Of a DNA stretch of 64,000 nucleotides, positions 1 through 64,000 are shown one piece after another. The position numbers and the translations under genes are program-made. This stretch comes from Gimesia aquarii (GTDB lineage: Bacteria > Planctomycetota > Planctomycetia > Planctomycetales > Planctomycetaceae): positions 248,001 to 312,000 of the forward strand of contig NZ_CP037422.1 of assembly GCF_007748175.1 (NCBI RefSeq), written 5' to 3'. The stretch's first letter is position 1. Every line of letters starts with the position of its first letter. The notes beneath the pieces are model-generated. The model made no database searches and was not told the origin of the DNA. It was given only the letters and a program-made list of their open reading frames with translations.

Positions 1-384
1 AGTGGTGGTTTGATTCTCTGGCCTCTGTTTGGAGCGACCAACCAGTTATTGGCAGGGTTGGCGTTTATGGTAATCGTGTTTTACCTCCGCCGCCGTAATA
101 AACCGATCATCTTCGCGCTGGTTCCGATGATCGTGATGTTAATCATGCCAGCCTGGGCGATGCTCTGGAACATGTTCAATAGCGAATCAGGCTGGGCCGC
201 CAATCCCGATAAACAACACCTGTTCCTGTTTGGTATTGCCGTCATTGCCTTACAGGTTTGGATGATGATCGAAGGCTTACTCGTCTGGTCAAAATCAAAA
301 GGATGCCTGGAAGAGCCACTCCCCGAACTCGCAACAGTCAGGTCTGCAGTCGCAACTAGCACCGCTGCCGGGGGATCGAATTGA
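1..384 (+). CDS. cstA: Carbon starvation protein CstA family, C-terminal part
   Basis: The 5' end lies outside the window; 127 C-terminal residues are visible in frame 1. They begin in the segment containing WPLFGATNQLLAG, which is typical of the CstA family of inner-membrane peptide/pyruvate transporters induced by carbon starvation. About three hydrophobic helices follow (roughly residues 13-30, 37-55 and 74-94), then a polar tail rich in Ser, Thr and Ala. No partner gene can be seen because the upstream side is cut off. The family call rests on the conserved C-terminal motif; the transported substrate in this organism is unknown. Confidence 0.88.
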   Translation, partial: SGGLILWPLFGATNQLLAGLAFMVIVFYLRRRNKPIIFALVPMIVMLIMPAWAMLWNMFNSESGWAANPDKQHLFLFGIAVIALQVWMMIEGLLVWSKSKGCLEEPLPELATVRSAVATSTAAGGSN

Positions 385-456
385 GTGAATTGTAGGGATT
401 TATCTGAAAATCAGACTGAATAGGCAGAGTAAGATAGAAAAACGTGATCGCATCTC

Positions 457-485
457 TTGCCGGGGCAGAAACATCAGCTTATCCT
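457..485 (+). promoter_or_regulatory. Candidate promoter of tRNA-Leu
   Basis: TTGCCG (457-462) and TATCCT (480-485) are separated by 17 bases and match the sigma-70 consensus at 4 of 6 positions each. This would start a transcript about 35-40 bases before the tRNA. A short inverted repeat, TGCCTG-t-CAGGCA, lies between the promoter and the tRNA at about 505-517. The call is weak because planctomycete promoters often diverge from consensus. Confidence 0.3.
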
Positions 486-528
486 ATGTCGATGCTTTTG
501 ATCTTGCCTGTCAGGCAGATAATCTTTA

Positions 529-612
529 GCCCAAGTGGCGGAATTGGCAGACGCGCTAGATTCAGGTTCTAGTGTCCTTAACGGACGTGGAGGTTCGAAT
601 CCTCTCTTGGGT
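529..612 (+). tRNA. tRNA-Leu (anticodon CAG)
   Basis: The cloverleaf can be drawn by eye. The acceptor stem pairs 529-535 with 606-612, with a G-U first pair. The anticodon stem CTAGA/TCTAG encloses the loop TTCAGGT, which gives anticodon CAG and reads CUG leucine codons. A long variable arm (TGTCCTTAACGGACG region) marks a class II tRNA, as expected for leucine. The T arm is GAGG-TTCGAAT-CCTC. The CCA end is not encoded; A613 follows as the discriminator. Confidence 0.97.
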
Positions 613-659
613 ATTTTGATATCAAACGAGTGTGATTCATTCACAGAATGAATCCATGT

Positions 660-1211
660 TTAACGATCGGCATCCAGAATGTGCGTTGGTTTGCCGTCGA
701 GGCTGAGTTGGTTTTTCTTTTTCCAGTACTCTGATACGCCTTCTTCCCCTTGCTTGATGGCCCAGCTTGTTAACAGTTCCCGTTCTTCGACATAGTCATA
801 AAATGGGACACCCATCCCACAAGAGGTCTGAACCAGATCGACGTGCATATCAAAAATCTGTCGTGCGCCAGGCGTATTAGGGAAGTGGGATACCATTTCG
901 TCCCATTCCGCATCGTAAGGGTGCAGAACGTTCGCCTGTCCATACAGTCGCAAGATGAGAGGCTTCCCTGTGAAGGCACAAAACATAATTGTCATTCGCC
1001 CGTCTTCCTGAATGTGTGCGGAAGTTTCATTGCCGCTGCCAGTCACGTTCAGCCAGATGACATGTTTGGGACTCAGAACACGCAGTGAGTCCATGCCTTT
1101 GGGAGAGATATTAATCCGGCTGTCAGCCGTTGCTGTCCCGACAAAGAATAACTTTTGCTCTTTGATGAACTCGATTTGTTTTTCTGGCAATTCGGTGAAA
1201 CGCTGTCCCAT
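660..1211 (-). CDS. Pyridoxamine 5'-phosphate oxidase-like FMN-binding protein
   Basis: This 183-residue protein resembles the PNPOx-like split-barrel flavoproteins. An N-terminal strand-rich core around KLFFVGTATAD is followed by NISPKGMDSLRVL, with the conserved pattern that contacts FMN phosphate, and by a central segment ending in the family-typical LRLYGQA. Members of this subfamily are small soluble flavin or deazaflavin-dependent oxidoreductases; the substrate cannot be told from sequence. It is transcribed alone and leftward. Two palindromes lie upstream (1264-1278 and 1289-1321) and could be operators. True vitamin B6 oxidases are longer and carry C-terminal substrate residues not seen here, so pdxH is not claimed. 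Confidence 0.82.
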   Translation of the reverse strand: MGQRFTELPEKQIEFIKEQKLFFVGTATADSRINISPKGMDSLRVLSPKHVIWLNVTGSGNETSAHIQEDGRMTIMFCAFTGKPLILRLYGQANVLHPYDAEWDEMVSHFPNTPGARQIFDMHVDLVQTSCGMGVPFYDYVEERELLTSWAIKQGEEGVSEYWKKKNQLSLDGKPTHILDADR

Positions 1212-1263
1212 ACTGAGTCTTTTCTAACAGAGAGTGTTTTTAAAATACTTTTTTTCTGCATTA

Positions 1264-1278
1264 AGAGTGTGACACTCT
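1264..1278. promoter_or_regulatory. Candidate operator palindrome upstream of the flavoprotein gene
   Basis: AGAGTGT-G-ACACTCT is a perfect 7-bp inverted repeat around one central base. It ends 53 bases before the leftward start codon at 1211. A second, wider inverted repeat lies just beyond it: AAGTTCAA at 1289-1296 against TTGAACTT at 1314-1321. The spacing suits a repressor or activator site. No regulator can be assigned, although a PAS-AraC gene is the next gene to the right. Confidence 0.35.
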
Positions 1279-1375
1279 AATCCCCAAAAAGTTCAAGGCT
1301 GGTGGAGCTTGTGTTGAACTTATCAATATTTCTATTATCGCAGATTAATGAAACAAGACTACTGCTTTTTTGCTT

Positions 1376-2107
1376 CTATTGGCGACGATATTCAGTGGGG
1401 CTGACTCCCGTATATGCCTTAAAGACTTTGGAGAAATGGCTGTGGTCGTAAAATCCGGTTTGAATCGCGATATGTGATATCGTATCAGTAGTGGAAGTCA
1501 GCTTGCGACACGCAGATTGAATGCGAACGTGATTAATGTAACTGGCGGGACTTGTGTTGAACAGCTTGCGAAACCGGCGTTGAAACTGGCTGGTCGAAAG
1601 TTCCACCAGAGATGCCAGTTCTTTCACTGTGATTTCTCGCTGAAAATGATCATCGATATGATCGAACACTTGTTGCATTTCCAGATAGGGGGCAATCGCC
1701 AGACCGGCACGCTGATAATCGCGCATCATCCCCACGACGCCTGCGACTCTGCGTTGCTTATCGAACAAGGGTTCTTTGATGACCTGAAACCAGGAGGTGG
1801 CTCCTTCACCGCCGGTCACAGGATGTACGAGATCAACCAGTGGTTCTTCCGATTTCATGACGCGTTGATCTTCGCGTTGATATGCCTCGGCTTGATCCCA
1901 TGGATGGATGTCAAAATCGGTCTTACCGATTAGTTCCTCATCAGAATCGACTTTGAGCCAGTTTAATAATGCTTGGTTGTGTTTAATGAATCGTCCTTCG
2001 TCATCTTTCACAACCAGATACACATCGGGCAAATGGGCGAACAGTCGACACGTTTGCTCAATTCCGGGGACTTTTTTGAAGAATTGTTGCTGGAGGGGGA
2101 CATTCAT
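1376..2107 (-). CDS. PAS domain-containing AraC-family transcriptional regulator
   Basis: This 243-residue regulator has a PAS sensor (about residues 22-130, with WFQVIKEPLFD and VVGMMRDY near its end) and two C-terminal helix-turn-helix motifs of the AraC/XylS type (about 145-243). Typical AraC residues are visible, including FQRRFRKLFNTSPASYI and the signature segment GFYDHSHFSKVFKAYTGVSP. It presumably senses a small ligand or redox signal through the PAS fold and binds DNA through the C-terminus. The gene is divergent from the oxidoreductase starting at 2297, so that gene is the likely target. The ATG at 2105-2107 fits the domain start. Confidence 0.92.
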   Translation of the reverse strand: MNVPLQQQFFKKVPGIEQTCRLFAHLPDVYLVVKDDEGRFIKHNQALLNWLKVDSDEELIGKTDFDIHPWDQAEAYQREDQRVMKSEEPLVDLVHPVTGGEGATSWFQVIKEPLFDKQRRVAGVVGMMRDYQRAGLAIAPYLEMQQVFDHIDDHFQREITVKELASLVELSTSQFQRRFRKLFNTSPASYINHVRIQSACRKLTSTTDTISHIAIQTGFYDHSHFSKVFKAYTGVSPTEYRRQ

Positions 2108-2143
2108 GGAATTTATTTCTGGTGCAGGAATGCGCTAAATATA

Positions 2144-2207
2144 CACAATTTCGCCTCGAATTTCCAAGACGGGCACTACCTTGAAGATTACAATAAATGA
2201 AATTGTG
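2144..2207. promoter_or_regulatory. Inverted 9-bp half-sites in the AraC/oxidoreductase divergent region
   Basis: CACAATTTC (2144-2152) and its exact reverse complement GAAATTGTG (2199-2207) lie 55 bp apart centre to centre, about five helical turns. They sit between the divergent starts at 2107 and 2297. This could be a looping or dimer operator for the adjacent AraC-type regulator. A chance match cannot be excluded in this AT-rich stretch. Confidence 0.3.
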
Positions 2208-2265
2208 CAAACGTTGATTTGACTGTTCGCCAGACAAAACATATTGAAAATACAAATTCAACTCA

Positions 2266-2274
2266 CCCCCCCCC
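2266..2274 (+). repeat. C9 homopolymer in the leader of the oxidoreductase gene
   Basis: Nine consecutive cytosines lie 22 bases before the start codon and about 10 bases before the ribosome binding site. Such tracts can change length by slipped-strand mispairing and alter promoter or leader spacing. No length variation can be shown from one sequence. Confidence 0.9.
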
Positions 2275-2296
2275 AATAGCTTACGAGGAGAATCTA

Positions 2297-3589
2297 ATGA
2301 CGAACAAAGGTGCTCTAAATCGTCGTGACTTTATGAAAACGGCGGCTGTCGCCAGTACCGTTTTCTCGGCTCCTACTATCATTCCCGGAACTGCGTTGGG
2401 ATTGAACGGAACAGTGGCTCCCAGCGAACGCATCAATCTGGGAGGCATCGGTATTCGCAGACGCGGTGGTTATGTGTTGAGTCATATGTTGGAACAACCC
2501 GATGTACGATTTGTGGCGATTGCCGACGTTCGTGCGGACCAACGCAAAACAGTCAAAGGCATGGCTGACAAACAGAACGGTGATCAGAAATGTGATACGT
2601 ATCGTGACTTCCGCGAACTCCTGGCACGGGACGACATTGACGCTGTCTTAATAGCCACGGGCGACCGCTGGCACGCGACCGCGTCGATGATGGCGGCGGA
2701 AGCGGGAAAGGATGTATATTCCGAAAAACCGTGTGCGATTACAATGGAACTCGCCCGTAAATTGCAAGAGACAATTCAACGCACGGGTCGTGTTTTCCAG
2801 GCAGGCACACAGCGTCGTAATGTTTCAAACTTTGCGCACGCTTCCAAACTGGCTCAGACAGGACAACTTGGAAAAATTCATACCGTGCATGCTTCCATCT
2901 ATCAATTGATTGATCGTCACGACTGGCTGCCGGCGGAGCCAGAGCCTGATCCTGAAGTAGTGGACTGGAACATGTGGCTTGGACCCGCACCGTGGCGGCC
3001 TTACAATCATGCATATGTTGATGGCGCCTGGCGTGGTCATTACGATTTTGATTCCGGTGCGAAACTACTCGACTGGGGGGCGCATACATTGGATATCTGT
3101 CAATGGGCGCTCGATGCAGACCATACCATGCCAGTGACGTATGAACCCAAGGATGTTCCGAATGACAACGTCATTGAATGTGTTTACGAAAATGGTGTGA
3201 AACTAGTTATGCGTCGCAATGGCTGGATGGGACTGGGAACCTGCCCGGTTCGGTTTGAAGGCGAAGCAGGCTGGGTCGAAACCGGTGACTCGGGTCAAAC
3301 GGCCGTGTCCTCAGACCAACTAAGGGCATCACTTCCCTCACCCAGTTCGATTCCGGGTACATCACCTAAATTTCATGTACGTGATTTCTTTAACTGTGTG
3401 AAAACTCGTTCCAAACCCGCGGCCAACGAAGATGTAATGGCTCGTTCCCACATTGCCTGTCATGCGGCAGCAATTGCCTGGAAGCTGGGACGGAAATTGC
3501 AGTTTGATCCGGTGACAGAAGAATTTGTGAACGACGATGAAGCCAATCGCATGCGGAGCCGCGCGATGCGAGAACCGTGGACTGTCTAA
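2297..3589 (+). CDS. Tat-exported Gfo/Idh/MocA family oxidoreductase
   Basis: The protein has 430 residues from ATG 2297, which is preceded by GAGGAG at 2285-2290. This start puts a twin-arginine signal (LNRRDFMKTAAVAS) at the N-terminus; a longer TTG-initiated reading from 2219 would bury it and is rejected. A Rossmann-type NAD(P) fold follows, with GGIGIRRRGG, then the family motif SEKPCA carrying the catalytic-site Lys, and a C-terminal alpha/beta dimerisation domain (KLLDWGAHTLDICQWAL). Family members oxidise or epimerise sugars, inositols and their derivatives. Export suggests a periplasmic role in saccharide turnover with the sulfatases and DUF1080 protein nearby; the substrate is unknown. 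A run of nine C residues lies in the leader (2266-2274). Confidence 0.92.
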   Translation: MTNKGALNRRDFMKTAAVASTVFSAPTIIPGTALGLNGTVAPSERINLGGIGIRRRGGYVLSHMLEQPDVRFVAIADVRADQRKTVKGMADKQNGDQKCDTYRDFRELLARDDIDAVLIATGDRWHATASMMAAEAGKDVYSEKPCAITMELARKLQETIQRTGRVFQAGTQRRNVSNFAHASKLAQTGQLGKIHTVHASIYQLIDRHDWLPAEPEPDPEVVDWNMWLGPAPWRPYNHAYVDGAWRGHYDFDSGAKLLDWGAHTLDICQWALDADHTMPVTYEPKDVPNDNVIECVYENGVKLVMRRNGWMGLGTCPVRFEGEAGWVETGDSGQTAVSSDQLRASLPSPSSIPGTSPKFHVRDFFNCVKTRSKPAANEDVMARSHIACHAAAIAWKLGRKLQFDPVTEEFVNDDEANRMRSRAMREPWTV

Positions 3590-3660
3590 GCTGCGTTTCA
3601 CATAGAAATGGTTTTTGATTTTCCGACTATTTTTTACACATCCTTTCCCTCGAGGAATTC

Positions 3661-6219
3661 GTGCTCATGTTTGCTTTGAAGTATCCTGTGATCCTGTTAC
3701 TTTCTTTTTCTCTGCTGCTTAACGTAGCACCCGCCAAAACCGATACGAAAAATGACTCTAAAAAAGAGACGGCACGGTTGGTGAAGGTTCTGAATTCTGA
3801 TGCAGACACCCATACCAAAGCGATGGCCTGTCGCCGTCTGGCTGCCATAGGTCATCAGTCGGCAATTGCTTCCCTTGCGAACTACCTTAACGATGCAAAA
3901 CTGGCAACGTATGCTCGCTCTGCTCTGGAAAACATTCCCGATCAAGGGGCAGATGATGCGCTGCGAAACGCTCTAACAGAAGTGAAAGGAAATCTACTGG
4001 TTGGCGTGATCAATTCGATTGGCAAGCGTAAAGACGAGAAAGCAACCGGAGATCTGACAAAGCTTCTCTCAGATAAAAATACAAAGATTGCCATCGCTGC
4101 TGCACATGCTTTGGGTTCGATTGGTACTAAATCCGCAGCAGACGCGTTGCAGGCTGCGATTGGCAAAGGGGATGAGAAGTTACAGCGTGAAGTGGGTTTT
4201 GCGTGTTTGATGTGTGCTCGTTCGCTGGCAAAAAAAGGAGACAAACAAACGGCGATCGCCTTGACAGAACTCGTTCACAAAGCCGATTTGCCGAAAAATA
4301 TCAAGGTGGCGGCCATGCAACTGACGATAGTGCTTAAAGGTAAAGCGGGACTCGGATTGCTGGCTCAGGAACTCAAGTCAGAAGACCTTTCCCGGTTTCG
4401 TTCTGGTTTACAAGCGGCCCGCGATTTGGGTAAACAGTCCACTTCCACACTCATCAATGTGTTTAACGCGCTTCCTGACGAACGCAAAGCTCTTGTGATC
4501 GCCGCTTTGAGTCTTTCACATGATTCGACAGCACTGCCTTTGATTCGCAAAGTGGCAGCTACACGGTCGGAACCGCTCAAACTTCAGGCGATTTATGCAT
4601 TAGGCGAACTGGAACCTGTTTTGGACAAAAACGCTCAACTTCAGGTTTTGAACGACCTGTTTGGTCTATTGAAGCAAAACAATTCTGAAATCGTGTCTGC
4701 AGCGCAAGCTGTCATCACCCAAATCAGTTCCAGCCAACCTCCTGAAAAAGTGAACGCTTTAATTGAGTCAAATACACGAAAACTGGTTGAGAGCGAAGGA
4801 CTCCCACAGCAACTGATGGGGCTGCAACTGGCGGGGGCGTGCCGTATTGATTCTGTAACCCCAACATTGCTTTCATTAGCCAGTCATTCTAATACTGAGG
4901 TCAAGCAAGCAGCCATCAAAGCACTGGGGGGTACGACTTCTACGGCCACTCTTTCTCAGCTAATCGCGCTGGCATTAAAGAATCCGAATGATAAAACCAC
5001 CAGTGACGCCCTTAAAGCGGCCTGTTCGCGTTTGCCTTTAGATCAGACCGCACAAGCGTTGGCGACTGCGATGCAGGGCGCTACAACTGAACAAAAACAG
5101 CTCCTGCTGAAGCAACTGGCGGCCATTGGAGGCGAAACGGCACTCAAGACTATTGTCAAAGCAGCGCGTTCGAACAATGACGCTTTACAAAACACCGCCA
5201 CCGACTTATTGGGGAAGTGGGTCAGTATTGATGTCGCTCCTGCGTTGTTGGATCTCGCAAAAAATCTGGAGAACCGAAAATACAAAATTCGTTCTCTTCG
5301 CGGTTATATTCGCGTTGCTCGCCAGCTCAACATGACGCCGGAACAACGTCTGGAAGTCTGTCGCAATACGCTGGCGAATGCAGAACGGAACGATGAACGA
5401 AAACTGGTCTTTGAAGTTTTACGACGCTATCCAAATCCCCTGGCAGTGAACTATACGGTTTCTCTGCTCAAAGACAAACAGCTCAATGTGCCTGCTAGTT
5501 CTATAATAGTTTCTTGGGCAGAACGAGGCACTCCCGTCGATGCTGACCTGCTGCAAAACGCCTTGCAACAGGTCATCGCGACCACTTCTAATGCCAACCT
5601 GAAACAACGGGCTACACAGCAACTGGAGCGTGTGCGAATTCAGGCAAAACAGGACGAACAAGGGTCAGGCTTCCAATCTCTGTTTGATGGCAAGTCATTT
5701 GACGGTTGGCATGGCAATAAAAAGATTTTCCGAATCGAGGATGGAGAAATTGTTGGTGGCAGTCTGATTGAGAAAGTGGAGCGTAATGAGTTTTTGCGTT
5801 CCAACAAGGAATACGATGATTTTGAACTCAAGCTGGAATTCAAATTACGCGGTGATAAAACCAATGCGGGTATACAAATTCGTACGGCGGAAATTCCCGA
5901 TCATCATGAAGTCATTGGATATCAGGCGGACCTGGGTACCGGTTACTGGGGCTGTTTGTATGACGAATCCCGCCGCAAAAAAATTCTGGCTGGACCACCA
6001 AAAGACCAACGAACTTTGCCAATTCGCATGGATGATTGGAACACGTATCGCATCCGCTGTGAAGGTCCACGGATTCAGCTCTGGATTAACGGAGTACAGA
6101 CGGTCGACTTTACCGAAGACGATCCGAAGATTCCGCTCAAGGGAATTATCGCATTACAGATTCATGGGAACCTCGTCAATCAGGTGCATTATCGTAATAT
6201 TCGCCTGCGGGAACTATGA
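3661..6219 (+). CDS. Secreted HEAT-repeat protein with C-terminal DUF1080 (3-keto-disaccharide hydrolase-like) domain
   Basis: This 852-residue protein starts at GTG 3661 or ATG 3667; GAGGA at 3652-3656 suits either. A signal peptide (about residues 1-25) is followed by a long array of HEAT/ARM-type helical repeats (about 35-640) with recurring patterns such as AIAAAHALGSIGT and AVLAL-type helices. The C-terminal domain (about 665-852) is DUF1080: FQSLFDGKSFDGW, NAGIQIR and WNTYRIRCEGPRIQLWING. DUF1080 adopts a concanavalin-like fold and includes 3-keto-glycoside hydrolases, so the repeats may scaffold a sugar-active or sugar-binding domain. It is 71 bp downstream of the Gfo/Idh/MocA oxidoreductase, and 3-keto sugars are plausible products of such oxidoreductases. 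Confidence 0.9.
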   Translation: MLMFALKYPVILLLSFSLLLNVAPAKTDTKNDSKKETARLVKVLNSDADTHTKAMACRRLAAIGHQSAIASLANYLNDAKLATYARSALENIPDQGADDALRNALTEVKGNLLVGVINSIGKRKDEKATGDLTKLLSDKNTKIAIAAAHALGSIGTKSAADALQAAIGKGDEKLQREVGFACLMCARSLAKKGDKQTAIALTELVHKADLPKNIKVAAMQLTIVLKGKAGLGLLAQELKSEDLSRFRSGLQAARDLGKQSTSTLINVFNALPDERKALVIAALSLSHDSTALPLIRKVAATRSEPLKLQAIYALGELEPVLDKNAQLQVLNDLFGLLKQNNSEIVSAAQAVITQISSSQPPEKVNALIESNTRKLVESEGLPQQLMGLQLAGACRIDSVTPTLLSLASHSNTEVKQAAIKALGGTTSTATLSQLIALALKNPNDKTTSDALKAACSRLPLDQTAQALATAMQGATTEQKQLLLKQLAAIGGETALKTIVKAARSNNDALQNTATDLLGKWVSIDVAPALLDLAKNLENRKYKIRSLRGYIRVARQLNMTPEQRLEVCRNTLANAERNDERKLVFEVLRRYPNPLAVNYTVSLLKDKQLNVPASSIIVSWAERGTPVDADLLQNALQQVIATTSNANLKQRATQQLERVRIQAKQDEQGSGFQSLFDGKSFDGWHGNKKIFRIEDGEIVGGSLIEKVERNEFLRSNKEYDDFELKLEFKLRGDKTNAGIQIRTAEIPDHHEVIGYQADLGTGYWGCLYDESRRKKILAGPPKDQRTLPIRMDDWNTYRIRCEGPRIQLWINGVQTVDFTEDDPKIPLKGIIALQIHGNLVNQVHYRNIRLREL

Positions 6220-6351
6220 GCGATCGTTTACGGAAGAGGAAAAACAGCAGTTCATCAACAATTTTGAGATCCGCCCCTTGCGATAACTTTCTGCCCGGCG
6301 AAAATAGAGAATAAGCAGACACGTAATTCTTTCGACCGCGGTGGGGCACGG

Positions 6352-8433
6352 ATGTCAGACATTCCAGCAGAACTTGAAGACCTATTTAAACAGCTCAATC
6401 CAGAACAGCAGGCAGCCGCCTGTCATGAGTCTGGCCCACTGCTGATTATTGCGGGGGCTGGTACAGGCAAAACGACGACATTGTCACACCGTGTTGCTTA
6501 TCTGATTGCGCAAGGCGTCGATCCCAGCCGCATCTTACTGCTTACATTCTCTCGGCGGGCTGCGAATGAAATGATTCGTCGTGTCGATGCGCTACTACGT
6601 ACGTTGGGTGACGGTCGAGAGAGATCGTCCTCTGCACGGTCGCGCAGCATCTGGGGAGGCACATTTCATTCGACGGCCGCCCGATTGCTGAGACGTTATG
6701 GGCAAGCCATCAATCTGCCGGATGACTTTACCATCATTGATCGTAGCGATGCCGAAGATTTAATGAGCTCGATTCGCAGCGAAATGGAGTTGGGCAACAA
6801 CGGTAAGAAGTTCCCCCGTAAAGGGACACTGGTGGAGATTTACAGCCGTTGTGTAAACACCTGTTTGAAGCTGGAGCCGATTCTGGAACGACATTATCCA
6901 TGGTGCCTGGAGCATGTGAATGACCTCAAAAAACTGTTTCAGGCGTTTGTGGACCGCAAAGAAAAACAGAACATACTCGATTACGACGATTTACTACTCT
7001 TCTGGCATGCACTTGGATCTGACCCTGCTGGTGGCAAACTGTTACGTGGCCAGTTCGAAGCGATTCTAGTCGACGAGTATCAGGACACAAATGTTTTGCA
7101 GTCAGGCATTTTGAAAAACTTGTCTCCCGACGGAAACGGTCTGACAGTTGTGGGCGATGATGCACAATCGATTTATTCCTTTCGGGCGGCGACCGTGCGG
7201 AATATTCTGGACTTCCCGGAAGAATATCCTGGCACAACGGTGGTCACGCTGGAAGAGAATTATCGTAGCACACAACCGATTTTGCAGGCGACGAACCAGA
7301 TTATCGACGAAGCCCATGAGCGGTTTGAGAAAAATCTCTGGTCAGCGAAAATTGCAGGGGAAGCCCCGTATATCATCGACTGCAGTGATAACAATGAGCA
7401 AGCTGATTTTGTTGTACAGCAGGTTCTCGAACATCGAGAGGCTGGCATGCCCCTGCATCAACAGGCGGTTTTGTTTCGAGCCTCGCACCATAGCCTGTCG
7501 CTCGAAGTCGAACTGGCGCGACGTAATATTGCCTATCACAAATATGGTGGTTTGAAATTTATTGAAACGGCGCACGTCAAAGATTTAATGGCCTATTTAC
7601 GACTGGCAGAAAATCCGCGTGATGCCGTTTCCGGTCTGCGAGTTCTGACACTCCTGCCTGGTATCGGTCAGAAGAAAGCACAACAATTATTAAATCTGCT
7701 GGCGGATTCCCAGTTTCGATTCGATGCATGGTTGGAATTCAAACCGCCGGCGGCAACCGCCGAGCATTGGCCTTTATTTGTGCGATTGATGAAAAACCTG
7801 TCTTCGCCTCAGTCGGAAAAGCGAGGCATTTCAGCCGAAGTTCATCAGGTGCGCACCTTTTATGCGCCGTTACTGGATCAACAGTATGATAACGCGACAT
7901 CCCGTCAACGCGATCTGGAACAATTGGAACAGGTTGCTAGCCGCTTTAACAGTCGCATGAGTTTTCTGGAAGAGATCACCCTTGATCCTCCCAGTTCCAC
8001 ACAAGATGTCACTGCGGCATCAGGTCAGGACGATGATGATTTTCTTGTTTTGAGTACGATCCACTCTTCGAAAGGGCTGGAGTGGGATGCCGTGTATGTG
8101 TTGCAGGCCGCCGATGGCAGCATTCCATCCGAAATGTCATTGGAGAGTAATGACGAAATTGATGAAGAGCGCCGCCTGTTTTATGTAGCACTCACGCGGG
8201 CGAAGAACTGGCTTTATGTCTGTTTTCCACATCGGCAGTATTTCCAGAACCGTCGCTGGAATCAGGCACATAGTTATGCACAATTGACGCGGTTTATCTC
8301 CTCGAAGACGATTCCACTATTCCAACGTCGGCCTGCTTTCAATGCAGAAGATTTGGACACACCAGAGGACGCGCAGATCGAGACGACGGCGGAAGACATT
8401 CGCAAGAATATTCGTAATATGTGGTCTGCCTGA
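6352..8433 (+). CDS. UvrD/Rep/PcrA-type ATP-dependent DNA helicase
   Basis: This 693-residue superfamily 1A helicase has the Q-motif region LNPEQQAAA at the start, Walker A GAGTGKT (about residues 35-41), motif II VDEYQDTN, motif III VVGDDAQSIYSFR, motif IV ENYRSTQ and motif V/VI STIHSSKGLEWDAVYV with VALTRAKNWLYV. These proteins translocate 3'-5' on single-stranded DNA and act in repair or replication restart. The C-terminal tail is shorter than that of PcrA (about 720-770 residues) and I see no Tudor-like extension. It is not functionally tied to the saccharide genes around it and ends 17 bp from a convergent methyltransferase gene. Confidence 0.94.
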   Translation: MSDIPAELEDLFKQLNPEQQAAACHESGPLLIIAGAGTGKTTTLSHRVAYLIAQGVDPSRILLLTFSRRAANEMIRRVDALLRTLGDGRERSSSARSRSIWGGTFHSTAARLLRRYGQAINLPDDFTIIDRSDAEDLMSSIRSEMELGNNGKKFPRKGTLVEIYSRCVNTCLKLEPILERHYPWCLEHVNDLKKLFQAFVDRKEKQNILDYDDLLLFWHALGSDPAGGKLLRGQFEAILVDEYQDTNVLQSGILKNLSPDGNGLTVVGDDAQSIYSFRAATVRNILDFPEEYPGTTVVTLEENYRSTQPILQATNQIIDEAHERFEKNLWSAKIAGEAPYIIDCSDNNEQADFVVQQVLEHREAGMPLHQQAVLFRASHHSLSLEVELARRNIAYHKYGGLKFIETAHVKDLMAYLRLAENPRDAVSGLRVLTLLPGIGQKKAQQLLNLLADSQFRFDAWLEFKPPAATAEHWPLFVRLMKNLSSPQSEKRGISAEVHQVRTFYAPLLDQQYDNATSRQRDLEQLEQVASRFNSRMSFLEEITLDPPSSTQDVTAASGQDDDDFLVLSTIHSSKGLEWDAVYVLQAADGSIPSEMSLESNDEIDEERRLFYVALTRAKNWLYVCFPHRQYFQNRRWNQAHSYAQLTRFISSKTIPLFQRRPAFNAEDLDTPEDAQIETTAEDIRKNIRNMWSA

Positions 8434-8450
8434 TCGACGACACTCGCGTT

Positions 8451-9674
8451 TTATTCTTCTTCGTTTGCCGTTTCGGTATCGACTGGCTTTTCATCCGTCG
8501 ATTTTTTACTGGCACTGGTTGCTTGATCCCAGGGTGTTTTTTTGCGTGGCGGCGGTGGGCCAGGAAATTGGTAATACGTGCATTCAATGCGGCCGTTATA
8601 TAATTTTCGGCGGCGTGCTTTGCGACCAAAGATGCGCTCAAAACCGGGATGAGACGTCAGTACATAAATGGACCACATTTCTAACGGTTCGCACACACGT
8701 TTCATTTCGCGATAAATTTTTTCGGCATCTTCTTTCTCACCCAGGCGTTCTCCATATGGAGGATTGGTAATCAGGCAACCATATTTGCGGGGCGTGCTTA
8801 ATTCAGAAAGCGGTTGTTCTTGAAAGTGTATGTGTTCTTCCATCCCTGATTGCTGTGCGTGATAGCGGGCCATGCGAATCATGGCAGGGTCGATATCGTA
8901 GCCCTGCAAACGGAAAGCGATGTCATTACGCATCAGATCGTGGGCTTCCTCGCGGGCGGCCTCCCATAACTCAGCAGAAAGTTGCTGCCAGCCTTCAGAA
9001 GTAAAATCGCGATTGATACCGGGGGCGGTATTGGTTCCAATTAAGGCGGCTTCGATGGGGATGGTTCCTGAACCGCAACACGGGTCAATAAAAGGACGTT
9101 CACGATTCCAGTAACTTAATTGAATTAACCCGGCGGCTAAGGTTTCTTTCAATTGTGCTCCGGCGGTCAACTTGCGATAGCCGCGCTTGTGCAGGCTGGG
9201 GCCTGTGGTGTCGATACAAACCGATGCTTTATCTTTCAGGATCGAAACGCTGACCGAATACAGGGGACCATCTTCGGGGAACCAGTCTTTAATGTAATGC
9301 TGCTTCAAGCGTTCGGCAATCGCTTTCTTCACCACCTTCTGTGAGTTTTTAGCGCTGTTGATCTTCGAACGAACCGTCGATACTCTGACGGGAAACTGCA
9401 CAGAGGGAGGCATCCAGCGCTCCCACTCGAGATCTCGGACCTCCTCAAACAGATCGTCAAAATCAAAGGCCGTGAATTCACCAAGGCATACCAACACTCG
9501 GTCTGCACTGCGGAGCCAGAGATTGCAGCGACAGATGGCATTCAGATCGCCTTGAAATGTGACGCGTCCGTTTTCGACCGTCTGATCTTCGTATCCCAGT
9601 TGTTTTAATTCGCGCGAAATCACGGCTTCCAGGCCAAAAGCAGAAGTGGCTACGAGAGTTATTGGCTCGGACAT
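8451..9674 (-). CDS. THUMP domain class I SAM-dependent rRNA guanine-N2 methyltransferase (RlmL N-terminal/YpsC-like)
   Basis: This 407-residue protein starts with a ferredoxin-like/THUMP RNA-binding region (about 1-160) and continues into a Rossmann methyltransferase domain. That domain carries FIDPCCGSGTIPIEAA (SAM-binding motif I) and the catalytic ITNPPYGERLG (motif IV, N-PP-Y type used to methylate exocyclic amines). This arrangement matches the m2G2445 half of E. coli RlmL and B. subtilis YpsC. The C-terminal 35 residues are charged and probably disordered (PPPRKKTPW and an acidic end). The start at 9674 gives the usual family N-terminus. Confidence 0.9.
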   Translation of the reverse strand: MSEPITLVATSAFGLEAVISRELKQLGYEDQTVENGRVTFQGDLNAICRCNLWLRSADRVLVCLGEFTAFDFDDLFEEVRDLEWERWMPPSVQFPVRVSTVRSKINSAKNSQKVVKKAIAERLKQHYIKDWFPEDGPLYSVSVSILKDKASVCIDTTGPSLHKRGYRKLTAGAQLKETLAAGLIQLSYWNRERPFIDPCCGSGTIPIEAALIGTNTAPGINRDFTSEGWQQLSAELWEAAREEAHDLMRNDIAFRLQGYDIDPAMIRMARYHAQQSGMEEHIHFQEQPLSELSTPRKYGCLITNPPYGERLGEKEDAEKIYREMKRVCEPLEMWSIYVLTSHPGFERIFGRKARRRKLYNGRIECTYYQFPGPPPPRKKTPWDQATSASKKSTDEKPVDTETANEEE

Positions 9675-9810
9675 ACTGGCGGGGTATCACTTTCGAATTC
9701 AGTAAAACAAACAATATCCGGTAGAAAAAGGGCAGAGGGATGATCATACTACTATATATGGACCCAAACGAAATTCTACAAGACAATTGATCATAGAGAA
9801 GGTTTTCACA

Positions 9811-10803
9811 ATGCGGAATGCTCTGCCCCCTTATAATCGGCTCCCTCGCCGTGATTTTTTGAAACAGGCCTCCCTGAACGTTTTAGCGGGTACTGCTCTA
9901 GTCAATGGCCTGTCTGAACAAAACACATCAAAGGCGGGGGAGCAGCCCAAAACGAAATCGGGCAATGGTTACCAACTGGGGGCATTTACAAAGAGCTTTC
10001 AGGATATGCCTATTTCCGACGTTTGCCGGGCATTCCAATCGATTGGTCTGGACGGTCTTGATCTGACCGTGCGTCCCAAGGGGCATATTTTACCAGAAAA
10101 TGTAGAAAAAGAACTGCCACAGGCATGTGCTGCGGCCAAAGCGGCAGGCGTCAAAGTTCTCTTTCTGACCACCATGATTACTGAGCCTGACAAAAACGCA
10201 GAACGGATTCTGGCAACCGCGCAAGAGCAGGGGATTGATCGAATCAAAATCGGCTACTACCGTTACAAGGAGTTTGGCACGCTGGCTCAGCAGTTAAAAG
10301 CAACAAGCAAGCAAATTGGCAAGGTTGCAAAACTGGCACAAAAATATAACGTGTTGCCTTGCGTGCATGTGCACTCGAACAACTTTCTGCCTTCGCATGG
10401 AACGCAGTTGTATCAAATGATTCAAGACTATTCGCCTCAGGAGGTCGGCGCGTATGTCGATATGTTGCATATGGTCAAGGAAGGTAGCGGCGATGGCTGG
10501 CGTCAGGGACTTGATCTGTTAGCACCCTGGATTGCTCTCTGTGCCGTTAAGAATTTTGCCTGGGAACGAGGCGAGGGACGAGACAAAAAAGGGCATCAGA
10601 AGTGGGAAGTCAAGACTGTGCCCGTGGCTGACGGGATTTCACCGATTCCGGATTATGTCGACGCGCTGCGGAAACTAGGTTATGAAGGAATCTTTTCACT
10701 TCATAGTGAGTTTAAAGGTCGCCACAGTTGGAAACAGCTTTCAACAGAGGAGTGTCTGGCACAAACGGCCGTAGATGCGAAATATTTTCGTTCGCTGTGG
10801 TAA
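9811..10803 (+). CDS. Tat-exported sugar phosphate isomerase/epimerase-like TIM-barrel protein
   Basis: The protein has 330 residues from ATG 9811, with GAGAAGG at 9796-9802 as ribosome binding site; a TTG at 9787 would only add residues before the export signal. The N-terminus carries a twin-arginine motif (LPRRDFLKQAS). The rest resembles xylose isomerase-like TIM barrels: GLDGLDLTVRPKGHI, a metal-site-like CVHVHSNNF, VGAYVDMLHM and a C-terminal GIFSLHSEF. Such exported proteins are abundant in planctomycetes and often accompany Gfo/Idh/MocA oxidoreductases and sulfatases in glycan loci. The reaction catalysed is not known. A strong inverted repeat follows the stop codon. Confidence 0.88.
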   Translation: MRNALPPYNRLPRRDFLKQASLNVLAGTALVNGLSEQNTSKAGEQPKTKSGNGYQLGAFTKSFQDMPISDVCRAFQSIGLDGLDLTVRPKGHILPENVEKELPQACAAAKAAGVKVLFLTTMITEPDKNAERILATAQEQGIDRIKIGYYRYKEFGTLAQQLKATSKQIGKVAKLAQKYNVLPCVHVHSNNFLPSHGTQLYQMIQDYSPQEVGAYVDMLHMVKEGSGDGWRQGLDLLAPWIALCAVKNFAWERGEGRDKKGHQKWEVKTVPVADGISPIPDYVDALRKLGYEGIFSLHSEFKGRHSWKQLSTEECLAQTAVDAKYFRSLW

Positions 10804-10822
10804 GGTGAGATTAACATTTTCT

Positions 10823-10889
10823 GAGTGGAATGGCGCTAGCCACCGGTAATTTAAAAACAGTAGAACCGGCGGCTAGCGCCGAACCGCTC
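10823..10889. repeat. Imperfect 25-bp inverted repeat, possibly a dispersed intergenic element
   Basis: Arms at 10823-10847 and 10865-10889 share GGCGCTAGCC (10832-10841) against GGCTAGCGCC (10871-10880) and CCGGT against ACCGG, with about five mismatches in 25. The internal loop is 17 bases and A-rich. No T-run follows on either strand, so a simple intrinsic terminator is not the best reading. It separates the TIM-barrel gene from the first sulfatase. Confidence 0.75.
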
Positions 10890-10909
10890 ACTTTTCAGGT
10901 TGTGATGCC

Positions 10910-12349
10910 ATGTACGTGAAGTGTTTGATTACGTTACTCAGTGTGTTGAGTTGTTTGATCACAACTAGGGCGGATGCTGCGTCACAAAAACCAAACGTAG
11001 TCTTAATCATGTGTGATGATCTCGGTTGGGGAGATACTGGCTTTAACGGAAATAAAATCATCCAAACTCCACATCTGGACGAGATGGCGAAAGCGGGAGT
11101 CATCCTGAAACGATTTTATGCGGGAGCGCCGGTATGCAGTCCGACGCGTGGCAGTTGTCTGACGGGCCGCAATCCCTTTCGGTATGGGATTGTGACAGCC
11201 AACAAGGGGCACATGAAAGCTCAGGAGATTACTCTGGCAGAATTATTAAAAGACCACGGTTATCGTACAGGGCATTTCGGGAAATGGCATCTGGGAACAC
11301 TGACGAAAACGGTTCGCGAATCGAATCGGGGGGGACCAAAAAATATCAAAGACTTTTCACCTCCCTGGCAGAACGGATTCGAAGCCTGTTTTTCCACCGA
11401 AGCGAAAGTTCCCACCTGGGATCCGATGCTCAAGCCAGCCGGAAAGGCTCCTGGAAAAGGTTGGGCAGCGATTGAAGAGGGCGAACCTACCAAACCATAT
11501 GGCACGCATTACTGGAATTCAGCAGGCGAGATCGTTAAAGATAACTTACGCGGTGATGATTCGAAAATTATTATGGACCGTGCCTTACCGTTTATTAAAA
11601 GCAGTACGAGAGCAGAGAAACCGTTTTTCTGCGTGATCTGGTTTCATACGCCACATCTGCCTGTGGTTGCAGGGCCCCGTTATCGAGACATGTATCAGAA
11701 GTATGATCTTTATCACAGTAACTATTATGGTTGTATTACTGCGATGGACGAGCAGATAGGACGCTTGCGGGCGCAATTGAAACAACTGAATTCTGCTGAA
11801 AATACAATGCTCTGGTTCTGCTCTGACAATGGTCCAGAAGGCAATGCTCGTGCCCCCGGTTCTGCGGGTCCGTTTCGTGGGCGCAAACGTGACTTGTTTG
11901 AAGGAGGCATTCGTGTGCCCGCGCTATTGGAATGGCCGGCCAAAATTCACCCTGGTACCGAAACCAGCTTTCCAATGGTGACCAGTGATTATCTACCGAC
12001 GATCCTGGCGGCTATGGAGTTGCCAGTTCAAGCAGATCGTCCCATTGATGGAATGAATCTCTGGCCTGTTTTTGCAAACAAGGTAAAACATCGCCAGCAG
12101 CCGATTGGCTTTCAATTCCAGAAAAACGCGGCCTGGGTGACCGATCGCTATAAACTGCTTAGAAAACAGCAAAGGTCGAAAACAGAGTATCAATTGTTTG
12201 ACCTGCTTGCTGATCCAACGGAAAGCAAAGATATTTCTAAAGAACATCCTGAACTCGTTGCACGGTATCAGACAGAATTAGAACGCTGGATGAAATCCTG
12301 TGAGCAAAGTAACCAGGGCCACGATTATCAAACAAAAAAGCAGCCTTAA
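10910..12349 (+). CDS. Secreted sulfatase (formylglycine-dependent)
   Basis: This 479-residue protein has a signal peptide (about 1-24) and the alkaline-phosphatase superfamily sulfatase fold. Metal ligands are visible in MCDDLGWGD near residues 34-42. The active-site signature C76-SPTR would be converted to formylglycine at C76, followed by SCLTGR. Later motifs are GKWHLG and CSDNGPEG. The substrate is probably a sulfated polysaccharide ester, but the subfamily cannot be set by eye. The gene is followed after 48 bp by a second sulfatase on the same strand. No formylglycine-generating enzyme is in the window. Confidence 0.95.
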   Translation: MYVKCLITLLSVLSCLITTRADAASQKPNVVLIMCDDLGWGDTGFNGNKIIQTPHLDEMAKAGVILKRFYAGAPVCSPTRGSCLTGRNPFRYGIVTANKGHMKAQEITLAELLKDHGYRTGHFGKWHLGTLTKTVRESNRGGPKNIKDFSPPWQNGFEACFSTEAKVPTWDPMLKPAGKAPGKGWAAIEEGEPTKPYGTHYWNSAGEIVKDNLRGDDSKIIMDRALPFIKSSTRAEKPFFCVIWFHTPHLPVVAGPRYRDMYQKYDLYHSNYYGCITAMDEQIGRLRAQLKQLNSAENTMLWFCSDNGPEGNARAPGSAGPFRGRKRDLFEGGIRVPALLEWPAKIHPGTETSFPMVTSDYLPTILAAMELPVQADRPIDGMNLWPVFANKVKHRQQPIGFQFQKNAAWVTDRYKLLRKQQRSKTEYQLFDLLADPTESKDISKEHPELVARYQTELERWMKSCEQSNQGHDYQTKKQP

Positions 12350-12397
12350 GTATTATCAAATCGCAAAGTTAACGACGCATTTATCTGAAAGACCAAC

Positions 12398-14062
12398 ATG
12401 AATTTTATGAAGTCGCTCTTCAGCTTAGCCTTATTTGTAACTCTATTTACCTCACGCAGTCTGTATGCAGTTGAGACATCACGTCCGAATGTCATTCTCA
12501 TTATGGTCGATGATATGGGGTTCTCAGATATTGGTTGTTACGGCGGTGAAATTGAAACACCGAATCTCGATGCGCTGGCTGCCGGGGGCGTGCGGTTTTC
12601 TCAGTTTTATAACTCGGGTCGCTGTTGTCCCACTCGCGCCACCTTGATGACGGGCTTGCACCCTCATCAGACAGGCATTGGCTGGATGACCAATCCGCCT
12701 GGAAATAAAAGAGGTGACTCAAAACCGCCGGCCTATCAAGGGTATTTGAACCGTAATTGCGTCACAGTTGCTGAAGTATTGAAGCAGGCGAACTACGCAA
12801 CCTATATGGCGGGGAAATGGCATCTTGGCTATAGCGTGCGTGATTGCTGGCCACTGCAACGTGGTTATGAAAAATATTTTGGTTGTGTCTCGGGTGCGAC
12901 GCGTTTCTTTTATCCTATTGAACCACGGGGAATGACGTTTGGTAATGAAAATATCAAAACTCCTCCCAGCACAACCGATCGCCCTTTTTATACTACTGAT
13001 GCCTTCACTGATTATGCGATTCGCTTTCTGGGAGAACATCAACAGGAGAACTCACAAAAAGAGAAACCGTTTTTCCTGTATCTGGCTTATACCGCTCCAC
13101 ATTGGCCACTTCAGGCACATGAAGAAGACATTGATAAATATCGCGGAAGATACAAGATCGGCTGGGACGAGTTACGTAAGCAGCGTTTCGCACGACAAAA
13201 GAAATCGGGTCTGATTTCTAGAGACACCAGGCTCTCACCGCGTGATAAATCTGTTCCCGCCTGGGATTCATTGAGTGCGGAAAAACAAAAAGAGATGGCG
13301 CTCAAGATGGCCATCTATGCCGCGATGGTTGATCGTGTTGATCAGAATATTGGCAAGCTCGTCAACTGGCTCAAAGACCATCAGCAATATGAAAACACGT
13401 TGATCCTGTTTCTGTCCGACAATGGGGGTTGTGCAGAGGGGGGTAAGTTGGGACGTGGGGAATTTCTCGACATCGAAAAACGAAATCAAGAGACAGCGAA
13501 CAGCTACGGTGCTGCCTGGGCCAATGCTTCGAATACTCCCTTTCGCCTGTATAAGCATTATGCTCACGAAGGCGGAAGTGCGACTCCCTTCATCATGCAC
13601 TGGCCACAGCAGATCAGACCAAGTCAAGAGTGGTTCCGTGAACCGGCGCAATTAATCGATGTCATGCCCACCATCGTCGATGTTGCCGGAGCATCGTATC
13701 CGAAAGAACATAAAGGCAAATCGATTCATACACTGGATGGTATTTCGTTAAAACCTGCGATGAAGGGGAAAAGCTTAGACCGCGCTGCTCCGCTTTTCAT
13801 CGAACATGAGAACAACGCATTTGTGAGAGCCGGGAACTGGAAACTGGTGGGTCGCGGCGTCTCTCCCGCTGGCGGACTGAAGCCCGAGAAGTGGGAACTG
13901 TATGACGTACATAAAGACCGTACGGAATTGAATAACCTCGCGAGTAGTCATCCCGAAAAAGTGAATGAACTATCGACCCAATGGCAAGCCTGGGCGAAGC
14001 GAGTCAATGTGTTTCCGAAGCAAAAAAAGCCTGTGAAGAATCGAAAGAAGAGGACTAAATAA
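12398..14062 (+). CDS. Secreted arylsulfatase A-like sulfatase
   Basis: This 554-residue sulfatase has a signal peptide (about 1-24), MVDDMGFSDIG metal-ligand residues, and the formylglycine motif C76-CPTR followed by ATLMTG. GKWHLG, APHWPLQAH and LFLSDNGGCAEGG follow. It belongs to the arylsulfatase A-like group, longer than the upstream sulfatase because of an insertion around residues 250-300. A Lys-rich C-terminus (about residues 535-554) looks disordered. The gene pair is probably co-transcribed and would remove sulfate groups from different positions of a marine glycan. That pairing role is inferred from adjacency. Confidence 0.95.
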   Translation: MNFMKSLFSLALFVTLFTSRSLYAVETSRPNVILIMVDDMGFSDIGCYGGEIETPNLDALAAGGVRFSQFYNSGRCCPTRATLMTGLHPHQTGIGWMTNPPGNKRGDSKPPAYQGYLNRNCVTVAEVLKQANYATYMAGKWHLGYSVRDCWPLQRGYEKYFGCVSGATRFFYPIEPRGMTFGNENIKTPPSTTDRPFYTTDAFTDYAIRFLGEHQQENSQKEKPFFLYLAYTAPHWPLQAHEEDIDKYRGRYKIGWDELRKQRFARQKKSGLISRDTRLSPRDKSVPAWDSLSAEKQKEMALKMAIYAAMVDRVDQNIGKLVNWLKDHQQYENTLILFLSDNGGCAEGGKLGRGEFLDIEKRNQETANSYGAAWANASNTPFRLYKHYAHEGGSATPFIMHWPQQIRPSQEWFREPAQLIDVMPTIVDVAGASYPKEHKGKSIHTLDGISLKPAMKGKSLDRAAPLFIEHENNAFVRAGNWKLVGRGVSPAGGLKPEKWELYDVHKDRTELNNLASSHPEKVNELSTQWQAWAKRVNVFPKQKKPVKNRKKRTK

Positions 14063-14086
14063 TAGGCTCGAAAAATGAATATGAAG

Positions 14087-15211
14087 TTATTTCGCTTTGA
14101 ATACAAAATCTTTTACAGGGACGAGACCTTGCCGATCTTGGATGAATGCCTGATTCTTAATGGAGTCCCACATACGCTCGCCGTATTGCAGGTCGAGTGA
14201 TTTGACTTCAAAAAGGTTTAGTTCAATCGGGAGGTTTAATTTGGATTCGATTAATGTAACGGTACGACTTCTAATCAATTCTTCCTCTTGGCCCTCTTTG
14301 TTTTGAAAGTGTTCGATACTTACTTTTTCTGGTAAATAGATCCCGTCTACTTTTTTGTATCTAAAGATGCGTTTGTGCCGTAGTTTTAGACCGGAGTATT
14401 GTTCATATTTTGTGGTATTAAAACCATACCTGGAATCGTATGTTACTTTATAAATGTTCGGTGTGGCTTTGGGGCTCATAGGCTTAAATTTCTTGGTCAC
14501 GATAAAAAATTTATCACCAGATGTGTTTGTTTTTTCTATGATCGATACCATCATCAAAGCTTTCTGCTTTTGTTCGTCTCCTTTCTTTCCACTGAGCGCT
14601 GTGGCATACATGTCACAATTATTTGCAAAGGAATCCGAGAAATCTGAGCCGCTTCCAAATAAACCTCTGGGATCAAAAAAACGGCCATTCGAGTGCAGAT
14701 CATACTTCAGCAAGCGATATAATATTCTACCACTGATATTTTGGTGAAATTCTTTACGTCGTCCGAAGTGATTTTCTGAGAGTGCAAAACTCTCTTCTCT
14801 TCTCACAATCCATTGTGAATTCAGCCAGCTATTTGCTTTAACATGCTCTTGTGGTATCAGCTGGAGATTATCTGGTTTTACGGATAACTCATAATTTACG
14901 CGCAGCTTGTCCTGTTTTTGGTCCAGCCAGAATGGTAGTTGGCCTTGAGTGATCTCCCAATATCCACTGCCTTCGTTTCGCTTCGGGATTTTAAAATGGA
15001 CTTTGTCGAAGAAACGGTAGGTTCCCTGCCAGGTTTGGATGGAATCCAAATTACTAGATAACTGTTTTGCGAGGAATGCAAAGGCTTTTTGGATTTCCTT
15101 TGGATTCAGTTTCCGTTCATTGTCATCTGTTGGTGGTGCTGCCCTCATTATCGCCGGAGAATTCAGCAAAAAAGTCAGGGACATCAGTGTGAGTGACAAA
15201 CGACCAAGCAT
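14087..15211 (-). CDS. Secreted hypothetical protein
   Basis: This 374-residue protein begins with a signal peptide (about 1-24, cleavage near IMRAAPP). The mature part is polar, with alternating strand-like segments and a recurrent DSRYGFNTTKYEQYSGLKLRHK-like region. A C-terminal segment (DGIYLPEKVSIEHF) resembles outer-membrane lipoprotein-sorting or DUF-type planctomycete proteins that read as beta-sandwiches. I cannot name a family. It faces the sulfatase pair convergently (24-bp gap) and is transcribed alone. The function is unknown; a periplasmic location follows from the signal peptide. Confidence 0.82.
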   Translation of the reverse strand: MLGRLSLTLMSLTFLLNSPAIMRAAPPTDDNERKLNPKEIQKAFAFLAKQLSSNLDSIQTWQGTYRFFDKVHFKIPKRNEGSGYWEITQGQLPFWLDQKQDKLRVNYELSVKPDNLQLIPQEHVKANSWLNSQWIVRREESFALSENHFGRRKEFHQNISGRILYRLLKYDLHSNGRFFDPRGLFGSGSDFSDSFANNCDMYATALSGKKGDEQKQKALMMVSIIEKTNTSGDKFFIVTKKFKPMSPKATPNIYKVTYDSRYGFNTTKYEQYSGLKLRHKRIFRYKKVDGIYLPEKVSIEHFQNKEGQEEELIRSRTVTLIESKLNLPIELNLFEVKSLDLQYGERMWDSIKNQAFIQDRQGLVPVKDFVFKAK

Positions 15212-15385
15212 AATTCACTCCTCGCAAGAATTTACTTCGACACGAAAATTACTTTCATCACTGGAAAGCTTGAAGATTATATCACAATTCTGAAGAGAAA
15301 GTTCAAGTCGCTTTATCTACTGAAATTTTGGGTTAGATCAATCCAGGAAGTAATTTGTAGTAGCTGTATTCTACTTTTAGTCGAG

Positions 15386-15471
15386 CACTGTCGGACAAGC
15401 CGACAGTGGCACCCTGCATTGGCAGCTTTTTTTGTTCGTAGTCGGGTTCCACTGGTGACTCGTCACCAGTG
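15386..15471. repeat. Two perfect hairpins (9-bp and 10-bp stems) between the hypothetical and symporter genes
   Basis: The first hairpin pairs CACTGTCGG (15386-15394) with CCGACAGTG (15400-15408) around a 5-base loop. The second pairs CACTGGTGAC (15450-15459) with GTCACCAGTG (15462-15471). Both start CACTG and end CAGTG. A T7 run at 15427-15433 lies between them on the plus strand, where no upstream gene needs a terminator. On the minus strand, where the symporter gene ends at 15486, no T-run follows either stem. They look more like a dispersed repeat than a terminator, though they could still stop transcription. Confidence 0.75.
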
Positions 15472-15485
15472 CTGTGAAAACATTT

Positions 15486-17660
15486 CTAATCAATCCAATG
15501 CAGGACGTTGCGGATGATCGACCAGCGCGGGGGTGTTCTCTCTTCGTTTTTGCCAAGGATCCAGTAATTGTAGAGCGTTTGAAAGGCGCCTTCCTTCTTT
15601 TTGAGTTCGAGCCAGACTTCCATGAATTCTTCGAACTCCACATCGTGTGCTCCCAGGTAATACAAGGGAACGCGAATATCTTTCCGAAAAGGATTCACAA
15701 CAGAAAACTTCGGATACAAGAGTGTCCAGGCCGAACCGGTCTCGGCACTGGTGACCAGGATACTTGCATCTCCCGCTTCGCCTTCAAAAAATTCCTCTTC
15801 AGATTCAATTTGAACAAATGAGGCATTCGGAAAATATTCGTGTGCTTTTTCATCAAAAAAGCTATTGGACACAACGGCGATTTTCAAATCTTTAGAATTT
15901 CGAAATTCCTCGAAATCCAAAAAGACGGCTTTGCGATAGTCGGGTAAGACGATGGCGAGTGTAACGTCCATATAAGAATCGGCCACAGGGAATGCGGTGG
16001 CACGTTCGATGGTACCTTCCAGACCTGACATCGCCAGATCGAAGTGATCTTCATCAAGCTGTTTGATGAGGGTATTCGGAGTGAACGGAATGAATTCGAT
16101 GGCCACACCTAGATCGTCGGCCAGGCGATGTGCCATATCAATATCAAAACCGACCAGTTGATTTTGTTCATTGAAATAGGAAAATGGCAAACGTTTGCCA
16201 TCAAATCCGAGTCGAATTACCCCACGGCGTCTAATGCGGTCGATTCTGGTTTCCCCCGGCATGATGGCGACCGGATTTGGTGTTGATTTCTTGAGGATTG
16301 TATAAGGGACATCAGGAAACAATAATTGCCGATCCGCAATCATCGCCTTGGATTGATAAAGGTCTTTGAAAGTGTAATTCAAAACGGTATGAATTCCAGC
16401 AATGACAATGCCGGCAATGCACAACCAGAGTAGCGAGTAAGAAATAAATCTTTTCCATTGAATTTTGAGGGTTCCCGACAATGAGGCGGCAGCGAGGATA
16501 GCAAAGGAAAACAGATAAATCGAACGGAGTGCATCTCCCAGACGCGTGGTATAGATGCCGACTGCCAGATAGAGTTGAAAAATATCATGGGGAATATGCA
16601 TCAGGTCGAGTAGCCAGGGGATTGTAACGGCAGGTTTGGCAAAGGAACCGGCCATGCCTAAGGATAAAAATTTGGGGTATTGGTCTGGTAATAAACTCTC
16701 ACCATAAAACCAGGCCGAAAAGGGAATAAAAATCAATCCGATAATCCTTCCCAGATCGGGAAAGGGGAATACGAGGGGAACTAAAACATCCGGAGAGCCA
16801 CCGCTATTTTCTTTTTCCAGATGATAGCGGTCCAGAATCTCGCGAGCCGCTTCGACGATTAATGGCAGCACAGCGAAGGTGTTGCCTAACACGAATGCTG
16901 CGATGACCGCGGTTTGTGAAACCTTTAATGCGTCCCAGTATCTTACGGGAGTGCAGACTGAAATCAGCATCGGTAGAATTCCGACTGCGAGAAGCAGCGT
17001 CGCGGCTGAGAAGGTGATTAGATAAGCCTGGAGCAATCCGAATTTTTCAAACGGCAGTGTGCCGACGGCGTACGAGACGATCGCAAAGATTCCAAAAGGA
17101 GAAATATGAACCACAAAGCGGTTGAGTCTCATTAATGCCTGCACTGCAACCGTTAGTGGATCCAGCAAATGATCCCGATTCGAAAGACTGCTTAAAGCGA
17201 TACCTAGTCCGATGGAGAAGATGACGACGGCAGGAACCGCGTTGTTCGCAAGTGAGAAAAAGGGATTTGCGGGCACGAATAAATCATACAGGCTTTCGTT
17301 TTGTGTCCCCTGGATGATGCTGGTGCTAAAAAACGCTCCCTTTTGCCAGAAAGGAAACGCCAGGGACATCAGACAGACAGAAAACAGACCAATACACCAT
17401 AAAATGATCAGGAGAACAATGACCGTCAGAGCCATATTCCGTGTCTGTTTTAATGAGATACGGCCCAAATTCAGAATCAGTGAAAGTGTAATGTAGGGCA
17501 GGACGGTCATCTGCAAGAGACCAATGAAAATCTCCCCGATTGATTTCAGAGGGGCGCACAGATCACCAAAGAAAAGACCACACAGAATTCCCAGAAACAG
17601 ACTTGTTAGAATCCAAGTTGTTAACCCGGGTTTGAAATGCTTCTGTGTTACTTCGCCCAT
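15486..17660 (-). CDS. Dicarboxylate/amino acid:cation symporter-like protein fused to a family 3 solute-binding domain
   Basis: This 724-residue protein joins two modules usually found apart. Residues about 10-430 form a multi-pass membrane domain of the DAACS (GltP/GltPh) family, with LQMTVLPYITLSLILNLG and NNAVPAVVIFSIGLG. Residues about 472-705 form a bacterial family 3 solute-binding domain (RRRGVIRLGFDGKRLPFSY, GFDIDMAHRLADDLGV, DLAMSGLEGT). Two DAACS substrate motifs are altered: the Ser-rich HP1 loop reads LGNTFAVLP and the NMDGT motif is replaced by PDLGR. The tethered binding domain may therefore supply specificity. The fusion has no frameshift or internal stop. Substrate prediction: an acidic or polar amino acid or dicarboxylate, uncertain. 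Confidence 0.88.
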   Translation of the reverse strand: MGEVTQKHFKPGLTTWILTSLFLGILCGLFFGDLCAPLKSIGEIFIGLLQMTVLPYITLSLILNLGRISLKQTRNMALTVIVLLIILWCIGLFSVCLMSLAFPFWQKGAFFSTSIIQGTQNESLYDLFVPANPFFSLANNAVPAVVIFSIGLGIALSSLSNRDHLLDPLTVAVQALMRLNRFVVHISPFGIFAIVSYAVGTLPFEKFGLLQAYLITFSAATLLLAVGILPMLISVCTPVRYWDALKVSQTAVIAAFVLGNTFAVLPLIVEAAREILDRYHLEKENSGGSPDVLVPLVFPFPDLGRIIGLIFIPFSAWFYGESLLPDQYPKFLSLGMAGSFAKPAVTIPWLLDLMHIPHDIFQLYLAVGIYTTRLGDALRSIYLFSFAILAAASLSGTLKIQWKRFISYSLLWLCIAGIVIAGIHTVLNYTFKDLYQSKAMIADRQLLFPDVPYTILKKSTPNPVAIMPGETRIDRIRRRGVIRLGFDGKRLPFSYFNEQNQLVGFDIDMAHRLADDLGVAIEFIPFTPNTLIKQLDEDHFDLAMSGLEGTIERATAFPVADSYMDVTLAIVLPDYRKAVFLDFEEFRNSKDLKIAVVSNSFFDEKAHEYFPNASFVQIESEEEFFEGEAGDASILVTSAETGSAWTLLYPKFSVVNPFRKDIRVPLYYLGAHDVEFEEFMEVWLELKKKEGAFQTLYNYWILGKNEERTPPRWSIIRNVLHWID

Positions 17661-17872
17661 TCGCCAAATCCTTGCGCATCAACGTGCCAGCAAAGACTTC
17701 CTTATCAAGCTCAAAATGAAATCTGTTACTTGAAATGGATAATTCTTTGCGAAACGTGTATGTTTCCAGTAGATAACGTAACTATGAATGTGAATCGAGA
17801 CAATCAATGCGTTCGATGGATTGTTGATTCTTAACAGAAAAGACCACTTTTCACCAGACTATTTGAACTTGT

Positions 17873-18445
17873 ATGGCATTTTCTCTCACCTATCAAAGTC
17901 ACTCATTCACATTCGAAACCGCTCCGGAGTTGTTTTCTCCCAAAAATCTTGACAGGGGAACGGAGGCAATGTTATCGACGGTGACATTCGAACCCGGTCA
18001 GCGTGTGTTAGACCTGGGTTGCGGATATGGTGTCGTGGGAATTTTGGCAGCGAAAATAGTAGGACCAGAAAATGTCGTAATGACTGACATTGAGCGGGCA
18101 GCGGTACAGTTTGCACGGCACAATGCAGAGCAGAATCAGGTTGACGCTGTGGAAATCATGCAGAGTGATGGTCTGAATGATCACCACGAATCCGACTTCG
18201 ACTGGATTTTGTCGAATCCCCCTTATCATACCGATTTTTCAATCGCTAAAAATTTCATTATGAAAGGCTTTAACCGATTAAAAATCGGTGGTCGGATGGT
18301 GATGGTCACGCGTCGTCGGCTCTGGTATCAGAAAAAACTGACGAGTATTTTTGGAGGCGTCGATGTGAAAGAGATTGACGGCTATTTTGTGTTTCATGCC
18401 GAGAAACGACGTGCGACTTATGCTGCCAAGAAACGTAGACGGTGA
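17873..18445 (+). CDS. RsmC/RlmG-like class I methyltransferase
   Basis: This 190-residue protein has SAM-binding motif I in RVLDLGCGYGVVGILAA, an acidic MTDIERAA at the end of the second strand, and the catalytic SNPPYHTDFS motif. That combination marks the N2-guanine methyltransferases of the RsmC/RlmG group that act on rRNA. It corresponds to the C-terminal catalytic half; the N-terminal pseudo-catalytic half of E. coli RsmC is absent, which is usual in this shorter bacterial type (B. subtilis YbxB-like). The C-terminus is basic (KKRRR), fitting RNA binding. The gene stands alone, divergent from the symporter fusion. Confidence 0.88.
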   Translation: MAFSLTYQSHSFTFETAPELFSPKNLDRGTEAMLSTVTFEPGQRVLDLGCGYGVVGILAAKIVGPENVVMTDIERAAVQFARHNAEQNQVDAVEIMQSDGLNDHHESDFDWILSNPPYHTDFSIAKNFIMKGFNRLKIGGRMVMVTRRRLWYQKKLTSIFGGVDVKEIDGYFVFHAEKRRATYAAKKRRR

Positions 18446-18519
18446 GTTGAAAGTGCTTTTTTGCTACCACGAAAGAACACAAAATTAACTATGGGTGTTT
18501 GGAAACTTAATTCTGAAGT

Positions 18520-19467
18520 TTAGTCTTTTATAGCAGCCTGGCGAAAATTATTAGTATGAAATTGCATAATTTTGAGTCCTTCTTTTTGATAAATTTTCAC
18601 GGCACTATGTGGTACTTCGGGAACGATGAGTTTTTCAAATGGGATTTTGAGTGAATCCAGGAATTTCATGTAGGCGAGGTTATTCTCGTAATTGAACCCT
18701 TTGGTGCCGACATGAATTAAGATCCGGAGGTCTGGTTCAGGATGTTTTGCATACTCGCGGGCCAGATCGTATGTGTTATAGCCTTTGGCGAAGATTAGAT
18801 TTGGGTTTTCGCGCCCGTTTTCTTCCGAGATGCGTTTCTCAGTGGCATGACCGGCTCCCCCCGGCGCTGCAGAACAAAATAATTGTGGATGTTTAAACAT
18901 GATGCGCGTGGTGCCGCGACCACCTTGCGAAAAGCCTTCGATTCCACGGCCTTTGCGGTCGGCAATAGTACGATAGGTTTTATCAATATGTGGAATCAGC
19001 TCTTTCACAAAGACATCTTCCCCCATCGCGTTCTCACGTTCGGGCAGATTATAGTGACTGACCGGTCCTCCGTTTACAAACACATAGATCATCGGTGTGA
19101 CATCACCGGCTGTCATATGTTTGTTGATGTATTCGGCGAGGCGTACACTTTTTGTTTCACTGCCGGGGCGGCCACCATGCAGGTAGTACACAACGGGAAA
19201 TCGTCGTTTCTTGTTTTCGGGTGCCTCGTATTGTGGAGGCAGGTAGATGCAGTAGCCGACATCAACTTTCATCGACGGACTATGAAATGTTCCATGCTGC
19301 ACACCGGGAAGTTTTTGTTTTAGTTCATTCACCCAGCGAAAGGGCTGCGGCTTCTTCTTCCGTTTCTTATTCTGCCCACAAACTGGGTTGGAAATGAGTA
19401 ACAGGGCCAATGCGATGGCGAAGCTTATGTGAAATATCTGTTTGAATTGGTGGATTCGAGATGGCAT
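18520..19467 (-). CDS. Secreted esterase of the alpha/beta hydrolase (esterase D/feruloyl esterase-like) family
   Basis: This 315-residue protein has a signal peptide (about 1-31) and a basic linker (KKRKKKPQPF). The hydrolase core shows the oxyanion-region PVVYYLHGG and the nucleophile elbow GFSQGG, with Ser as catalytic residue. A late VPEVPHSA segment carries the probable catalytic His. It resembles putative esterases annotated as esterase D or carbohydrate esterase family 1, which remove acyl groups from polysaccharides. A periplasmic role in glycan degradation is plausible but inferred. It ends 74 bp from the convergent methyltransferase gene. Confidence 0.88.
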   Translation of the reverse strand: MPSRIHQFKQIFHISFAIALALLLISNPVCGQNKKRKKKPQPFRWVNELKQKLPGVQHGTFHSPSMKVDVGYCIYLPPQYEAPENKKRRFPVVYYLHGGRPGSETKSVRLAEYINKHMTAGDVTPMIYVFVNGGPVSHYNLPERENAMGEDVFVKELIPHIDKTYRTIADRKGRGIEGFSQGGRGTTRIMFKHPQLFCSAAPGGAGHATEKRISEENGRENPNLIFAKGYNTYDLAREYAKHPEPDLRILIHVGTKGFNYENNLAYMKFLDSLKIPFEKLIVPEVPHSAVKIYQKEGLKIMQFHTNNFRQAAIKD

Positions 19468-19786
19468 GTTAGATACTTGGTTCCAGGGCTGATGTTTTCG
19501 TTTGGATGGTCATTCAATCTGCTGAACAGTTTTACGAGATAAGAATCCCTTATTGTAATCACTTCTGCTTTCTCATGTCTAAACGTATTTCCGAATTTAA
19601 ATTCTTTCTTGCCAGTGGTCCGGCTTGTTCTATTTATTACATGCGTCGCTACTGTTCATGATTTTCAGTTAGAGTCACTGGGCGCTATTTCATATCATTT
19701 CTAACCGAATTCAATTTCAGTGACTGGGACTCATTTACATTCCTCAGTCATGCCTGGGTTGTCTGCTTACACAGGAAAGGTTTGTT

Positions 19787-20305
19787 ATGTATGCGTTTCT
19801 CTGGTTCAGAATCAGTTTTTCATTGTTGATCTTGTTACATCATGCAAACCGGCGTGAGGCGGTCAAGAAAAACTTTTGCGCATTATTGTCTGAGAAGTGG
19901 TCAAAAATAGCGACTTTGTTTCAATTGAACTGGCTGAAAGTGAGCTCAAACGGGGCAAAACGTTACGAGATAGAATTAACATATTCTCAAGATGCAGGTG
20001 ATCATCAGCAAAAAAAGGACGTTTTTGTGGTGCGAACATTTTCAGTATTCACGATGTACACTCATCAGAAAAAAGCTCCTCGCGCGCGACGCAGATCACA
20101 GAGTTTCAAGAACAGCACGACGGTGTCAAGTACAAAATATTTAGCTAAATTCGATCAGAAAAAAGCGGTTCGAAAATATCTGATAGAGTTAATTGGGTTT
20201 CCAGTTCAGGCGATGTGTGATCCGTTTATTCGATGTCAGCCATCCAGTCCTGCAGGGCACGAACTTGAGGTGTGGCGTCTTCTGCTAAAGCCTCCAGAGC
20301 CTTGA
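19787..20305 (+). CDS. Doubtful hypothetical basic protein overlapping the 3' end of carB
   Basis: A 172-codon reading frame starts at ATG 19787 behind a good AGGAAAGG at 19773-19780. The product has a short hydrophobic N-terminus and a strongly basic remainder with no family I recognise. The last 80 bases run antisense into carB, which is unusual for a real gene. Much of the frame otherwise fills a 758-bp gap (19468-20225) in which I see no RNA gene or repeat. I list it because of the ribosome binding site only; it may be spurious. Confidence 0.22.
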
Positions 20306-23300
20306 CGACTGCCAGACATCCGGGAATTGTGGTGACACACGTTACACCATACGTAACGGATGCAGAACGGATCTTACCCTCATCGGTGCGCGAACCTTTT
20401 CCGCTGGGTGTATTGAAGATAAATTGCACATCTTGATTCGCCATCATGTCCAGCAGGTTTGGCCGGCCTTCTTTCAACTTCTTTACGGTGGAGACTTCGA
20501 TGCCAGCCTCTTGAAGAACGCGTGCGGTTCCTGAAGTCGAGACGATTTTAAATCCCATCTCGATCAAGCGACGTGCGGGTTCAATCATAGTTTCCTTATA
20601 GACGTCTGCCATGCTGATAAAAACAGTTCCTTCAGAATGCAGAGTCGTATTTGCGGCTAACTGACTTTTGGCAAACGCGAGAGCGAAGCCTTTGGAGATT
20701 CCCATCACCTCGCCCGTGGAACGCATTTCCGGGCCGAGGATGATATCGACTCCCAGGAATCGAGAAAAGGGGAAGACGCTCTCTTTGACTGAAGTATGTT
20801 GAGGTACAATTTCCCTTGTCACGCCTTGTTCCAGCAGTGGAACACCGGCCATGACTTTCGCGGCGACACGCGGTAATGAGAGGCCTGTGGCTTTTGAAAC
20901 GAACGGTGATGTACGACTCGCACGGGGGTTCACTTCCAGAATATAGACTGTGTATCCGTCTTCAGTCTGTTTGACGGCAAACTGGATATTCATTAAGCCA
21001 CATACTTTTAATTCTCGTGCGAGCGCGTAAGTGGCGCGTTTGATCTCATCAATCACAGAGTCGGGTAAAGAGTGTGGAGGCAGCACACAAGCAGAGTCAC
21101 CAGAGTGAACTCCCGCTTCCTCGATGTGCTCCATAACTCCTCCGACCAGTGTGGTGATTCCATCAGAAATGGCATCGACGTCGACCTCAATCGCATCTTC
21201 CAGGAACTGATCAACGAGCACCGGGTGATCAGGAGATGCATTGACGGCTTCATGCATATAGCGTACAAGGGATTCTTCATCATAACAGATTTCCATTGCA
21301 CGGCCGCCCAACACATAGCTGGGACGAACCAGAATGGGATAACTGATTTCGTTTGCAACGGCACGTGCACTTTCTGTATCGGTGGCGATTCCATTTGGTG
21401 GTTGATGCAGTTCGAGTTTCTCAAGAATAGCCTGAAAGCGTTCCCGATCTTCGGCGGCATCGATCATTTCGGGGCTGGTACCAATAATATTAACACCGGC
21501 AGCTTCAAGACCACGGGCGAGATTGAGAGGTGTTTGACCGCCGAATTGTACAATCACCCCATCAGGCTGCATGCGATCGCAGATATTTAAAACATCTTCA
21601 GTTGTTAACGGTTCAAAGAATAAATGATCGGACGTGTCATAATCAGTCGAAACCGTCTCGGGATTCGAATTGACCATGATGCTTTCAATACCCAACTCCC
21701 GCAAAGCGAACGAGGCCTGACAGCAACAATAATCGAACTCAATCCCCTGTCCAATACGGTTAGGACCTCCTCCCAGAATCATGATTCGTCGATTTTGTTC
21801 CGGGTTAGCTGGCGTTTCGTTTTCCTGTTCGTAAGTGGAATAAAAATAGGGAGTATATGCTTCGAATTCCGCCGCACAGGTATCGACTTGCTTGAATGTG
21901 GCTTCGATTCCCAAATTTTTACGGTATTGGCGAACATCCATTTCTGTGGAGTCCAACCAGAAGGCCAGCTGTTTGTCGGAATAACCATACTGCTTCGCCT
22001 TTTTCATGAATGCGAAGTCAAGGTCTTCCAGTCGAGAACAATTACAAATCTCCTCTTCAAACTCAACCAATTGTTTAATGTGGTTCAGGAACCAGGGATC
22101 GATATCACTTAATTCATGAATCTGTTCGGTGGTCATGCCGAGTTTGAATGCATAGCGAATGAAGAAAATGCGTTCTTCGTTTGGAATCGACAATCTGGAT
22201 TCAATGAAATCCTGGGAAGGTTGTTTCGACGTTCCCCACAGATCTTTATTGCCGCCTCCCAAGCCGAAGTGTCCGATTTCCAGCCCGCGTAAGGCTTTTT
22301 GCAGCGATTCTTTAAATGTACGTCCAATGGCCATGGTTTCGCCAACAGATTTCATCTGTACTGTTAACACAGAATCGGCATCGACAAATTTTTCGAATGT
22401 CCAGCGTGGAATTTTTGTCACGACATAATCAATCGTAGGTTCGAAACAAGCGAGTGTTTCGCGCGTAATGTCGTTCCTGATTTCATCCAGTCGATATCCG
22501 ACAGCGAGTTTTGCAGCAATTTTGGCAATTGGAAATCCGGTTGCTTTAGAGGCGAGTGCACTCGAGCGGCTGACACGAGGATTCATTTCAATAATCGTCA
22601 TCCGGCCGGTATCGGGGTTGATTGCAAACTGGACATTGGAACCACCCGTTTCGACGCCAATTTCCCTCATACAGGCGATCGTGGCATCACGCATCCGTTG
22701 ATATTCTTTATCAGTCAAGGTTTGTGCCGGTGCGACGGTAATGGAATCTCCCGTATGAACTCCCATCGGATCGAAGTTTTCGATCGCACAAATAATCACC
22801 ACATTATCGGCCCGATCACGCATGACCTCCATTTCATACTCTTTCCACCCGAGGATGGACTCTTCGAGCAAGACTTCATTCACCGGAGAAAGAGCCAGCC
22901 CGCTACGTACTTTTTCTTCGAATTCCTCGCGGTTATAGGCAACTCCCCCTCCCGTGCCCCCTAAGGTATAACTGGCCCGAATGATCATCGGGAGGCTGAT
23001 GTCTCTTAAGGCGGCGTTTGCCTCTTCCATATTATGGACGACCGCACTTCGAGGGCAGTCGAGCCCAATTTTCATCATGGCTTCTTTGAACTGATCACGG
23101 CTTTCGGCTTTAGCAATCACCTCTTCTTTGGCACCGATCAACTCGACTCCCAATTGATCAAGGATTCCCCGTCGTGCCAGGTCCATTGCCGCATTCAAGC
23201 CGGTCTGCCCGCCCAAAGTCGGCAGCAGTGCATCTGGTTTTTCGATCTCGATCACTTTTTGAATATATTGCCAGGTGATCGGTTCAATATAAGTTCGATG

Positions 23301-23483
23301 AGCGGTTTCCGGGTCAGTCATAATTGTGGCTGGATTGGAGTTCACCAACACAACCTCATAACCGTCTTCTCTTAAAGCTTTACATGCTTGTGTACCGGAA
23401 TAGTCAAATTCACAAGCCTGGCCAATTACGATGGGACCGGAGCCGATGATTAAAATTTTATGGATATCGTCGCGTCTGGGCAC
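20226..23483 (-). CDS. carB: Carbamoyl-phosphate synthase large subunit
   Basis: This 1085-residue protein is full-length for the family. It has two homologous ATP-grasp halves: the first begins [21 protein letters not shown], the second [23 protein letters not shown]-binding and phosphate-contact segments include [12 protein letters not shown] and [13 protein letters not shown]. The C-terminal methylglyoxal-synthase-like allosteric domain (about 945-1085) includes [15 protein letters not shown]. CarB makes carbamoyl phosphate from bicarbonate, ATP and ammonia delivered by CarA, feeding pyrimidine and arginine synthesis. carA is not in the window. The gene is divergent from an ammonium transporter-kinase fusion 782 bp away. 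Confidence 0.98.
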
Positions 23484-23982
23484 TTTCTTACGTCACCTTA
23501 ACAGCAAATGTACATTGTTTTTTGGCTGAAATACCTATTTTTGCGCAAATCTTCTCAACGTTAACAAGCCATCCAAAATAATCAAGGAATGCAGGCCAGA
23601 AAGTCTCAGAACAGACTGGCTTCAGAGCGCATCAGAATGCAACCAGGAGTTGCATCTAAGAGGGATTCCTAGAAATTCTAGTAAATATTACTTAGCGAAA
23701 CGGAGAATTTCAGATGTATTTCTGAAACAGGAAATCAAATTGACGGCTAGCTGCCTACCCTTAAAATCATCACTCGATCTTGAATTTTGAATCCGAGGTT
23801 TGCTTCTCTCAGAGCGGATAACAAAAGAAACACGATTTCCATAAATAATTCACAATATAAGTTCGGACCAGAGGAACTGAAATGATCTGTCCGGCTGTAA
23901 CAATTTTACTAAGTAGTTCTAGTATCTGATGCGAGTTATAAGTTCTTTTTTATGAACCCTTTTCTAAATAGGAGGGTTTTGC

Positions 23983-24063
23983 ATGATTACCTACGTTCAC
24001 ATAGACAAAATAAACCTTATACCTCCCATTCGATACAGGCTTTTCATGCACTTCGCTTCCTGA
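23983..24063 (+). CDS. Candidate 26-residue micro-protein or leader peptide
   Basis: AGGAGGG at 23970-23976 is the best Shine-Dalgarno match in this part of the window and sits 6-7 bases before ATG 23983. The frame encodes 26 residues (MITYVHIDKINLIPPIRYRL then six more) and stops at 24061-24063. It ends 202 bp before the Amt-kinase gene, inside its probable leader. No similarity is recognised. It could be a regulatory leader peptide or a coincidence. Confidence 0.28.
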   Translation: MITYVHIDKINLIPPIRYRLFMHFAS

Positions 24064-24111
24064 AATGAACAGCATGTGAATTTGTTGAGTTAAGGCCTCG
24101 TGTTTACTGAA

Positions 24112-24178
24112 AACGACATAAGCTTTTCTTACATGATGTAGTGAGGTGAAATTGCCTCATTCTCTTGAGTTTGTCGTT
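24112..24178 (+). promoter_or_regulatory. Candidate structured leader upstream of the Amt-kinase gene
   Basis: AACGACA (24112-24118) pairs with TGTCGTT (24172-24178), enclosing a second stem TGAGG (24142-24146) with CCTCA (24155-24159). The element lies 87 bases before the start codon at 24266. It has no terminator T-run. A regulatory RNA role is only a suggestion. Confidence 0.25.
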
Positions 24179-24265
24179 AATGAACAAAAGAGAACAGTTA
24201 GAACATCATGTCACTAATACGTTTCACCTTAAATCGATCTTCATGATAAATGAGTAGAAGTTACC

Positions 24266-26950
24266 ATGGATCTTCACCAACAAATTGACATTGTCTGGGT
24301 TCTTGTTTGCACTATTTTTGTACTGTTTATGCAGGCAGGATTTTGCTGTCTGGAATCCGGTTTATCTCGGTCAAAAAACAGCATCCACGTTGCGATTAAG
24401 AACGTCGTAGATGTGTGCGTTGTCGGCATACTTTTCTGGATTTTCGGATTCGGATTGATGTTTGGGACGACCACGGGTGGTTTGATTGGAACTTCTCACT
24501 TTCCCTATTTGAACCCGGGAACCGATAACTTTTTATCAGCCTTTTTCCTTTTTCAGCTGATGCTATGTGTCACTGCCGCCACAATTGCGTCGGGTGCTTC
24601 TGCAGAGAGAATGCGATTTACTGCCTATGTGATTCTGGCGGTTGTTCTTGGCGGACTGATTTATCCGGTTTTCGGTCATTGGGCCTGGACCAGTCACTTT
24701 GCTGGAAAAGCTCCCGGATGGTTGGAATCTCTCGGATTTAAAGACTTCAGTGGTTCAACAGTCGTTCATTCGATTGGTGCGTGGGCAGCATTAGCCTCAA
24801 TTGTCATTATCGGACCACGGCTTGGAAGATTTGATAAAACGCAAAGCAAACGCAAATTCAAAGGACATAACCTGACATTAGCAACGACCGGTGTGTTTAT
24901 TCTATGGATAGGTTGGTTTGGATTTAACGGTGGGAGCGAATTTGGTTTTACATCTCATGTTCCTCAAATATTGATTAACACATTTATTGCATCAGCCTTT
25001 GGTGCCACTACCTTACTGATCTGGCAGTTCTATCAACGTAAGCAGATAGAAATTGAAAATATTCTGAATGGACTCCTGGCGGGTCTCGTAGCCAGTAGTG
25101 CCAGTTGCGACGTGATTTCGCCTATTTCGGCCGCCATGATCGGAGTCATCGCTGCGATTGTGATGGAATGTGGTGTCTGGCTTCTGGAACGTTGTCAACT
25201 GGATGATACGATTGGTGTCATTCCCGTACATGGTTTTGCTGGTGTCTGGGGAACACTTGCCGTCGCGTTTTTTGTTCCGGCAGAATTTCTGACTCATTCG
25301 CGATTTGAACAATTTTTAGTCCAATTACTGGGGTGTGCTGTTTGTTTCGTTTGGTGTTTTTCTTTTTGCTGGGTCACGCTACGAATCGTAAGCAAGTATG
25401 TGCGTCTGCGAGCCACATCTGAAGAAGAAGAGATGGGATTAAATATGGCAGATCATGGTACTTCGACAGAAATGTATGATTTACTCAATTCGATGGAGCG
25501 ACATATTCAGGGTGATTCCAGCCCTATTGAGGACTTGGATGAACATAGCGATGTGGGATTGATTGCCCAACAATATAATCGTGTCTCAGAAAAACGTGAT
25601 CAGGCACTGAACGAACTTCAGAGTCGAACAAATAATCTAGAATTAGTTCGCTCGGAACTGGAAAAGAAAACGTCCGAGTTGGAAGTGAAAGCCGAACGCC
25701 TGAAGAAAGCTAATGAAGATGCAGAGGCAGCATCTCGTGCCAAAAGCGAATTTCTGGCAAATATGAGTCACGAAATCAGAACACCTATGACAGCTGTTCT
25801 GGGATACACGGATTTATTAATAGAAGAAAGCTGGGGACGTCCTGGAAGTTTGAAGTTACTTGATGTCATCAAAAGAAATGGAAATTATTTACTGGAACTC
25901 ATTAATGATATTCTTGATCTTTCCAAAATAGAGTCAGGAAATCTCACAGTTGAAACAATTCAATTTTCCCTGATGGAAAAAATGAAAGAAATTCAGTCAT
26001 TAATGAATATTCGCGCTGAACATCAGGAAATTCGATTCAAGTTAACATTTAACGGAAAAATACCCGAACGAATTCAGAGCGATCCCACTCGACTCAAGCA
26101 GATTCTTATTAACCTGATTGGTAACGCTATTAAATTCACACCTGATGGTGGAAAAGTCTCCGTAGAAACATCATTCCTGGAATCAGAGTCGGGCAAACCA
26201 ATGTTACAGTTCAAAATTCAGGATACAGGCATTGGGATGACTCAGGAACAGATGAAGAATCTCTATCAACCATTTGTTCAAGCAGACTCTTCGACAACGC
26301 GTAAATTTGGAGGAACGGGACTAGGTTTGGCCATCAGTAAACGGCTTTCAGAAATGCTAGGTGGTGATTTGGTTTGTGATAGTGTTCCCGAACAAGGAAC
26401 TGTTTTCACCTTGACAATCAGTACTGGTGAAATGGAATCCATGTCGTTTCACGATGATCCCATGGCTGCCTTGAAGGCGATTCAAGTTGGCAGTCGAGAT
26501 AATTTTTCTGCTGACGGATCAGCACAACAAAAACCAAAAGGAACCTGTTCTGTACTTTTGGCTGAAGATGGAGTTGATAATCAACGATTGATTTCTACGC
26601 TTCTGAAGAAAGAAGGAGCGAAGGTCATGCTGGCAGAGAATGGAGATATTGCCTATAGATGTGCAATGAATGCGCGTGAGCAAGGTAACCCATTTGATGT
26701 CATCTTAATGGACATGTCGATGCCTGTATTAGATGGTTATGGTGCCACTAGAAAATTACGAGAACAGGGATATAATTTGCCCATTGTTGCTTTAACGGCA
26801 CACGCCATGAGTAGTGATCGTCAAAAATGTCTTGATGCAGGTTGTGATGACTATACTACAAAACCAGTTAATCGGAATAAACTCAGGGAAATTGTAGAGA
26901 CATATCAGTCACTGATCCCTGAAGAAGAGGTTGTAGAAACAGTGGGTTGA
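24266..26950 (+). CDS. Ammonium transporter (Amt) domain fused to sensor histidine kinase and receiver domain
   Basis: This 894-residue single protein has an 11-helix Amt domain (about 1-378) with both pore histidines in place: H168 in STVVHSIGAW and H322 in PVHGFAGVWG. The Amt C-terminal region (EEEEMGLNMADHG, 386-398) is followed by a coiled-coil linker (about 435-490). A HisKA domain carries phospho-accepting H502 in MSHEIRTPM. The ATPase domain shows N616/N620, DTGIGM (653-658) and GGTGLGL (682-688), and a receiver domain (about 760-880) has D816 and K866. It should sense or transport ammonium and pass phosphate to its own receiver; the final output partner is not evident. Amt-kinase fusions are known from the planctomycete Kuenenia; the added receiver makes this a hybrid form. 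Confidence 0.95.
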   Translation: MDLHQQIDIVWVLVCTIFVLFMQAGFCCLESGLSRSKNSIHVAIKNVVDVCVVGILFWIFGFGLMFGTTTGGLIGTSHFPYLNPGTDNFLSAFFLFQLMLCVTAATIASGASAERMRFTAYVILAVVLGGLIYPVFGHWAWTSHFAGKAPGWLESLGFKDFSGSTVVHSIGAWAALASIVIIGPRLGRFDKTQSKRKFKGHNLTLATTGVFILWIGWFGFNGGSEFGFTSHVPQILINTFIASAFGATTLLIWQFYQRKQIEIENILNGLLAGLVASSASCDVISPISAAMIGVIAAIVMECGVWLLERCQLDDTIGVIPVHGFAGVWGTLAVAFFVPAEFLTHSRFEQFLVQLLGCAVCFVWCFSFCWVTLRIVSKYVRLRATSEEEEMGLNMADHGTSTEMYDLLNSMERHIQGDSSPIEDLDEHSDVGLIAQQYNRVSEKRDQALNELQSRTNNLELVRSELEKKTSELEVKAERLKKANEDAEAASRAKSEFLANMSHEIRTPMTAVLGYTDLLIEESWGRPGSLKLLDVIKRNGNYLLELINDILDLSKIESGNLTVETIQFSLMEKMKEIQSLMNIRAEHQEIRFKLTFNGKIPERIQSDPTRLKQILINLIGNAIKFTPDGGKVSVETSFLESESGKPMLQFKIQDTGIGMTQEQMKNLYQPFVQADSSTTRKFGGTGLGLAISKRLSEMLGGDLVCDSVPEQGTVFTLTISTGEMESMSFHDDPMAALKAIQVGSRDNFSADGSAQQKPKGTCSVLLAEDGVDNQRLISTLLKKEGAKVMLAENGDIAYRCAMNAREQGNPFDVILMDMSMPVLDGYGATRKLREQGYNLPIVALTAHAMSSDRQKCLDAGCDDYTTKPVNRNKLREIVETYQSLIPEEEVVETVG

Positions 26951-26955
26951 TCGGT

Positions 26956-27423
26956 CTAGATTTTTTGTGCCAGCCGCTCAGAATTTTTTTTCAGAAATTC
27001 TGTGGCCCAATAATAACCATCTAACAACCCTGCTGTCTCATAGCCCATCAAGTGATAGGCGATAAAAATAGCCTCAATCGTTGCCAGACCTGTTTCTGGA
27101 TCATCAAACTGCTTGGATACACGTGGGTATGCGGTTTCCCAGACAGGTAAGCTTCGCACGGGCAGTTCTTCGTAAGCAGATGCCATTTTTTCAGCCAGAC
27201 GCCAGGTCCCATCCAGAACCAGCAATCCTGACGTGGCATCCGCTTTACTAATTTGTGGACCTCCCATTCCCAGACGGACGTAGCGTGTTAGCTTTTCAGG
27301 TTCTTTTCTGGGGAATTTCCAGAAAAGAAAATCATCTCTTGAACGTAATGTCTGAACTGTGCATTTACTTTTTCGTTCTTTAGGATGTACCACTATGATC
27401 GTAGGGAGATGAGAAACTAACAC
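26956..27423 (-). CDS. DTW/Tsr3-like (TDD superfamily) putative aminocarboxypropyltransferase
   Basis: This 155-residue protein starts at GTG 27421-27423. [14 protein letters not shown] resembles the DTW-domain motif, and [12 protein letters not shown] with [11 protein letters not shown] matches the C-terminal pattern of Tsr3/DUF367. The N-terminal HPKERKSKC and the [13 protein letters not shown] segment fit the same superfamily, whose members transfer the aminocarboxypropyl group of SAM to rRNA (Tsr3) or tRNA (TapT/DTW). I infer an RNA-modifying role; the target is unknown. It ends 5 bp from the convergent Amt-kinase gene and is downstream of the 59-residue gene on the same strand. Confidence 0.68.
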
Positions 27424-27496
27424 GGTGCCCGGCTTTTTGCATACTATTAAAAATTTGCGAGTGTAATAAAAATTTTTGGAAAAAGATTATAACTAT

Positions 27497-27676
27497 TCAG
27501 GACTCTTCTTGAATTTTTTTAATTAACGCTTCCTGGTTGGCAATTTCTTGCTCGAGGTTTTTTACTTCCTGAGGGTCATCCATTTGCTCTTTGGCCCCCG
27601 TCAAACGCTGACGAAAATTCTGGATTTTTTTCCGTGCGACATCAATCTGTTTTTTCTGTTTCTTATTCAAACCCAT
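27497..27676 (-). CDS. Small basic coiled-coil protein, 59 residues
   Basis: ATG at 27674-27676 opens a 59-codon frame ending at TGA 27497-27499. The product starts MGLNKKQKKQIDVARKKIQN and continues as an uninterrupted, highly charged helix with heptad-like spacing of Leu, Ile and Val (for example EVKNLEQEIANQEALIKKIQ). It has no membrane segment. It lies 73 bp upstream of the DTW/Tsr3-like gene and 95 bp downstream of the BatA-like gene, all leftward. The clean codon structure and amphipathic helix argue it is real; the function is unknown, though a nucleic-acid-binding or adaptor role would suit its basic start. Confidence 0.72.
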   Translation of the reverse strand: MGLNKKQKKQIDVARKKIQNFRQRLTGAKEQMDDPQEVKNLEQEIANQEALIKKIQEES

Positions 27677-27771
27677 CGTTGTGTGTATTCCCTCTCAGAC
27701 AAAAAATCATGGTACCTGGAACTGGGGAGTATATCATAAGAGATTCTTTAGTTATAGACTCACATTGACAG

Positions 27772-30021
27772 TCACTGCAATAAAAACAGGCTCAGGCAAG
27801 ACAGTAATAGTACAGCCAGAAATGAAAACGCACCGATGGGAAATCGCCATAATAATAGCTGTTCCACTACAATCAATGCTAAGACTATGAATAGTAGGCA
27901 TTCCGACAAACCAACTTGTGAAGTTTGATCTTCAGACAGTTCCGTCAGAATGTTTTGAGTGCTAGCCTGTGTGCGGAAATATTGTGGAGGGATGAATTGC
28001 GGACCAATATGTCTCAAGTCGCTTTCCAGAGGAGTTACATTGACTGCATAAAGGGTTTTTTCAGTAGTTGACGTTCCCCAGTCCAATTCGTAAATTCCTG
28101 ATAGGAATGTCTGACTAAAAGAGATTGTTCTGGTTTCTGCGTTTTGATCGAGAACGCTTCGTAGCGGGAATTCTTCCTGGTTGGGGGTAATCATGCGGGG
28201 AGAAAGCGGAAGTTGATTATCCAGCATAACGACTTCCAACGGTTGTCCGACTAAAGTTTCTCTTGCGCCCCATTTTCCAGTAGCAGCATAGAGCACAAAC
28301 TCATTCATCATTGGAGGAAAGCTCGGCCAGATCGCCCATGTTCCCCATTGACGATCCAAGGATGTCGTGATCAGGATAATTTTTCCTCGCCCTAATGTAC
28401 TTTCCACAATGGCCGGATCATTGGTATCATAATTCAAAATCAATCGTGTGTTGGGGTCGGGTAGAATTTCCGCTTGGAAATATTCATAAAGATGAGTTGT
28501 TTCCAGACCGGCGTCCGGATTTCCCTTAAAGAGCTCGATAGCTGGATGCTGGTATTTCAAAGGATCAAACTCGAAGTACTTCGCTTGTTTTTTGGCATCA
28601 CCACGTCGATTTAATAATTTCAAAGGCAGTAAGCCAACGTTTGGCTGAAATAGTGTTTGATTGTAATTTTCGGCATTGACCTGCTCTCCCAGACTAATAA
28701 TCAAACCACCACCGCGTTTGACGTATCTTTTTAATAAGTCTCGTTCATTTGCCGTGAAGAGTGCTACGTCACAAATTACGACGGCGTCGTATAAACTCAA
28801 TTCGGTATTGGCCAGCTCACCTTCATTAATTACGTGAGGTTTTATAATTCCCTGCCAGGGGTGTTCTTTCAAAGACGGTGATAATGCCAATTCAAGGTAA
28901 TCAGTAGCGCGCCCCATGGATTTTCCGGATTGCCTGCCATTTATCAGCAGTACATTGATATCCTTTTTGACAGGCATGATTTTCCAGCGATGGTTATCTA
29001 AAGGCAGCCGATCCTCTGCGAGTCTCACTTCCAGCCGATGGTCTCCCACTCTTGTGAACTGATGTGTGAATTCCGTCTGCGTATCTGCATTGGCAGTAAG
29101 ATCGACTGTTTTCTGGTTAACAAGCTTACCATCTACGAACAATTGGAGATTGACATTTTCCTGATTCATAACACCAAAATTATGCAACGTAACTTCGAGT
29201 CGAATCGGTTGATTCAGTGAGGCAAATACGGATTTGCTGGAGAAGTCCGTGATTGCGAGGTTCGCTTCATCTGTGAGACCAATGTCTTTTAAAATTAAAG
29301 TAGATTTTTTAGAAATGGCTTCGATTAAAGAGAGAATGCGCGCACTCTCCTGATCCGTTTGCGACGGAGACCAGCTTTGTGCTTGAAAATCGCTGATCAC
29401 AATCACTTCTTTCTGTGCCAGTTCTTGTGATTGATCCAAAAATTCCAATGCTGTTTGCAATGCCTGACTTACATTGCCATATTCTTCAGTAGTCTGCATT
29501 CTTGTGATTTCATCTAAAACAAATGTCTGCTGTCGAGAAGGTCGAGAGATCAGAGCCTGCTGAGAGGAATCGGAAATTTGAATTAGTTGAAAGGCATCTC
29601 CCGGATTTGATTGCGAAACCAAAGAAAGTGCTAGTTCTCTTGCTGACTCAAAGAGTGGCTGTTCATCTTCGATCCAGCGCATACTGAATGAGGAGTCGAT
29701 TACAATAATCCGATGCACGGGGCCAGCTGACTCCAGGAGAGAACCTTGCACGGACCAATAGGGACGGGAAAAGGCAATGGCCAATAACAACAGAATTAAG
29801 CATCGTACCAGTAAGACTAGCAGCTGTTCAATTCTGAAACGCCGCGAATATTTTTTGGTAGCCATCAGCAAAAATTTCATCGCAGCCCAGTCGGTTTCGA
29901 TGAATTTTCGCTTATGTAGCAAATGGATGAGAATTGGTATACCCGCTGCCAACAACCCCATCAATAGCCAGGGGCTGGCAAATCCGAAAGCGACTACAGG
30001 TTGGAAAATTAAATAGTTCAT
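27772..30021 (-). CDS. BatA-like membrane protein with von Willebrand factor A domain
   Basis: The protein has 749 residues from ATG 30021; an upstream in-frame start at 30096 would overlap the DUF58 gene and add residues before the typical N-terminus, so it is not used. The BatA N-terminal membrane region reads FASPWLLMGLLAAGIPILIHLLHKRKF, followed by a second helix (LLVLLVRCLILLLLAIAFSRPYW). A VWA domain (VIDSSFSMRW, DFQAQSW) comes next, then an extracellular-type beta domain and a glutamine amidotransferase-like fold (VLLINGRQSGKS, YDAVVICDVALF, KRGGGLIISLG). Two C-terminal helices end the protein. It belongs with the upstream DUF58 and MoxR genes; such clusters are linked to protein-complex assembly or envelope stress tolerance. 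Confidence 0.9.
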   Translation of the reverse strand: MNYLIFQPVVAFGFASPWLLMGLLAAGIPILIHLLHKRKFIETDWAAMKFLLMATKKYSRRFRIEQLLVLLVRCLILLLLAIAFSRPYWSVQGSLLESAGPVHRIIVIDSSFSMRWIEDEQPLFESARELALSLVSQSNPGDAFQLIQISDSSQQALISRPSRQQTFVLDEITRMQTTEEYGNVSQALQTALEFLDQSQELAQKEVIVISDFQAQSWSPSQTDQESARILSLIEAISKKSTLILKDIGLTDEANLAITDFSSKSVFASLNQPIRLEVTLHNFGVMNQENVNLQLFVDGKLVNQKTVDLTANADTQTEFTHQFTRVGDHRLEVRLAEDRLPLDNHRWKIMPVKKDINVLLINGRQSGKSMGRATDYLELALSPSLKEHPWQGIIKPHVINEGELANTELSLYDAVVICDVALFTANERDLLKRYVKRGGGLIISLGEQVNAENYNQTLFQPNVGLLPLKLLNRRGDAKKQAKYFEFDPLKYQHPAIELFKGNPDAGLETTHLYEYFQAEILPDPNTRLILNYDTNDPAIVESTLGRGKIILITTSLDRQWGTWAIWPSFPPMMNEFVLYAATGKWGARETLVGQPLEVVMLDNQLPLSPRMITPNQEEFPLRSVLDQNAETRTISFSQTFLSGIYELDWGTSTTEKTLYAVNVTPLESDLRHIGPQFIPPQYFRTQASTQNILTELSEDQTSQVGLSECLLFIVLALIVVEQLLLWRFPIGAFSFLAVLLLSCLSLFLLQ

Positions 30022-30043
30022 ATGTTTCGAATTCGGAATATGA

Positions 30044-30949
30044 TTAAGAACCAACCCGCGACCGTCGATTCGACAAAAATGCGGATAACGCGACATCCAG
30101 TTGTTGGTCTGTACGTATCAGGGCGTAATCCATTTTTAAATCACGACAGCCACGTTGTACCGAACTTAAAAACTTCTCGAATTCTGCCTGATACGCTTTT
30201 TTAAGTGAACGAGGTTCAGCCATCTGTTCGGGTAAATTTTCCAGTCCTCGAAAGAGAACTGGCTCTTGAAACGGAAAATCCTGCTCTGCCGGGTCAATTA
30301 CCTGTAACAGACTTACATCGTGTTTGCGATGGCGGAAATGTTTCAACCCCAACATAACTTTATCAATATCATCAAAGAGATCACTGATGACAATGATGAG
30401 ACTGCGGCGTGTAATTCTCTCGGCTAATTCATGGAATACATTTCCCAGACCAGACTCACCTGCAGGTTCTGTATGTTCCATCGTGTGATAAATCTGTTTT
30501 AAATGATTCGGTTGACTGGAAGGCCTGAGGAATTCGAGTACACGATCATTCATTGTACATAGCCCTGCTGCATCTTGCTGCTTGATAACTACATATGACA
30601 ATGCTGCTGCCACCAACCTTGCATATTCCCATTTTGAAAGTGCAGCATTTTCAGAACGGTATCGCATTGACTCACTACAATCGAGCAAAATGTAGCAGGT
30701 AAAATTGGTCTCGGCTTCATACTGTTTCAGATAATAGCGATCTGACTTGGCGAATACCTTCCAGTCAACATAACGCAGATCATCACCGGTTGCATATTCG
30801 CGATGCTGCGCGAACTCGGCGGAAAAACCATGAAAAGGGCTCTTATGAGAACCCGAAACATAACCTTCCACAATCTGCCGTGCTGCAAGATCCAGATTCT
30901 GAACTTTAGCGAGCGTCTGCGGATCTAAATACTTGCGGTAATCGTCCAT
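30044..30949 (-). CDS. DUF58 domain-containing protein (VWA-like)
   Basis: The protein has 301 residues from ATG 30949. The DUF58 signature is clear: HGFSAEFAQHREYATGDDLR then VDWKVFAKSDRYYLKQYE, and the MIDAS-like DCSESMRY of a von Willebrand factor A fold, with later VISDLFDD. It overlaps the end of the MoxR gene by 44 bp in another frame, which suggests translational coupling. DUF58 proteins are standard partners of MoxR ATPases and BatA-type membrane proteins. No membrane helix is visible, so it is probably cytoplasmic and recruited to the BatA-like protein. Confidence 0.93.
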   Translation of the reverse strand: MDDYRKYLDPQTLAKVQNLDLAARQIVEGYVSGSHKSPFHGFSAEFAQHREYATGDDLRYVDWKVFAKSDRYYLKQYEAETNFTCYILLDCSESMRYRSENAALSKWEYARLVAAALSYVVIKQQDAAGLCTMNDRVLEFLRPSSQPNHLKQIYHTMEHTEPAGESGLGNVFHELAERITRRSLIIVISDLFDDIDKVMLGLKHFRHRKHDVSLLQVIDPAEQDFPFQEPVLFRGLENLPEQMAEPRSLKKAYQAEFEKFLSSVQRGCRDLKMDYALIRTDQQLDVALSAFLSNRRSRVGS

Positions 30950-32030
30950 CAAGTTTTTCCTGAGAGGAATCGACGGAAATGAGTTCTATTAAGCGGTCCA
31001 CAATTTTATTGGGAGTCATTCCCTCGGCTTCCGCATTGAAATTAGTGATGATTCGGTGCCTCAATACCGGATGTGCCACGGCCCTTACATCGTCTGTGCT
31101 GACATACATGCGTCCGTGTAGAATTGCTCGCGCTTTTGCACCCAGTATCAAGTTCTGACTCGCGCGTGGTCCAGCACCCCAACTTACAAACTCGCGTATA
31201 AAGTCGGGAATATCGTTTGAGTTTAAACTATCGCCCTGGCTGATGCGTGTCATGCGTGCAAATTGCATGGCATAGCGAATGATATGATCAGCCACTGGTA
31301 CTTTTCGAACGAGAGATTGAAACGATAATAACTCTTCTAGTTCCAATACTTTCTTCACGGTATAGGAATCATCAGAAGTCGTTTGCTGCACGATCGCGAA
31401 TTCCTCTTCTTCACTCGGGTAATCTACTTTGACCTCAAACATGAAACGGTCTAGTTGGGCTTCGGGAAGAGGATAAGTTCCTTCTTGTTCAATGGGGTTT
31501 TGGGTTGCCAGTACAAAGAACGGGACGGGGAGTTTATGTTTGCGTCCCCCCGCAGTTACCTGGTGTTCTTGCATTGCTTCGAGCAAGGCAGCTTGTGTTT
31601 TAGGTGGTGTGCGATTGATTTCATCAGCTAGTACAACATTGGAAAACACAGGACCAGCCAGAAATTTAAAATCACGATTGCCAGTACTTTTATCTTCCTG
31701 AATGACGTCAGTTCCGGTAATATCAGCGGGCATTAAATCGGGGGTAAACTGCACTCGATTAAATGAGAGATTCAACGTATCGGCCAAAGTATGTACGATT
31801 AACGTCTTCGCCAATCCAGGTACGCCTACCAACAGGCAATGACCACCGGCCAACAGAGAGATCATGAGTTCTTCGACAACTTGCTGTTGCCCGATAATGA
31901 CTCGATTGACTTCCTGTTTCAGCTGTTCGTACGCCTGATGTAATTTTTCAACGCCTTCCAAATCGGAAGATTCCAATGTAGGGTCGCTGCTCACGATATT
32001 GTCAGTTTCTATAGAGAGAAATGAAAACAC
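30906..32030 (-). CDS. MoxR-family AAA+ ATPase (operon copy)
   Basis: This 374-residue ATPase has Walker A GVPGLAKT (69-76), Walker B and sensor region VVLADEINRTPPKTQAALLE, and the MoxR insert EGTYPLPEAQLDRFMFEV. The C-terminal lid includes SWGAGPRASQNLILGAKA. The first codon appears to be GTG at 32028-32030; no strong ribosome binding site decides between it and nearby alternatives. MoxR ATPases act as chaperones that mature metal-containing or multi-subunit complexes. It leads a leftward MoxR > DUF58 > BatA-like cluster. Confidence 0.94.
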   Translation of the reverse strand: MFSFLSIETDNIVSSDPTLESSDLEGVEKLHQAYEQLKQEVNRVIIGQQQVVEELMISLLAGGHCLLVGVPGLAKTLIVHTLADTLNLSFNRVQFTPDLMPADITGTDVIQEDKSTGNRDFKFLAGPVFSNVVLADEINRTPPKTQAALLEAMQEHQVTAGGRKHKLPVPFFVLATQNPIEQEGTYPLPEAQLDRFMFEVKVDYPSEEEEFAIVQQTTSDDSYTVKKVLELEELLSFQSLVRKVPVADHIIRYAMQFARMTRISQGDSLNSNDIPDFIREFVSWGAGPRASQNLILGAKARAILHGRMYVSTDDVRAVAHPVLRHRIITNFNAEAEGMTPNKIVDRLIELISVDSSQEKLDGRLPQVFRSADAR

Positions 32031-32099
32031 TTAGTCATGGTTATTATGTCTATTGTGACGAGCAGGCACCAATCGACGCAAGGGTGTTTGATAGTCTTC

Positions 32100-34202
32100 T
32101 TAACTGTCAGTACCGATTGCTCCCCAAGGGGCAATTTGCGTAAACTCTTTGGAAACCTTTAGTTCGGCGTAGCAGTCTGGCATATCAAAGGTTGTTAATA
32201 CATTGGGGATCAGTGTGGATAAAGGCCAGTGATAGTGTTCCGTTTCTGCAATGTCACTGAAGGATGTTAATGCGTTCTTAAGCGTTACCTGTTTCACTTG
32301 TGGTGAGAATAAAGCAGCAAAGGTTGCTGGTAACGCTCCCCAGCCTCGGCCAATCAGATGAATTTCGGTATGTCCATTTGCTTTCAACCATTCAAGCACG
32401 CGAAGGACGTCAAATGTTTTTTGACCGATGTATGGTTCATCCAACATCACTGCATGGGCGGCATAGAAATAATCACTGCCGTATGGAGTAAAAAAAGAAT
32501 TCGCATTTGTTGTGTCAGGCAGAGATTCTCCGATACCCCTTACATCACATGTATAGAGTATGGACTCTTTCTCTTTGCTGGCCTTTTTCAAGAGTGGCTC
32601 TTCTCGTAACTCGGCATCGGACGAAATATGCGCGACATATAATGTTGCCAATTTTCCTGTGTTTTGTGGAGGTCGTGAATAAAGTCGTTCATCAGAAACT
32701 CGGTACACCACAGCTTGAATTCCTGGTTCCGTCTCAACAGCATAGCTGATTGAATATTTCAAAGGGTAATTCTTTCCTCCACGGTTTCGTAATATCCGGT
32801 AGTCGGGAACGCCGTCTATGTGCTTCAATCTTAATGCCTCAGCAACAACCGATTTCAGTGCCGCGCCGGATTTTGGTTTACGCTGCTTTGCCAGTTCCTG
32901 AGATCGCTCTGCAGTAAAGACATGCATTGGTTTGGAACCAACATTGGCAACAGAGCCTTTGGGAGTACACCACAGAGTCTCATCTTTCTCGATTATCAGT
33001 TTTGGTTCTTTTGATTCATTAGAAGCTCCCGTGGCTTGATTAAACCACTGATACATCGCTTCACGGTTCTCCTGCGAATACCCATGATAAGTCGGGCCGA
33101 TGAAAAACGAGATGTTTTCTTCTTTGCCAAGCAGCTTGTAAAGTCGCTTGAGTCGTAAATAGGCTTCGTGAGCACCACGAACATCGAAATAATCCCGCTC
33201 CTTACTTAAGATGCGTATGGGGTGAGGGGCCTGCGCTGCTAGAAAGTCGGCGTGGTCAAGTTCTAATGCTAACACTTTCGGCGGACATTGTTCTGTATCC
33301 GCGGGAAGCTCATTTTCCATGTTTCGTCGAAACGTTGTGACGAAACAACTGGGAGCTGCCATTGTCCATCGTGGCTCCACCCCACACAACCAGGTGGTCA
33401 TTGTTCCCCCACCAGAATTACCGGTGACTCCCACTTGTTTTGGGTCGACCTCTTTACGCGTTAATAGATAATCCAATGCACGAATGCCATCCCAGGCGCG
33501 CCACATCGCAAGGTTTTCCCCAACTAGAAATTGTTGATTGCCACCTTGTAGATGTTCGCGAACCCCAACGCCGATGGTCGATTTCAGGTCGTCCCCACTA
33601 TATTGAATCCGTTCTCCTTGTCCAATGGGATCATAGATTAGCACGACGTACCCTTTTCTGGCCAGCCCTTGTGCAAACGACTGATAGGCAGTTTCGGCTT
33701 TTCCATTGTGTGAATGACCACAAGTTCCTACAACACCCGGGACTGGTTTAGTGATCCCCTTGGGAATATAGAGATTGGCTGTGACCAGAAAGCCGGGGCG
33801 ACTTTCGATGATGATGTTTTCAATACGATAAGTGTCGCGTTCCGTTGTTTTGGTAATGCGGGCATTTAAGGGAGTACGCTCAGGATTCCGGCCAAATGCT
33901 TCGCGAATTCGTTTTTGTACGGACTGTACATATTCTTCTGCATCGGCTTTGGTTTTCAAAGAATCCAATCGTTTGATCGTTTTCGCTTCTTGTTCTCTGA
34001 CGCGGCGAACAAAGTACTCCTGGACCATTCTTGGAAAGCGGTTCAACGTTTCGATTTTTTGATCAGCTGGGGCAGCTACTAATTCCTGTAATACTAAGTT
34101 TTCAAATAGACTTAAACTAACCAGACTAATCCCTCCGCTCTGTAAAAAAGTGCGTCGTGAGAGTTTTTCTACCTGGTCAATCGACTGTTTTGAGCCCGAC
34201 AT
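32100..34202 (-). CDS. Tat-exported tandem alpha/beta hydrolase (acetylxylan esterase-like)
   Basis: This 700-residue protein has a twin-arginine signal (LSRRTFLQSGGISLVSLSLF). The first half (about 95-390) is an alpha/beta hydrolase of the acetylxylan esterase/prolyl oligopeptidase-like group, with GVVGTCGHSHNG, YDPIGQGER and the nucleophile elbow GNSGGG. A second hydrolase-like half (about 470-690) follows, with SYAVETEPGIQAVVY and LIGRGWGALPA where an elbow should be; the nucleophile Ser is replaced there by Trp, so this half is probably non-catalytic. The likely substrate is an acylated plant or algal polysaccharide. It is divergent from a MoxR gene. Confidence 0.88.
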   Translation of the reverse strand: MSGSKQSIDQVEKLSRRTFLQSGGISLVSLSLFENLVLQELVAAPADQKIETLNRFPRMVQEYFVRRVREQEAKTIKRLDSLKTKADAEEYVQSVQKRIREAFGRNPERTPLNARITKTTERDTYRIENIIIESRPGFLVTANLYIPKGITKPVPGVVGTCGHSHNGKAETAYQSFAQGLARKGYVVLIYDPIGQGERIQYSGDDLKSTIGVGVREHLQGGNQQFLVGENLAMWRAWDGIRALDYLLTRKEVDPKQVGVTGNSGGGTMTTWLCGVEPRWTMAAPSCFVTTFRRNMENELPADTEQCPPKVLALELDHADFLAAQAPHPIRILSKERDYFDVRGAHEAYLRLKRLYKLLGKEENISFFIGPTYHGYSQENREAMYQWFNQATGASNESKEPKLIIEKDETLWCTPKGSVANVGSKPMHVFTAERSQELAKQRKPKSGAALKSVVAEALRLKHIDGVPDYRILRNRGGKNYPLKYSISYAVETEPGIQAVVYRVSDERLYSRPPQNTGKLATLYVAHISSDAELREEPLLKKASKEKESILYTCDVRGIGESLPDTTNANSFFTPYGSDYFYAAHAVMLDEPYIGQKTFDVLRVLEWLKANGHTEIHLIGRGWGALPATFAALFSPQVKQVTLKNALTSFSDIAETEHYHWPLSTLIPNVLTTFDMPDCYAELKVSKEFTQIAPWGAIGTDS

Positions 34203-34548
34203 GCTGAATGATCCTGATGAAAATAATATTAATTATGGAAATTGAAAAAATACTGTGTGATTGTAATTGAACACACTGAAATCAAGCTAAATAGTAAAAA
34301 TAATGATTGCGACGTCCATTGATTGTTGTCAAATCTTGGTTTTCTTTAGCATCGACTACTCTATAATGAAAGTCATTCACACAATTGTACAGAATTATTT
34401 TGTTTGTTTTTCCATAATTCCATATCAACTGTAAACTAGGTAAACTATTGGTTGAAATGAATCACAGGTTTCTGTAATTCTGAACCATTAAAAGTAAATT
34501 TTTCTCCCCGCTGCTATAGCAAAAATTCCCTTCAGAAATGGATCTTAA
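34203..34548. other. Divergent AT-rich intergenic region between hydrolase and MoxR genes
   Basis: This 346-bp region carries the start signals of both flanking genes. A perfect TATAAT is at 34362-34367, but the nearest -35-like hexamer (TTGGTT, 34336-34341) is 20 bases upstream, which is long. I see no hairpin terminator or coding frame here. Confidence 0.4.
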
Positions 34549-35502
34549 ATGGAAGTTCGTTCCCAGCAACAAACAGAAAGTCTGGTCAAAACACTTCATG
34601 ACAATATTTCCCGTGTATTAATTGGCAAACCCGAGGTCGTACAACTTGCGATTGTCACATTATTAGCAGAAGGCCATATCTTGATCGAAGATGCCCCTGG
34701 TGTGGGTAAGACTTCTCTGGCAAAAGCAATTGCTAAAAGTTTGGATTGTAATTACACGCGCGTTCAATTTACTCCGGATATGCTCCCATCCGATATTTTG
34801 GGTTCAAATGTGTTTTTACCCAATCTGGGTGAATTTGAATTCCGAAAAGGACCAATTTTTTCGAATATTCTTCTGGCAGATGAAATAAATCGGACACCTC
34901 CCCGTACGCAGAGCGCTTTGTTAGAAGCGATGAATGAAGGACAAGTGAGTGTTGAAGGGCAAACCATCCAATTACAGCCTCCCTTTTTCGTCTTGGCGAC
35001 ACAAAATCCGTTCGAATTTGAAGGGACTTACCCTCTACCTGAAAATCAACTCGACCGCTTCATGATGTGTATCGATATTGGTTATCCCGAGCGTTCGATT
35101 GAACGCGATGTGTTGATTCAGCATCGTTCTGGTGAACCTGTCGATACATTAGAGCCGGTACTAACTGTCAAACAGTTAAGAGAAATGCAACAAGCTGTGC
35201 TCAATGTGCGTGTTGATGATTCTTTGACCGACTACATCCTCGAAATCGTAGAGATTACTCGCAATCATCCGGAGCTCACATTAGGAGTCAGTACACGCGG
35301 AGCCATTACATTTTCACAAGCAGCCCAGAGTAAGGCGTTTACCGAAGGACGTGACTATGTGACACCGGATGACATCAAGCAATTGGCTGTTCCGGTGCTC
35401 GCTCATCGGGTCATTACCAAGTCTCTCGTACGAGAAAGCCAACGTGAACGTGCCACGGAAATTATTCGACAAATTCTACAACAGGCTACGGTTCCGGGAT
35501 AA
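34549..35502 (+). CDS. MoxR-family AAA+ ATPase (solitary copy)
   Basis: This 317-residue ATPase has Walker A DAPGVGKT (48-55), Walker B ILLADEINRTPPRTQSALLE and the MoxR segment EGTYPLPENQLDRFMMCID. The C-terminal lid includes LGVSTRGAITFSQAAQSKAF. It is closer to the general MoxR type that pairs with DUF58 and transglutaminase-like proteins, but no DUF58 gene follows; the next gene is a thioredoxin-domain protein 202 bp away. It is distinct from the MoxR copy at 30906-32030. Its client protein is unknown. Confidence 0.94.
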   Translation: MEVRSQQQTESLVKTLHDNISRVLIGKPEVVQLAIVTLLAEGHILIEDAPGVGKTSLAKAIAKSLDCNYTRVQFTPDMLPSDILGSNVFLPNLGEFEFRKGPIFSNILLADEINRTPPRTQSALLEAMNEGQVSVEGQTIQLQPPFFVLATQNPFEFEGTYPLPENQLDRFMMCIDIGYPERSIERDVLIQHRSGEPVDTLEPVLTVKQLREMQQAVLNVRVDDSLTDYILEIVEITRNHPELTLGVSTRGAITFSQAAQSKAFTEGRDYVTPDDIKQLAVPVLAHRVITKSLVRESQRERATEIIRQILQQATVPG

Positions 35503-35704
35503 AATGGAGAAACCGAGTTCCGTCAAGCTTCATTGCTGTCATGCTGAAATTTTGTGGTTCCGACATTATTAAATAGGCGTCCGTAGTCATATTAGCTAAG
35601 ATACATGTACTGGATATCCGGCAGAGCAAAGGTCTGGAAGTACTGTAGTAGCTCAAAATAATTTAGAGTGGAATGGGGCACTTGTCCTTTCCCGGAGGAA
35701 TAAA

Positions 35705-38335
35705 ATGGATTTGAAGAAAAACTCAAATTGGTGGTTTGCTTTGCTTCTCACCGCTTTTTTTATCAGTTCGAGTTGGAACCATCAAATGTTATCTGCCGAC
35801 GACGGATCTGGAAAAATTTCGAAACAAAAATCATCAGTGTCTGCCGATAAGCATAAAGAGACGCCCACATTCACAAATCGACTGGCTAAAGAAACCAGTC
35901 CCTATCTACTACTTCATAAGCATAACCCGGTGGACTGGTATCCTTGGGGAACGGAAGCATTTGAAAAAGCGAAAAAAGAAAACAAAATTATTTTCCTCTC
36001 GGTTGGTTATAGCAGTTGCTATTGGTGCCACGTTATGGAACGACTGGTTTTTGAGAATCCTCAAATTGCCGAGTATATGAACAAGTATTTTGTGAATATC
36101 AAGGTGGATCGCGAAGAACGTCCTGATATCGACGACATTTACATGACTTCCTTAAGCGTTTACTTCCATCTGATCGGTGCGCCCTCCAATGGAGGCTGGC
36201 CGTTATCGATGTTTCTAACGCCCGATCGAGAACCGTTTGCTGGTGGAACTTATTTCCCTCCTACCGATCAGGGGGGACAAATGAGTTTTCCTCGTGTGCT
36301 CCAGCGTGTACATCAACTCTGGTCCGAGGATAAGAAACAAGTCAGCCAGAGTGCGACGATCATTGCCCGCGAAGTCGCCCGACTACAAAAAGAACAGGCA
36401 GCGACAGAAACTATTGCAATCGAAAGTAAATTAGTCACAGCTGGTGTTAGATCGATCAACGCCAGCTATGATGCCGAATTTGGTGGCATTGACTTCTCTG
36501 AAGTGAGCCCGAATTCCCCCAAATTTCCGACTTCGTCAAAGTTGGCTCTGTTACAGTACGATATCCAATCTCCTTCCAAAGACTCCACTTCTGCAGAGTC
36601 TGCCAAAGTTCTCAATTACACACTCGATGCGATGGCCAATGGTGGCATCTATGATCACCTCGGTGGTGGCTTTCACCGTTATAGTACGGACCGATATTGG
36701 CATGTCCCCCATTTTGAGAAAATGCTGTATGATAATGGGCAACTGGCCTCATTGTATGCGAATGCTTTTGAACAAACAGGAAACATTCAATACAAGAACG
36801 TCACCGAAGGCATCGTTGATTTTGTTTTGCGCGAGCTCACTGATACTCAAGGTGGTTTTTACTCTGCGCTCGATGCAGAAACCGATGGTGTTGAAGGAAA
36901 ACATTATGCCTGGTCTCAAGCAGAACTCAAGTCAGCTTTAGGAGACGATTATGATCTGTTTGCTGAATTCTACGGGTTGAATGAACCTGCTCGTTTCGAA
37001 CACGGTTATGTGTTGCATCGTGTCACTTCGTTGGAGGAACTCGCCCCAAAAAAGGACATGACTCCCGAAGCACTCGAAGGGAAATTGGCGACTCTGCGAC
37101 AAAAGCTTCATACGATTCGTAGCAAAAGAAAACCGTTATTAATCGATGATAAAATCCTGACCAGCTGGAATGGATTAATGATTGAAGGCATGGCGACCGC
37201 GGGCCGAATTCTGAAACGTCCCGATTACACCGCGGCTGCCGAAAAAGCAGCGCAGTTTATTCTCGAACATATGCGAGATGACAAGGGGCACCTCTATCGT
37301 AGCTATCGTACGGGTCAAGCACGATTGAATGCCTATCTTGATGACTATGCTTTTCTGGTAAAAGGACTGCTTGCATTGCATCAGGCTACCGGCAAACAGC
37401 AATGGCTGGACCAGGCGCGTGAATTAACAGACCTGCAAATTGAGTTATTTTGGGATCAGAAAGAGCACGGTTTCTTTTTCACCACGCATGACCATGAGCA
37501 GCTAATCGCACGTACCAAAAACGCCTATGATGCAGCAATTCCATCTGGTAACAGTATCAGTACTTTGAATTTGATTGAATTGTCAGAGCGGACTCATCAA
37601 CCAAAGTACCGCGAATACGCCAATCAAACACTACAATTGTTCGGCAAAACCATCAAACGATATCCCGGTCGCTGTGCCCAACTCGTGCAGGCCGTTGGGG
37701 AATATATTGAATCGCCTCTCACTCAAAATCAATCAGCGATTTCGATCCCGACTGGCGACTTCGTATCGCTAGAAGATTCTAATGTAATAGCCGATGAACA
37801 ACTGGCTGCTAGGAATCCTGGCTTAGAGTTGCTAATGGCAGCTGGTTTGGGACAAACAAAGGAAAAGAAAAAACTGGTTACCGCTAAAGCTTATCTGTCG
37901 GTTGATAGGCTTCCAGCAGGTAAAACTTGCCAGGTTGCAATTGTGTTAGCGATTGAGAAAGGGTGGCATATTAACACAAACCCCGCCAGTCCCGATTTCC
38001 TGGTTCCCACAACCTTTACCATCAAATCAAACCAGAGTGTAAAATTATCCGATGTCAAATATCCAACCGGTCATGCATTCCGCGTAACGGGCTTTGATGA
38101 ACCACTTCAGGTTTATGAGAAACAGGCTATTATTCGCGGCACGCTTGAAGTTCCAGGCAACTCTGCTGGTAAAGAGGAAACTCTGGAACTAAAGATCAAA
38201 TACCAGGCTTGTAATGATAAAACCTGTATTCGTCCCACTACAATCAGCCTCAAAGGAAAATTTCAAATCGCCAAACCTGGAGAACAAGTTAGACAGATCA
38301 ATCAGAAGTGGTTCCAACCTACTGCAACAAACTGA
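35705..38335 (+). CDS. YyaL/SSP411-type thioredoxin-domain protein with DsbD-like C-terminal domain
   Basis: This 876-residue protein has an N-terminal signal (about 1-32) and a DUF255/YyaL thioredoxin-like domain with the [10 protein letters not shown] redox motif and [14 protein letters not shown]. An (alpha/alpha)6-barrel region follows (about 260-670), with [13 protein letters not shown] and [11 protein letters not shown]. Residues about 725-865 resemble the periplasmic N-terminal domain of DsbD, including [12 protein letters not shown], where two Cys match that domain's redox pair. The combination suggests an extracytoplasmic thiol-redox enzyme. Ribosome binding site CGGAGGAA lies directly before ATG 35705. 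YyaL-family enzymatic activity is not well established. Confidence 0.88.
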
Positions 38336-38409
38336 ATTTGCTACCTTGCTGCAATTTATTGTGCATATGATTTTTTGTTATTGAAAGGAGTCCTTTTACA
38401 AGGTTCATT

Positions 38410-39879
38410 ATGACCGAAAAAATCCAATACGAAGAGCAGCCGTTGGTGAAAACGAAAATCATTGCCACAGTCGGGCCGGCCAGTGATTCACGTGATATGC
38501 TTCGCCGTTTAATCATTGCCGGTGTTGATTTATTTCGACTGAACTTTGCTCATGGCACACATGATTGGTTGTCAGGGATTGTCAATAACATTCATGAACT
38601 CTCTGACGAAATGGGAAAACCGGTTGGAATTTTAGGTGATTTATCAGGGCCGAAAATTCGTCTCGGAGTGTTACCGGGAGACGAAATCACTTGTCGGCAT
38701 GACATGCGTTTTCGCTTCATTCGTGGCATTGAGACCAACAATCCACAAGAGTTGACATGCACTTACGAACCTTTGATCGAAGATTTGCGAGTCGGAGACC
38801 CCGTTTTGTTAACGGACGGCATGGTTGCTATGCGCGTGGTTGAAAAACCGGACGATGGACAGTCTGTTGTTTGTATCGTTGAGCGAGAAGGAATCATTCG
38901 TAGCAAACAAGGGGTAAATTTACCTGGGGTTCAACTTAGTACTCCTAGTCTGACGGAAAAAGATATTAAAGATCTTGCCTGGGCTGTTGAGCATAGTCTT
39001 GACTATGTTGGTCTCAGTTTTGTACGTTCCGCAGATGATATCACACATTTAAATGAGGAAATCGATAAGCTGGAACCTGAGAATCGTCCGCATATCGTTG
39101 CCAAAATCGAAAAGATTGAAGCGGTCAGTGATATCGAACAGATTCTCAAGCTGACTGATGCTGTTATGGTTGCGCGCGGCGATTTGGGAGTGGAAGTCGA
39201 CATCGAGCGTGTTCCCATAATTCAGAAACGCATCATACATCTCTGTAATCAATACCGCGTGCCTGTGATCACTGCCACGCAGATGCTGGACAGCATGCAG
39301 TTTAATACCTTTCCTACTCGTGCTGAGGCCAGCGATGTGGCAAACGCTGTTCTGGATGGTAGTGATGCTGTTATGCTTTCGGGTGAGACAGCCGTGGGTG
39401 TCAGTCCGCTGTCTGCTGTGGAAATGATGAGTCGCATCGTTCGAGAAGCAGCCCGCATTCTTTCTTCCAGTTTGCATTCAGAAGAAACGACGAGCAATCG
39501 ACGATTACATGCTCGCGAAGTGACAGAAGCTGTGACACTCGGCGCCGGTATCACAGCAGAAAAGCTAGATGCTGATTTGATGGTAACCTGCACGCATGAA
39601 GGCAAAACCGCGATGGCACTTTCCAAACAGCGACGGGCTGTGCCAACGGTCGCCTTGACTGATCGTCGGGCTACGGCGCGCCGCATTACCCTTTATTGGG
39701 GCGTGACATCTCTCTTGACGGATGTGGTCGATAAGTCGCCTCAAGAAATTCTAAAATATATTGCCAATTACGGCAAAAAAAATGGCTTCCTTTCACAGGG
39801 GAGCCAGATAGTATTGATTTCGGGAACGGACTGGTCTTCATTGGGGCACGATATGCTCTTGGTCCACGAAGTGAAATAA
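38410..39879 (+). CDS. pyk: Pyruvate kinase
   Basis: This 489-residue glycolytic enzyme converts phosphoenolpyruvate and ADP to pyruvate and ATP. KTKIIATVGPASDS opens the TIM barrel. The catalytic signature is IVAKIEKIEAVSDIEQIL with the active-site Lys, followed by MVARGDLGVEV and the monovalent-cation-site segment TATQMLDSM. A B domain and the C-terminal allosteric domain (VTCTHEGKTA through GTDWSSLGHDML) are present. Its length fits the standard bacterial type. It stands alone after the thioredoxin gene. Confidence 0.97.
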   Translation: MTEKIQYEEQPLVKTKIIATVGPASDSRDMLRRLIIAGVDLFRLNFAHGTHDWLSGIVNNIHELSDEMGKPVGILGDLSGPKIRLGVLPGDEITCRHDMRFRFIRGIETNNPQELTCTYEPLIEDLRVGDPVLLTDGMVAMRVVEKPDDGQSVVCIVEREGIIRSKQGVNLPGVQLSTPSLTEKDIKDLAWAVEHSLDYVGLSFVRSADDITHLNEEIDKLEPENRPHIVAKIEKIEAVSDIEQILKLTDAVMVARGDLGVEVDIERVPIIQKRIIHLCNQYRVPVITATQMLDSMQFNTFPTRAEASDVANAVLDGSDAVMLSGETAVGVSPLSAVEMMSRIVREAARILSSSLHSEETTSNRRLHAREVTEAVTLGAGITAEKLDADLMVTCTHEGKTAMALSKQRRAVPTVALTDRRATARRITLYWGVTSLLTDVVDKSPQEILKYIANYGKKNGFLSQGSQIVLISGTDWSSLGHDMLLVHEVK

Positions 39880-39914
39880 ATTTTACAAGCACTGTTTAAA
39901 CAGCTGAGGTTACC

Positions 39915-41225
39915 ATGCTGCAAAAACTGACTCTGATTTTAACAATGTTGTGTTTCAGTCTAATCACGCAAATTGGTTTCAGCGACGATTGGCCGCAATG
40001 GGGTGGTCCCCAACAAGATCTCGTCTGGCGGGAAACCGGGATCGTGAAAACTCTTCCCACGTCCGGCTTGCTCCCCCGTGTTTGGTCGGCTTCTCTCGGT
40101 GAAGGTTATTCCGGGCCTGCTGTTGCAGAAGTGAATTCCCGCTGGTGTGTATTTGTCACAGATCGCATATTTAAACAGCGTGTGAGTTATGAACGGGTCC
40201 AGTGCCTCGACGCGGAGTCCGGAAAGCAAATCTGGGAATATGAATATCCTGTCGAGTATTCTGTCAGTTATCCTGCTGGCCCACGATCTACACCGGTGAT
40301 CGACTCTAATCGTGTCTATACACTCGGTGCACAAGGCCATTTATTCTGCTTTGACGCACAAAATGGCAAGGTGCTCTGGAGCAAAAACTTTGTTGAAGAT
40401 TATGGTACCAGGCTCCCAATCTGGGGAATGGTAGCTTCACCACTGATTGATGGAAAACAGCTCATTATGCTCGTTGGTGGTAAACAGAATTCGCTTGTAG
40501 TCAGTTTTGATAAGGCAAGCGGTAAAGAACTCTGGCGTTCACTCAGTGATCCCACTGTCGGTTATGCACCACCGACCATCTTTGAGTTTGGTGGGAAACG
40601 AGAACTGATTGTCTGGCATCCAACGGCCGTTTCTGCGTTAGAACCGGAAACCGGTAAACTCATCTGGGAGGTTCCTTATGGTGTTCGCTCTGGACTCAGT
40701 ATTGCAACTCCTCGGAAAGTAGGTAACCGCCTTTTTGTCGCCAGTTTTTATAATGGTCCCCGTATGATTGAAGTCTCTGATGATGGGAAGAACGCCAAGA
40801 TTGTATGGTCAGGAAACAGTGACAGTGAAAAAAATACCGATGGTTTGCATCCCATCATGATGACTCCCGTTTTCAATGGGGCCCATATCTACGGCGTTTG
40901 CAGCTATGGTCAACTAAGGTGTCTCGATGCGAGTAATGGCCGACGTCTCTGGGAAACTGAAAAAGCGACCGGTAAGGGGCGCTGGTGGAATGCATTCATT
41001 ATCCCGCATGAAGATCGCTACTTTTTACACAATGAACAAGGTGATTTAATTATTGCTAATTTGACTCCAAAGGGCTATGAAGAAATCAGCCGCGCCAAAT
41101 TGATTGAACCCACGCGTCGCGTTCAACGCAGAATGACTATCTGGTCTCACCCAGCCTTTGCTTTAAAAAGTGTCTTCGCCAGGAATGATAAAGAGATCGT
41201 GAGAGTGGATCTATCGGCAAAGTAG
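39915..41225 (+). CDS. Secreted PQQ-like beta-propeller repeat protein
   Basis: This 436-residue protein has a signal peptide (about 1-23) and a beta-propeller built from PQQ-like repeats. Repeats show the W-containing pattern WPQWGGPQQD, GKQIWEYEYP, GKVLWSKNF, GKELWRSL, GKLIWEVPYG and GRRLWETEKA, giving at least six blades. Such planctomycete proteins are usually annotated as PQQ-binding or outer-membrane assembly-like, but typical PQQ-dehydrogenase cofactor residues are not evident. It probably serves as a periplasmic binding or scaffold protein; the partner is unknown. Confidence 0.88.
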   Translation: MLQKLTLILTMLCFSLITQIGFSDDWPQWGGPQQDLVWRETGIVKTLPTSGLLPRVWSASLGEGYSGPAVAEVNSRWCVFVTDRIFKQRVSYERVQCLDAESGKQIWEYEYPVEYSVSYPAGPRSTPVIDSNRVYTLGAQGHLFCFDAQNGKVLWSKNFVEDYGTRLPIWGMVASPLIDGKQLIMLVGGKQNSLVVSFDKASGKELWRSLSDPTVGYAPPTIFEFGGKRELIVWHPTAVSALEPETGKLIWEVPYGVRSGLSIATPRKVGNRLFVASFYNGPRMIEVSDDGKNAKIVWSGNSDSEKNTDGLHPIMMTPVFNGAHIYGVCSYGQLRCLDASNGRRLWETEKATGKGRWWNAFIIPHEDRYFLHNEQGDLIIANLTPKGYEEISRAKLIEPTRRVQRRMTIWSHPAFALKSVFARNDKEIVRVDLSAK

Positions 41226-41397
41226 AATGACTGAGAAAATACAGACAAGGAATTGTCAAAAGTTTGCACGGCAGCCCCTCTCAGAGTCGAAACAGTCGAT
41301 CATTAACGTTAGTCTATTATTTGAACGATCTGTTTGTCATTAACTAATTCAATTTGATATGTGTAAGCATAGCACCCTCTATTGAGAGCAAATCACT

Positions 41398-42468
41398 ATG
41401 TCGTTGGATCATTTTGCGCCTCCTCAGGATCGATCCCAGGAAGTTCTGATTCCCCTGGAACCGCTTAAGGAATTACTTGTCAAAATTTTTGTGCGGATGG
41501 GGATGTTTGAAGTTGAGGCAGAGGTTGTAGCAGACCGATTGATTGAAGCCGATCTGCGTGGCATACATTCGCATGGGAGCCGTACAGCAGAGCGTTATCT
41601 TGAAGCGATGGATATGGGTGATATCGATCCTCGTGCACAAATTTTAACAACCATTGAAACTCCTGCGATTGCTGTTTTGGATGGTAGTAATGCCATGGGG
41701 CATGTTGCCGCAACACGTGCGATGGAATTGGCGATTAAAAAAGCGTCTGAAGTAGGTACGGGAACCGTTACCGTTCACAACAGCCATCATTTTGGGGCCG
41801 CTGCCGTTTATGTGTTAATGGCGGTCGAAGCTGGTATGATTGGTTATTGCACGACAAATACTGGTAGAGCGACCGTGGCCGCTCATGGAAGTACACAAGG
41901 AGCTACTGCGAATAACGCCATTTCCTGGGGAGTTCCCACAAGAGAAGGGGCTCCATTTGTATTGGATATGGCTTGCGCCAAAACCTCATGGGGAAAGCTG
42001 GATACACTGGCCATCTATGGTTTACCGATCCCACCCGGTTATGCTCTGGATCAGGAGGGCAATGAAACGACTGATACGACAGCAGCCAAAACGCTTCTCC
42101 CCGCAGCTGGGCCCCGTGGATATGGATTAGCTATGATCAGCTCGATTCTTACCGGTGCGTTGACTGGAGGGAGGCTGCCTATCAACAAAACAAAAGCCCC
42201 TGAGATCGAAGGATCAGAACATTTTTTCTATGTGATTGACCTTAAACAATTTGTTTCAGAAGAGCGATTTCATGAAGAACTGAATTCTGCGTCAGAAGCC
42301 ATTCGCCAGTTGAGCCCTGCTGAAGAACATGACCGGGTCAGGTTACCTGGAGAATTGGAGTGGGAACAGACTGAGCGTGTACTTAAAGAAGGCTTGCATG
42401 TCCATCAAGACCATGCCACTCTATTGAAAGAGCTAGCTAAACGTGTGAATTATGAGGTTCCCTGGTGA
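41398..42468 (+). CDS. Ldh-family (malate/L-lactate/ureidoglycolate-type) NAD(P)-dependent dehydrogenase
   Basis: This 356-residue protein is a member of the MDH2/LDH2 family, unrelated in fold to classical malate dehydrogenase. Family features include ADLRGIHSHGS, the catalytic-site His in TVHNSHHFGAAAVY, TTNTGRATVAAHGS and the NAD-binding NNAISWGVPTREGAPFVLDMA segment, followed by GPRGYGLAMI. Members reduce 2-oxo acids, ureidoglycolate or sugar-derived keto acids. The substrate cannot be assigned here. It is cytoplasmic, with no signal peptide, and is followed 55 bp later by a secreted thioredoxin gene. Confidence 0.92.
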   Translation: MSLDHFAPPQDRSQEVLIPLEPLKELLVKIFVRMGMFEVEAEVVADRLIEADLRGIHSHGSRTAERYLEAMDMGDIDPRAQILTTIETPAIAVLDGSNAMGHVAATRAMELAIKKASEVGTGTVTVHNSHHFGAAAVYVLMAVEAGMIGYCTTNTGRATVAAHGSTQGATANNAISWGVPTREGAPFVLDMACAKTSWGKLDTLAIYGLPIPPGYALDQEGNETTDTTAAKTLLPAAGPRGYGLAMISSILTGALTGGRLPINKTKAPEIEGSEHFFYVIDLKQFVSEERFHEELNSASEAIRQLSPAEEHDRVRLPGELEWEQTERVLKEGLHVHQDHATLLKELAKRVNYEVPW

Positions 42469-42523
42469 TCAGTGTATCTTGTATTAGAACGACTTTTGTC
42501 TGATTTATTTCTCGAGGTTGGAA

Positions 42524-43165
42524 ATGATAGCTGCTTCACGACAGTTTGTTTCACTTCTGTTGATTTCAATTTGTTTCATTTGCTCATCAAACGCAGAATT
42601 ATTTGCGGGTAAATATAATCCTGTGCTCAGTGTGGGAGATCAGGCTCCTGCCTGGAACAAACTGCCTGCTACCGATGGGAAGTTGTATTCCAGCGATTCA
42701 TTTAAGAACAAAGAGGTATTGGTGATCGCGTTTACCTGCAACAGCTGTCCTTATGCCGTTGACTACGAAGACCGACTGAATCGCTTGGCCCAAAAGTACG
42801 CAGCCAAAGATTCTCCGGTCGCGGTCATTGCAGTTAATGTGAATCTGGTCCCCGCAGACAGTCTGGAGAAGATGAAAGAACAGGCCGAAAAAAAACAATT
42901 CGTATTCCCCTACTTATTTGATGCATCTCAAAAAATCGGACAGGAATTCGGAGCCACCCGCACACCTGAATTTTTTGTTTTAAACAAAGCGCGGAACGTC
43001 ATCTACATGGGAGCTATGGATGACGCTACCGACGCCAGCAAGGTTAAAAAACAATATGTCTCATTGGCCATCGAGGCTGCTTTAAAGGGGAAGGAGCCGG
43101 AAATGAAGGAAACCATTGCGATTGGCTGCAATGTTCGTTACAAACGCATTCGTAGAAAAAATTAG
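42524..43165 (+). CDS. Secreted thioredoxin-family protein (AhpC/TSA-Redoxin type)
   Basis: The protein has 213 residues from ATG 42524, chosen because GAGG at 42514-42517 is 6 bases away. A signal peptide (about 1-27) is followed by a thioredoxin fold beginning [15 protein letters not shown], and the redox motif [16 protein letters not shown] with a CxxC pair. The C-terminus ends with GCNVRYKRI, where the Cys is typical of this planctomycete subfamily. It probably acts as an extracytoplasmic thiol reductase. It is separated by 34 bp from the DNA methyltransferase start at 43200. Confidence 0.9.
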
Positions 43166-43199
43166 TGATTCTAAAATTCCGCAGTCATCATTACCGCAC

Positions 43200-44147
43200 A
43201 TGTCAAACATCAATCAGATACATATTCAGGACTGCATTGAAGGTATGCAGGAACTCGAAGCGGAGTCCATTGATTTGGCATTCGCTGATCCTCCCTTCAA
43301 TATCGGCTATGAATATGATCAGTATGAAGATCGTCTTGAAAGCGAACAGTACCTCGATTGGTGTTCGCTCTGGATATCTGAAGTTGTTCGATTATTAAAG
43401 CCGGATGGAACGTTCTGGCTGGCTATTGGTGATGAATATGCTGCTGAACTCAAAGTCATGATGCAGCGTGAATTGGGATTGACCTGTCGCAGTTGGGTTA
43501 TCTGGTATTATACTTTTGGAGTCAATTGTAAAAATAAGTTTAGTCGTTCGCATGCGCACTTATTTCACATGGTCAAAGATTCCAAGCGATTTACGTTCAA
43601 TGCCGATAATCCTTCGATTCGAATTCCCTCTGCTCGTCAACTCGTCTATGGTGATAAGCGGGCCAATCCCAATGGACGGCTTCCCGATGATACCTGGATT
43701 TTAAGGCCACAAGATATTCCCGAGAGTTTTCAAGCTGACGAGGATACTTGGTATTTTCCTCGTATCAATGGGACATTTAAAGAACGTCAAGGCTGGCACG
43801 GCTGTCAAATGCCGGAACAACTCTTAGGCCGCATCATTCGAGCCTGCTCGCATCCGGAAGAAGTTGTACTTGATCCTTTTTCTGGTAGCGGGACTACGCT
43901 GGCTGTTGCCAAAAAGTTAGACCGCCAGTTTATTGGTTTTGAGCTTTCGGAAGAATATGGCGCGCGAGCTCAACAACGTCTGGCTGAAATTGTGGTGGGA
44001 CAACCTCTGGATGGTCAGGAGAATCCTCTAGTCAGCGCCCCTTCTACTAAAAATGGGAAACGTCTCAACAACCAAGAGTCGGAAACAGCCACGAAAAAGA
44101 GTTCTTCTAAGAGTAAGCAAAATCCTCGACAGAAGAAATTGCTCTAA
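43200..44147 (+). CDS. Orphan beta-class DNA adenine or N4-cytosine methyltransferase
   Basis: The protein has 315 residues from ATG 43200; an earlier in-frame ATG at 43116 would overlap the thioredoxin gene by 50 bp and adds nothing conserved. ADPPFNIG near residue 30 is catalytic motif IV (DPPF) and [13 protein letters not shown] near residue 230 is SAM-binding motif I, an order that marks the beta class, as in CcrM. No restriction endonuclease or specificity subunit is nearby, so it is an orphan methyltransferase, possibly epigenetic. The Lys/Ser-rich tail (about 285-315) is disordered. Whether the product is m6A or m4C cannot be told by eye. Confidence 0.9.
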
Positions 44148-44473
44148 TCTATATACTTGCTCAGCACCACTTTGAGCTAATGGCTTTGTGGTTATGACTC
44201 TTTGATTAATCTCCGCTCACTCGATTTGTCACTTCAGATGGCATGAAAGATGCCTTTTCTAAGAAAAGCTGTCTGAATTCCTGAAATCACACGTCTTTCC
44301 CTCGATATGTTGCTCAAAAACCACAGGGATTTGTTGATTGCGTTGATTAAAGTCCACATATTCTTTGCATTCTTTAGCTTCCCTCAGGCTGTCTGATAAA
44401 AAGGATCGAAACGGCCTTGCCGGTTAGTTAGAATGTACAAATCAATTCACAATTAACTTTTTTACGAATATTA
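44148..44473. other. Intergenic region between DNA methyltransferase and SecA-like genes
   Basis: This 326-bp region contains the candidate terminator at 44240-44260 and otherwise AT-rich sequence before the SecA-like gene. No clear promoter hexamer pair or ribosome binding site was found near the GTG cluster at 44474-44488, so the downstream start is uncertain. Confidence 0.5.
44240..44260 (+). terminator. Candidate intrinsic terminator after the DNA methyltransferase gene
   Basis: GGCAT (44240-44244) pairs with ATGCC (44250-44254) around GAAAG, directly followed by TTTTCT. The stem is only 5 bp and lies 93 bp after the stop codon, so termination may be weak. Confidence 0.4.
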
Positions 44474-46441
44474 GTGGTTATTGTGGTGAATTTCATCAGC
44501 TCACTCACTGAACGGCTTCGCGTATTTCTCCTGACCGGAGAAAATGAAATTCCTGCACCCTGGTGGGATATCATTGAGCAGATTCAAATCCTGCAAGAGG
44601 GTCTCTCATCCTACTCCGATTCTCAGCTTTTTGACGAATGGCATTCACTTCGCTATCGTGCACAAAGTGGTGAATCGCTTACAAAAATAATGCCAGAAGC
44701 CTTTGCCGTTGTCAGTGAGCAAATGAAAAGGCACCTGGGTATGACACCTTATTCAGTGCAATATTTGGGTGCGTTTGCCATGCATGAAGGCGCGATTGCT
44801 GAAATGCAGACGGGCGAAGGTAAGACTTTGACTGCTGCATTAACGCTTTGTTTGAATGCGCTACTCGATCATGGAATTCATATTGCAACGGCCAATGATT
44901 ATCTCGCCAAGCGCGATGCTAATTGGTTAAGTCCTGTCTATCACTCACTGGGAATGACAGTGGGAGTAATAACAACTACCTCTTCGCTATCAGAGCGCCA
45001 GGCCGCATATGAGTGTGACATTACTTATGGAACTGCGCGAGAATTTGGCTTTGATTACTTACGAGATCTGCTTGCTTCTCCGGAGTTTGATACAATTATC
45101 TCTTCTCGACGTCGGCAGTTATTCGGCCAGCGAGATCAACAAAGAGAACAACAGTTTTTGAATTCTCGTCAGCCTTACATGGTGATTATAGATGAAGCAG
45201 ACAGTATTTTGATTGATGAGGCGAGAACGCCATTGATCATAGGACAAACCAATGCAATCGAAGAAGAACAATTGGCGGTTGCCTGCGAATGGAGTGCCAA
45301 TCATGTTGGTAAACTGAAAGAAGAGGTCCATTACATTGCTCATGGACCACAGCGCGGAATGGAATTGACTGAAGCGGGGCGCCGCATTGTGCGTGAAATG
45401 TTATTACAGCATGATGCGCCTTCTGGCCTTGATACAGGAACTGCTTATCTTTCATCAGAACGAGCATTACGGGTTCAGAACTATTTCCAGAAGGGCCGCG
45501 ATTATGTGATCAGAGATGAAAAAGTTGCAATAGTCGATGAATTTACCGGACGTATCTCTGAAGGTCGAATGTGGCAGAATGGCATTCATCAGGCAATTGA
45601 AGCGAAAGAGGGGCTCGATATCACATCACCCACAAAAGTGGGTGCGCAAACGACGGTGCAGGAATTATTCTCGCGTTATCCAAGGAGGGCGGGTATGACG
45701 GGTACTGCAGAGTCAGCAGCCGGTGAACTAAAGAAAATCTATAATACTCCTGTGATAAAAATTCCCACGAATCTTCCTTCGAAACGTCAAGTACTCGCCG
45801 AGCAGGTGTTTTTGACAGCAGAAGAAAAATGGGCCGCCATTGTTAGTGAAACTATTGCAATGCAACGTCGAGGAAGGCCTGTGCTGATCGGTACTCGTTC
45901 TGTTAATCTGTCTAATCAATTATCAGCACAACTTTTGCAAGCAGGACTGGACCATGAAGTTTTGCACGCGTTGAATCATGAGAATGAAGCCGCCATCATT
46001 AAGCAGGCGGGACAGCCTGGTCGAATCACTGTTGCGACTAACATGGCTGGCCGTGGTACTGATATCATTCTTGACCAAGAAGTAATCAAAAGTGGTGGTT
46101 TGCATGTGATTTGTTCAGAACTACATGAATCTGCACGTATCGATCGACAATTGACGGGGCGTTCTGCACGTCAGGGAGATCCAGGTAGCGCACGAATCTT
46201 TCTATCATTCGAAGATGACATATTAACTACTGGCCTGGGAATACAAAGATCGCAGGAGCTTTATTCCACTTATCGCGAGTCCAGCCAGGACCTGAAGACA
46301 GCCGTTCGTTATTTTTATCAAGCTCAAAAACGTGTTGAAAAACACCATGAACAGCAACGAGTTGAATTGGTGGATCGCATTAATCAACGCCGTCAAACGC
46401 TTCAGCAGATGGGGCAGCACGCCAATCTCGACGTGCATTGA
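44474..46441 (+). CDS. Accessory SecA-like translocase ATPase (short SecA paralogue)
   Basis: This 655-residue protein has SecA motor motifs: AEMQTGEGKTLTA (Walker A 114-118), TANDYLAKRD, ITYGTAREFGFDYLRD, the DEAD-type IIDEADSILIDEARTPLI, VGAQTTVQELFSRYPR with GMTGTA, and VATNMAGRGTDI with DRQLTGRSARQGDPGS. The housekeeping protein is usually 830-1000 residues; here the helical wing and zinc-binding C-terminus are missing, so it is a paralogue rather than the main SecA. GTG codons at 44474, 44483 and 44486 are all possible starts, with no decisive ribosome binding site. It may export a specific substrate set. It converges with an MMPL/RND transporter gene 16 bp away. Confidence 0.92.
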   Translation: MVIVVNFISSLTERLRVFLLTGENEIPAPWWDIIEQIQILQEGLSSYSDSQLFDEWHSLRYRAQSGESLTKIMPEAFAVVSEQMKRHLGMTPYSVQYLGAFAMHEGAIAEMQTGEGKTLTAALTLCLNALLDHGIHIATANDYLAKRDANWLSPVYHSLGMTVGVITTTSSLSERQAAYECDITYGTAREFGFDYLRDLLASPEFDTIISSRRRQLFGQRDQQREQQFLNSRQPYMVIIDEADSILIDEARTPLIIGQTNAIEEEQLAVACEWSANHVGKLKEEVHYIAHGPQRGMELTEAGRRIVREMLLQHDAPSGLDTGTAYLSSERALRVQNYFQKGRDYVIRDEKVAIVDEFTGRISEGRMWQNGIHQAIEAKEGLDITSPTKVGAQTTVQELFSRYPRRAGMTGTAESAAGELKKIYNTPVIKIPTNLPSKRQVLAEQVFLTAEEKWAAIVSETIAMQRRGRPVLIGTRSVNLSNQLSAQLLQAGLDHEVLHALNHENEAAIIKQAGQPGRITVATNMAGRGTDIILDQEVIKSGGLHVICSELHESARIDRQLTGRSARQGDPGSARIFLSFEDDILTTGLGIQRSQELYSTYRESSQDLKTAVRYFYQAQKRVEKHHEQQRVELVDRINQRRQTLQQMGQHANLDVH

Positions 46442-46457
46442 CCCACTTGGCTCCAGA

Positions 46458-48797
46458 TTACTTTATAGAAAGTGGTGAAGAAGTAACGCTCAGTTTATTG
46501 GACAAGCCTTGTTTTGCGAACTGGATGTGCTTCACAAAAGGCTGTATCAACATTGCAGGCAGGAATAACAAGTCGCCAATCAATGCGGTTGTGAGTAGTG
46601 CTAACATCATCCAGGCAAAGCGTTGTGTAGGGATAAAATCGCTAAATCCAAATACAAGTAATCCCAGTCCGCAAATAAACGTTGTATGAATCATCGCCCG
46701 TCCACAGTGTTTCAAGGCAGAGCGAACTGCTTCTTCACTGGAACGGTTCAACGACTTTTCTCTACGGAACCATGCCAGGAAATGTAACGTGTCATCAATG
46801 GCTATTCCCAGGGCGACGCTGGCAGTCATTACTGCTCCGATATCCAATGGGATATCCAGCCAACCCATCAAACCAAAAACAACGACTATGGGGAAAATAT
46901 TGGGTAGCATGCTCAATAATCCAGTCCAGAGGCTACGTTGTACAATTATGATGACCAGAGCCACCAGTATAAAAGCAGTCGTAAAGCTCCGGGTGAGATC
47001 TTGTAGAATCAATTGCTGAACTGTATGAATCAAAGGCATAATTCCGGTGTAATATGCCGTCAATTGCACACCCTGTTCACCATACTTTTCAAGTTCGGGC
47101 TGCAAAGTCGTTTTTAGTTTATTTAAAGCAGCCCCATAGTCAATTTTATCGAGCGCGGGAACCCGCGCACTGATTCGCCACGATTCTTTACCATCGGTAT
47201 CCGACAGATATACGGAATTCACGATCGCCTTCCGGTTTTCTTCCAGCTTTTTATTTGTGACAACTTTTCTAAAGATTGATTCAAAGCCATTATGTTTGAC
47301 TGGGTTTGGACCAAATGTCGCTGCCGACATTGTGCCTGTATATCCATCGATATCTTTTATTGTTTTTTCAATATTGTCGATGATCCGCAGTCTTTGCAAA
47401 AATGTTTTCTTACACTCAGGACCAAATTCTATAACGACTTCAACAGGAATCAATGGGCCCATTCGATCTTCGTTGAACTGGTAATCTTTCAGGACCTGGC
47501 TTCCTTCTGGAAACAGCGAAGGAACATCAACTGAAGATCGAATAGAAAGTAAGCCATAAGCCGAAATGGCCATCAGCATTAATGCTGACAGGAAAACAGG
47601 AACAGAATACCGTTCAAGCCACTTCGGTAATTTTTCCATCCAGGATGAGATTCTGGTAAAATATTTTGGAGTCGTCTTAGTTTGACCTTCCTGATTGTAC
47701 TTCAAGATTTGCTGTGGTGGCCATAGCTGCATTGCTCCCGGTAAGATCAGCAACAGGACACACAGCGTGATTACTAAACCTAAAGAAGCTAAAAGACCAA
47801 ATAGCGCGATAGGAAAAATCTGGCTGACCATTAACGATCCCAGTCCAATGGCTGTAGTGATAGCAGCCAGTAGACACGGTTTCCAACCTTTGGAAAAACC
47901 ATTCTGAACCGCTGTTTTTGCTTCGACCTTAGACTTGGCACTCGTCGCAAACAGTTCATCGTAATAGTAGTTTACTAAGTGAACGCCCGCTGAAATGGTA
48001 AGTACAAAAACCAGTGATGGCATAATAATCAAAACGGCATCCAGATGAGCTCCGATGAAATAGACCATTGCGAGTACGAGTCCCTGACCAAACAAACCTG
48101 CCAGCAGGATCGTTCCCGTGAGCATCCAGGAACGGATACAAAGCCAGCACAAACCAGTTGCTAGAATAGCAGACAAAGCGCCAAACAGATTCACACTGTG
48201 AATACTCGCCCGATCAATGGCAACACCATCTACAGGAGGGCCTGTGATGTGAAAATCTTCTCGAGGCAACTGACAGACTTCTTCTGCTACATTAAGGACA
48301 TGTTCTATTGATTGCTTACGTAACTCATTTCCACGGTGTGTCAGAATAATAACCGCGCAACTGTCTTTATGGTTCTTACCAACCAAGACTCCCTCCAAAC
48401 GCGCTACTGCTTCATCTTGGGAGAGTTTGAGTGGAGGAGACGTTAAACTTTTTACGGTTCCTGCTCCGCTGACAATGCGGTCAAACAATGAAGCATGTGT
48501 CTCTCCAAAATCCGTAGTGCGCGGTGCGTATAAAGCTTCTTCTAATTTGAGGAGTCGCGGATCATCTACAGAGCAACCAGGCCAACTAATTAAGATCAGG
48601 TCGTTACTTTCAAAGTCCTTCATAAACCGATCATAGTCGAGCCGCGATTTCATGAAAGGCGGTGCCCACTTTTCAGGGGCAATACACATGCTTTCGACGC
48701 TTTGATGCGCACCATAAATGAGAAACGGTGCTAATATCACCAAAACAAAAACAGTGACGACGTAGCGGCGAACATAACGAGGATTTCGAGTACTCAT
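46458..48797 (-). CDS. MMPL/RND-superfamily transporter
   Basis: This 779-residue membrane protein has one N-terminal helix (about 12-30), a periplasmic loop, five or six helices (about 205-360), a second periplasmic domain (about 440-595) and a final helix bundle (about 615-765). The pattern is the two-fold repeat of RND permeases of the MMPL/hopanoid-transporter (HpnN-like) type. Segments such as LGIAIDDTLHFLAWFRRE and SAGVHLVNYYYDE are the paired TM4/TM10-type proton-relay regions, with D and H residues. It probably moves lipids or hydrophobic molecules across the envelope. Substrate is unknown; no membrane-fusion partner is adjacent. Confidence 0.88.
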   Translation of the reverse strand: MSTRNPRYVRRYVVTVFVLVILAPFLIYGAHQSVESMCIAPEKWAPPFMKSRLDYDRFMKDFESNDLILISWPGCSVDDPRLLKLEEALYAPRTTDFGETHASLFDRIVSGAGTVKSLTSPPLKLSQDEAVARLEGVLVGKNHKDSCAVIILTHRGNELRKQSIEHVLNVAEEVCQLPREDFHITGPPVDGVAIDRASIHSVNLFGALSAILATGLCWLCIRSWMLTGTILLAGLFGQGLVLAMVYFIGAHLDAVLIIMPSLVFVLTISAGVHLVNYYYDELFATSAKSKVEAKTAVQNGFSKGWKPCLLAAITTAIGLGSLMVSQIFPIALFGLLASLGLVITLCVLLLILPGAMQLWPPQQILKYNQEGQTKTTPKYFTRISSWMEKLPKWLERYSVPVFLSALMLMAISAYGLLSIRSSVDVPSLFPEGSQVLKDYQFNEDRMGPLIPVEVVIEFGPECKKTFLQRLRIIDNIEKTIKDIDGYTGTMSAATFGPNPVKHNGFESIFRKVVTNKKLEENRKAIVNSVYLSDTDGKESWRISARVPALDKIDYGAALNKLKTTLQPELEKYGEQGVQLTAYYTGIMPLIHTVQQLILQDLTRSFTTAFILVALVIIIVQRSLWTGLLSMLPNIFPIVVVFGLMGWLDIPLDIGAVMTASVALGIAIDDTLHFLAWFRREKSLNRSSEEAVRSALKHCGRAMIHTTFICGLGLLVFGFSDFIPTQRFAWMMLALLTTALIGDLLFLPAMLIQPFVKHIQFAKQGLSNKLSVTSSPLSIK

Positions 48798-49115
48798 GGG
48801 ACCATCTTTGTGAGAGGAAACAAATACAGATCACTGGGTACGTCCGGCGCATCCAGCCCATCCGTACACAGCAACTCTAGCTCACGACTTTCCACTCGTC
48901 TGAAAAAAAGATAGTCTTTTTGCAGGCTCTTTGGGTTATGTAATTACTATAACCGGAATGAGTGTCTTAATTATCAAAACAACAATCGAATCTATGGTTT
49001 CGATCAGGCTGTAATATAGTGATGGGAAGCTCTTTGGTCGCGGGAGAAATCGTCCGACCATTTTAAAGACATGTGCTATTCATTGTGATATTGTAAGCAC
49101 GGACCCCAGTACAGA
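48798..49115. other. Intergenic region between MMPL transporter and nucleotide-sugar gene
   Basis: This 318-bp region holds the promoter side of the MMPL gene and the downstream side of the leftward CapD-type gene. A 6-bp hairpin, TGGTCG (49035-49040) with CGACCA (49055-49060), is followed by TTTT on the plus strand, where no upstream gene needs it. I see no coding frame. Confidence 0.45.
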
Positions 49116-51032
49116 TTAAGCGGCTCTTTTGAAACCGTCTTGGCCAGGCTTAATATAATTAGATTGAAATTCTGGTAGAATTCTCTGGATTTCTTGCAGA
49201 ATCAGATCCGAAGGTTGCTCAGTGAAGTTAGCAAGTCGTTGATATGCTTCGTGAATGAATTGTTCACTGAAATGGACTTTCTCGGCAACCATAATTTTAG
49301 GATGGCACGTAGGTACGTGCTTCTCTCCATCGATATGTAATTCTTCGTAAAGCTTTTCGCCAGGACGCAATCCAGTAAATTCAATTTCGATATCTTCGCC
49401 TAATTTCAAACCTGATAATCGAACCAGATCTGCAGCCAGATCAATAATACGAACCGGTTCTCCCATATCGAGTACAAAAATCTCTCCACCGCGCCCCATA
49501 GCACCTGCCTGAATGACTAATTGAGAGGCCTCAGGAATCGTCATAAAGTAACGTTGCATTCGGGCATCGGTTACCGAAATGGGGCCACCATTCTGGATTT
49601 GTTGTGTAAAAATTGGCACAACACTGCCTGCTGATCCTAGAACATTCCCAAATCGGACCGTCACAAAATGGCACTTTGATTTTGCAGCCAGTGATTGAAC
49701 ATAGAGTTCAGCAATCCGTTTGTTGGCCCCCATTACATTGGTTGGGTTGACGGCCTTGTCGGATGAAATCATCACGAAAGTGCCAACTTCAAATTCCTCT
49801 GCCAGGTCTGCCAGATGTTTTGTTGCGAGTGCGATGTTTTTAACCGCTTCTCCCGGATTACTTTCCATTAGTGGAACATGTTTATAAGCTGCTGCGTGAA
49901 AGAGAATATCAGGCTGATACTCTCGCATGACGGCTCGCATTCGCTTTGAGTCATTAATATCTGCGATCACAACATCGAATCGTCCGTTGTATCCCAATTT
50001 AGATAATTCACGTTCCAGAAAGAACTGACTGTTCTCTGTTCGGTCTACCAGAATCAGTTTTTGGGGAGAAAATTGCAATAGCTGACGGCAAATTTCTGAA
50101 CCAATACTTCCTGCACTACCGGTTACCATCAAGACACGCTCATCCATCCAATCAGATATATTTTGCATGTCGAGTTGAACAGGTTCTCGTCCTAACAAGT
50201 CTTCAATACAAACCGGACGTGGTTTCATTTCGACGTTACCAGACAGAAGTTGTTGATAACTGGGGAGTACTTGAACCTGAATCCCTACAGAATTACCATC
50301 CTCAACAAGTTGACGCACTGTCATACCCGGAATTTCATCAGCTGGTAGCAGAATGTCTGAAACTCCATATCTTTGTGCCAGAGAACACATCTCCTGCAAA
50401 GATCCAAGAACGGGAACCCCATTAATTCGCGTTCCAATTCGGTTAATATGATCGTCCAGAAAACCGACTACTTTCAGACATGATTTTTTATTCCGCTCAA
50501 TAGTTCGAAGCAAGTAAGCACCAGATTCATTAGCGCCGATAATAAACGCTGGCTTGCAGTCACTCTGCTGGCGAAAAATACGACTGCTGTCTTGAACCAT
50601 GCGAATTCCGGCACAAAATCCACAAACAGTCAAAATGGTACAACCCCAGTCAATTAGAAATACCGAACGGGGGATCATGATATTAGGAAAAATCAAATAA
50701 TCGACTAGCGCCAAACCGGCTGAGCTCAGCGTGACTGCTTTGGCAAGATTAGCCAGATCCAGTACTGTAATGTAGCGGCTTCGAATTTTATAAACACCAC
50801 TACCCCAGAATGTAAACGTTTTTAAACCGACGGCCCAAAAGACAGTCGACCGAAACATCCGAAAGCCATTTTCCCCTAATACACCATCAACATTGAGGTG
50901 GCTTTCAAAGCGCAGCCAAAACGATAGATAGTATATCGCACAAAAAATCGGCAAAAATACCATCATCCAAAAGATCTGGCGTTGTGTAACTCTAAATTTC
51001 TGCAGCCAATTTGGCTTCATCCTGGAGCCCAA
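49116..51032 (-). CDS. Membrane-bound nucleotide-sugar 4,6-dehydratase/epimerase (CapD/FlaA1/WbpM type)
   Basis: This 638-residue protein starts at TTG 51030-51032, supported by AGGAG seven bases upstream; an ATG at 51020 is the alternative. Four hydrophobic helices occupy about residues 20-140. A CoA-binding-like Rossmann region (PAFIIGANESGAYLL) precedes the short-chain dehydrogenase core. That core has TGSAGSIGSEICRQL for NAD(P), AAYKHVPLMESNPGEAV, and a Met-containing catalytic segment (MISSDKAVNPTNVMGANKR). FTGLRPGEKLYEE is near the C-terminus. It makes UDP-4-keto-deoxy sugars for capsule, O-antigen or exopolysaccharide. No other glycan genes adjoin it. Confidence 0.93.
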   Translation of the reverse strand: MGSRMKPNWLQKFRVTQRQIFWMMVFLPIFCAIYYLSFWLRFESHLNVDGVLGENGFRMFRSTVFWAVGLKTFTFWGSGVYKIRSRYITVLDLANLAKAVTLSSAGLALVDYLIFPNIMIPRSVFLIDWGCTILTVCGFCAGIRMVQDSSRIFRQQSDCKPAFIIGANESGAYLLRTIERNKKSCLKVVGFLDDHINRIGTRINGVPVLGSLQEMCSLAQRYGVSDILLPADEIPGMTVRQLVEDGNSVGIQVQVLPSYQQLLSGNVEMKPRPVCIEDLLGREPVQLDMQNISDWMDERVLMVTGSAGSIGSEICRQLLQFSPQKLILVDRTENSQFFLERELSKLGYNGRFDVVIADINDSKRMRAVMREYQPDILFHAAAYKHVPLMESNPGEAVKNIALATKHLADLAEEFEVGTFVMISSDKAVNPTNVMGANKRIAELYVQSLAAKSKCHFVTVRFGNVLGSAGSVVPIFTQQIQNGGPISVTDARMQRYFMTIPEASQLVIQAGAMGRGGEIFVLDMGEPVRIIDLAADLVRLSGLKLGEDIEIEFTGLRPGEKLYEELHIDGEKHVPTCHPKIMVAEKVHFSEQFIHEAYQRLANFTEQPSDLILQEIQRILPEFQSNYIKPGQDGFKRAA

Positions 51033-51410
51033 CCTTTAACTCCTGAAGTTGTGAGTTCCTAATCAAAATATATCATCAAACAAGCGGTGTATACAAAAGG
51101 ACATATTTTCCTTGTAGGAAGTTTAGAGATGGACGGTGTTAATAACAATTTTTACTGTTTTCAGTCAACATCAAGTTTATTAAGAACAATGCAGTAAATA
51201 TCTTGTCTTCATTGTGAAGCAGCGTTCTCATTCAAATGTCTTGGTATTTGAATTCTGTGCTGAATCTCATTAAATCGTAATTTATCATGTATTTAAGTGA
51301 CTCATAAAATGGTTATTTCTAACAAGTCGCTTTTCTGATTTTAGTTGACTATGATAAGGCTTCCATCAAATATGTGATTTGATTTAAGCTCACAAGCTGT
51401 AAGGTGTACC
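51033..51410. other. Divergent AT-rich intergenic region before the TrpG/PabA gene
   Basis: This 378-bp region separates the leftward nucleotide-sugar gene from the rightward amidotransferase gene. TTGACT at 51345-51350 with AATATG at 51369-51374 (18-base spacing) is a possible promoter for the latter. No repeat or RNA gene is seen. AAGGTG at 51401-51406 probably serves as ribosome binding site for GTG 51411. Confidence 0.4.
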
Positions 51411-52016
51411 GTGCTATTTGTTCTCGATAACTACGATTCTTTTACCTATAACCTTGTCCAACGGTTTGGGGAAATAGATCCTTCATTGGATATACAGGTT
51501 GTTCGTAACAATCAGACATCGATTGAAGAAGTGGAACAGCGCTCCCCGGAAAAGATTATTATTTCTCCGGGCCCTTGCACTCCTCGCGAGGCAGGGCTTT
51601 CCAAAGAGCTGATTCAATATTTCGCTGGAAAAGTTCCCATTCTTGGCGTTTGCCTGGGACATCAATGTATTGCTGAAGTATTTGGTGCAAAAGTCATCCG
51701 CGCGAATCGGCTGATGCATGGAAAAGTATCGCTGGTTCACCATGATGGAACTGGTGTTTTTGAAAATCTTCCTTCTCCTTTTCAAGCAACACGATATCAC
51801 AGTTTGATCGTTCCAGAGGCGTCTTTCTCTGACGAGCTTGAAATCAGTGCCTGGGTTGAAGAAGCAGGGCATCCCAAAGAAATCATGGGAATCCGCCATC
51901 AAAAGTATTCTGTGCATGGGGTTCAATTTCATCCTGAAAGCTTTCTTACCATGGAGGGAGTCGCACTATTGAAAAACTTCCTGCAACTTCCAGCAGAACA
52001 ACTAACTAATTCTTGA
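51411..52016 (+). CDS. Anthranilate/aminodeoxychorismate synthase glutamine amidotransferase subunit
   Basis: This 201-residue class I glutamine amidotransferase begins at GTG 51411. LDNYDSFTYNLVQ is typical of TrpG/PabA. The catalytic triad is C81 in GVCLGHQ, with H174 and E176 in VQFHPESF. It supplies ammonia from glutamine to TrpE or PabB, in tryptophan or folate synthesis. Neither large subunit is in the window, so trpG and pabA cannot be told apart and one protein may serve both. moeA follows after 22 bp, so the two genes are probably co-transcribed. Confidence 0.92.
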   Translation: MLFVLDNYDSFTYNLVQRFGEIDPSLDIQVVRNNQTSIEEVEQRSPEKIIISPGPCTPREAGLSKELIQYFAGKVPILGVCLGHQCIAEVFGAKVIRANRLMHGKVSLVHHDGTGVFENLPSPFQATRYHSLIVPEASFSDELEISAWVEEAGHPKEIMGIRHQKYSVHGVQFHPESFLTMEGVALLKNFLQLPAEQLTNS

Positions 52017-52038
52017 ACAGTAAAGGAAGAGATCTAGC

Positions 52039-53253
52039 ATGCTGAGTGTTCAAGAGGCGTTTCACCTGATTTTGCAAACGGTAAAGCCAGTTACCCCACA
52101 TCAGTGTTCATTGCTTGAAGCCTATCACTGCGTACTTGCTGAGGGAACCGTCAGTGATGTGAACGTTCCCCCATTTGATAAAGCTTTGATGGATGGGTTT
52201 GCAGTCAGAAGTGCTGATTTACCGACCGGTGAGGCAACACTGCAAATCCAGGAAACAATCTATGCTGGCAGTGTTCCAACGTTACCTCTCCAAGCGGGAC
52301 AAACATCGCAAATTATGACAGGCGCTCCCCTTCCTGAAGGAGCAGATGCTGTCGTTCAAATTGAACATTGTATACTTAATGAAAAGCAACAGACCGTACA
52401 AATTGAAACATCTCTGGTAACTCCCGGAAAAAATATGCTCTATCGATCCTCTGTACTCGAAGCCGGTGCCACTGTGCTTGAAGCGGGGACATTTCTCAGG
52501 CCTCAGGAAATAGGAGCCTTAGCAGAAACAGGTAGTCCCATTGTTTCTGTGCGGCGTGCTCCAAGTCTTGCGATTTTGGCAACCGGCGACGAACTAGTTC
52601 CACCAGAGCAACCACCTCAACCGGGACAGATCCGTAACTCAAATGAAATCATGTTACACACACAAATTTTCCAATCACAGGCAAATGCGATTCCCCTCGG
52701 AATCGCACGTGATGAACGAAATCATTTAAGAGAAAAAATTCTTGAAGGTTTAAAGAGCGATTTTCTCTTACTCTCAGGTGGTGTTTCTGCAGGTACACTA
52801 GACTTGGTTCCTTCGGAACTACAGGCAGCTGGCGTGCGACAGGTGTTTCATAAAGTAAATTTGAAGCCGGGAAAACCACTCTGGTTTGGAATTCTTGAGG
52901 AAGCAAACCGAACTCCCTGTTATATTTTTGGATTACCCGGAAACCCGGTCAGTAGCATGGTTTGCTTTGAATTATTTGTAAAATTGGCGATTCGACAATT
53001 CATGGGTTTTCCCACACCAGAAGCGGTTCCTGTGCAAGCTCGTTTGCAACTCGAATTTCAATCTAAAGGAAACCGTCCGACGTATCACCCCGCTCAGGTT
53101 GAGTGGAAAGATGGTGAAGCCATTGTTTCTCCCCTGAAAACCTTAGGTTCAGCCGACTTACGTTCAACGGTAAACGCGAATGCCGTCGCTTTGTTTCCTG
53201 CTGGAAATCAGCTTTACCAAGCAGGTGATAAGGTTGATACTTTTTTATGGTAG
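52039..53253 (+). CDS. moeA: Molybdopterin molybdotransferase
   Basis: This 404-residue enzyme inserts molybdate into adenylated molybdopterin, the last step of molybdenum cofactor synthesis. Visible MoeA features are the N-terminal MDGFAV segment, the MPT-binding domain LAILATGDELV followed by SGGVSAG, and GLPGNPVSSMVCFELFV. The C-terminal beta domain ends at VDTFLW. Its length matches the family. It lies directly behind the glutamine amidotransferase gene (22-bp gap), an arrangement with no obvious pathway link. No other moa or mob genes are in the window. Confidence 0.95.
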   Translation: MLSVQEAFHLILQTVKPVTPHQCSLLEAYHCVLAEGTVSDVNVPPFDKALMDGFAVRSADLPTGEATLQIQETIYAGSVPTLPLQAGQTSQIMTGAPLPEGADAVVQIEHCILNEKQQTVQIETSLVTPGKNMLYRSSVLEAGATVLEAGTFLRPQEIGALAETGSPIVSVRRAPSLAILATGDELVPPEQPPQPGQIRNSNEIMLHTQIFQSQANAIPLGIARDERNHLREKILEGLKSDFLLLSGGVSAGTLDLVPSELQAAGVRQVFHKVNLKPGKPLWFGILEEANRTPCYIFGLPGNPVSSMVCFELFVKLAIRQFMGFPTPEAVPVQARLQLEFQSKGNRPTYHPAQVEWKDGEAIVSPLKTLGSADLRSTVNANAVALFPAGNQLYQAGDKVDTFLW

Positions 53254-53330
53254 CAGCAGTTTCTCCCAGAATTGATCTACTCTGAAATGACTGTTTTCAG
53301 TAAAAATCACCTTGATCAGAGTCAAAATTA

Positions 53331-53351
53331 GGCCATTTTTCCGGAATGGCC
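53331..53351 (+). terminator. Candidate terminator hairpin after moeA
   Basis: GGCCATT (53331-53337) pairs perfectly with AATGGCC (53345-53351) around a 7-base loop. Only a loosely T-containing stretch (CTATTCT) follows, so it may be a weak or factor-assisted terminator. Confidence 0.4.
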
Positions 53352-53471
53352 CTATTCTGGATCGTGAAAGTGGCGTAGTAAGTAGTACAGATTTAGATGA
53401 AACATGACGTTTCACTCACTGAGGTTTTTATAAAACCCAATTTTTAAGATCAGATTCCAAGGACGGAAATC

Positions 53472-55367
53472 ATGGCCTTTAGCACCCTGACGTTTGAAAA
53501 TTCTCACTCTGATCACTCATCGACGGAAAAATCTCCCGTGTCTGAAGATGTGCCTTCGAAAGAAGATTCGCAGAATGGTTTCCCTTTGGGGAAGGACATT
53601 CAAAAAATCATCAATACCGCGCGCACCTCTCCAGCCCCAGCTTTAGGCGCTTGGCTGATGTCGGGGCTCACTGCCTGTCTGATGTGGGCCAGCTTTACTC
53701 CTCTGGATATTGGTCCGCTGGGATGGGTTTGCCTGATTCCACTTTTGCTTCTCGTGAGAATTCCACGTAAGACACGTTTTATGTATTCGGTAATCTATTG
53801 TTCTGGGTTCTTATTCACCCTTGTGTCATTTCAGTGGATGAGGTTAGGTGACCCCACCATGTATATCGCCTGGTTTGCACTAGCGGTATATGTCGCAATT
53901 TATTTTCCTGTATTCGTTGTGCTCACACGCACTGCCGTCCATCGTTTTCGCATTCCATTACCGGCAGCTGCTCCCGTCATTTGGGTTGGGCTGGAATATA
54001 TGCGCGCCTACTTACTTACCGGGTTCTCGTGGTACTACATCGGACATACGCAATATCGCTGGATCGAACTCATCCAGATCAGTGATATTACAGGTGCTTA
54101 TGGAGTGAGCTTTTTGGTAGTGCTGTTAGCAGCCTGTTTCGCAGATCTGGTACCCGCTTCTCTCATGAGACGATTCAAACTGTTTCCGATGAAACTTAAT
54201 GCTGAGGAGCAGAGCCTGGATCAGACTGGCTTAAAACATATCATTCAGACTGCAGTTTGCCTGAGTCTGTTTTTTGCTGTTCTGGGATACGGATACGTTC
54301 GTCGCTCACAGGCTGCATTTCAAGAGGGACCACGTACAGCATTAATTCAAGGTAACTTTCCGACATCTGTTAAACATGATCCTGGTGAGTGGCGGTCAAT
54401 CTATTTGAAGCATCAGATTTTAATGGGTGCAGCGGTTCGCTATCAGCCCGACCTAATCATCTGGCCGGAAACAATGTTCCGTTGGCCCTTAATCGAGCGT
54501 AACGGAAAAACTAATCAGGAATTACAAAAGATCGCTCCCGAAATACCTTTAGAAAAATGGAATGAACCATCTGTCCGGAAAGCACTCAGTAACATGAGTC
54601 AGGAAGCCAATGCAGCTCTGGTAATTGGTCTGGATACCATTGCTGCTGGAGATTCTAAAGTGGAGCACTTTAATTCCGCCGTCTTTGTACGTCCTGACTA
54701 TGGTCTCGTTTCACGTTATGATAAAGTCCACCGAGTCCCCTTTGGTGAATATTTACCTTTGAGAGACACACTACCATTCTTACAATATTTTACTCCCTAT
54801 GGTGCCTCCTTTGGTATTGATCCAGGGCAACATATTGCCAATTTCGAATATCAAAATTGGAATTTTGCTCCGATTATCTGTTTCGAAGATACGGTACCGC
54901 ATCTCGTACGCACGATGATGAATCAGTCATCTGAACCCAACTCAACGGGCAAATCGATCGACTGTCTTGTCAATCTGACAAATGACGGATGGTTTCATGG
55001 CTCGAGTGAACTGGATCAACATTTGATTACAGCAGCCTTCCGTTGTGTTGAAAATCGAACGCCCATGGTACGAGCCGTGAATACTGGCATCTCGGCAGTG
55101 ATTGATGGAGATGGTATGATTATTGAGCCAGATGTCTTTATCGATGGCGATAATCAAGGACGTACCACATTTGTGAATGCCAAAACAGGTCGTTGGAATA
55201 AATCAATGAATGCGGTTGTCATCGATACAATTCCACTCGACCATCGAACAAGCCTCTACACGAAATATGGTGACTGGTTTGCTGGAATCTGCTGTTTCTT
55301 CACCTTATTCGTATTTTTTATGGCTCTACTAACTCTAAAACGAAAACCAGCCACGGTGAAGCCTTAA
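53472..55367 (+). CDS. lnt: Apolipoprotein N-acyltransferase
   Basis: This 631-residue membrane enzyme adds the third acyl chain to lipoproteins in the inner membrane. It has a polar N-terminal extension (about 1-50) and eight or so helices (about 60-275). A periplasmic carbon-nitrogen hydrolase domain carries the catalytic triad E333 (IIWPETMF), K418 (YDKVHRVPFGEYLP) and C470 (PIICFEDTVP). One C-terminal helix ends the protein (about 605-622). It is about 120 residues longer than the E. coli enzyme, mainly at the N-terminus. Full catalytic residues argue it is active. Confidence 0.95.
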   Translation: MAFSTLTFENSHSDHSSTEKSPVSEDVPSKEDSQNGFPLGKDIQKIINTARTSPAPALGAWLMSGLTACLMWASFTPLDIGPLGWVCLIPLLLLVRIPRKTRFMYSVIYCSGFLFTLVSFQWMRLGDPTMYIAWFALAVYVAIYFPVFVVLTRTAVHRFRIPLPAAAPVIWVGLEYMRAYLLTGFSWYYIGHTQYRWIELIQISDITGAYGVSFLVVLLAACFADLVPASLMRRFKLFPMKLNAEEQSLDQTGLKHIIQTAVCLSLFFAVLGYGYVRRSQAAFQEGPRTALIQGNFPTSVKHDPGEWRSIYLKHQILMGAAVRYQPDLIIWPETMFRWPLIERNGKTNQELQKIAPEIPLEKWNEPSVRKALSNMSQEANAALVIGLDTIAAGDSKVEHFNSAVFVRPDYGLVSRYDKVHRVPFGEYLPLRDTLPFLQYFTPYGASFGIDPGQHIANFEYQNWNFAPIICFEDTVPHLVRTMMNQSSEPNSTGKSIDCLVNLTNDGWFHGSSELDQHLITAAFRCVENRTPMVRAVNTGISAVIDGDGMIIEPDVFIDGDNQGRTTFVNAKTGRWNKSMNAVVIDTIPLDHRTSLYTKYGDWFAGICCFFTLFVFFMALLTLKRKPATVKP

Positions 55368-55672
55368 TCGTATCTCTCCTAAAATCACTTAGCCACTATC
55401 AGGGTGTAAAATAGCGGCCCGATATTTGATCGATAACGTTCGAGTATTGGTCGATTAAACCTAAATACATCTGAATACTTCTTCAATGTGCGGCTCGATT
55501 GATTGCTTCTATGGCGCTTTTTATTGGTTTTTGCAAAAAACACAGTAGAAAGCATAGAGCTGTGCCCCACTATTCCAGTTAAAATAATACTCAGGAAACG
55601 CAATTTTTTGTGTTGTTTTCACCAATATCAAACTTCAATCAACTTTGATCCAACGAAGAGTGTTTCAGAAAA
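55368..55672. other. Intergenic region between lnt and the GYF-domain gene
   Basis: This 305-bp AT-rich region has no coding frame or clear hairpin terminator. It should hold the promoter of the GYF-domain gene. I found no well-spaced consensus hexamers. Confidence 0.4.
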
Positions 55673-57166
55673 ATGGCATTGGATAGCTGGTATTATAAGC
55701 AATCAGACGAAACTTGTGGGCCAATTTCATTTGAAGAATTATTTGCCATGGCACATCAAGGCAAATTAAAACCTCAAATGGAGATAAAGAATGGAGAGTC
55801 TGGGAACTGGTTTCCTGCACAGGAAATCGGTGGATTATTTGACGAAGATTCTGATAGTTCTTCCTCACCAATCGATGAGATGCCTTCACTTGATGAGTTT
55901 TCCATTGTTGACTCTTCCTATGGGGTTAAGGAAGTGGAAGATCTTCCCAGCCTGGATGGATTTTCGATTATTGAAGAAGAAGACAAACTCTCTTCTGAAC
56001 TCGAATCACAGCTCCCTCGTTTTGCCACACTCGAAGCTGTCAGAAGCAAGCATCAAAACATTCAGTGGTTTTGCCGAATTCTGAATCAAGAATTGGGACC
56101 CATGTCTGCAGATGACCTGATGCAACTTCTACTTGATGGTGAGCTAGCGCCGAATGATGATGTTAAATCTTCGGAAGAGCCAGAATGGATTCCTGCGCGG
56201 ACTGTCGTCTTCCTAAGTTCCGCTGGTAATAATGTAGATATGTTAGACTCGGAAGATGCGGAATCCGAGAGTACGGTCGAAGCATCAACTGATACTATCA
56301 ATGAAGAACAAGTTGCAGAAATACCTTCAGAATCAACTGCAGCTAACGAGCCAGCCAAACCGCCGATTCTCAAAGTACGTTCGCGACAAAAATGGTTCTG
56401 TAAACTGGGAGGGATGGGATACGGCCCCATTGAAGCCCATAAGATAAAATTGTGGGCAGAGCAAGCTCGCATCGAGTCGACGGACTTAATCAAACTAGGT
56501 CGAAAAGGCGAGTGGTTTGAGGCTTGGCAAATTGAAGCACTGCAATTGAAAAAACCAGCAAATCCAGAAACGGTTGATGAAGCGGCAACTGCTGAAGAAT
56601 CGAAAGAGCAGGAATCTAAACCGGCTGCAGAGCCGGTGAAAGAAGCGGTGGTGACTCCCGCTCCTCCGACAATGCCAGCAAGCACGCATCCTGCGACACC
56701 TCCAACTCCCGCACGTCCGAAACCGCAGATCAAAGTTGCGCGATCCAACCCACTTGAAGCATTAGGCCCACTGATGAAGCCAGAGATTCTCGGTGGTGCG
56801 GCGGCTGTGATCGTTTTGGTGGCTATATTCTACTTTGTACCCCTTGGTGGTTTGTTTGGACCGGGTGGGCATGCAGAACTAGAAAAATTTCAGGGTGTAT
56901 ACAAAGAATTTCTTGCGCTTCAACAGAAGAACGCCAGTGAATCTGAATATAGTAGCTTCAAAAGTAAAACGAAGACGGAACTGACACCGGTTATTGAGGA
57001 ACTAGAAACAAGCGCAAGTTCTGATCGCCCGCATTTGCAACACTTACTCTGGGCGGGGAGAGATTATCTGTATCCTATGATTGATAATGCAAACAAAGAA
57101 GAGAATCGTGATCAGGAAAAATTTGAAAAGCATCTTAAGGAGTCGGAACGTATATTAAATAAATAG
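55673..57166 (+). CDS. Membrane protein with three GYF_2 (DUF4339) domains
   Basis: This 497-residue protein has three GYF_2-like domains at about residues 4-55, 129-180 and 239-290. Each shows the pattern W-Y/F then GP-I/M then a hydrophobic helix then W-F/I-P-A. Between domains one and two a short motif, PSLDxFSI, occurs twice (71-78 and 93-100). A Pro/Ala-rich linker (about 320-357) leads to a membrane helix (about 372-392) and a helical C-terminal domain of about 100 residues that would lie outside. GYF domains bind proline-rich peptides, so the internal Pro-rich linker may be a self-ligand or regulatory site. The function is unknown. Confidence 0.85.
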   Translation: MALDSWYYKQSDETCGPISFEELFAMAHQGKLKPQMEIKNGESGNWFPAQEIGGLFDEDSDSSSSPIDEMPSLDEFSIVDSSYGVKEVEDLPSLDGFSIIEEEDKLSSELESQLPRFATLEAVRSKHQNIQWFCRILNQELGPMSADDLMQLLLDGELAPNDDVKSSEEPEWIPARTVVFLSSAGNNVDMLDSEDAESESTVEASTDTINEEQVAEIPSESTAANEPAKPPILKVRSRQKWFCKLGGMGYGPIEAHKIKLWAEQARIESTDLIKLGRKGEWFEAWQIEALQLKKPANPETVDEAATAEESKEQESKPAAEPVKEAVVTPAPPTMPASTHPATPPTPARPKPQIKVARSNPLEALGPLMKPEILGGAAAVIVLVAIFYFVPLGGLFGPGGHAELEKFQGVYKEFLALQQKNASESEYSSFKSKTKTELTPVIEELETSASSDRPHLQHLLWAGRDYLYPMIDNANKEENRDQEKFEKHLKESERILNK

Positions 57167-57212
57167 TGTTGAGAGTGATGTTATCAATATCGACTCTAGT
57201 GTTCCTGGTTAC

Positions 57213-57668
57213 TCAGACATCTTGTGGCGGCTCAGGTGATTTCTTTTTCCACCAGATTAGCGTTCTCAAAGGTCTTTTATCATTTCTTAAAAGACCTTCA
57301 GCCTGAATAAATTGACCGTCTCTTACGCGGTATACAAACGATTGAGGCGTCTTTAGTTTCTTACCCTTGTTCGGTCCTTCTAAAACTTCTAGATCATAAT
57401 ACGTGAACACGTTGACGTCGGTCATGCGTTGCAATTGGAATTTTGCTTGATGTGAATGAATTAACTGACCATTGCGGTCATAGACTTTCAGAGTGGAAAT
57501 TTTTTGTTTGATCTCCTGTTCTACTCTGAGGGGCCCTCCTTTCGAATCCTGATCGTTTCTGATCCATATTCCTTCCAGATTCTGATAATCTTCTTCCGGT
57601 GCGAGTTCTGCAGAATAGACTTTTGAAACAGATGTCAGAAATATAATTATTAAAAGAAGCTGTTTCAT
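57213..57668 (-). CDS. Secreted TIGR03067-like hypothetical protein
   Basis: This 151-residue protein has a signal peptide (about 1-19, ending near VYSAEL). The mature part starts DYQNLEGIWIRNDQD, resembling the LQGTW start of a beta-barrel family of planctomycete secreted proteins (TIGR03067-like). A basic Lys/Trp end (LIWWKKKSPEP) follows. No catalytic residues are recognisable. It lies between the GYF gene (convergent) and RNase D (same strand, 46-bp gap) and may be co-transcribed with RNase D. Confidence 0.75.
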   Translation of the reverse strand: MKQLLLIIIFLTSVSKVYSAELAPEEDYQNLEGIWIRNDQDSKGGPLRVEQEIKQKISTLKVYDRNGQLIHSHQAKFQLQRMTDVNVFTYYDLEVLEGPNKGKKLKTPQSFVYRVRDGQFIQAEGLLRNDKRPLRTLIWWKKKSPEPPQDV

Positions 57669-57714
57669 TTGTTCGCCTTTTCTTTGTAATCATCAGTTTA
57701 GTGAAAGACTATTT

Positions 57715-58902
57715 TTAATCTTGTCGTTCAAAATGCAAAGGATGATCAGATTCAAGATCTGCAACACGCATGGAAATTTTACCGTCGAGCACGTCTGTCA
57801 GTAGCTCGCCACAGACATCAGCGCGCCAACCAGCCATCAAACGTGGTTTTTCCTCACTATGTTCCCGATAGACATGATAGCGAACAAGGTGTCTTAAGTC
57901 GGCTGAGGTTCCGACGAGTGTTTGAGAAACATTCATCTCTGCACAACGATTTGCCAAAGCAATACCCAATAGCTTTCCGATAACTTGTTCATCTTGATTT
58001 TGCTGAGTATTCGGATTCTCCACAAGTTTAGGAAGCTTATCATTGGGGATCTGCTGTGCCTTGGCGATACGTTCTACGACTTCTGGGGCCAGTTTGAACA
58101 TGTTTTTACGATTTAAATCACGAGTGGCAATCAGATCCTGAGTTGTGGCTGGTTTCCGACGGGCCAACTCGATTAATAGATCGTCGCGCAAGATTCTGCG
58201 TGCGGGTTGATCTTTTTCCTGAGCCACTTCATCTCGCCAATCAAATAATTCCCGGATGATGGCCAGTTCGCGAGGCTTTAATTTATGAAGTCCAGAAAGG
58301 CGCCGCCAGTTTTCACGGTGGAATTCGGAATTCACTTCATCGATCATCCGCTGAAACTCGGCTTCTGCCCACTCAACTCGACCCAGATCCCTTAATTCCT
58401 TTTCCTGTATTCTCCAGATCTTCAGTACATACTTTACATCGTCTAAGGCGTATTTAATTTGCTGCTGTGTGAGCGGTCTACGGCGCCAGTCTGTGCGAGT
58501 CTCTTTACTTCCTGCTTTTTCATTGAGTACGCGCGCAACTAATGCTGTGTAAGAAATGGGAAAGCTTCGAGATCTCAATCCCTCGGCAATTTGTAAGTCA
58601 ATCAGCTTGTTTGGCTTGCTCCCGGAAAAATGTCGACAAAATCGAACCTCTTCACGTCCGCCATGTACGACCACTGTCGTAGACTCGTTCGTCATAATAT
58701 CCCACCAGGGGGATAAATCTTTTACCTGGTAAGGATCGACGGCAACGGTATGACCATTCAAGGCAAACTGTAACAGAGAGAGTTCTGGACGATAGGTAAA
58801 CTCTGAAACAAACTCTGTATCAAATGCAACGATGCCTGCGTCCAAAATTTGATCGCATAACGCGAGAAACTCAGACTGCTGAACTATGAGAGGGTTCGAC
58901 AT
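57715..58902 (-). CDS. rnd: Ribonuclease D
   Basis: This 395-residue 3'-5' exoribonuclease has the DEDD nuclease domain (about 10-185) with Exo I FDTEFVSEFTY, Exo II VVHGGREEVRF and Exo III YALDDVKYVLKIW. An HRDC domain follows (about 215-290, LAIIRELFDWRDEVAQEKDQ), with a second helical C-terminal region. It matures the 3' ends of tRNAs and other stable RNAs. The length matches the E. coli enzyme (about 375 residues). It is divergent from the MotB-like gene. Confidence 0.94.
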   Translation of the reverse strand: MSNPLIVQQSEFLALCDQILDAGIVAFDTEFVSEFTYRPELSLLQFALNGHTVAVDPYQVKDLSPWWDIMTNESTTVVVHGGREEVRFCRHFSGSKPNKLIDLQIAEGLRSRSFPISYTALVARVLNEKAGSKETRTDWRRRPLTQQQIKYALDDVKYVLKIWRIQEKELRDLGRVEWAEAEFQRMIDEVNSEFHRENWRRLSGLHKLKPRELAIIRELFDWRDEVAQEKDQPARRILRDDLLIELARRKPATTQDLIATRDLNRKNMFKLAPEVVERIAKAQQIPNDKLPKLVENPNTQQNQDEQVIGKLLGIALANRCAEMNVSQTLVGTSADLRHLVRYHVYREHSEEKPRLMAGWRADVCGELLTDVLDGKISMRVADLESDHPLHFERQD

Positions 58903-59251
58903 CCTTTGAGTGTTTCCTTTTTTGGGCCAGATACGCCAGACTGAGAGCCTGGTTGTTTATAGACTGGGGTTTTCTTATTTCGTTCTTAAATCCTAATGTT
59001 GTATATATTTATTATATTCGTCAATGAACTGAGGAACATTTTGTGACTCTTGATTTGTTTGTTATGAGGCCGGAAACACCTTGTTTTCTTCATAAAATGC
59101 CTTGGAAGTCGAGTCGTTTGAGAAAAATCCGGTAAGTTGAACTGGCTGCAGTGACGATTCAGAATATATAGGAACCATAAATCTTTTATCCGTCGGCAAT
59201 TTCTGCCGGTAGGCAACCTAACTTAAAAAACCGCTCTAGGAGTACATTATC
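58903..59251. other. Divergent intergenic region between RNase D and MotB-like genes
   Basis: This 349-bp region probably contains promoters for both flanking genes. A very AT-rich stretch lies at 58982-59022. A GC-poor segment with CTAGGAG just before ATG 59252 is the ribosome binding site of the MotB-like gene. No RNA gene or repeat was recognised. Confidence 0.4.
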
Positions 59252-59968
59252 ATGGAAGATGATGGTCCACCGGGAGTTCCGGAATGGGTGGTCACTTATG
59301 GTGACATGATGTCACTACTTTTGACTTTTTTCATCATGTTGGTTTCTCTGAGCGAAATCGTCAACGATGAAAAGTATCGGTCCATTCTGGAATCCATTCA
59401 GAAATACACCGGTTACCGTACGGGGCCCGTGGCACCCCCTGGCAAGTATTTTCCGATGAACTCGCTTGTTGAACAAATGAGCCTGTTAGGTGCCTATACG
59501 GATAGCCCAGAGAGAGGACGAGGCGGTATCAAGACGCGTTCCATTCAAGGAAAAGATGTCAGAGTGTACCGAACACGAGAGGGTGTTCCTCTCAGAGTCG
59601 GAAAACAACTCTTTTATAACCAGACTGAGATTAAACTGAATCAGCAGCGTAAAGAAAAGTTAGATGAAATTGTCCCAGAGCTGGCTGGTAAACCAAATAA
59701 AATTGAATTGAGGTCTCACACTTCAACAGAAGCGCTGCCAGCGGATTCGCCAATAAAAGATAAACTTGTATTAACGTATGACCGTGGTCGTCATGTGATG
59801 GCGTACTTGATTCAGAAAGGGATTGCCCCAAAACGGATCAGAATCACCGCCGCTGCCGACTATGAACCACCGCACAAGTTTGGTGATGAAAAGTCAGAAC
59901 AAATGGATCGGCTGGATGTTTTACTGCTGGATGCCTTTGTTGAAGATTATGTCGGCCCCAGAAAATAA
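59252..59968 (+). CDS. motB: MotB-like flagellar motor/OmpA-domain protein
   Basis: This 238-residue protein starts GVPEWVVTYGDMMSLLLTFF, the MotB single helix with the proton-channel Asp at D18. A plug-like segment follows, then an OmpA/MotB peptidoglycan-binding domain (about 120-235, with HTSTEALPADSPIKDKLVLT and the family-typical RIRITAAADYEPPH). The stator protein couples ion flow to flagellar rotation together with MotA. No motA or other flagellar gene is adjacent, so it is either a split stator gene or an ExbD/TolR-type envelope motor subunit. The MotB reading is favoured by the helix sequence. Confidence 0.88.
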   Translation: MEDDGPPGVPEWVVTYGDMMSLLLTFFIMLVSLSEIVNDEKYRSILESIQKYTGYRTGPVAPPGKYFPMNSLVEQMSLLGAYTDSPERGRGGIKTRSIQGKDVRVYRTREGVPLRVGKQLFYNQTEIKLNQQRKEKLDEIVPELAGKPNKIELRSHTSTEALPADSPIKDKLVLTYDRGRHVMAYLIQKGIAPKRIRITAAADYEPPHKFGDEKSEQMDRLDVLLLDAFVEDYVGPRK

Positions 59969-59979
59969 AGCGAAAAGGA

Positions 59980-60315
59980 TTACTCGCTTAGCAGCTCATT
60001 AGATGTTGTAGGAAACTGACGAGATGGTGCATCTTGAATTTTTAAGATATGGGGAGTTGAGATTTCGTTGTGTGCTTCATCAATCCGAGATGTTACATCG
60101 GGAGCTAGTGGCACGTACATAGATGAAACGCGCGCTTTCATACTATTCTCTTTTGTGGTTTTTTCCATCTCTAGATCCTTTATTCTCATCTCATCTAAAA
60201 CAATGGGATTCCATGAATTTTTTCGTTGGTGAGATGAAACATAATGCATCCGCGCCCAACGTCTTAGCCTGAATTCTGCTAATAATGAAATAGCAGTCTC
60301 TGACTCCCGTTCCAT
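59980..60315 (-). CDS. Small hypothetical protein, 111 residues
   Basis: A polar 111-residue protein starts at ATG 60315 (MERESETA). An N-terminal LLAEFRLRRWARMHYV followed by WNPIVLDEMRIKDLE looks like a conserved core seen in uncharacterised planctomycete proteins; that recollection is unverified. There is no signal peptide or membrane helix, and the C-terminal half is probably disordered. It converges with the MotB-like gene (11-bp gap). A real gene seems likely from its codon structure and position, but the function is unknown. Confidence 0.6.
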   Translation of the reverse strand: MERESETAISLLAEFRLRRWARMHYVSSHQRKNSWNPIVLDEMRIKDLEMEKTTKENSMKARVSSMYVPLAPDVTSRIDEAHNEISTPHILKIQDAPSRQFPTTSNELLSE

Positions 60316-60564
60316 TCCGTGATGCCCTTCACTGATGAATAGTCTTAAATGCTTCTATTGTCTGAAATCGTCATTTGATCATATCAGCCAAGATGATTTT
60401 AAATTCAACGACTTGTTTTGTAGGAGATTTGCTCCCACTCGCAGCTATTCCAGACCTAATCCGAACAACAAGGGTCTTGTGTAAAATGGGCAGAATCGCC
60501 GAAGGCGGATTACATAGCATCATCCGCAAATTCGGTATAATGTGACTGATAAAATCACTTTGAT

Positions 60565-61161
60565 TTATTCTCTCCCCTCTTCTTCAAGGAATTCTTCTGA
60601 GATTCGATACCTCGAAAGCACGAATCCGACCATGTTTCGTGTTGATCTAGTTATAGTCTCCAACTGTCGTGATTGAGATTCATGCAAGAATGTGAATGAT
60701 AAAACAACAATCGTTGCAGCAATCAGCAATATGGATGAGCGAACCTTCTGATTTTCACTAAGTACTTTTAAAATTGGTAGATACCAAAACCCGTTGGTTA
60801 AAGGAATCTTATGATTCGGGTTCCATTCAGGTATATCTAATGCCAGATTTGGTTCGACAGCAATTCGCTCTTCTCCAGGACGAACGGCATCAAAATCTAC
60901 ACGGGCTACTTCAGAACGAAATTCAGAATCATGTTCTAGTGAATGGGCTACTTGCCTCAGGTATTCGACTTGGTTTTCTAAAGTGACTAACCGTACCTGA
61001 TTCGCATGATATTCGTTTCGCAAATTCAAATAAGACAAATAACGAGGAGCTAATACAATCGAAGCAAATAAGCTGGCAGCAATAAATAGAAAGATCCAGA
61101 ATATGAGCGAAATGATCCAGCCAAAACTGGATTCCTCATTCTGATTCTCTCTGCCAAACAC
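60565..61161 (-). CDS. FtsB/DivIC-like septum formation initiator protein with two membrane helices
   Basis: This 198-residue protein has an N-terminal helix (about 14-38), a coiled coil (about 43-78, with YHANQVRLVTLENQVEYLRQ) and the RPGEERI motif (94-100), matching FtsB/DivIC. FtsB is usually about 100 residues with one helix; here a second hydrophobic segment (about 142-159) and a polar tail follow. The position downstream of enolase on the same strand matches the eno-ftsB order of many bacteria. Planctomycetes lack FtsZ, so a divisome role cannot be assumed. An intrinsic terminator lies between eno and this gene, so it probably has its own promoter. Confidence 0.72.
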   Translation of the reverse strand: MFGRENQNEESSFGWIISLIFWIFLFIAASLFASIVLAPRYLSYLNLRNEYHANQVRLVTLENQVEYLRQVAHSLEHDSEFRSEVARVDFDAVRPGEERIAVEPNLALDIPEWNPNHKIPLTNGFWYLPILKVLSENQKVRSSILLIAATIVVLSFTFLHESQSRQLETITRSTRNMVGFVLSRYRISEEFLEEEGRE

Positions 61162-61323
61162 AATACTAAAACCCGGCTTTGTTCTAAATTAAAAATGCAC
61201 GACGCGACCTCACATTTCCCTCTCTTGAATAAAAATCGACATAGTGGGGTAAGACTCTTCATCAACCGATAAATTAGATCGATTGTTCTCTTTGTTACTA
61301 ATTTTCCGATTGCTGAAATGCAC

Positions 61324-61358
61324 AAAAAAAACTTCCCTCCGATGACTCGAAGGGAAGC
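61324..61358 (-). terminator. Intrinsic terminator of enolase
   Basis: Read on the minus strand, CTTCCCT (61351-61357) pairs with AGGGAAG (61332-61338) around a 12-base loop, followed by eight T residues (61331-61324). It lies 29 bases after the eno stop codon and is the clearest terminator in the window. Confidence 0.9.
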
Positions 61359-61386
61359 AGAATTAATTGATCAGTAACTAGAGAGT

Positions 61387-63141
<1,755 letters not shown>

Positions 63142-64000
63142 ATGAGTTCGACTTCTCCAAACATAAAACAGAACACGGATCAAAAATCGTATGTGGAACT
63201 TCCTGTGGAATCGATGGACCCCCAGCTAAAAACAATACAGCCGGGGGGAGGAATCATTATCAATTTAGAAATGTTGTGGGGAAATTGGCGCCGATTTTGG
63301 TTGAAGACGTTTCGTCGTGGCTATGTAAATCAAATGGAAAACACTCGCAAAGGTGATTTTAATCCTTGTCCACATGATGTACTTGATCCACGTGATCTAA
63401 AATATTACGAAAATCAAGGAGGCTACTACTGGGATAAGAATGATGATCCTTTCGCTTACCGAAGTCGACTCCCTTTTGCCCGCGAAGGTCTGGCAGAACT
63501 GATTGTACTTTCGATTCTGTTTTTTGGAAGTGCCCTCCTTTGTATAGGACTTATTCTCACAAGCCAACTTCCAGGATTTCTTACAGCGATTGTCTGGTTA
63601 CTGGTTTTGACGTTGTGTTTATTCGGTATGGAAATCGTCTGGTTCTTTCGAAATCCCAAGCGTGTCGTTCCTGAAGGTGACGAGCTCATTGTTTCTCCTG
63701 CCGACGGTACTTTTGATACGATTGAAGAAATAGAGCATCATGATTTCATTGGCGGGCCAGCGATTGAAATTGGAATATTTCTTTCCATCTTTAATGTCCA
63801 CATTAACCGCATGCCTGTAACAGGTAAAATTATTAAACTTGCCTATAAACCAGGTAAATGCCTGAATGCCCTGCGCGCTGAATCGGCTCGTGAAAATGAG
63901 CGGTTAGAAATTTATTTACAAACGCCACATCCTGTCCTCAGACCCATGCTGGTTCAGCAAATTACCGGAGCGATAGCCCGACGTATTGTATGCCGACTGA
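63142..64000 (+). CDS. psd: Phosphatidylserine decarboxylase proenzyme, N-terminal part (runs off the window)
   Basis: From ATG 63142, 286 residues are visible and the gene continues past 64000. An N-terminal extension (about 1-115) includes a conserved-looking segment around LWGNWRRFWLKTFRR and a GGYYW motif. Two hydrophobic helices follow (about 119-141 and 145-169). The decarboxylase core begins FRNPKRVVPEGDELIVSPADGT and includes IFLSIFNVHINRMPV and ENERLEIY. The self-cleavage GSS motif lies beyond the end. Psd makes phosphatidylethanolamine in the membrane. Later starts at 63214 or 63271 would shorten the extension. Divergent from eno. Confidence 0.9.
   Translation, partial: MSSTSPNIKQNTDQKSYVELPVESMDPQLKTIQPGGGIIINLEMLWGNWRRFWLKTFRRGYVNQMENTRKGDFNPCPHDVLDPRDLKYYENQGGYYWDKNDDPFAYRSRLPFAREGLAELIVLSILFFGSALLCIGLILTSQLPGFLTAIVWLLVLTLCLFGMEIVWFFRNPKRVVPEGDELIVSPADGTFDTIEEIEHHDFIGGPAIEIGIFLSIFNVHINRMPVTGKIIKLAYKPGKCLNALRAESARENERLEIYLQTPHPVLRPMLVQQITGAIARRIVCRL

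Follow-up and report, generated by a model that had tools for sequence, protein, structure and literature searches.

An SLC1-type membrane domain with a replaced transport core fused to a family 3 solute-binding domain in Gimesia aquarii: a candidate binding-protein-dependent secondary transporter

Results

Gene architecture and surroundings

The analysed stretch of Gimesia aquarii DNA (64,000 nucleotides, hereafter the window) contains on its minus strand a single open reading frame for a protein of 724 amino acids, with an ATG start and with the stop codon included in the coordinates listed in Table 1. Pfam assigned two domains to this frame. SDF (PF00375) matched residues 13-369 with an E-value of 1.2e-38 and 133.6 bits against a cut-off of 27.9, and the match spanned positions 1-363 of the 387 profile positions, as is characteristic of SLC1/DAACS proteins. 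SBP_bac_3 (PF00497) matched residues 482-701 with an E-value of 4.6e-20. The preliminary description of this locus, in which a DAACS/GltP-type membrane domain is followed in one chain by a family 3 solute-binding domain, was therefore confirmed. A binding protein and a secondary carrier are linked here as in the class formed by TRAP, TTT, and TAXI-GltS, in this case within one polypeptide. Profile-profile comparison by hhalign matched the membrane half to GltP, DctA, SstT, and TcyP of Escherichia coli and to a paralogue from the host genome with a probability of 99.8%. AlphaFold2 models, each built on seven alignment rows, reached a mean pLDDT of 38.1 and a pTM of 0.31 for the full-length protein and of 49.8 and 0.39, respectively, for the binding half, values too low for any structural interpretation. 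Two promoter-like sites were observed versus 3.8 expected, and six terminator-like sites versus 2.8 expected, all of the latter within the fusion gene.

Table 1. Features of the fusion gene, its product, and the flanking genes (positions in the window; residues are those of the fusion protein)
Feature	Position	Strand	Remarks
Small-domain methyltransferase gene	17873-18445	+	divergent from fusion gene
Fusion gene	15486..17660	-	724 aa
SLC1/DAACS (SDF) membrane domain	16476..17624	-	residues 13-395; eight canonical helices plus HP1 and HP2
HP1 tip GNTFAVLP	16863..16886	-	residues 259-266; replaces (A)SSNGTLP
TM7 motif PFPDLGR	16746..16766	-	residues 299-305; replaces NMDGT
HP2	16605..16658	-	residues 335-352; F340 and P348 in 23/23
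TM8 motif RLGDALR	16524..16544	-	residues 373-379
Ninth hydrophobic helix (TM9)	16383..16451	-	residues 404-426; basic loop before helix
Variable linker	16263..16376	-	residues 429-466; mean column identity 0.40, no invariant column
Family 3 solute-binding domain	15552..16247	-	residues 472-703; PF00497 and profile match to AncCDT-1 (5t0w)
SAETG	15735..15749	-	residues 638-642; E640 and G642 in 23/23
Conserved C-terminal tail PRWSIIRNVLHWID	15489..15533	-	within residues 710-724
Gene for 374-aa protein without Pfam match	14087-15211	-	downstream of fusion gene, same strand

Gene neighbourhoods were compared for 16 loci, five of them from the genus. Within the genus, the methyltransferase gene was present at all five loci and the downstream gene without a Pfam match at four; neither was found at any of the 11 other loci. 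No partner gene common to the distant members emerged from the 16 loci, for which gene calls were crude: the greedy open reading frame picker chose an antisense frame over the fusion gene itself in L064, L067, L072, and L073. A metabolic operon partner was not seen at any of these loci, either within or outside the genus. Elsewhere in the window, the plus strand between positions 9787 and 14062 encodes a TIM-barrel protein resembling xylose isomerase and, after it, two sulfatases. At one of the 16 loci (genome G364, L070:7041-16474), genes identified by Pfam as cheB and cheA adjoin the fusion gene in opposite orientation.

Distribution, ancestry, and selection

All 15 good-quality genomes of the genus, and 16 of the 17 in total, carried an intact fusion gene; the genome without it is 76% complete. 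The encoded protein is 82-83% identical to its Gimesia relatives and 94% identical to a homologue from a metagenome-assembled genome designated Planctomycetaceae bacterium. At the family level, full-length matches to the fusion occurred in 20 of 170 genomes (the count of 49 genomes with any match includes canonical SDF proteins); the occurrence of the gene beyond the genus is thus patchy. When either half was used as the sole profile against a sample of 392 genomes of the phylum, the same 22 genomes were recovered, with 24 places each (E ≤ 1e-30). Both halves lay within one open frame of 607-819 amino acids at 23 of these places; at the last one (G140), they were on two contigs, each cut at the contig end. 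Separate and unlinked close homologues, which would have spoken against the preliminary description, were not found in the 392 genomes by searches that, following a loose initial filter, scored a small number of candidates in each genome, so that a distant separate half could escape. These searches covered the phylum of the window, and other phyla were sampled through plasmids. Two of 28 matching plasmid records, from the gammaproteobacteria Halioglobus pacificus and Pseudoalteromonas xiamenensis, carried a full-length fusion. With the membrane half from Halioglobus as query, three plasmid records were retrieved, namely Halioglobus, Pseudoalteromonas, and a partial match in Priestia. Among viral contigs, 62 pattern matches contained no relative.

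In total, 107 loci with a long match yielded 34 distinct proteins, which were reduced to 23 at 90% identity. This set of 23 omits the fragments L023 and L025 (match shorter than 550 query residues) and includes the contig-cut L008 (607 amino acids). A phylogeny of fusion-bearing homologues had been proposed as a check on the preliminary description. In a quick tree of 22 fused proteins (L008 was omitted as cut) and 10 canonical SDF proteins, among which SstT and TcyP formed long branches, a branch with 100% SH-aLRT support separated all fused proteins from the canonical ones, and a single change between canonical and fused proteins was required. The two halves diverged together (Spearman 0.68; the permutation maximum was 0.42, and none of 2000 permutations was as high), as expected if they had travelled together. 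For genus pairs with estimable dS, dN/dS ranged from 0.035 to 0.066 in the membrane half and from 0.041 to 0.081 in the binding half; saturation made several dS values unusable for a ratio. Both halves are thus under purifying selection. The fusion is no chance join. One genome (G522) holds two copies of the family (L087 and L097). The second copy groups with L095 in a divergent branch in which Thr replaces D376 of TM8, and L095 itself (genome G477) is extended at its C-terminus, with additional sequence following the conserved tail.

Replacement of the HP1 and TM7 motifs

In the portion of PMC12668577 that deals with GltPh, residues N310-M311-D312 are described as a nexus for Na+ and substrate, and T314, D394, R397, and N401 as the residues that hold the substrate. 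The same source includes N310, [M/S]311, [D/E]312, and [D/E]405 among the Na+ residues of SLC1 proteins and links H+ coupling to L311 and N405; the site is also treated in part of PMC6800002. When the fused proteins were aligned with canonical SDF proteins, the window protein showed LGNTFAVLP in place of the Ser-rich HP1 loop and PDLGR in place of NMDGT, irrespective of whether one of three MAFFT modes or profile-profile alignment was used. Both substitutions had been noted in the preliminary description, and the canonical HP1 and TM7 motifs occur nowhere else in the protein. The serine-rich HP1 tip of SLC1/DAACS proteins was replaced in the fused proteins: position 260 was Lys in nine, Asn in eight, and Ser in six of the 23, position 261 was Thr, Leu, Ser, Val, or Ile, and position 262 was Phe, Ile, or Leu. 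In TM7, N310 and D312 of the NMDGT motif were likewise absent from all 23. The consensus there is PFPxxG[KR], with P301 and G304 invariant and K/R305 in 21 of 23. Expressed in GltPh numbering, N310 has become Pro and D312 a hydrophobic residue (Leu, Ile, Met, Val, or Ala) in every protein, G313 is retained throughout, and T314 is replaced by Arg or Lys in 21 of 23. The register of the HP2 tip varied between MAFFT modes.

The loss of the HP1 and TM7 motifs is family-wide. The signature of Na+-coupled SLC1 proteins (N310, [M/S]311, [D/E]312, [D/E]405) was absent in 23/23, as scored without TM3 residues 92-93, where the alignment was unreliable. The H+-coupled signature (L311, N405) was absent in 23/23 as well, the corresponding positions 302 and 387 being occupied by D/H/N/S and A/T/S/C/V, respectively. 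Besides the fusion protein, the single 7.2-Mb contig of the host genome encodes one SDF protein, a canonical one that keeps both SSNGTLP and NMDGT. The motif swap in the fusion protein is therefore not a lineage-wide drift.

A possible substrate pair in TM8

In TM8, R373 was conserved in 21, D376 in 19, and R/K379 in 10 of the 23 proteins, that from the window included. All three MAFFT modes aligned RLGDALR of the window protein with the canonical R-(V/I)-L-D-M-x-R after a four-residue insertion. In these registers, D376 corresponds to GltPh D394 and R379 to R397, whereas N401 is replaced by L383 and D405 by A387. The hhalign global alignment lacked the four-residue insertion and with it the D376/R379 correspondence; the local alignment ended at residue 371. 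N401 and D405 were lost in MAFFT and hhalign alignments alike. In GltPh, the counterpart of this DxxR/K pair recognises the substrate by its amino group and its acidic side chain, and a pair able to recognise an acid is probably retained in TM8 of the clade to which the window protein belongs. The earlier statement that the usual substrate motifs are altered holds for HP1 and TM7; in TM8 the loss is probably not total, given that DxxR fits D394/R397 in the MAFFT alignments. K260 in HP1 (9/23) and R/K379 in TM8 (10/23) never occurred in the same protein. This pattern resembles a contact between HP1 and TM8, but a charge swap is not claimed, because the tree shows one change at position 379 and two at position 260 and offers no usable independent pairs.

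The ninth helix, the binding domain, and the C-terminal tail

In canonical SLC1 proteins, TM8 is the last membrane helix and leads to a cytoplasmic C-terminus. Each of the 23 fused proteins has an additional hydrophobic segment at this point, with a best 19-residue hydropathy mean of 1.74-2.52, and no hydrophobic stretch follows TM8 in any of five canonical proteins. The loop preceding this ninth helix is basic (on average 3.2 Lys/Arg and 0.2 Asp/Glu), and the stretch after it is acidic. According to the positive-inside rule, this charge distribution would place the binding domain outside.

The best PDB profile match of the binding half was AncCDT-1 (5t0w) with an E-value of 1.9e-52, in agreement with its assignment to family 3. 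The closest solved relatives are AncCDT-1, a reconstructed ancestor, and cyclohexadienyl dehydratases (5hpq): AncCDT-1 scored 181 bits, later ancestors 162 and 145 bits, and the dehydratases about 126 bits. This ranking points to a general family 3 binder. An enzymatic role of the binding half was also considered and is unlikely, as the match falls from AncCDT-1 to the modern dehydratases. The positions that would contact the carboxylate and the amino group of an amino acid were assigned from the ligand contacts in LAO/HisJ. The carboxylate position, Arg553, is Arg in 17 and Lys in two of 23 proteins. The position of the amino-group Asp is Ser, Thr, or Ala in all 23, and the invariant E640 lies two residues further on. 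With Arg in only 17 of 23 proteins and the amino-group Asp absent, it would be premature to take an ordinary amino acid as the ligand; our best guess is an amino acid or a similar small anion. Beyond the binding fold, the tail RWSxxRxVxxW belongs to the best conserved parts of the protein, with R712, W713, and W722 invariant in 23/23. That the tail serves in docking is a guess.

Discussion

We propose, with moderate confidence, that the fusion protein is a single-polypeptide, binding-protein-dependent elevator transporter devoid of the known Na+ and H+ signatures. Such a carrier would best explain a single lineage that arose by one change in the tree, halves never found apart in the sample and both under constraint, a new conserved core, and a ninth helix predicted to place the binding domain outside. 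The finding of no partner gene outside the genus agrees with the self-contained, binding-protein-dependent transporter already considered in the preliminary description.

The N-terminal half would be a carrier of SLC1 fold, probably trimeric as in the known SLC1 structures. The ninth helix would bring the chain back out, so that the tethered family 3 domain would reside in the periplasm above the carrier. There, it may capture its solute, most likely an amino acid or a similar small anion. The loaded binding domain would close, dock, and pass the solute on to the carrier, whose transport domain would then move it inward. Because PxxG[KR] replaces NMDGT and no acidic Na+ ligands are left, the fixed positive charge and the docked binding domain may together take the place of Na+ binding in GltPh. 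Transport would then require the binding domain and be coupled to a different ion or to none. A more specific version, which we put forward only tentatively, is that the fused proteins are a separate lineage of binding-protein-dependent carriers of SLC1 fold in which the fixed Arg/Lys replaces Na+, and closure of the loaded binder, instead of ion binding, triggers the elevator step or opens the anion pathway.

The preliminary description had also raised a sensor-like transporter that no longer binds glutamate itself. The protein would then be a nutrient sensor (transceptor) in which the carrier fold has ceased to transport appreciable amounts of solute and reports the state of the binding domain via its cytoplasmic face to a separate signalling partner. 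We regard this as possible and rather doubtful. Loss of the equivalents of N310, D312, N401, and D405 would suit a sensor, as would the lack of a metabolic operon partner in or beyond the genus and the position of one of the 16 loci beside cheA/cheB-type genes. However, Pfam detected no cytoplasmic signalling domain in the fusion protein, and the crude gene calls yielded no conserved partner gene outside the genus. In the helices of the transport domain, moreover, new invariant residues have appeared in place of relaxed positions. The family-wide conservation of the new core motif and the TM8 DxxR/K pair in the clade of the window protein weaken the sensor-like reading further.

If D376 and R379, which the window clade retains, do match GltPh D394 and R397 as in the three MAFFT registers, the protein could be a conventional SLC1 symporter that has a substrate and a cation of its own, and the binding domain would be dispensable, merely concentrating the substrate or regulating the carrier. 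This is unlikely in view of the absence of Na+ and H+ signatures from all 23 proteins, with Pro invariably at the N310 position, and given that no membrane half lacking its binding half came up among the 392 genomes at E ≤ 1e-30. SLC1 carriers also possess a known anion pathway, and the K+ channel of GluR0 is gated by a domain of this type. A ligand-gated anion conductance, with the SLC1 anion pathway opened by the binding domain, would be in keeping with the additional fixed positive charges that the core has acquired (K/R305, R373, and K260 or R/K379), but we consider it very improbable. A misassembly, frame error, or decaying pseudogene is refuted by the conservation of the fusion, seen in 34 distinct proteins of which 33 have 720-743 amino acids and in dN/dS values of at most 0.14 in all segments and pairs with estimable dS.

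Comparison with known systems

The architecture is visible to automatic annotation and hence, as far as searched, undescribed but not unseen. The protein from P. xiamenensis is annotated as 'cation:dicarboxylase symporter family transporter'. No description of an SDF-SBP_bac_3 fusion was found in the open-licence PMC literature by title and start of abstract. The terms GltPh, SLC1, and DAACS do not occur in the main text of PMC12344293, and the available part of a review on binding-protein systems (PMC8276074) names no SLC1 system and does not use the term DAACS. Judged from the protein's domains and motifs, the fusion looks like an apparently undescribed way of feeding a carrier from its own built-in binding protein.

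The membrane half is homologous to GltPh, GltTk, and GltP of the SLC1 family (DAACS, Pfam SDF). Unlike these, the fusion protein has its NMD motif, HP1 serines, D405, and N401 replaced and possesses TM9 and a binding domain. A binding domain tethered to its own carrier is likewise found in ABC importers of the GlnPQ/OpuA type, and that of GlnPQ also belongs to family 3, with 6h30 among the matches of the fusion protein; these importers are driven by ATP, whereas no ABC parts are present here. TRAP systems (SiaPQM type) similarly combine a binding protein with an elevator-type secondary carrier. Their membrane and binding parts belong to families other than SLC1 and family 3.

A published precedent for the fusion of a binding protein with an elevator-type carrier is TAXI-GltS (BP0402/BP0403 and the Lachnospiraceae fusions; PMC12344293). 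It has likewise been proposed to be a binding-protein-dependent secondary carrier of elevator type, fusions exist, and functional coupling is unproven there, too. An ESS (GltS) carrier is combined with a TAXI-type binder in that system, whereas an SLC1 carrier is combined with a family 3 binder here. The binding domain is N-terminal in the TAXI-GltS fusions, of which the authors counted 14 among approximately 10,000 GltS proteins, and C-terminal, after an added helix, in the protein described here. According to its authors, TRAP and TTT were the only known secondary transporters with soluble binding proteins before TAXI-GltS, and they suggest that the elevator mechanism may permit such use, an idea testable by finding further classes (PMC12344293). 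SLC1 is a classic elevator family with many solved structures, and a natural fusion of an SLC1 carrier with a binder would put this idea directly to the test. The replaced NMD motif would also shed light on possible routes to the loss of ion coupling, for which the ion-independent ancestral transporter treated in part of PMC12668577 provides a case for comparison.
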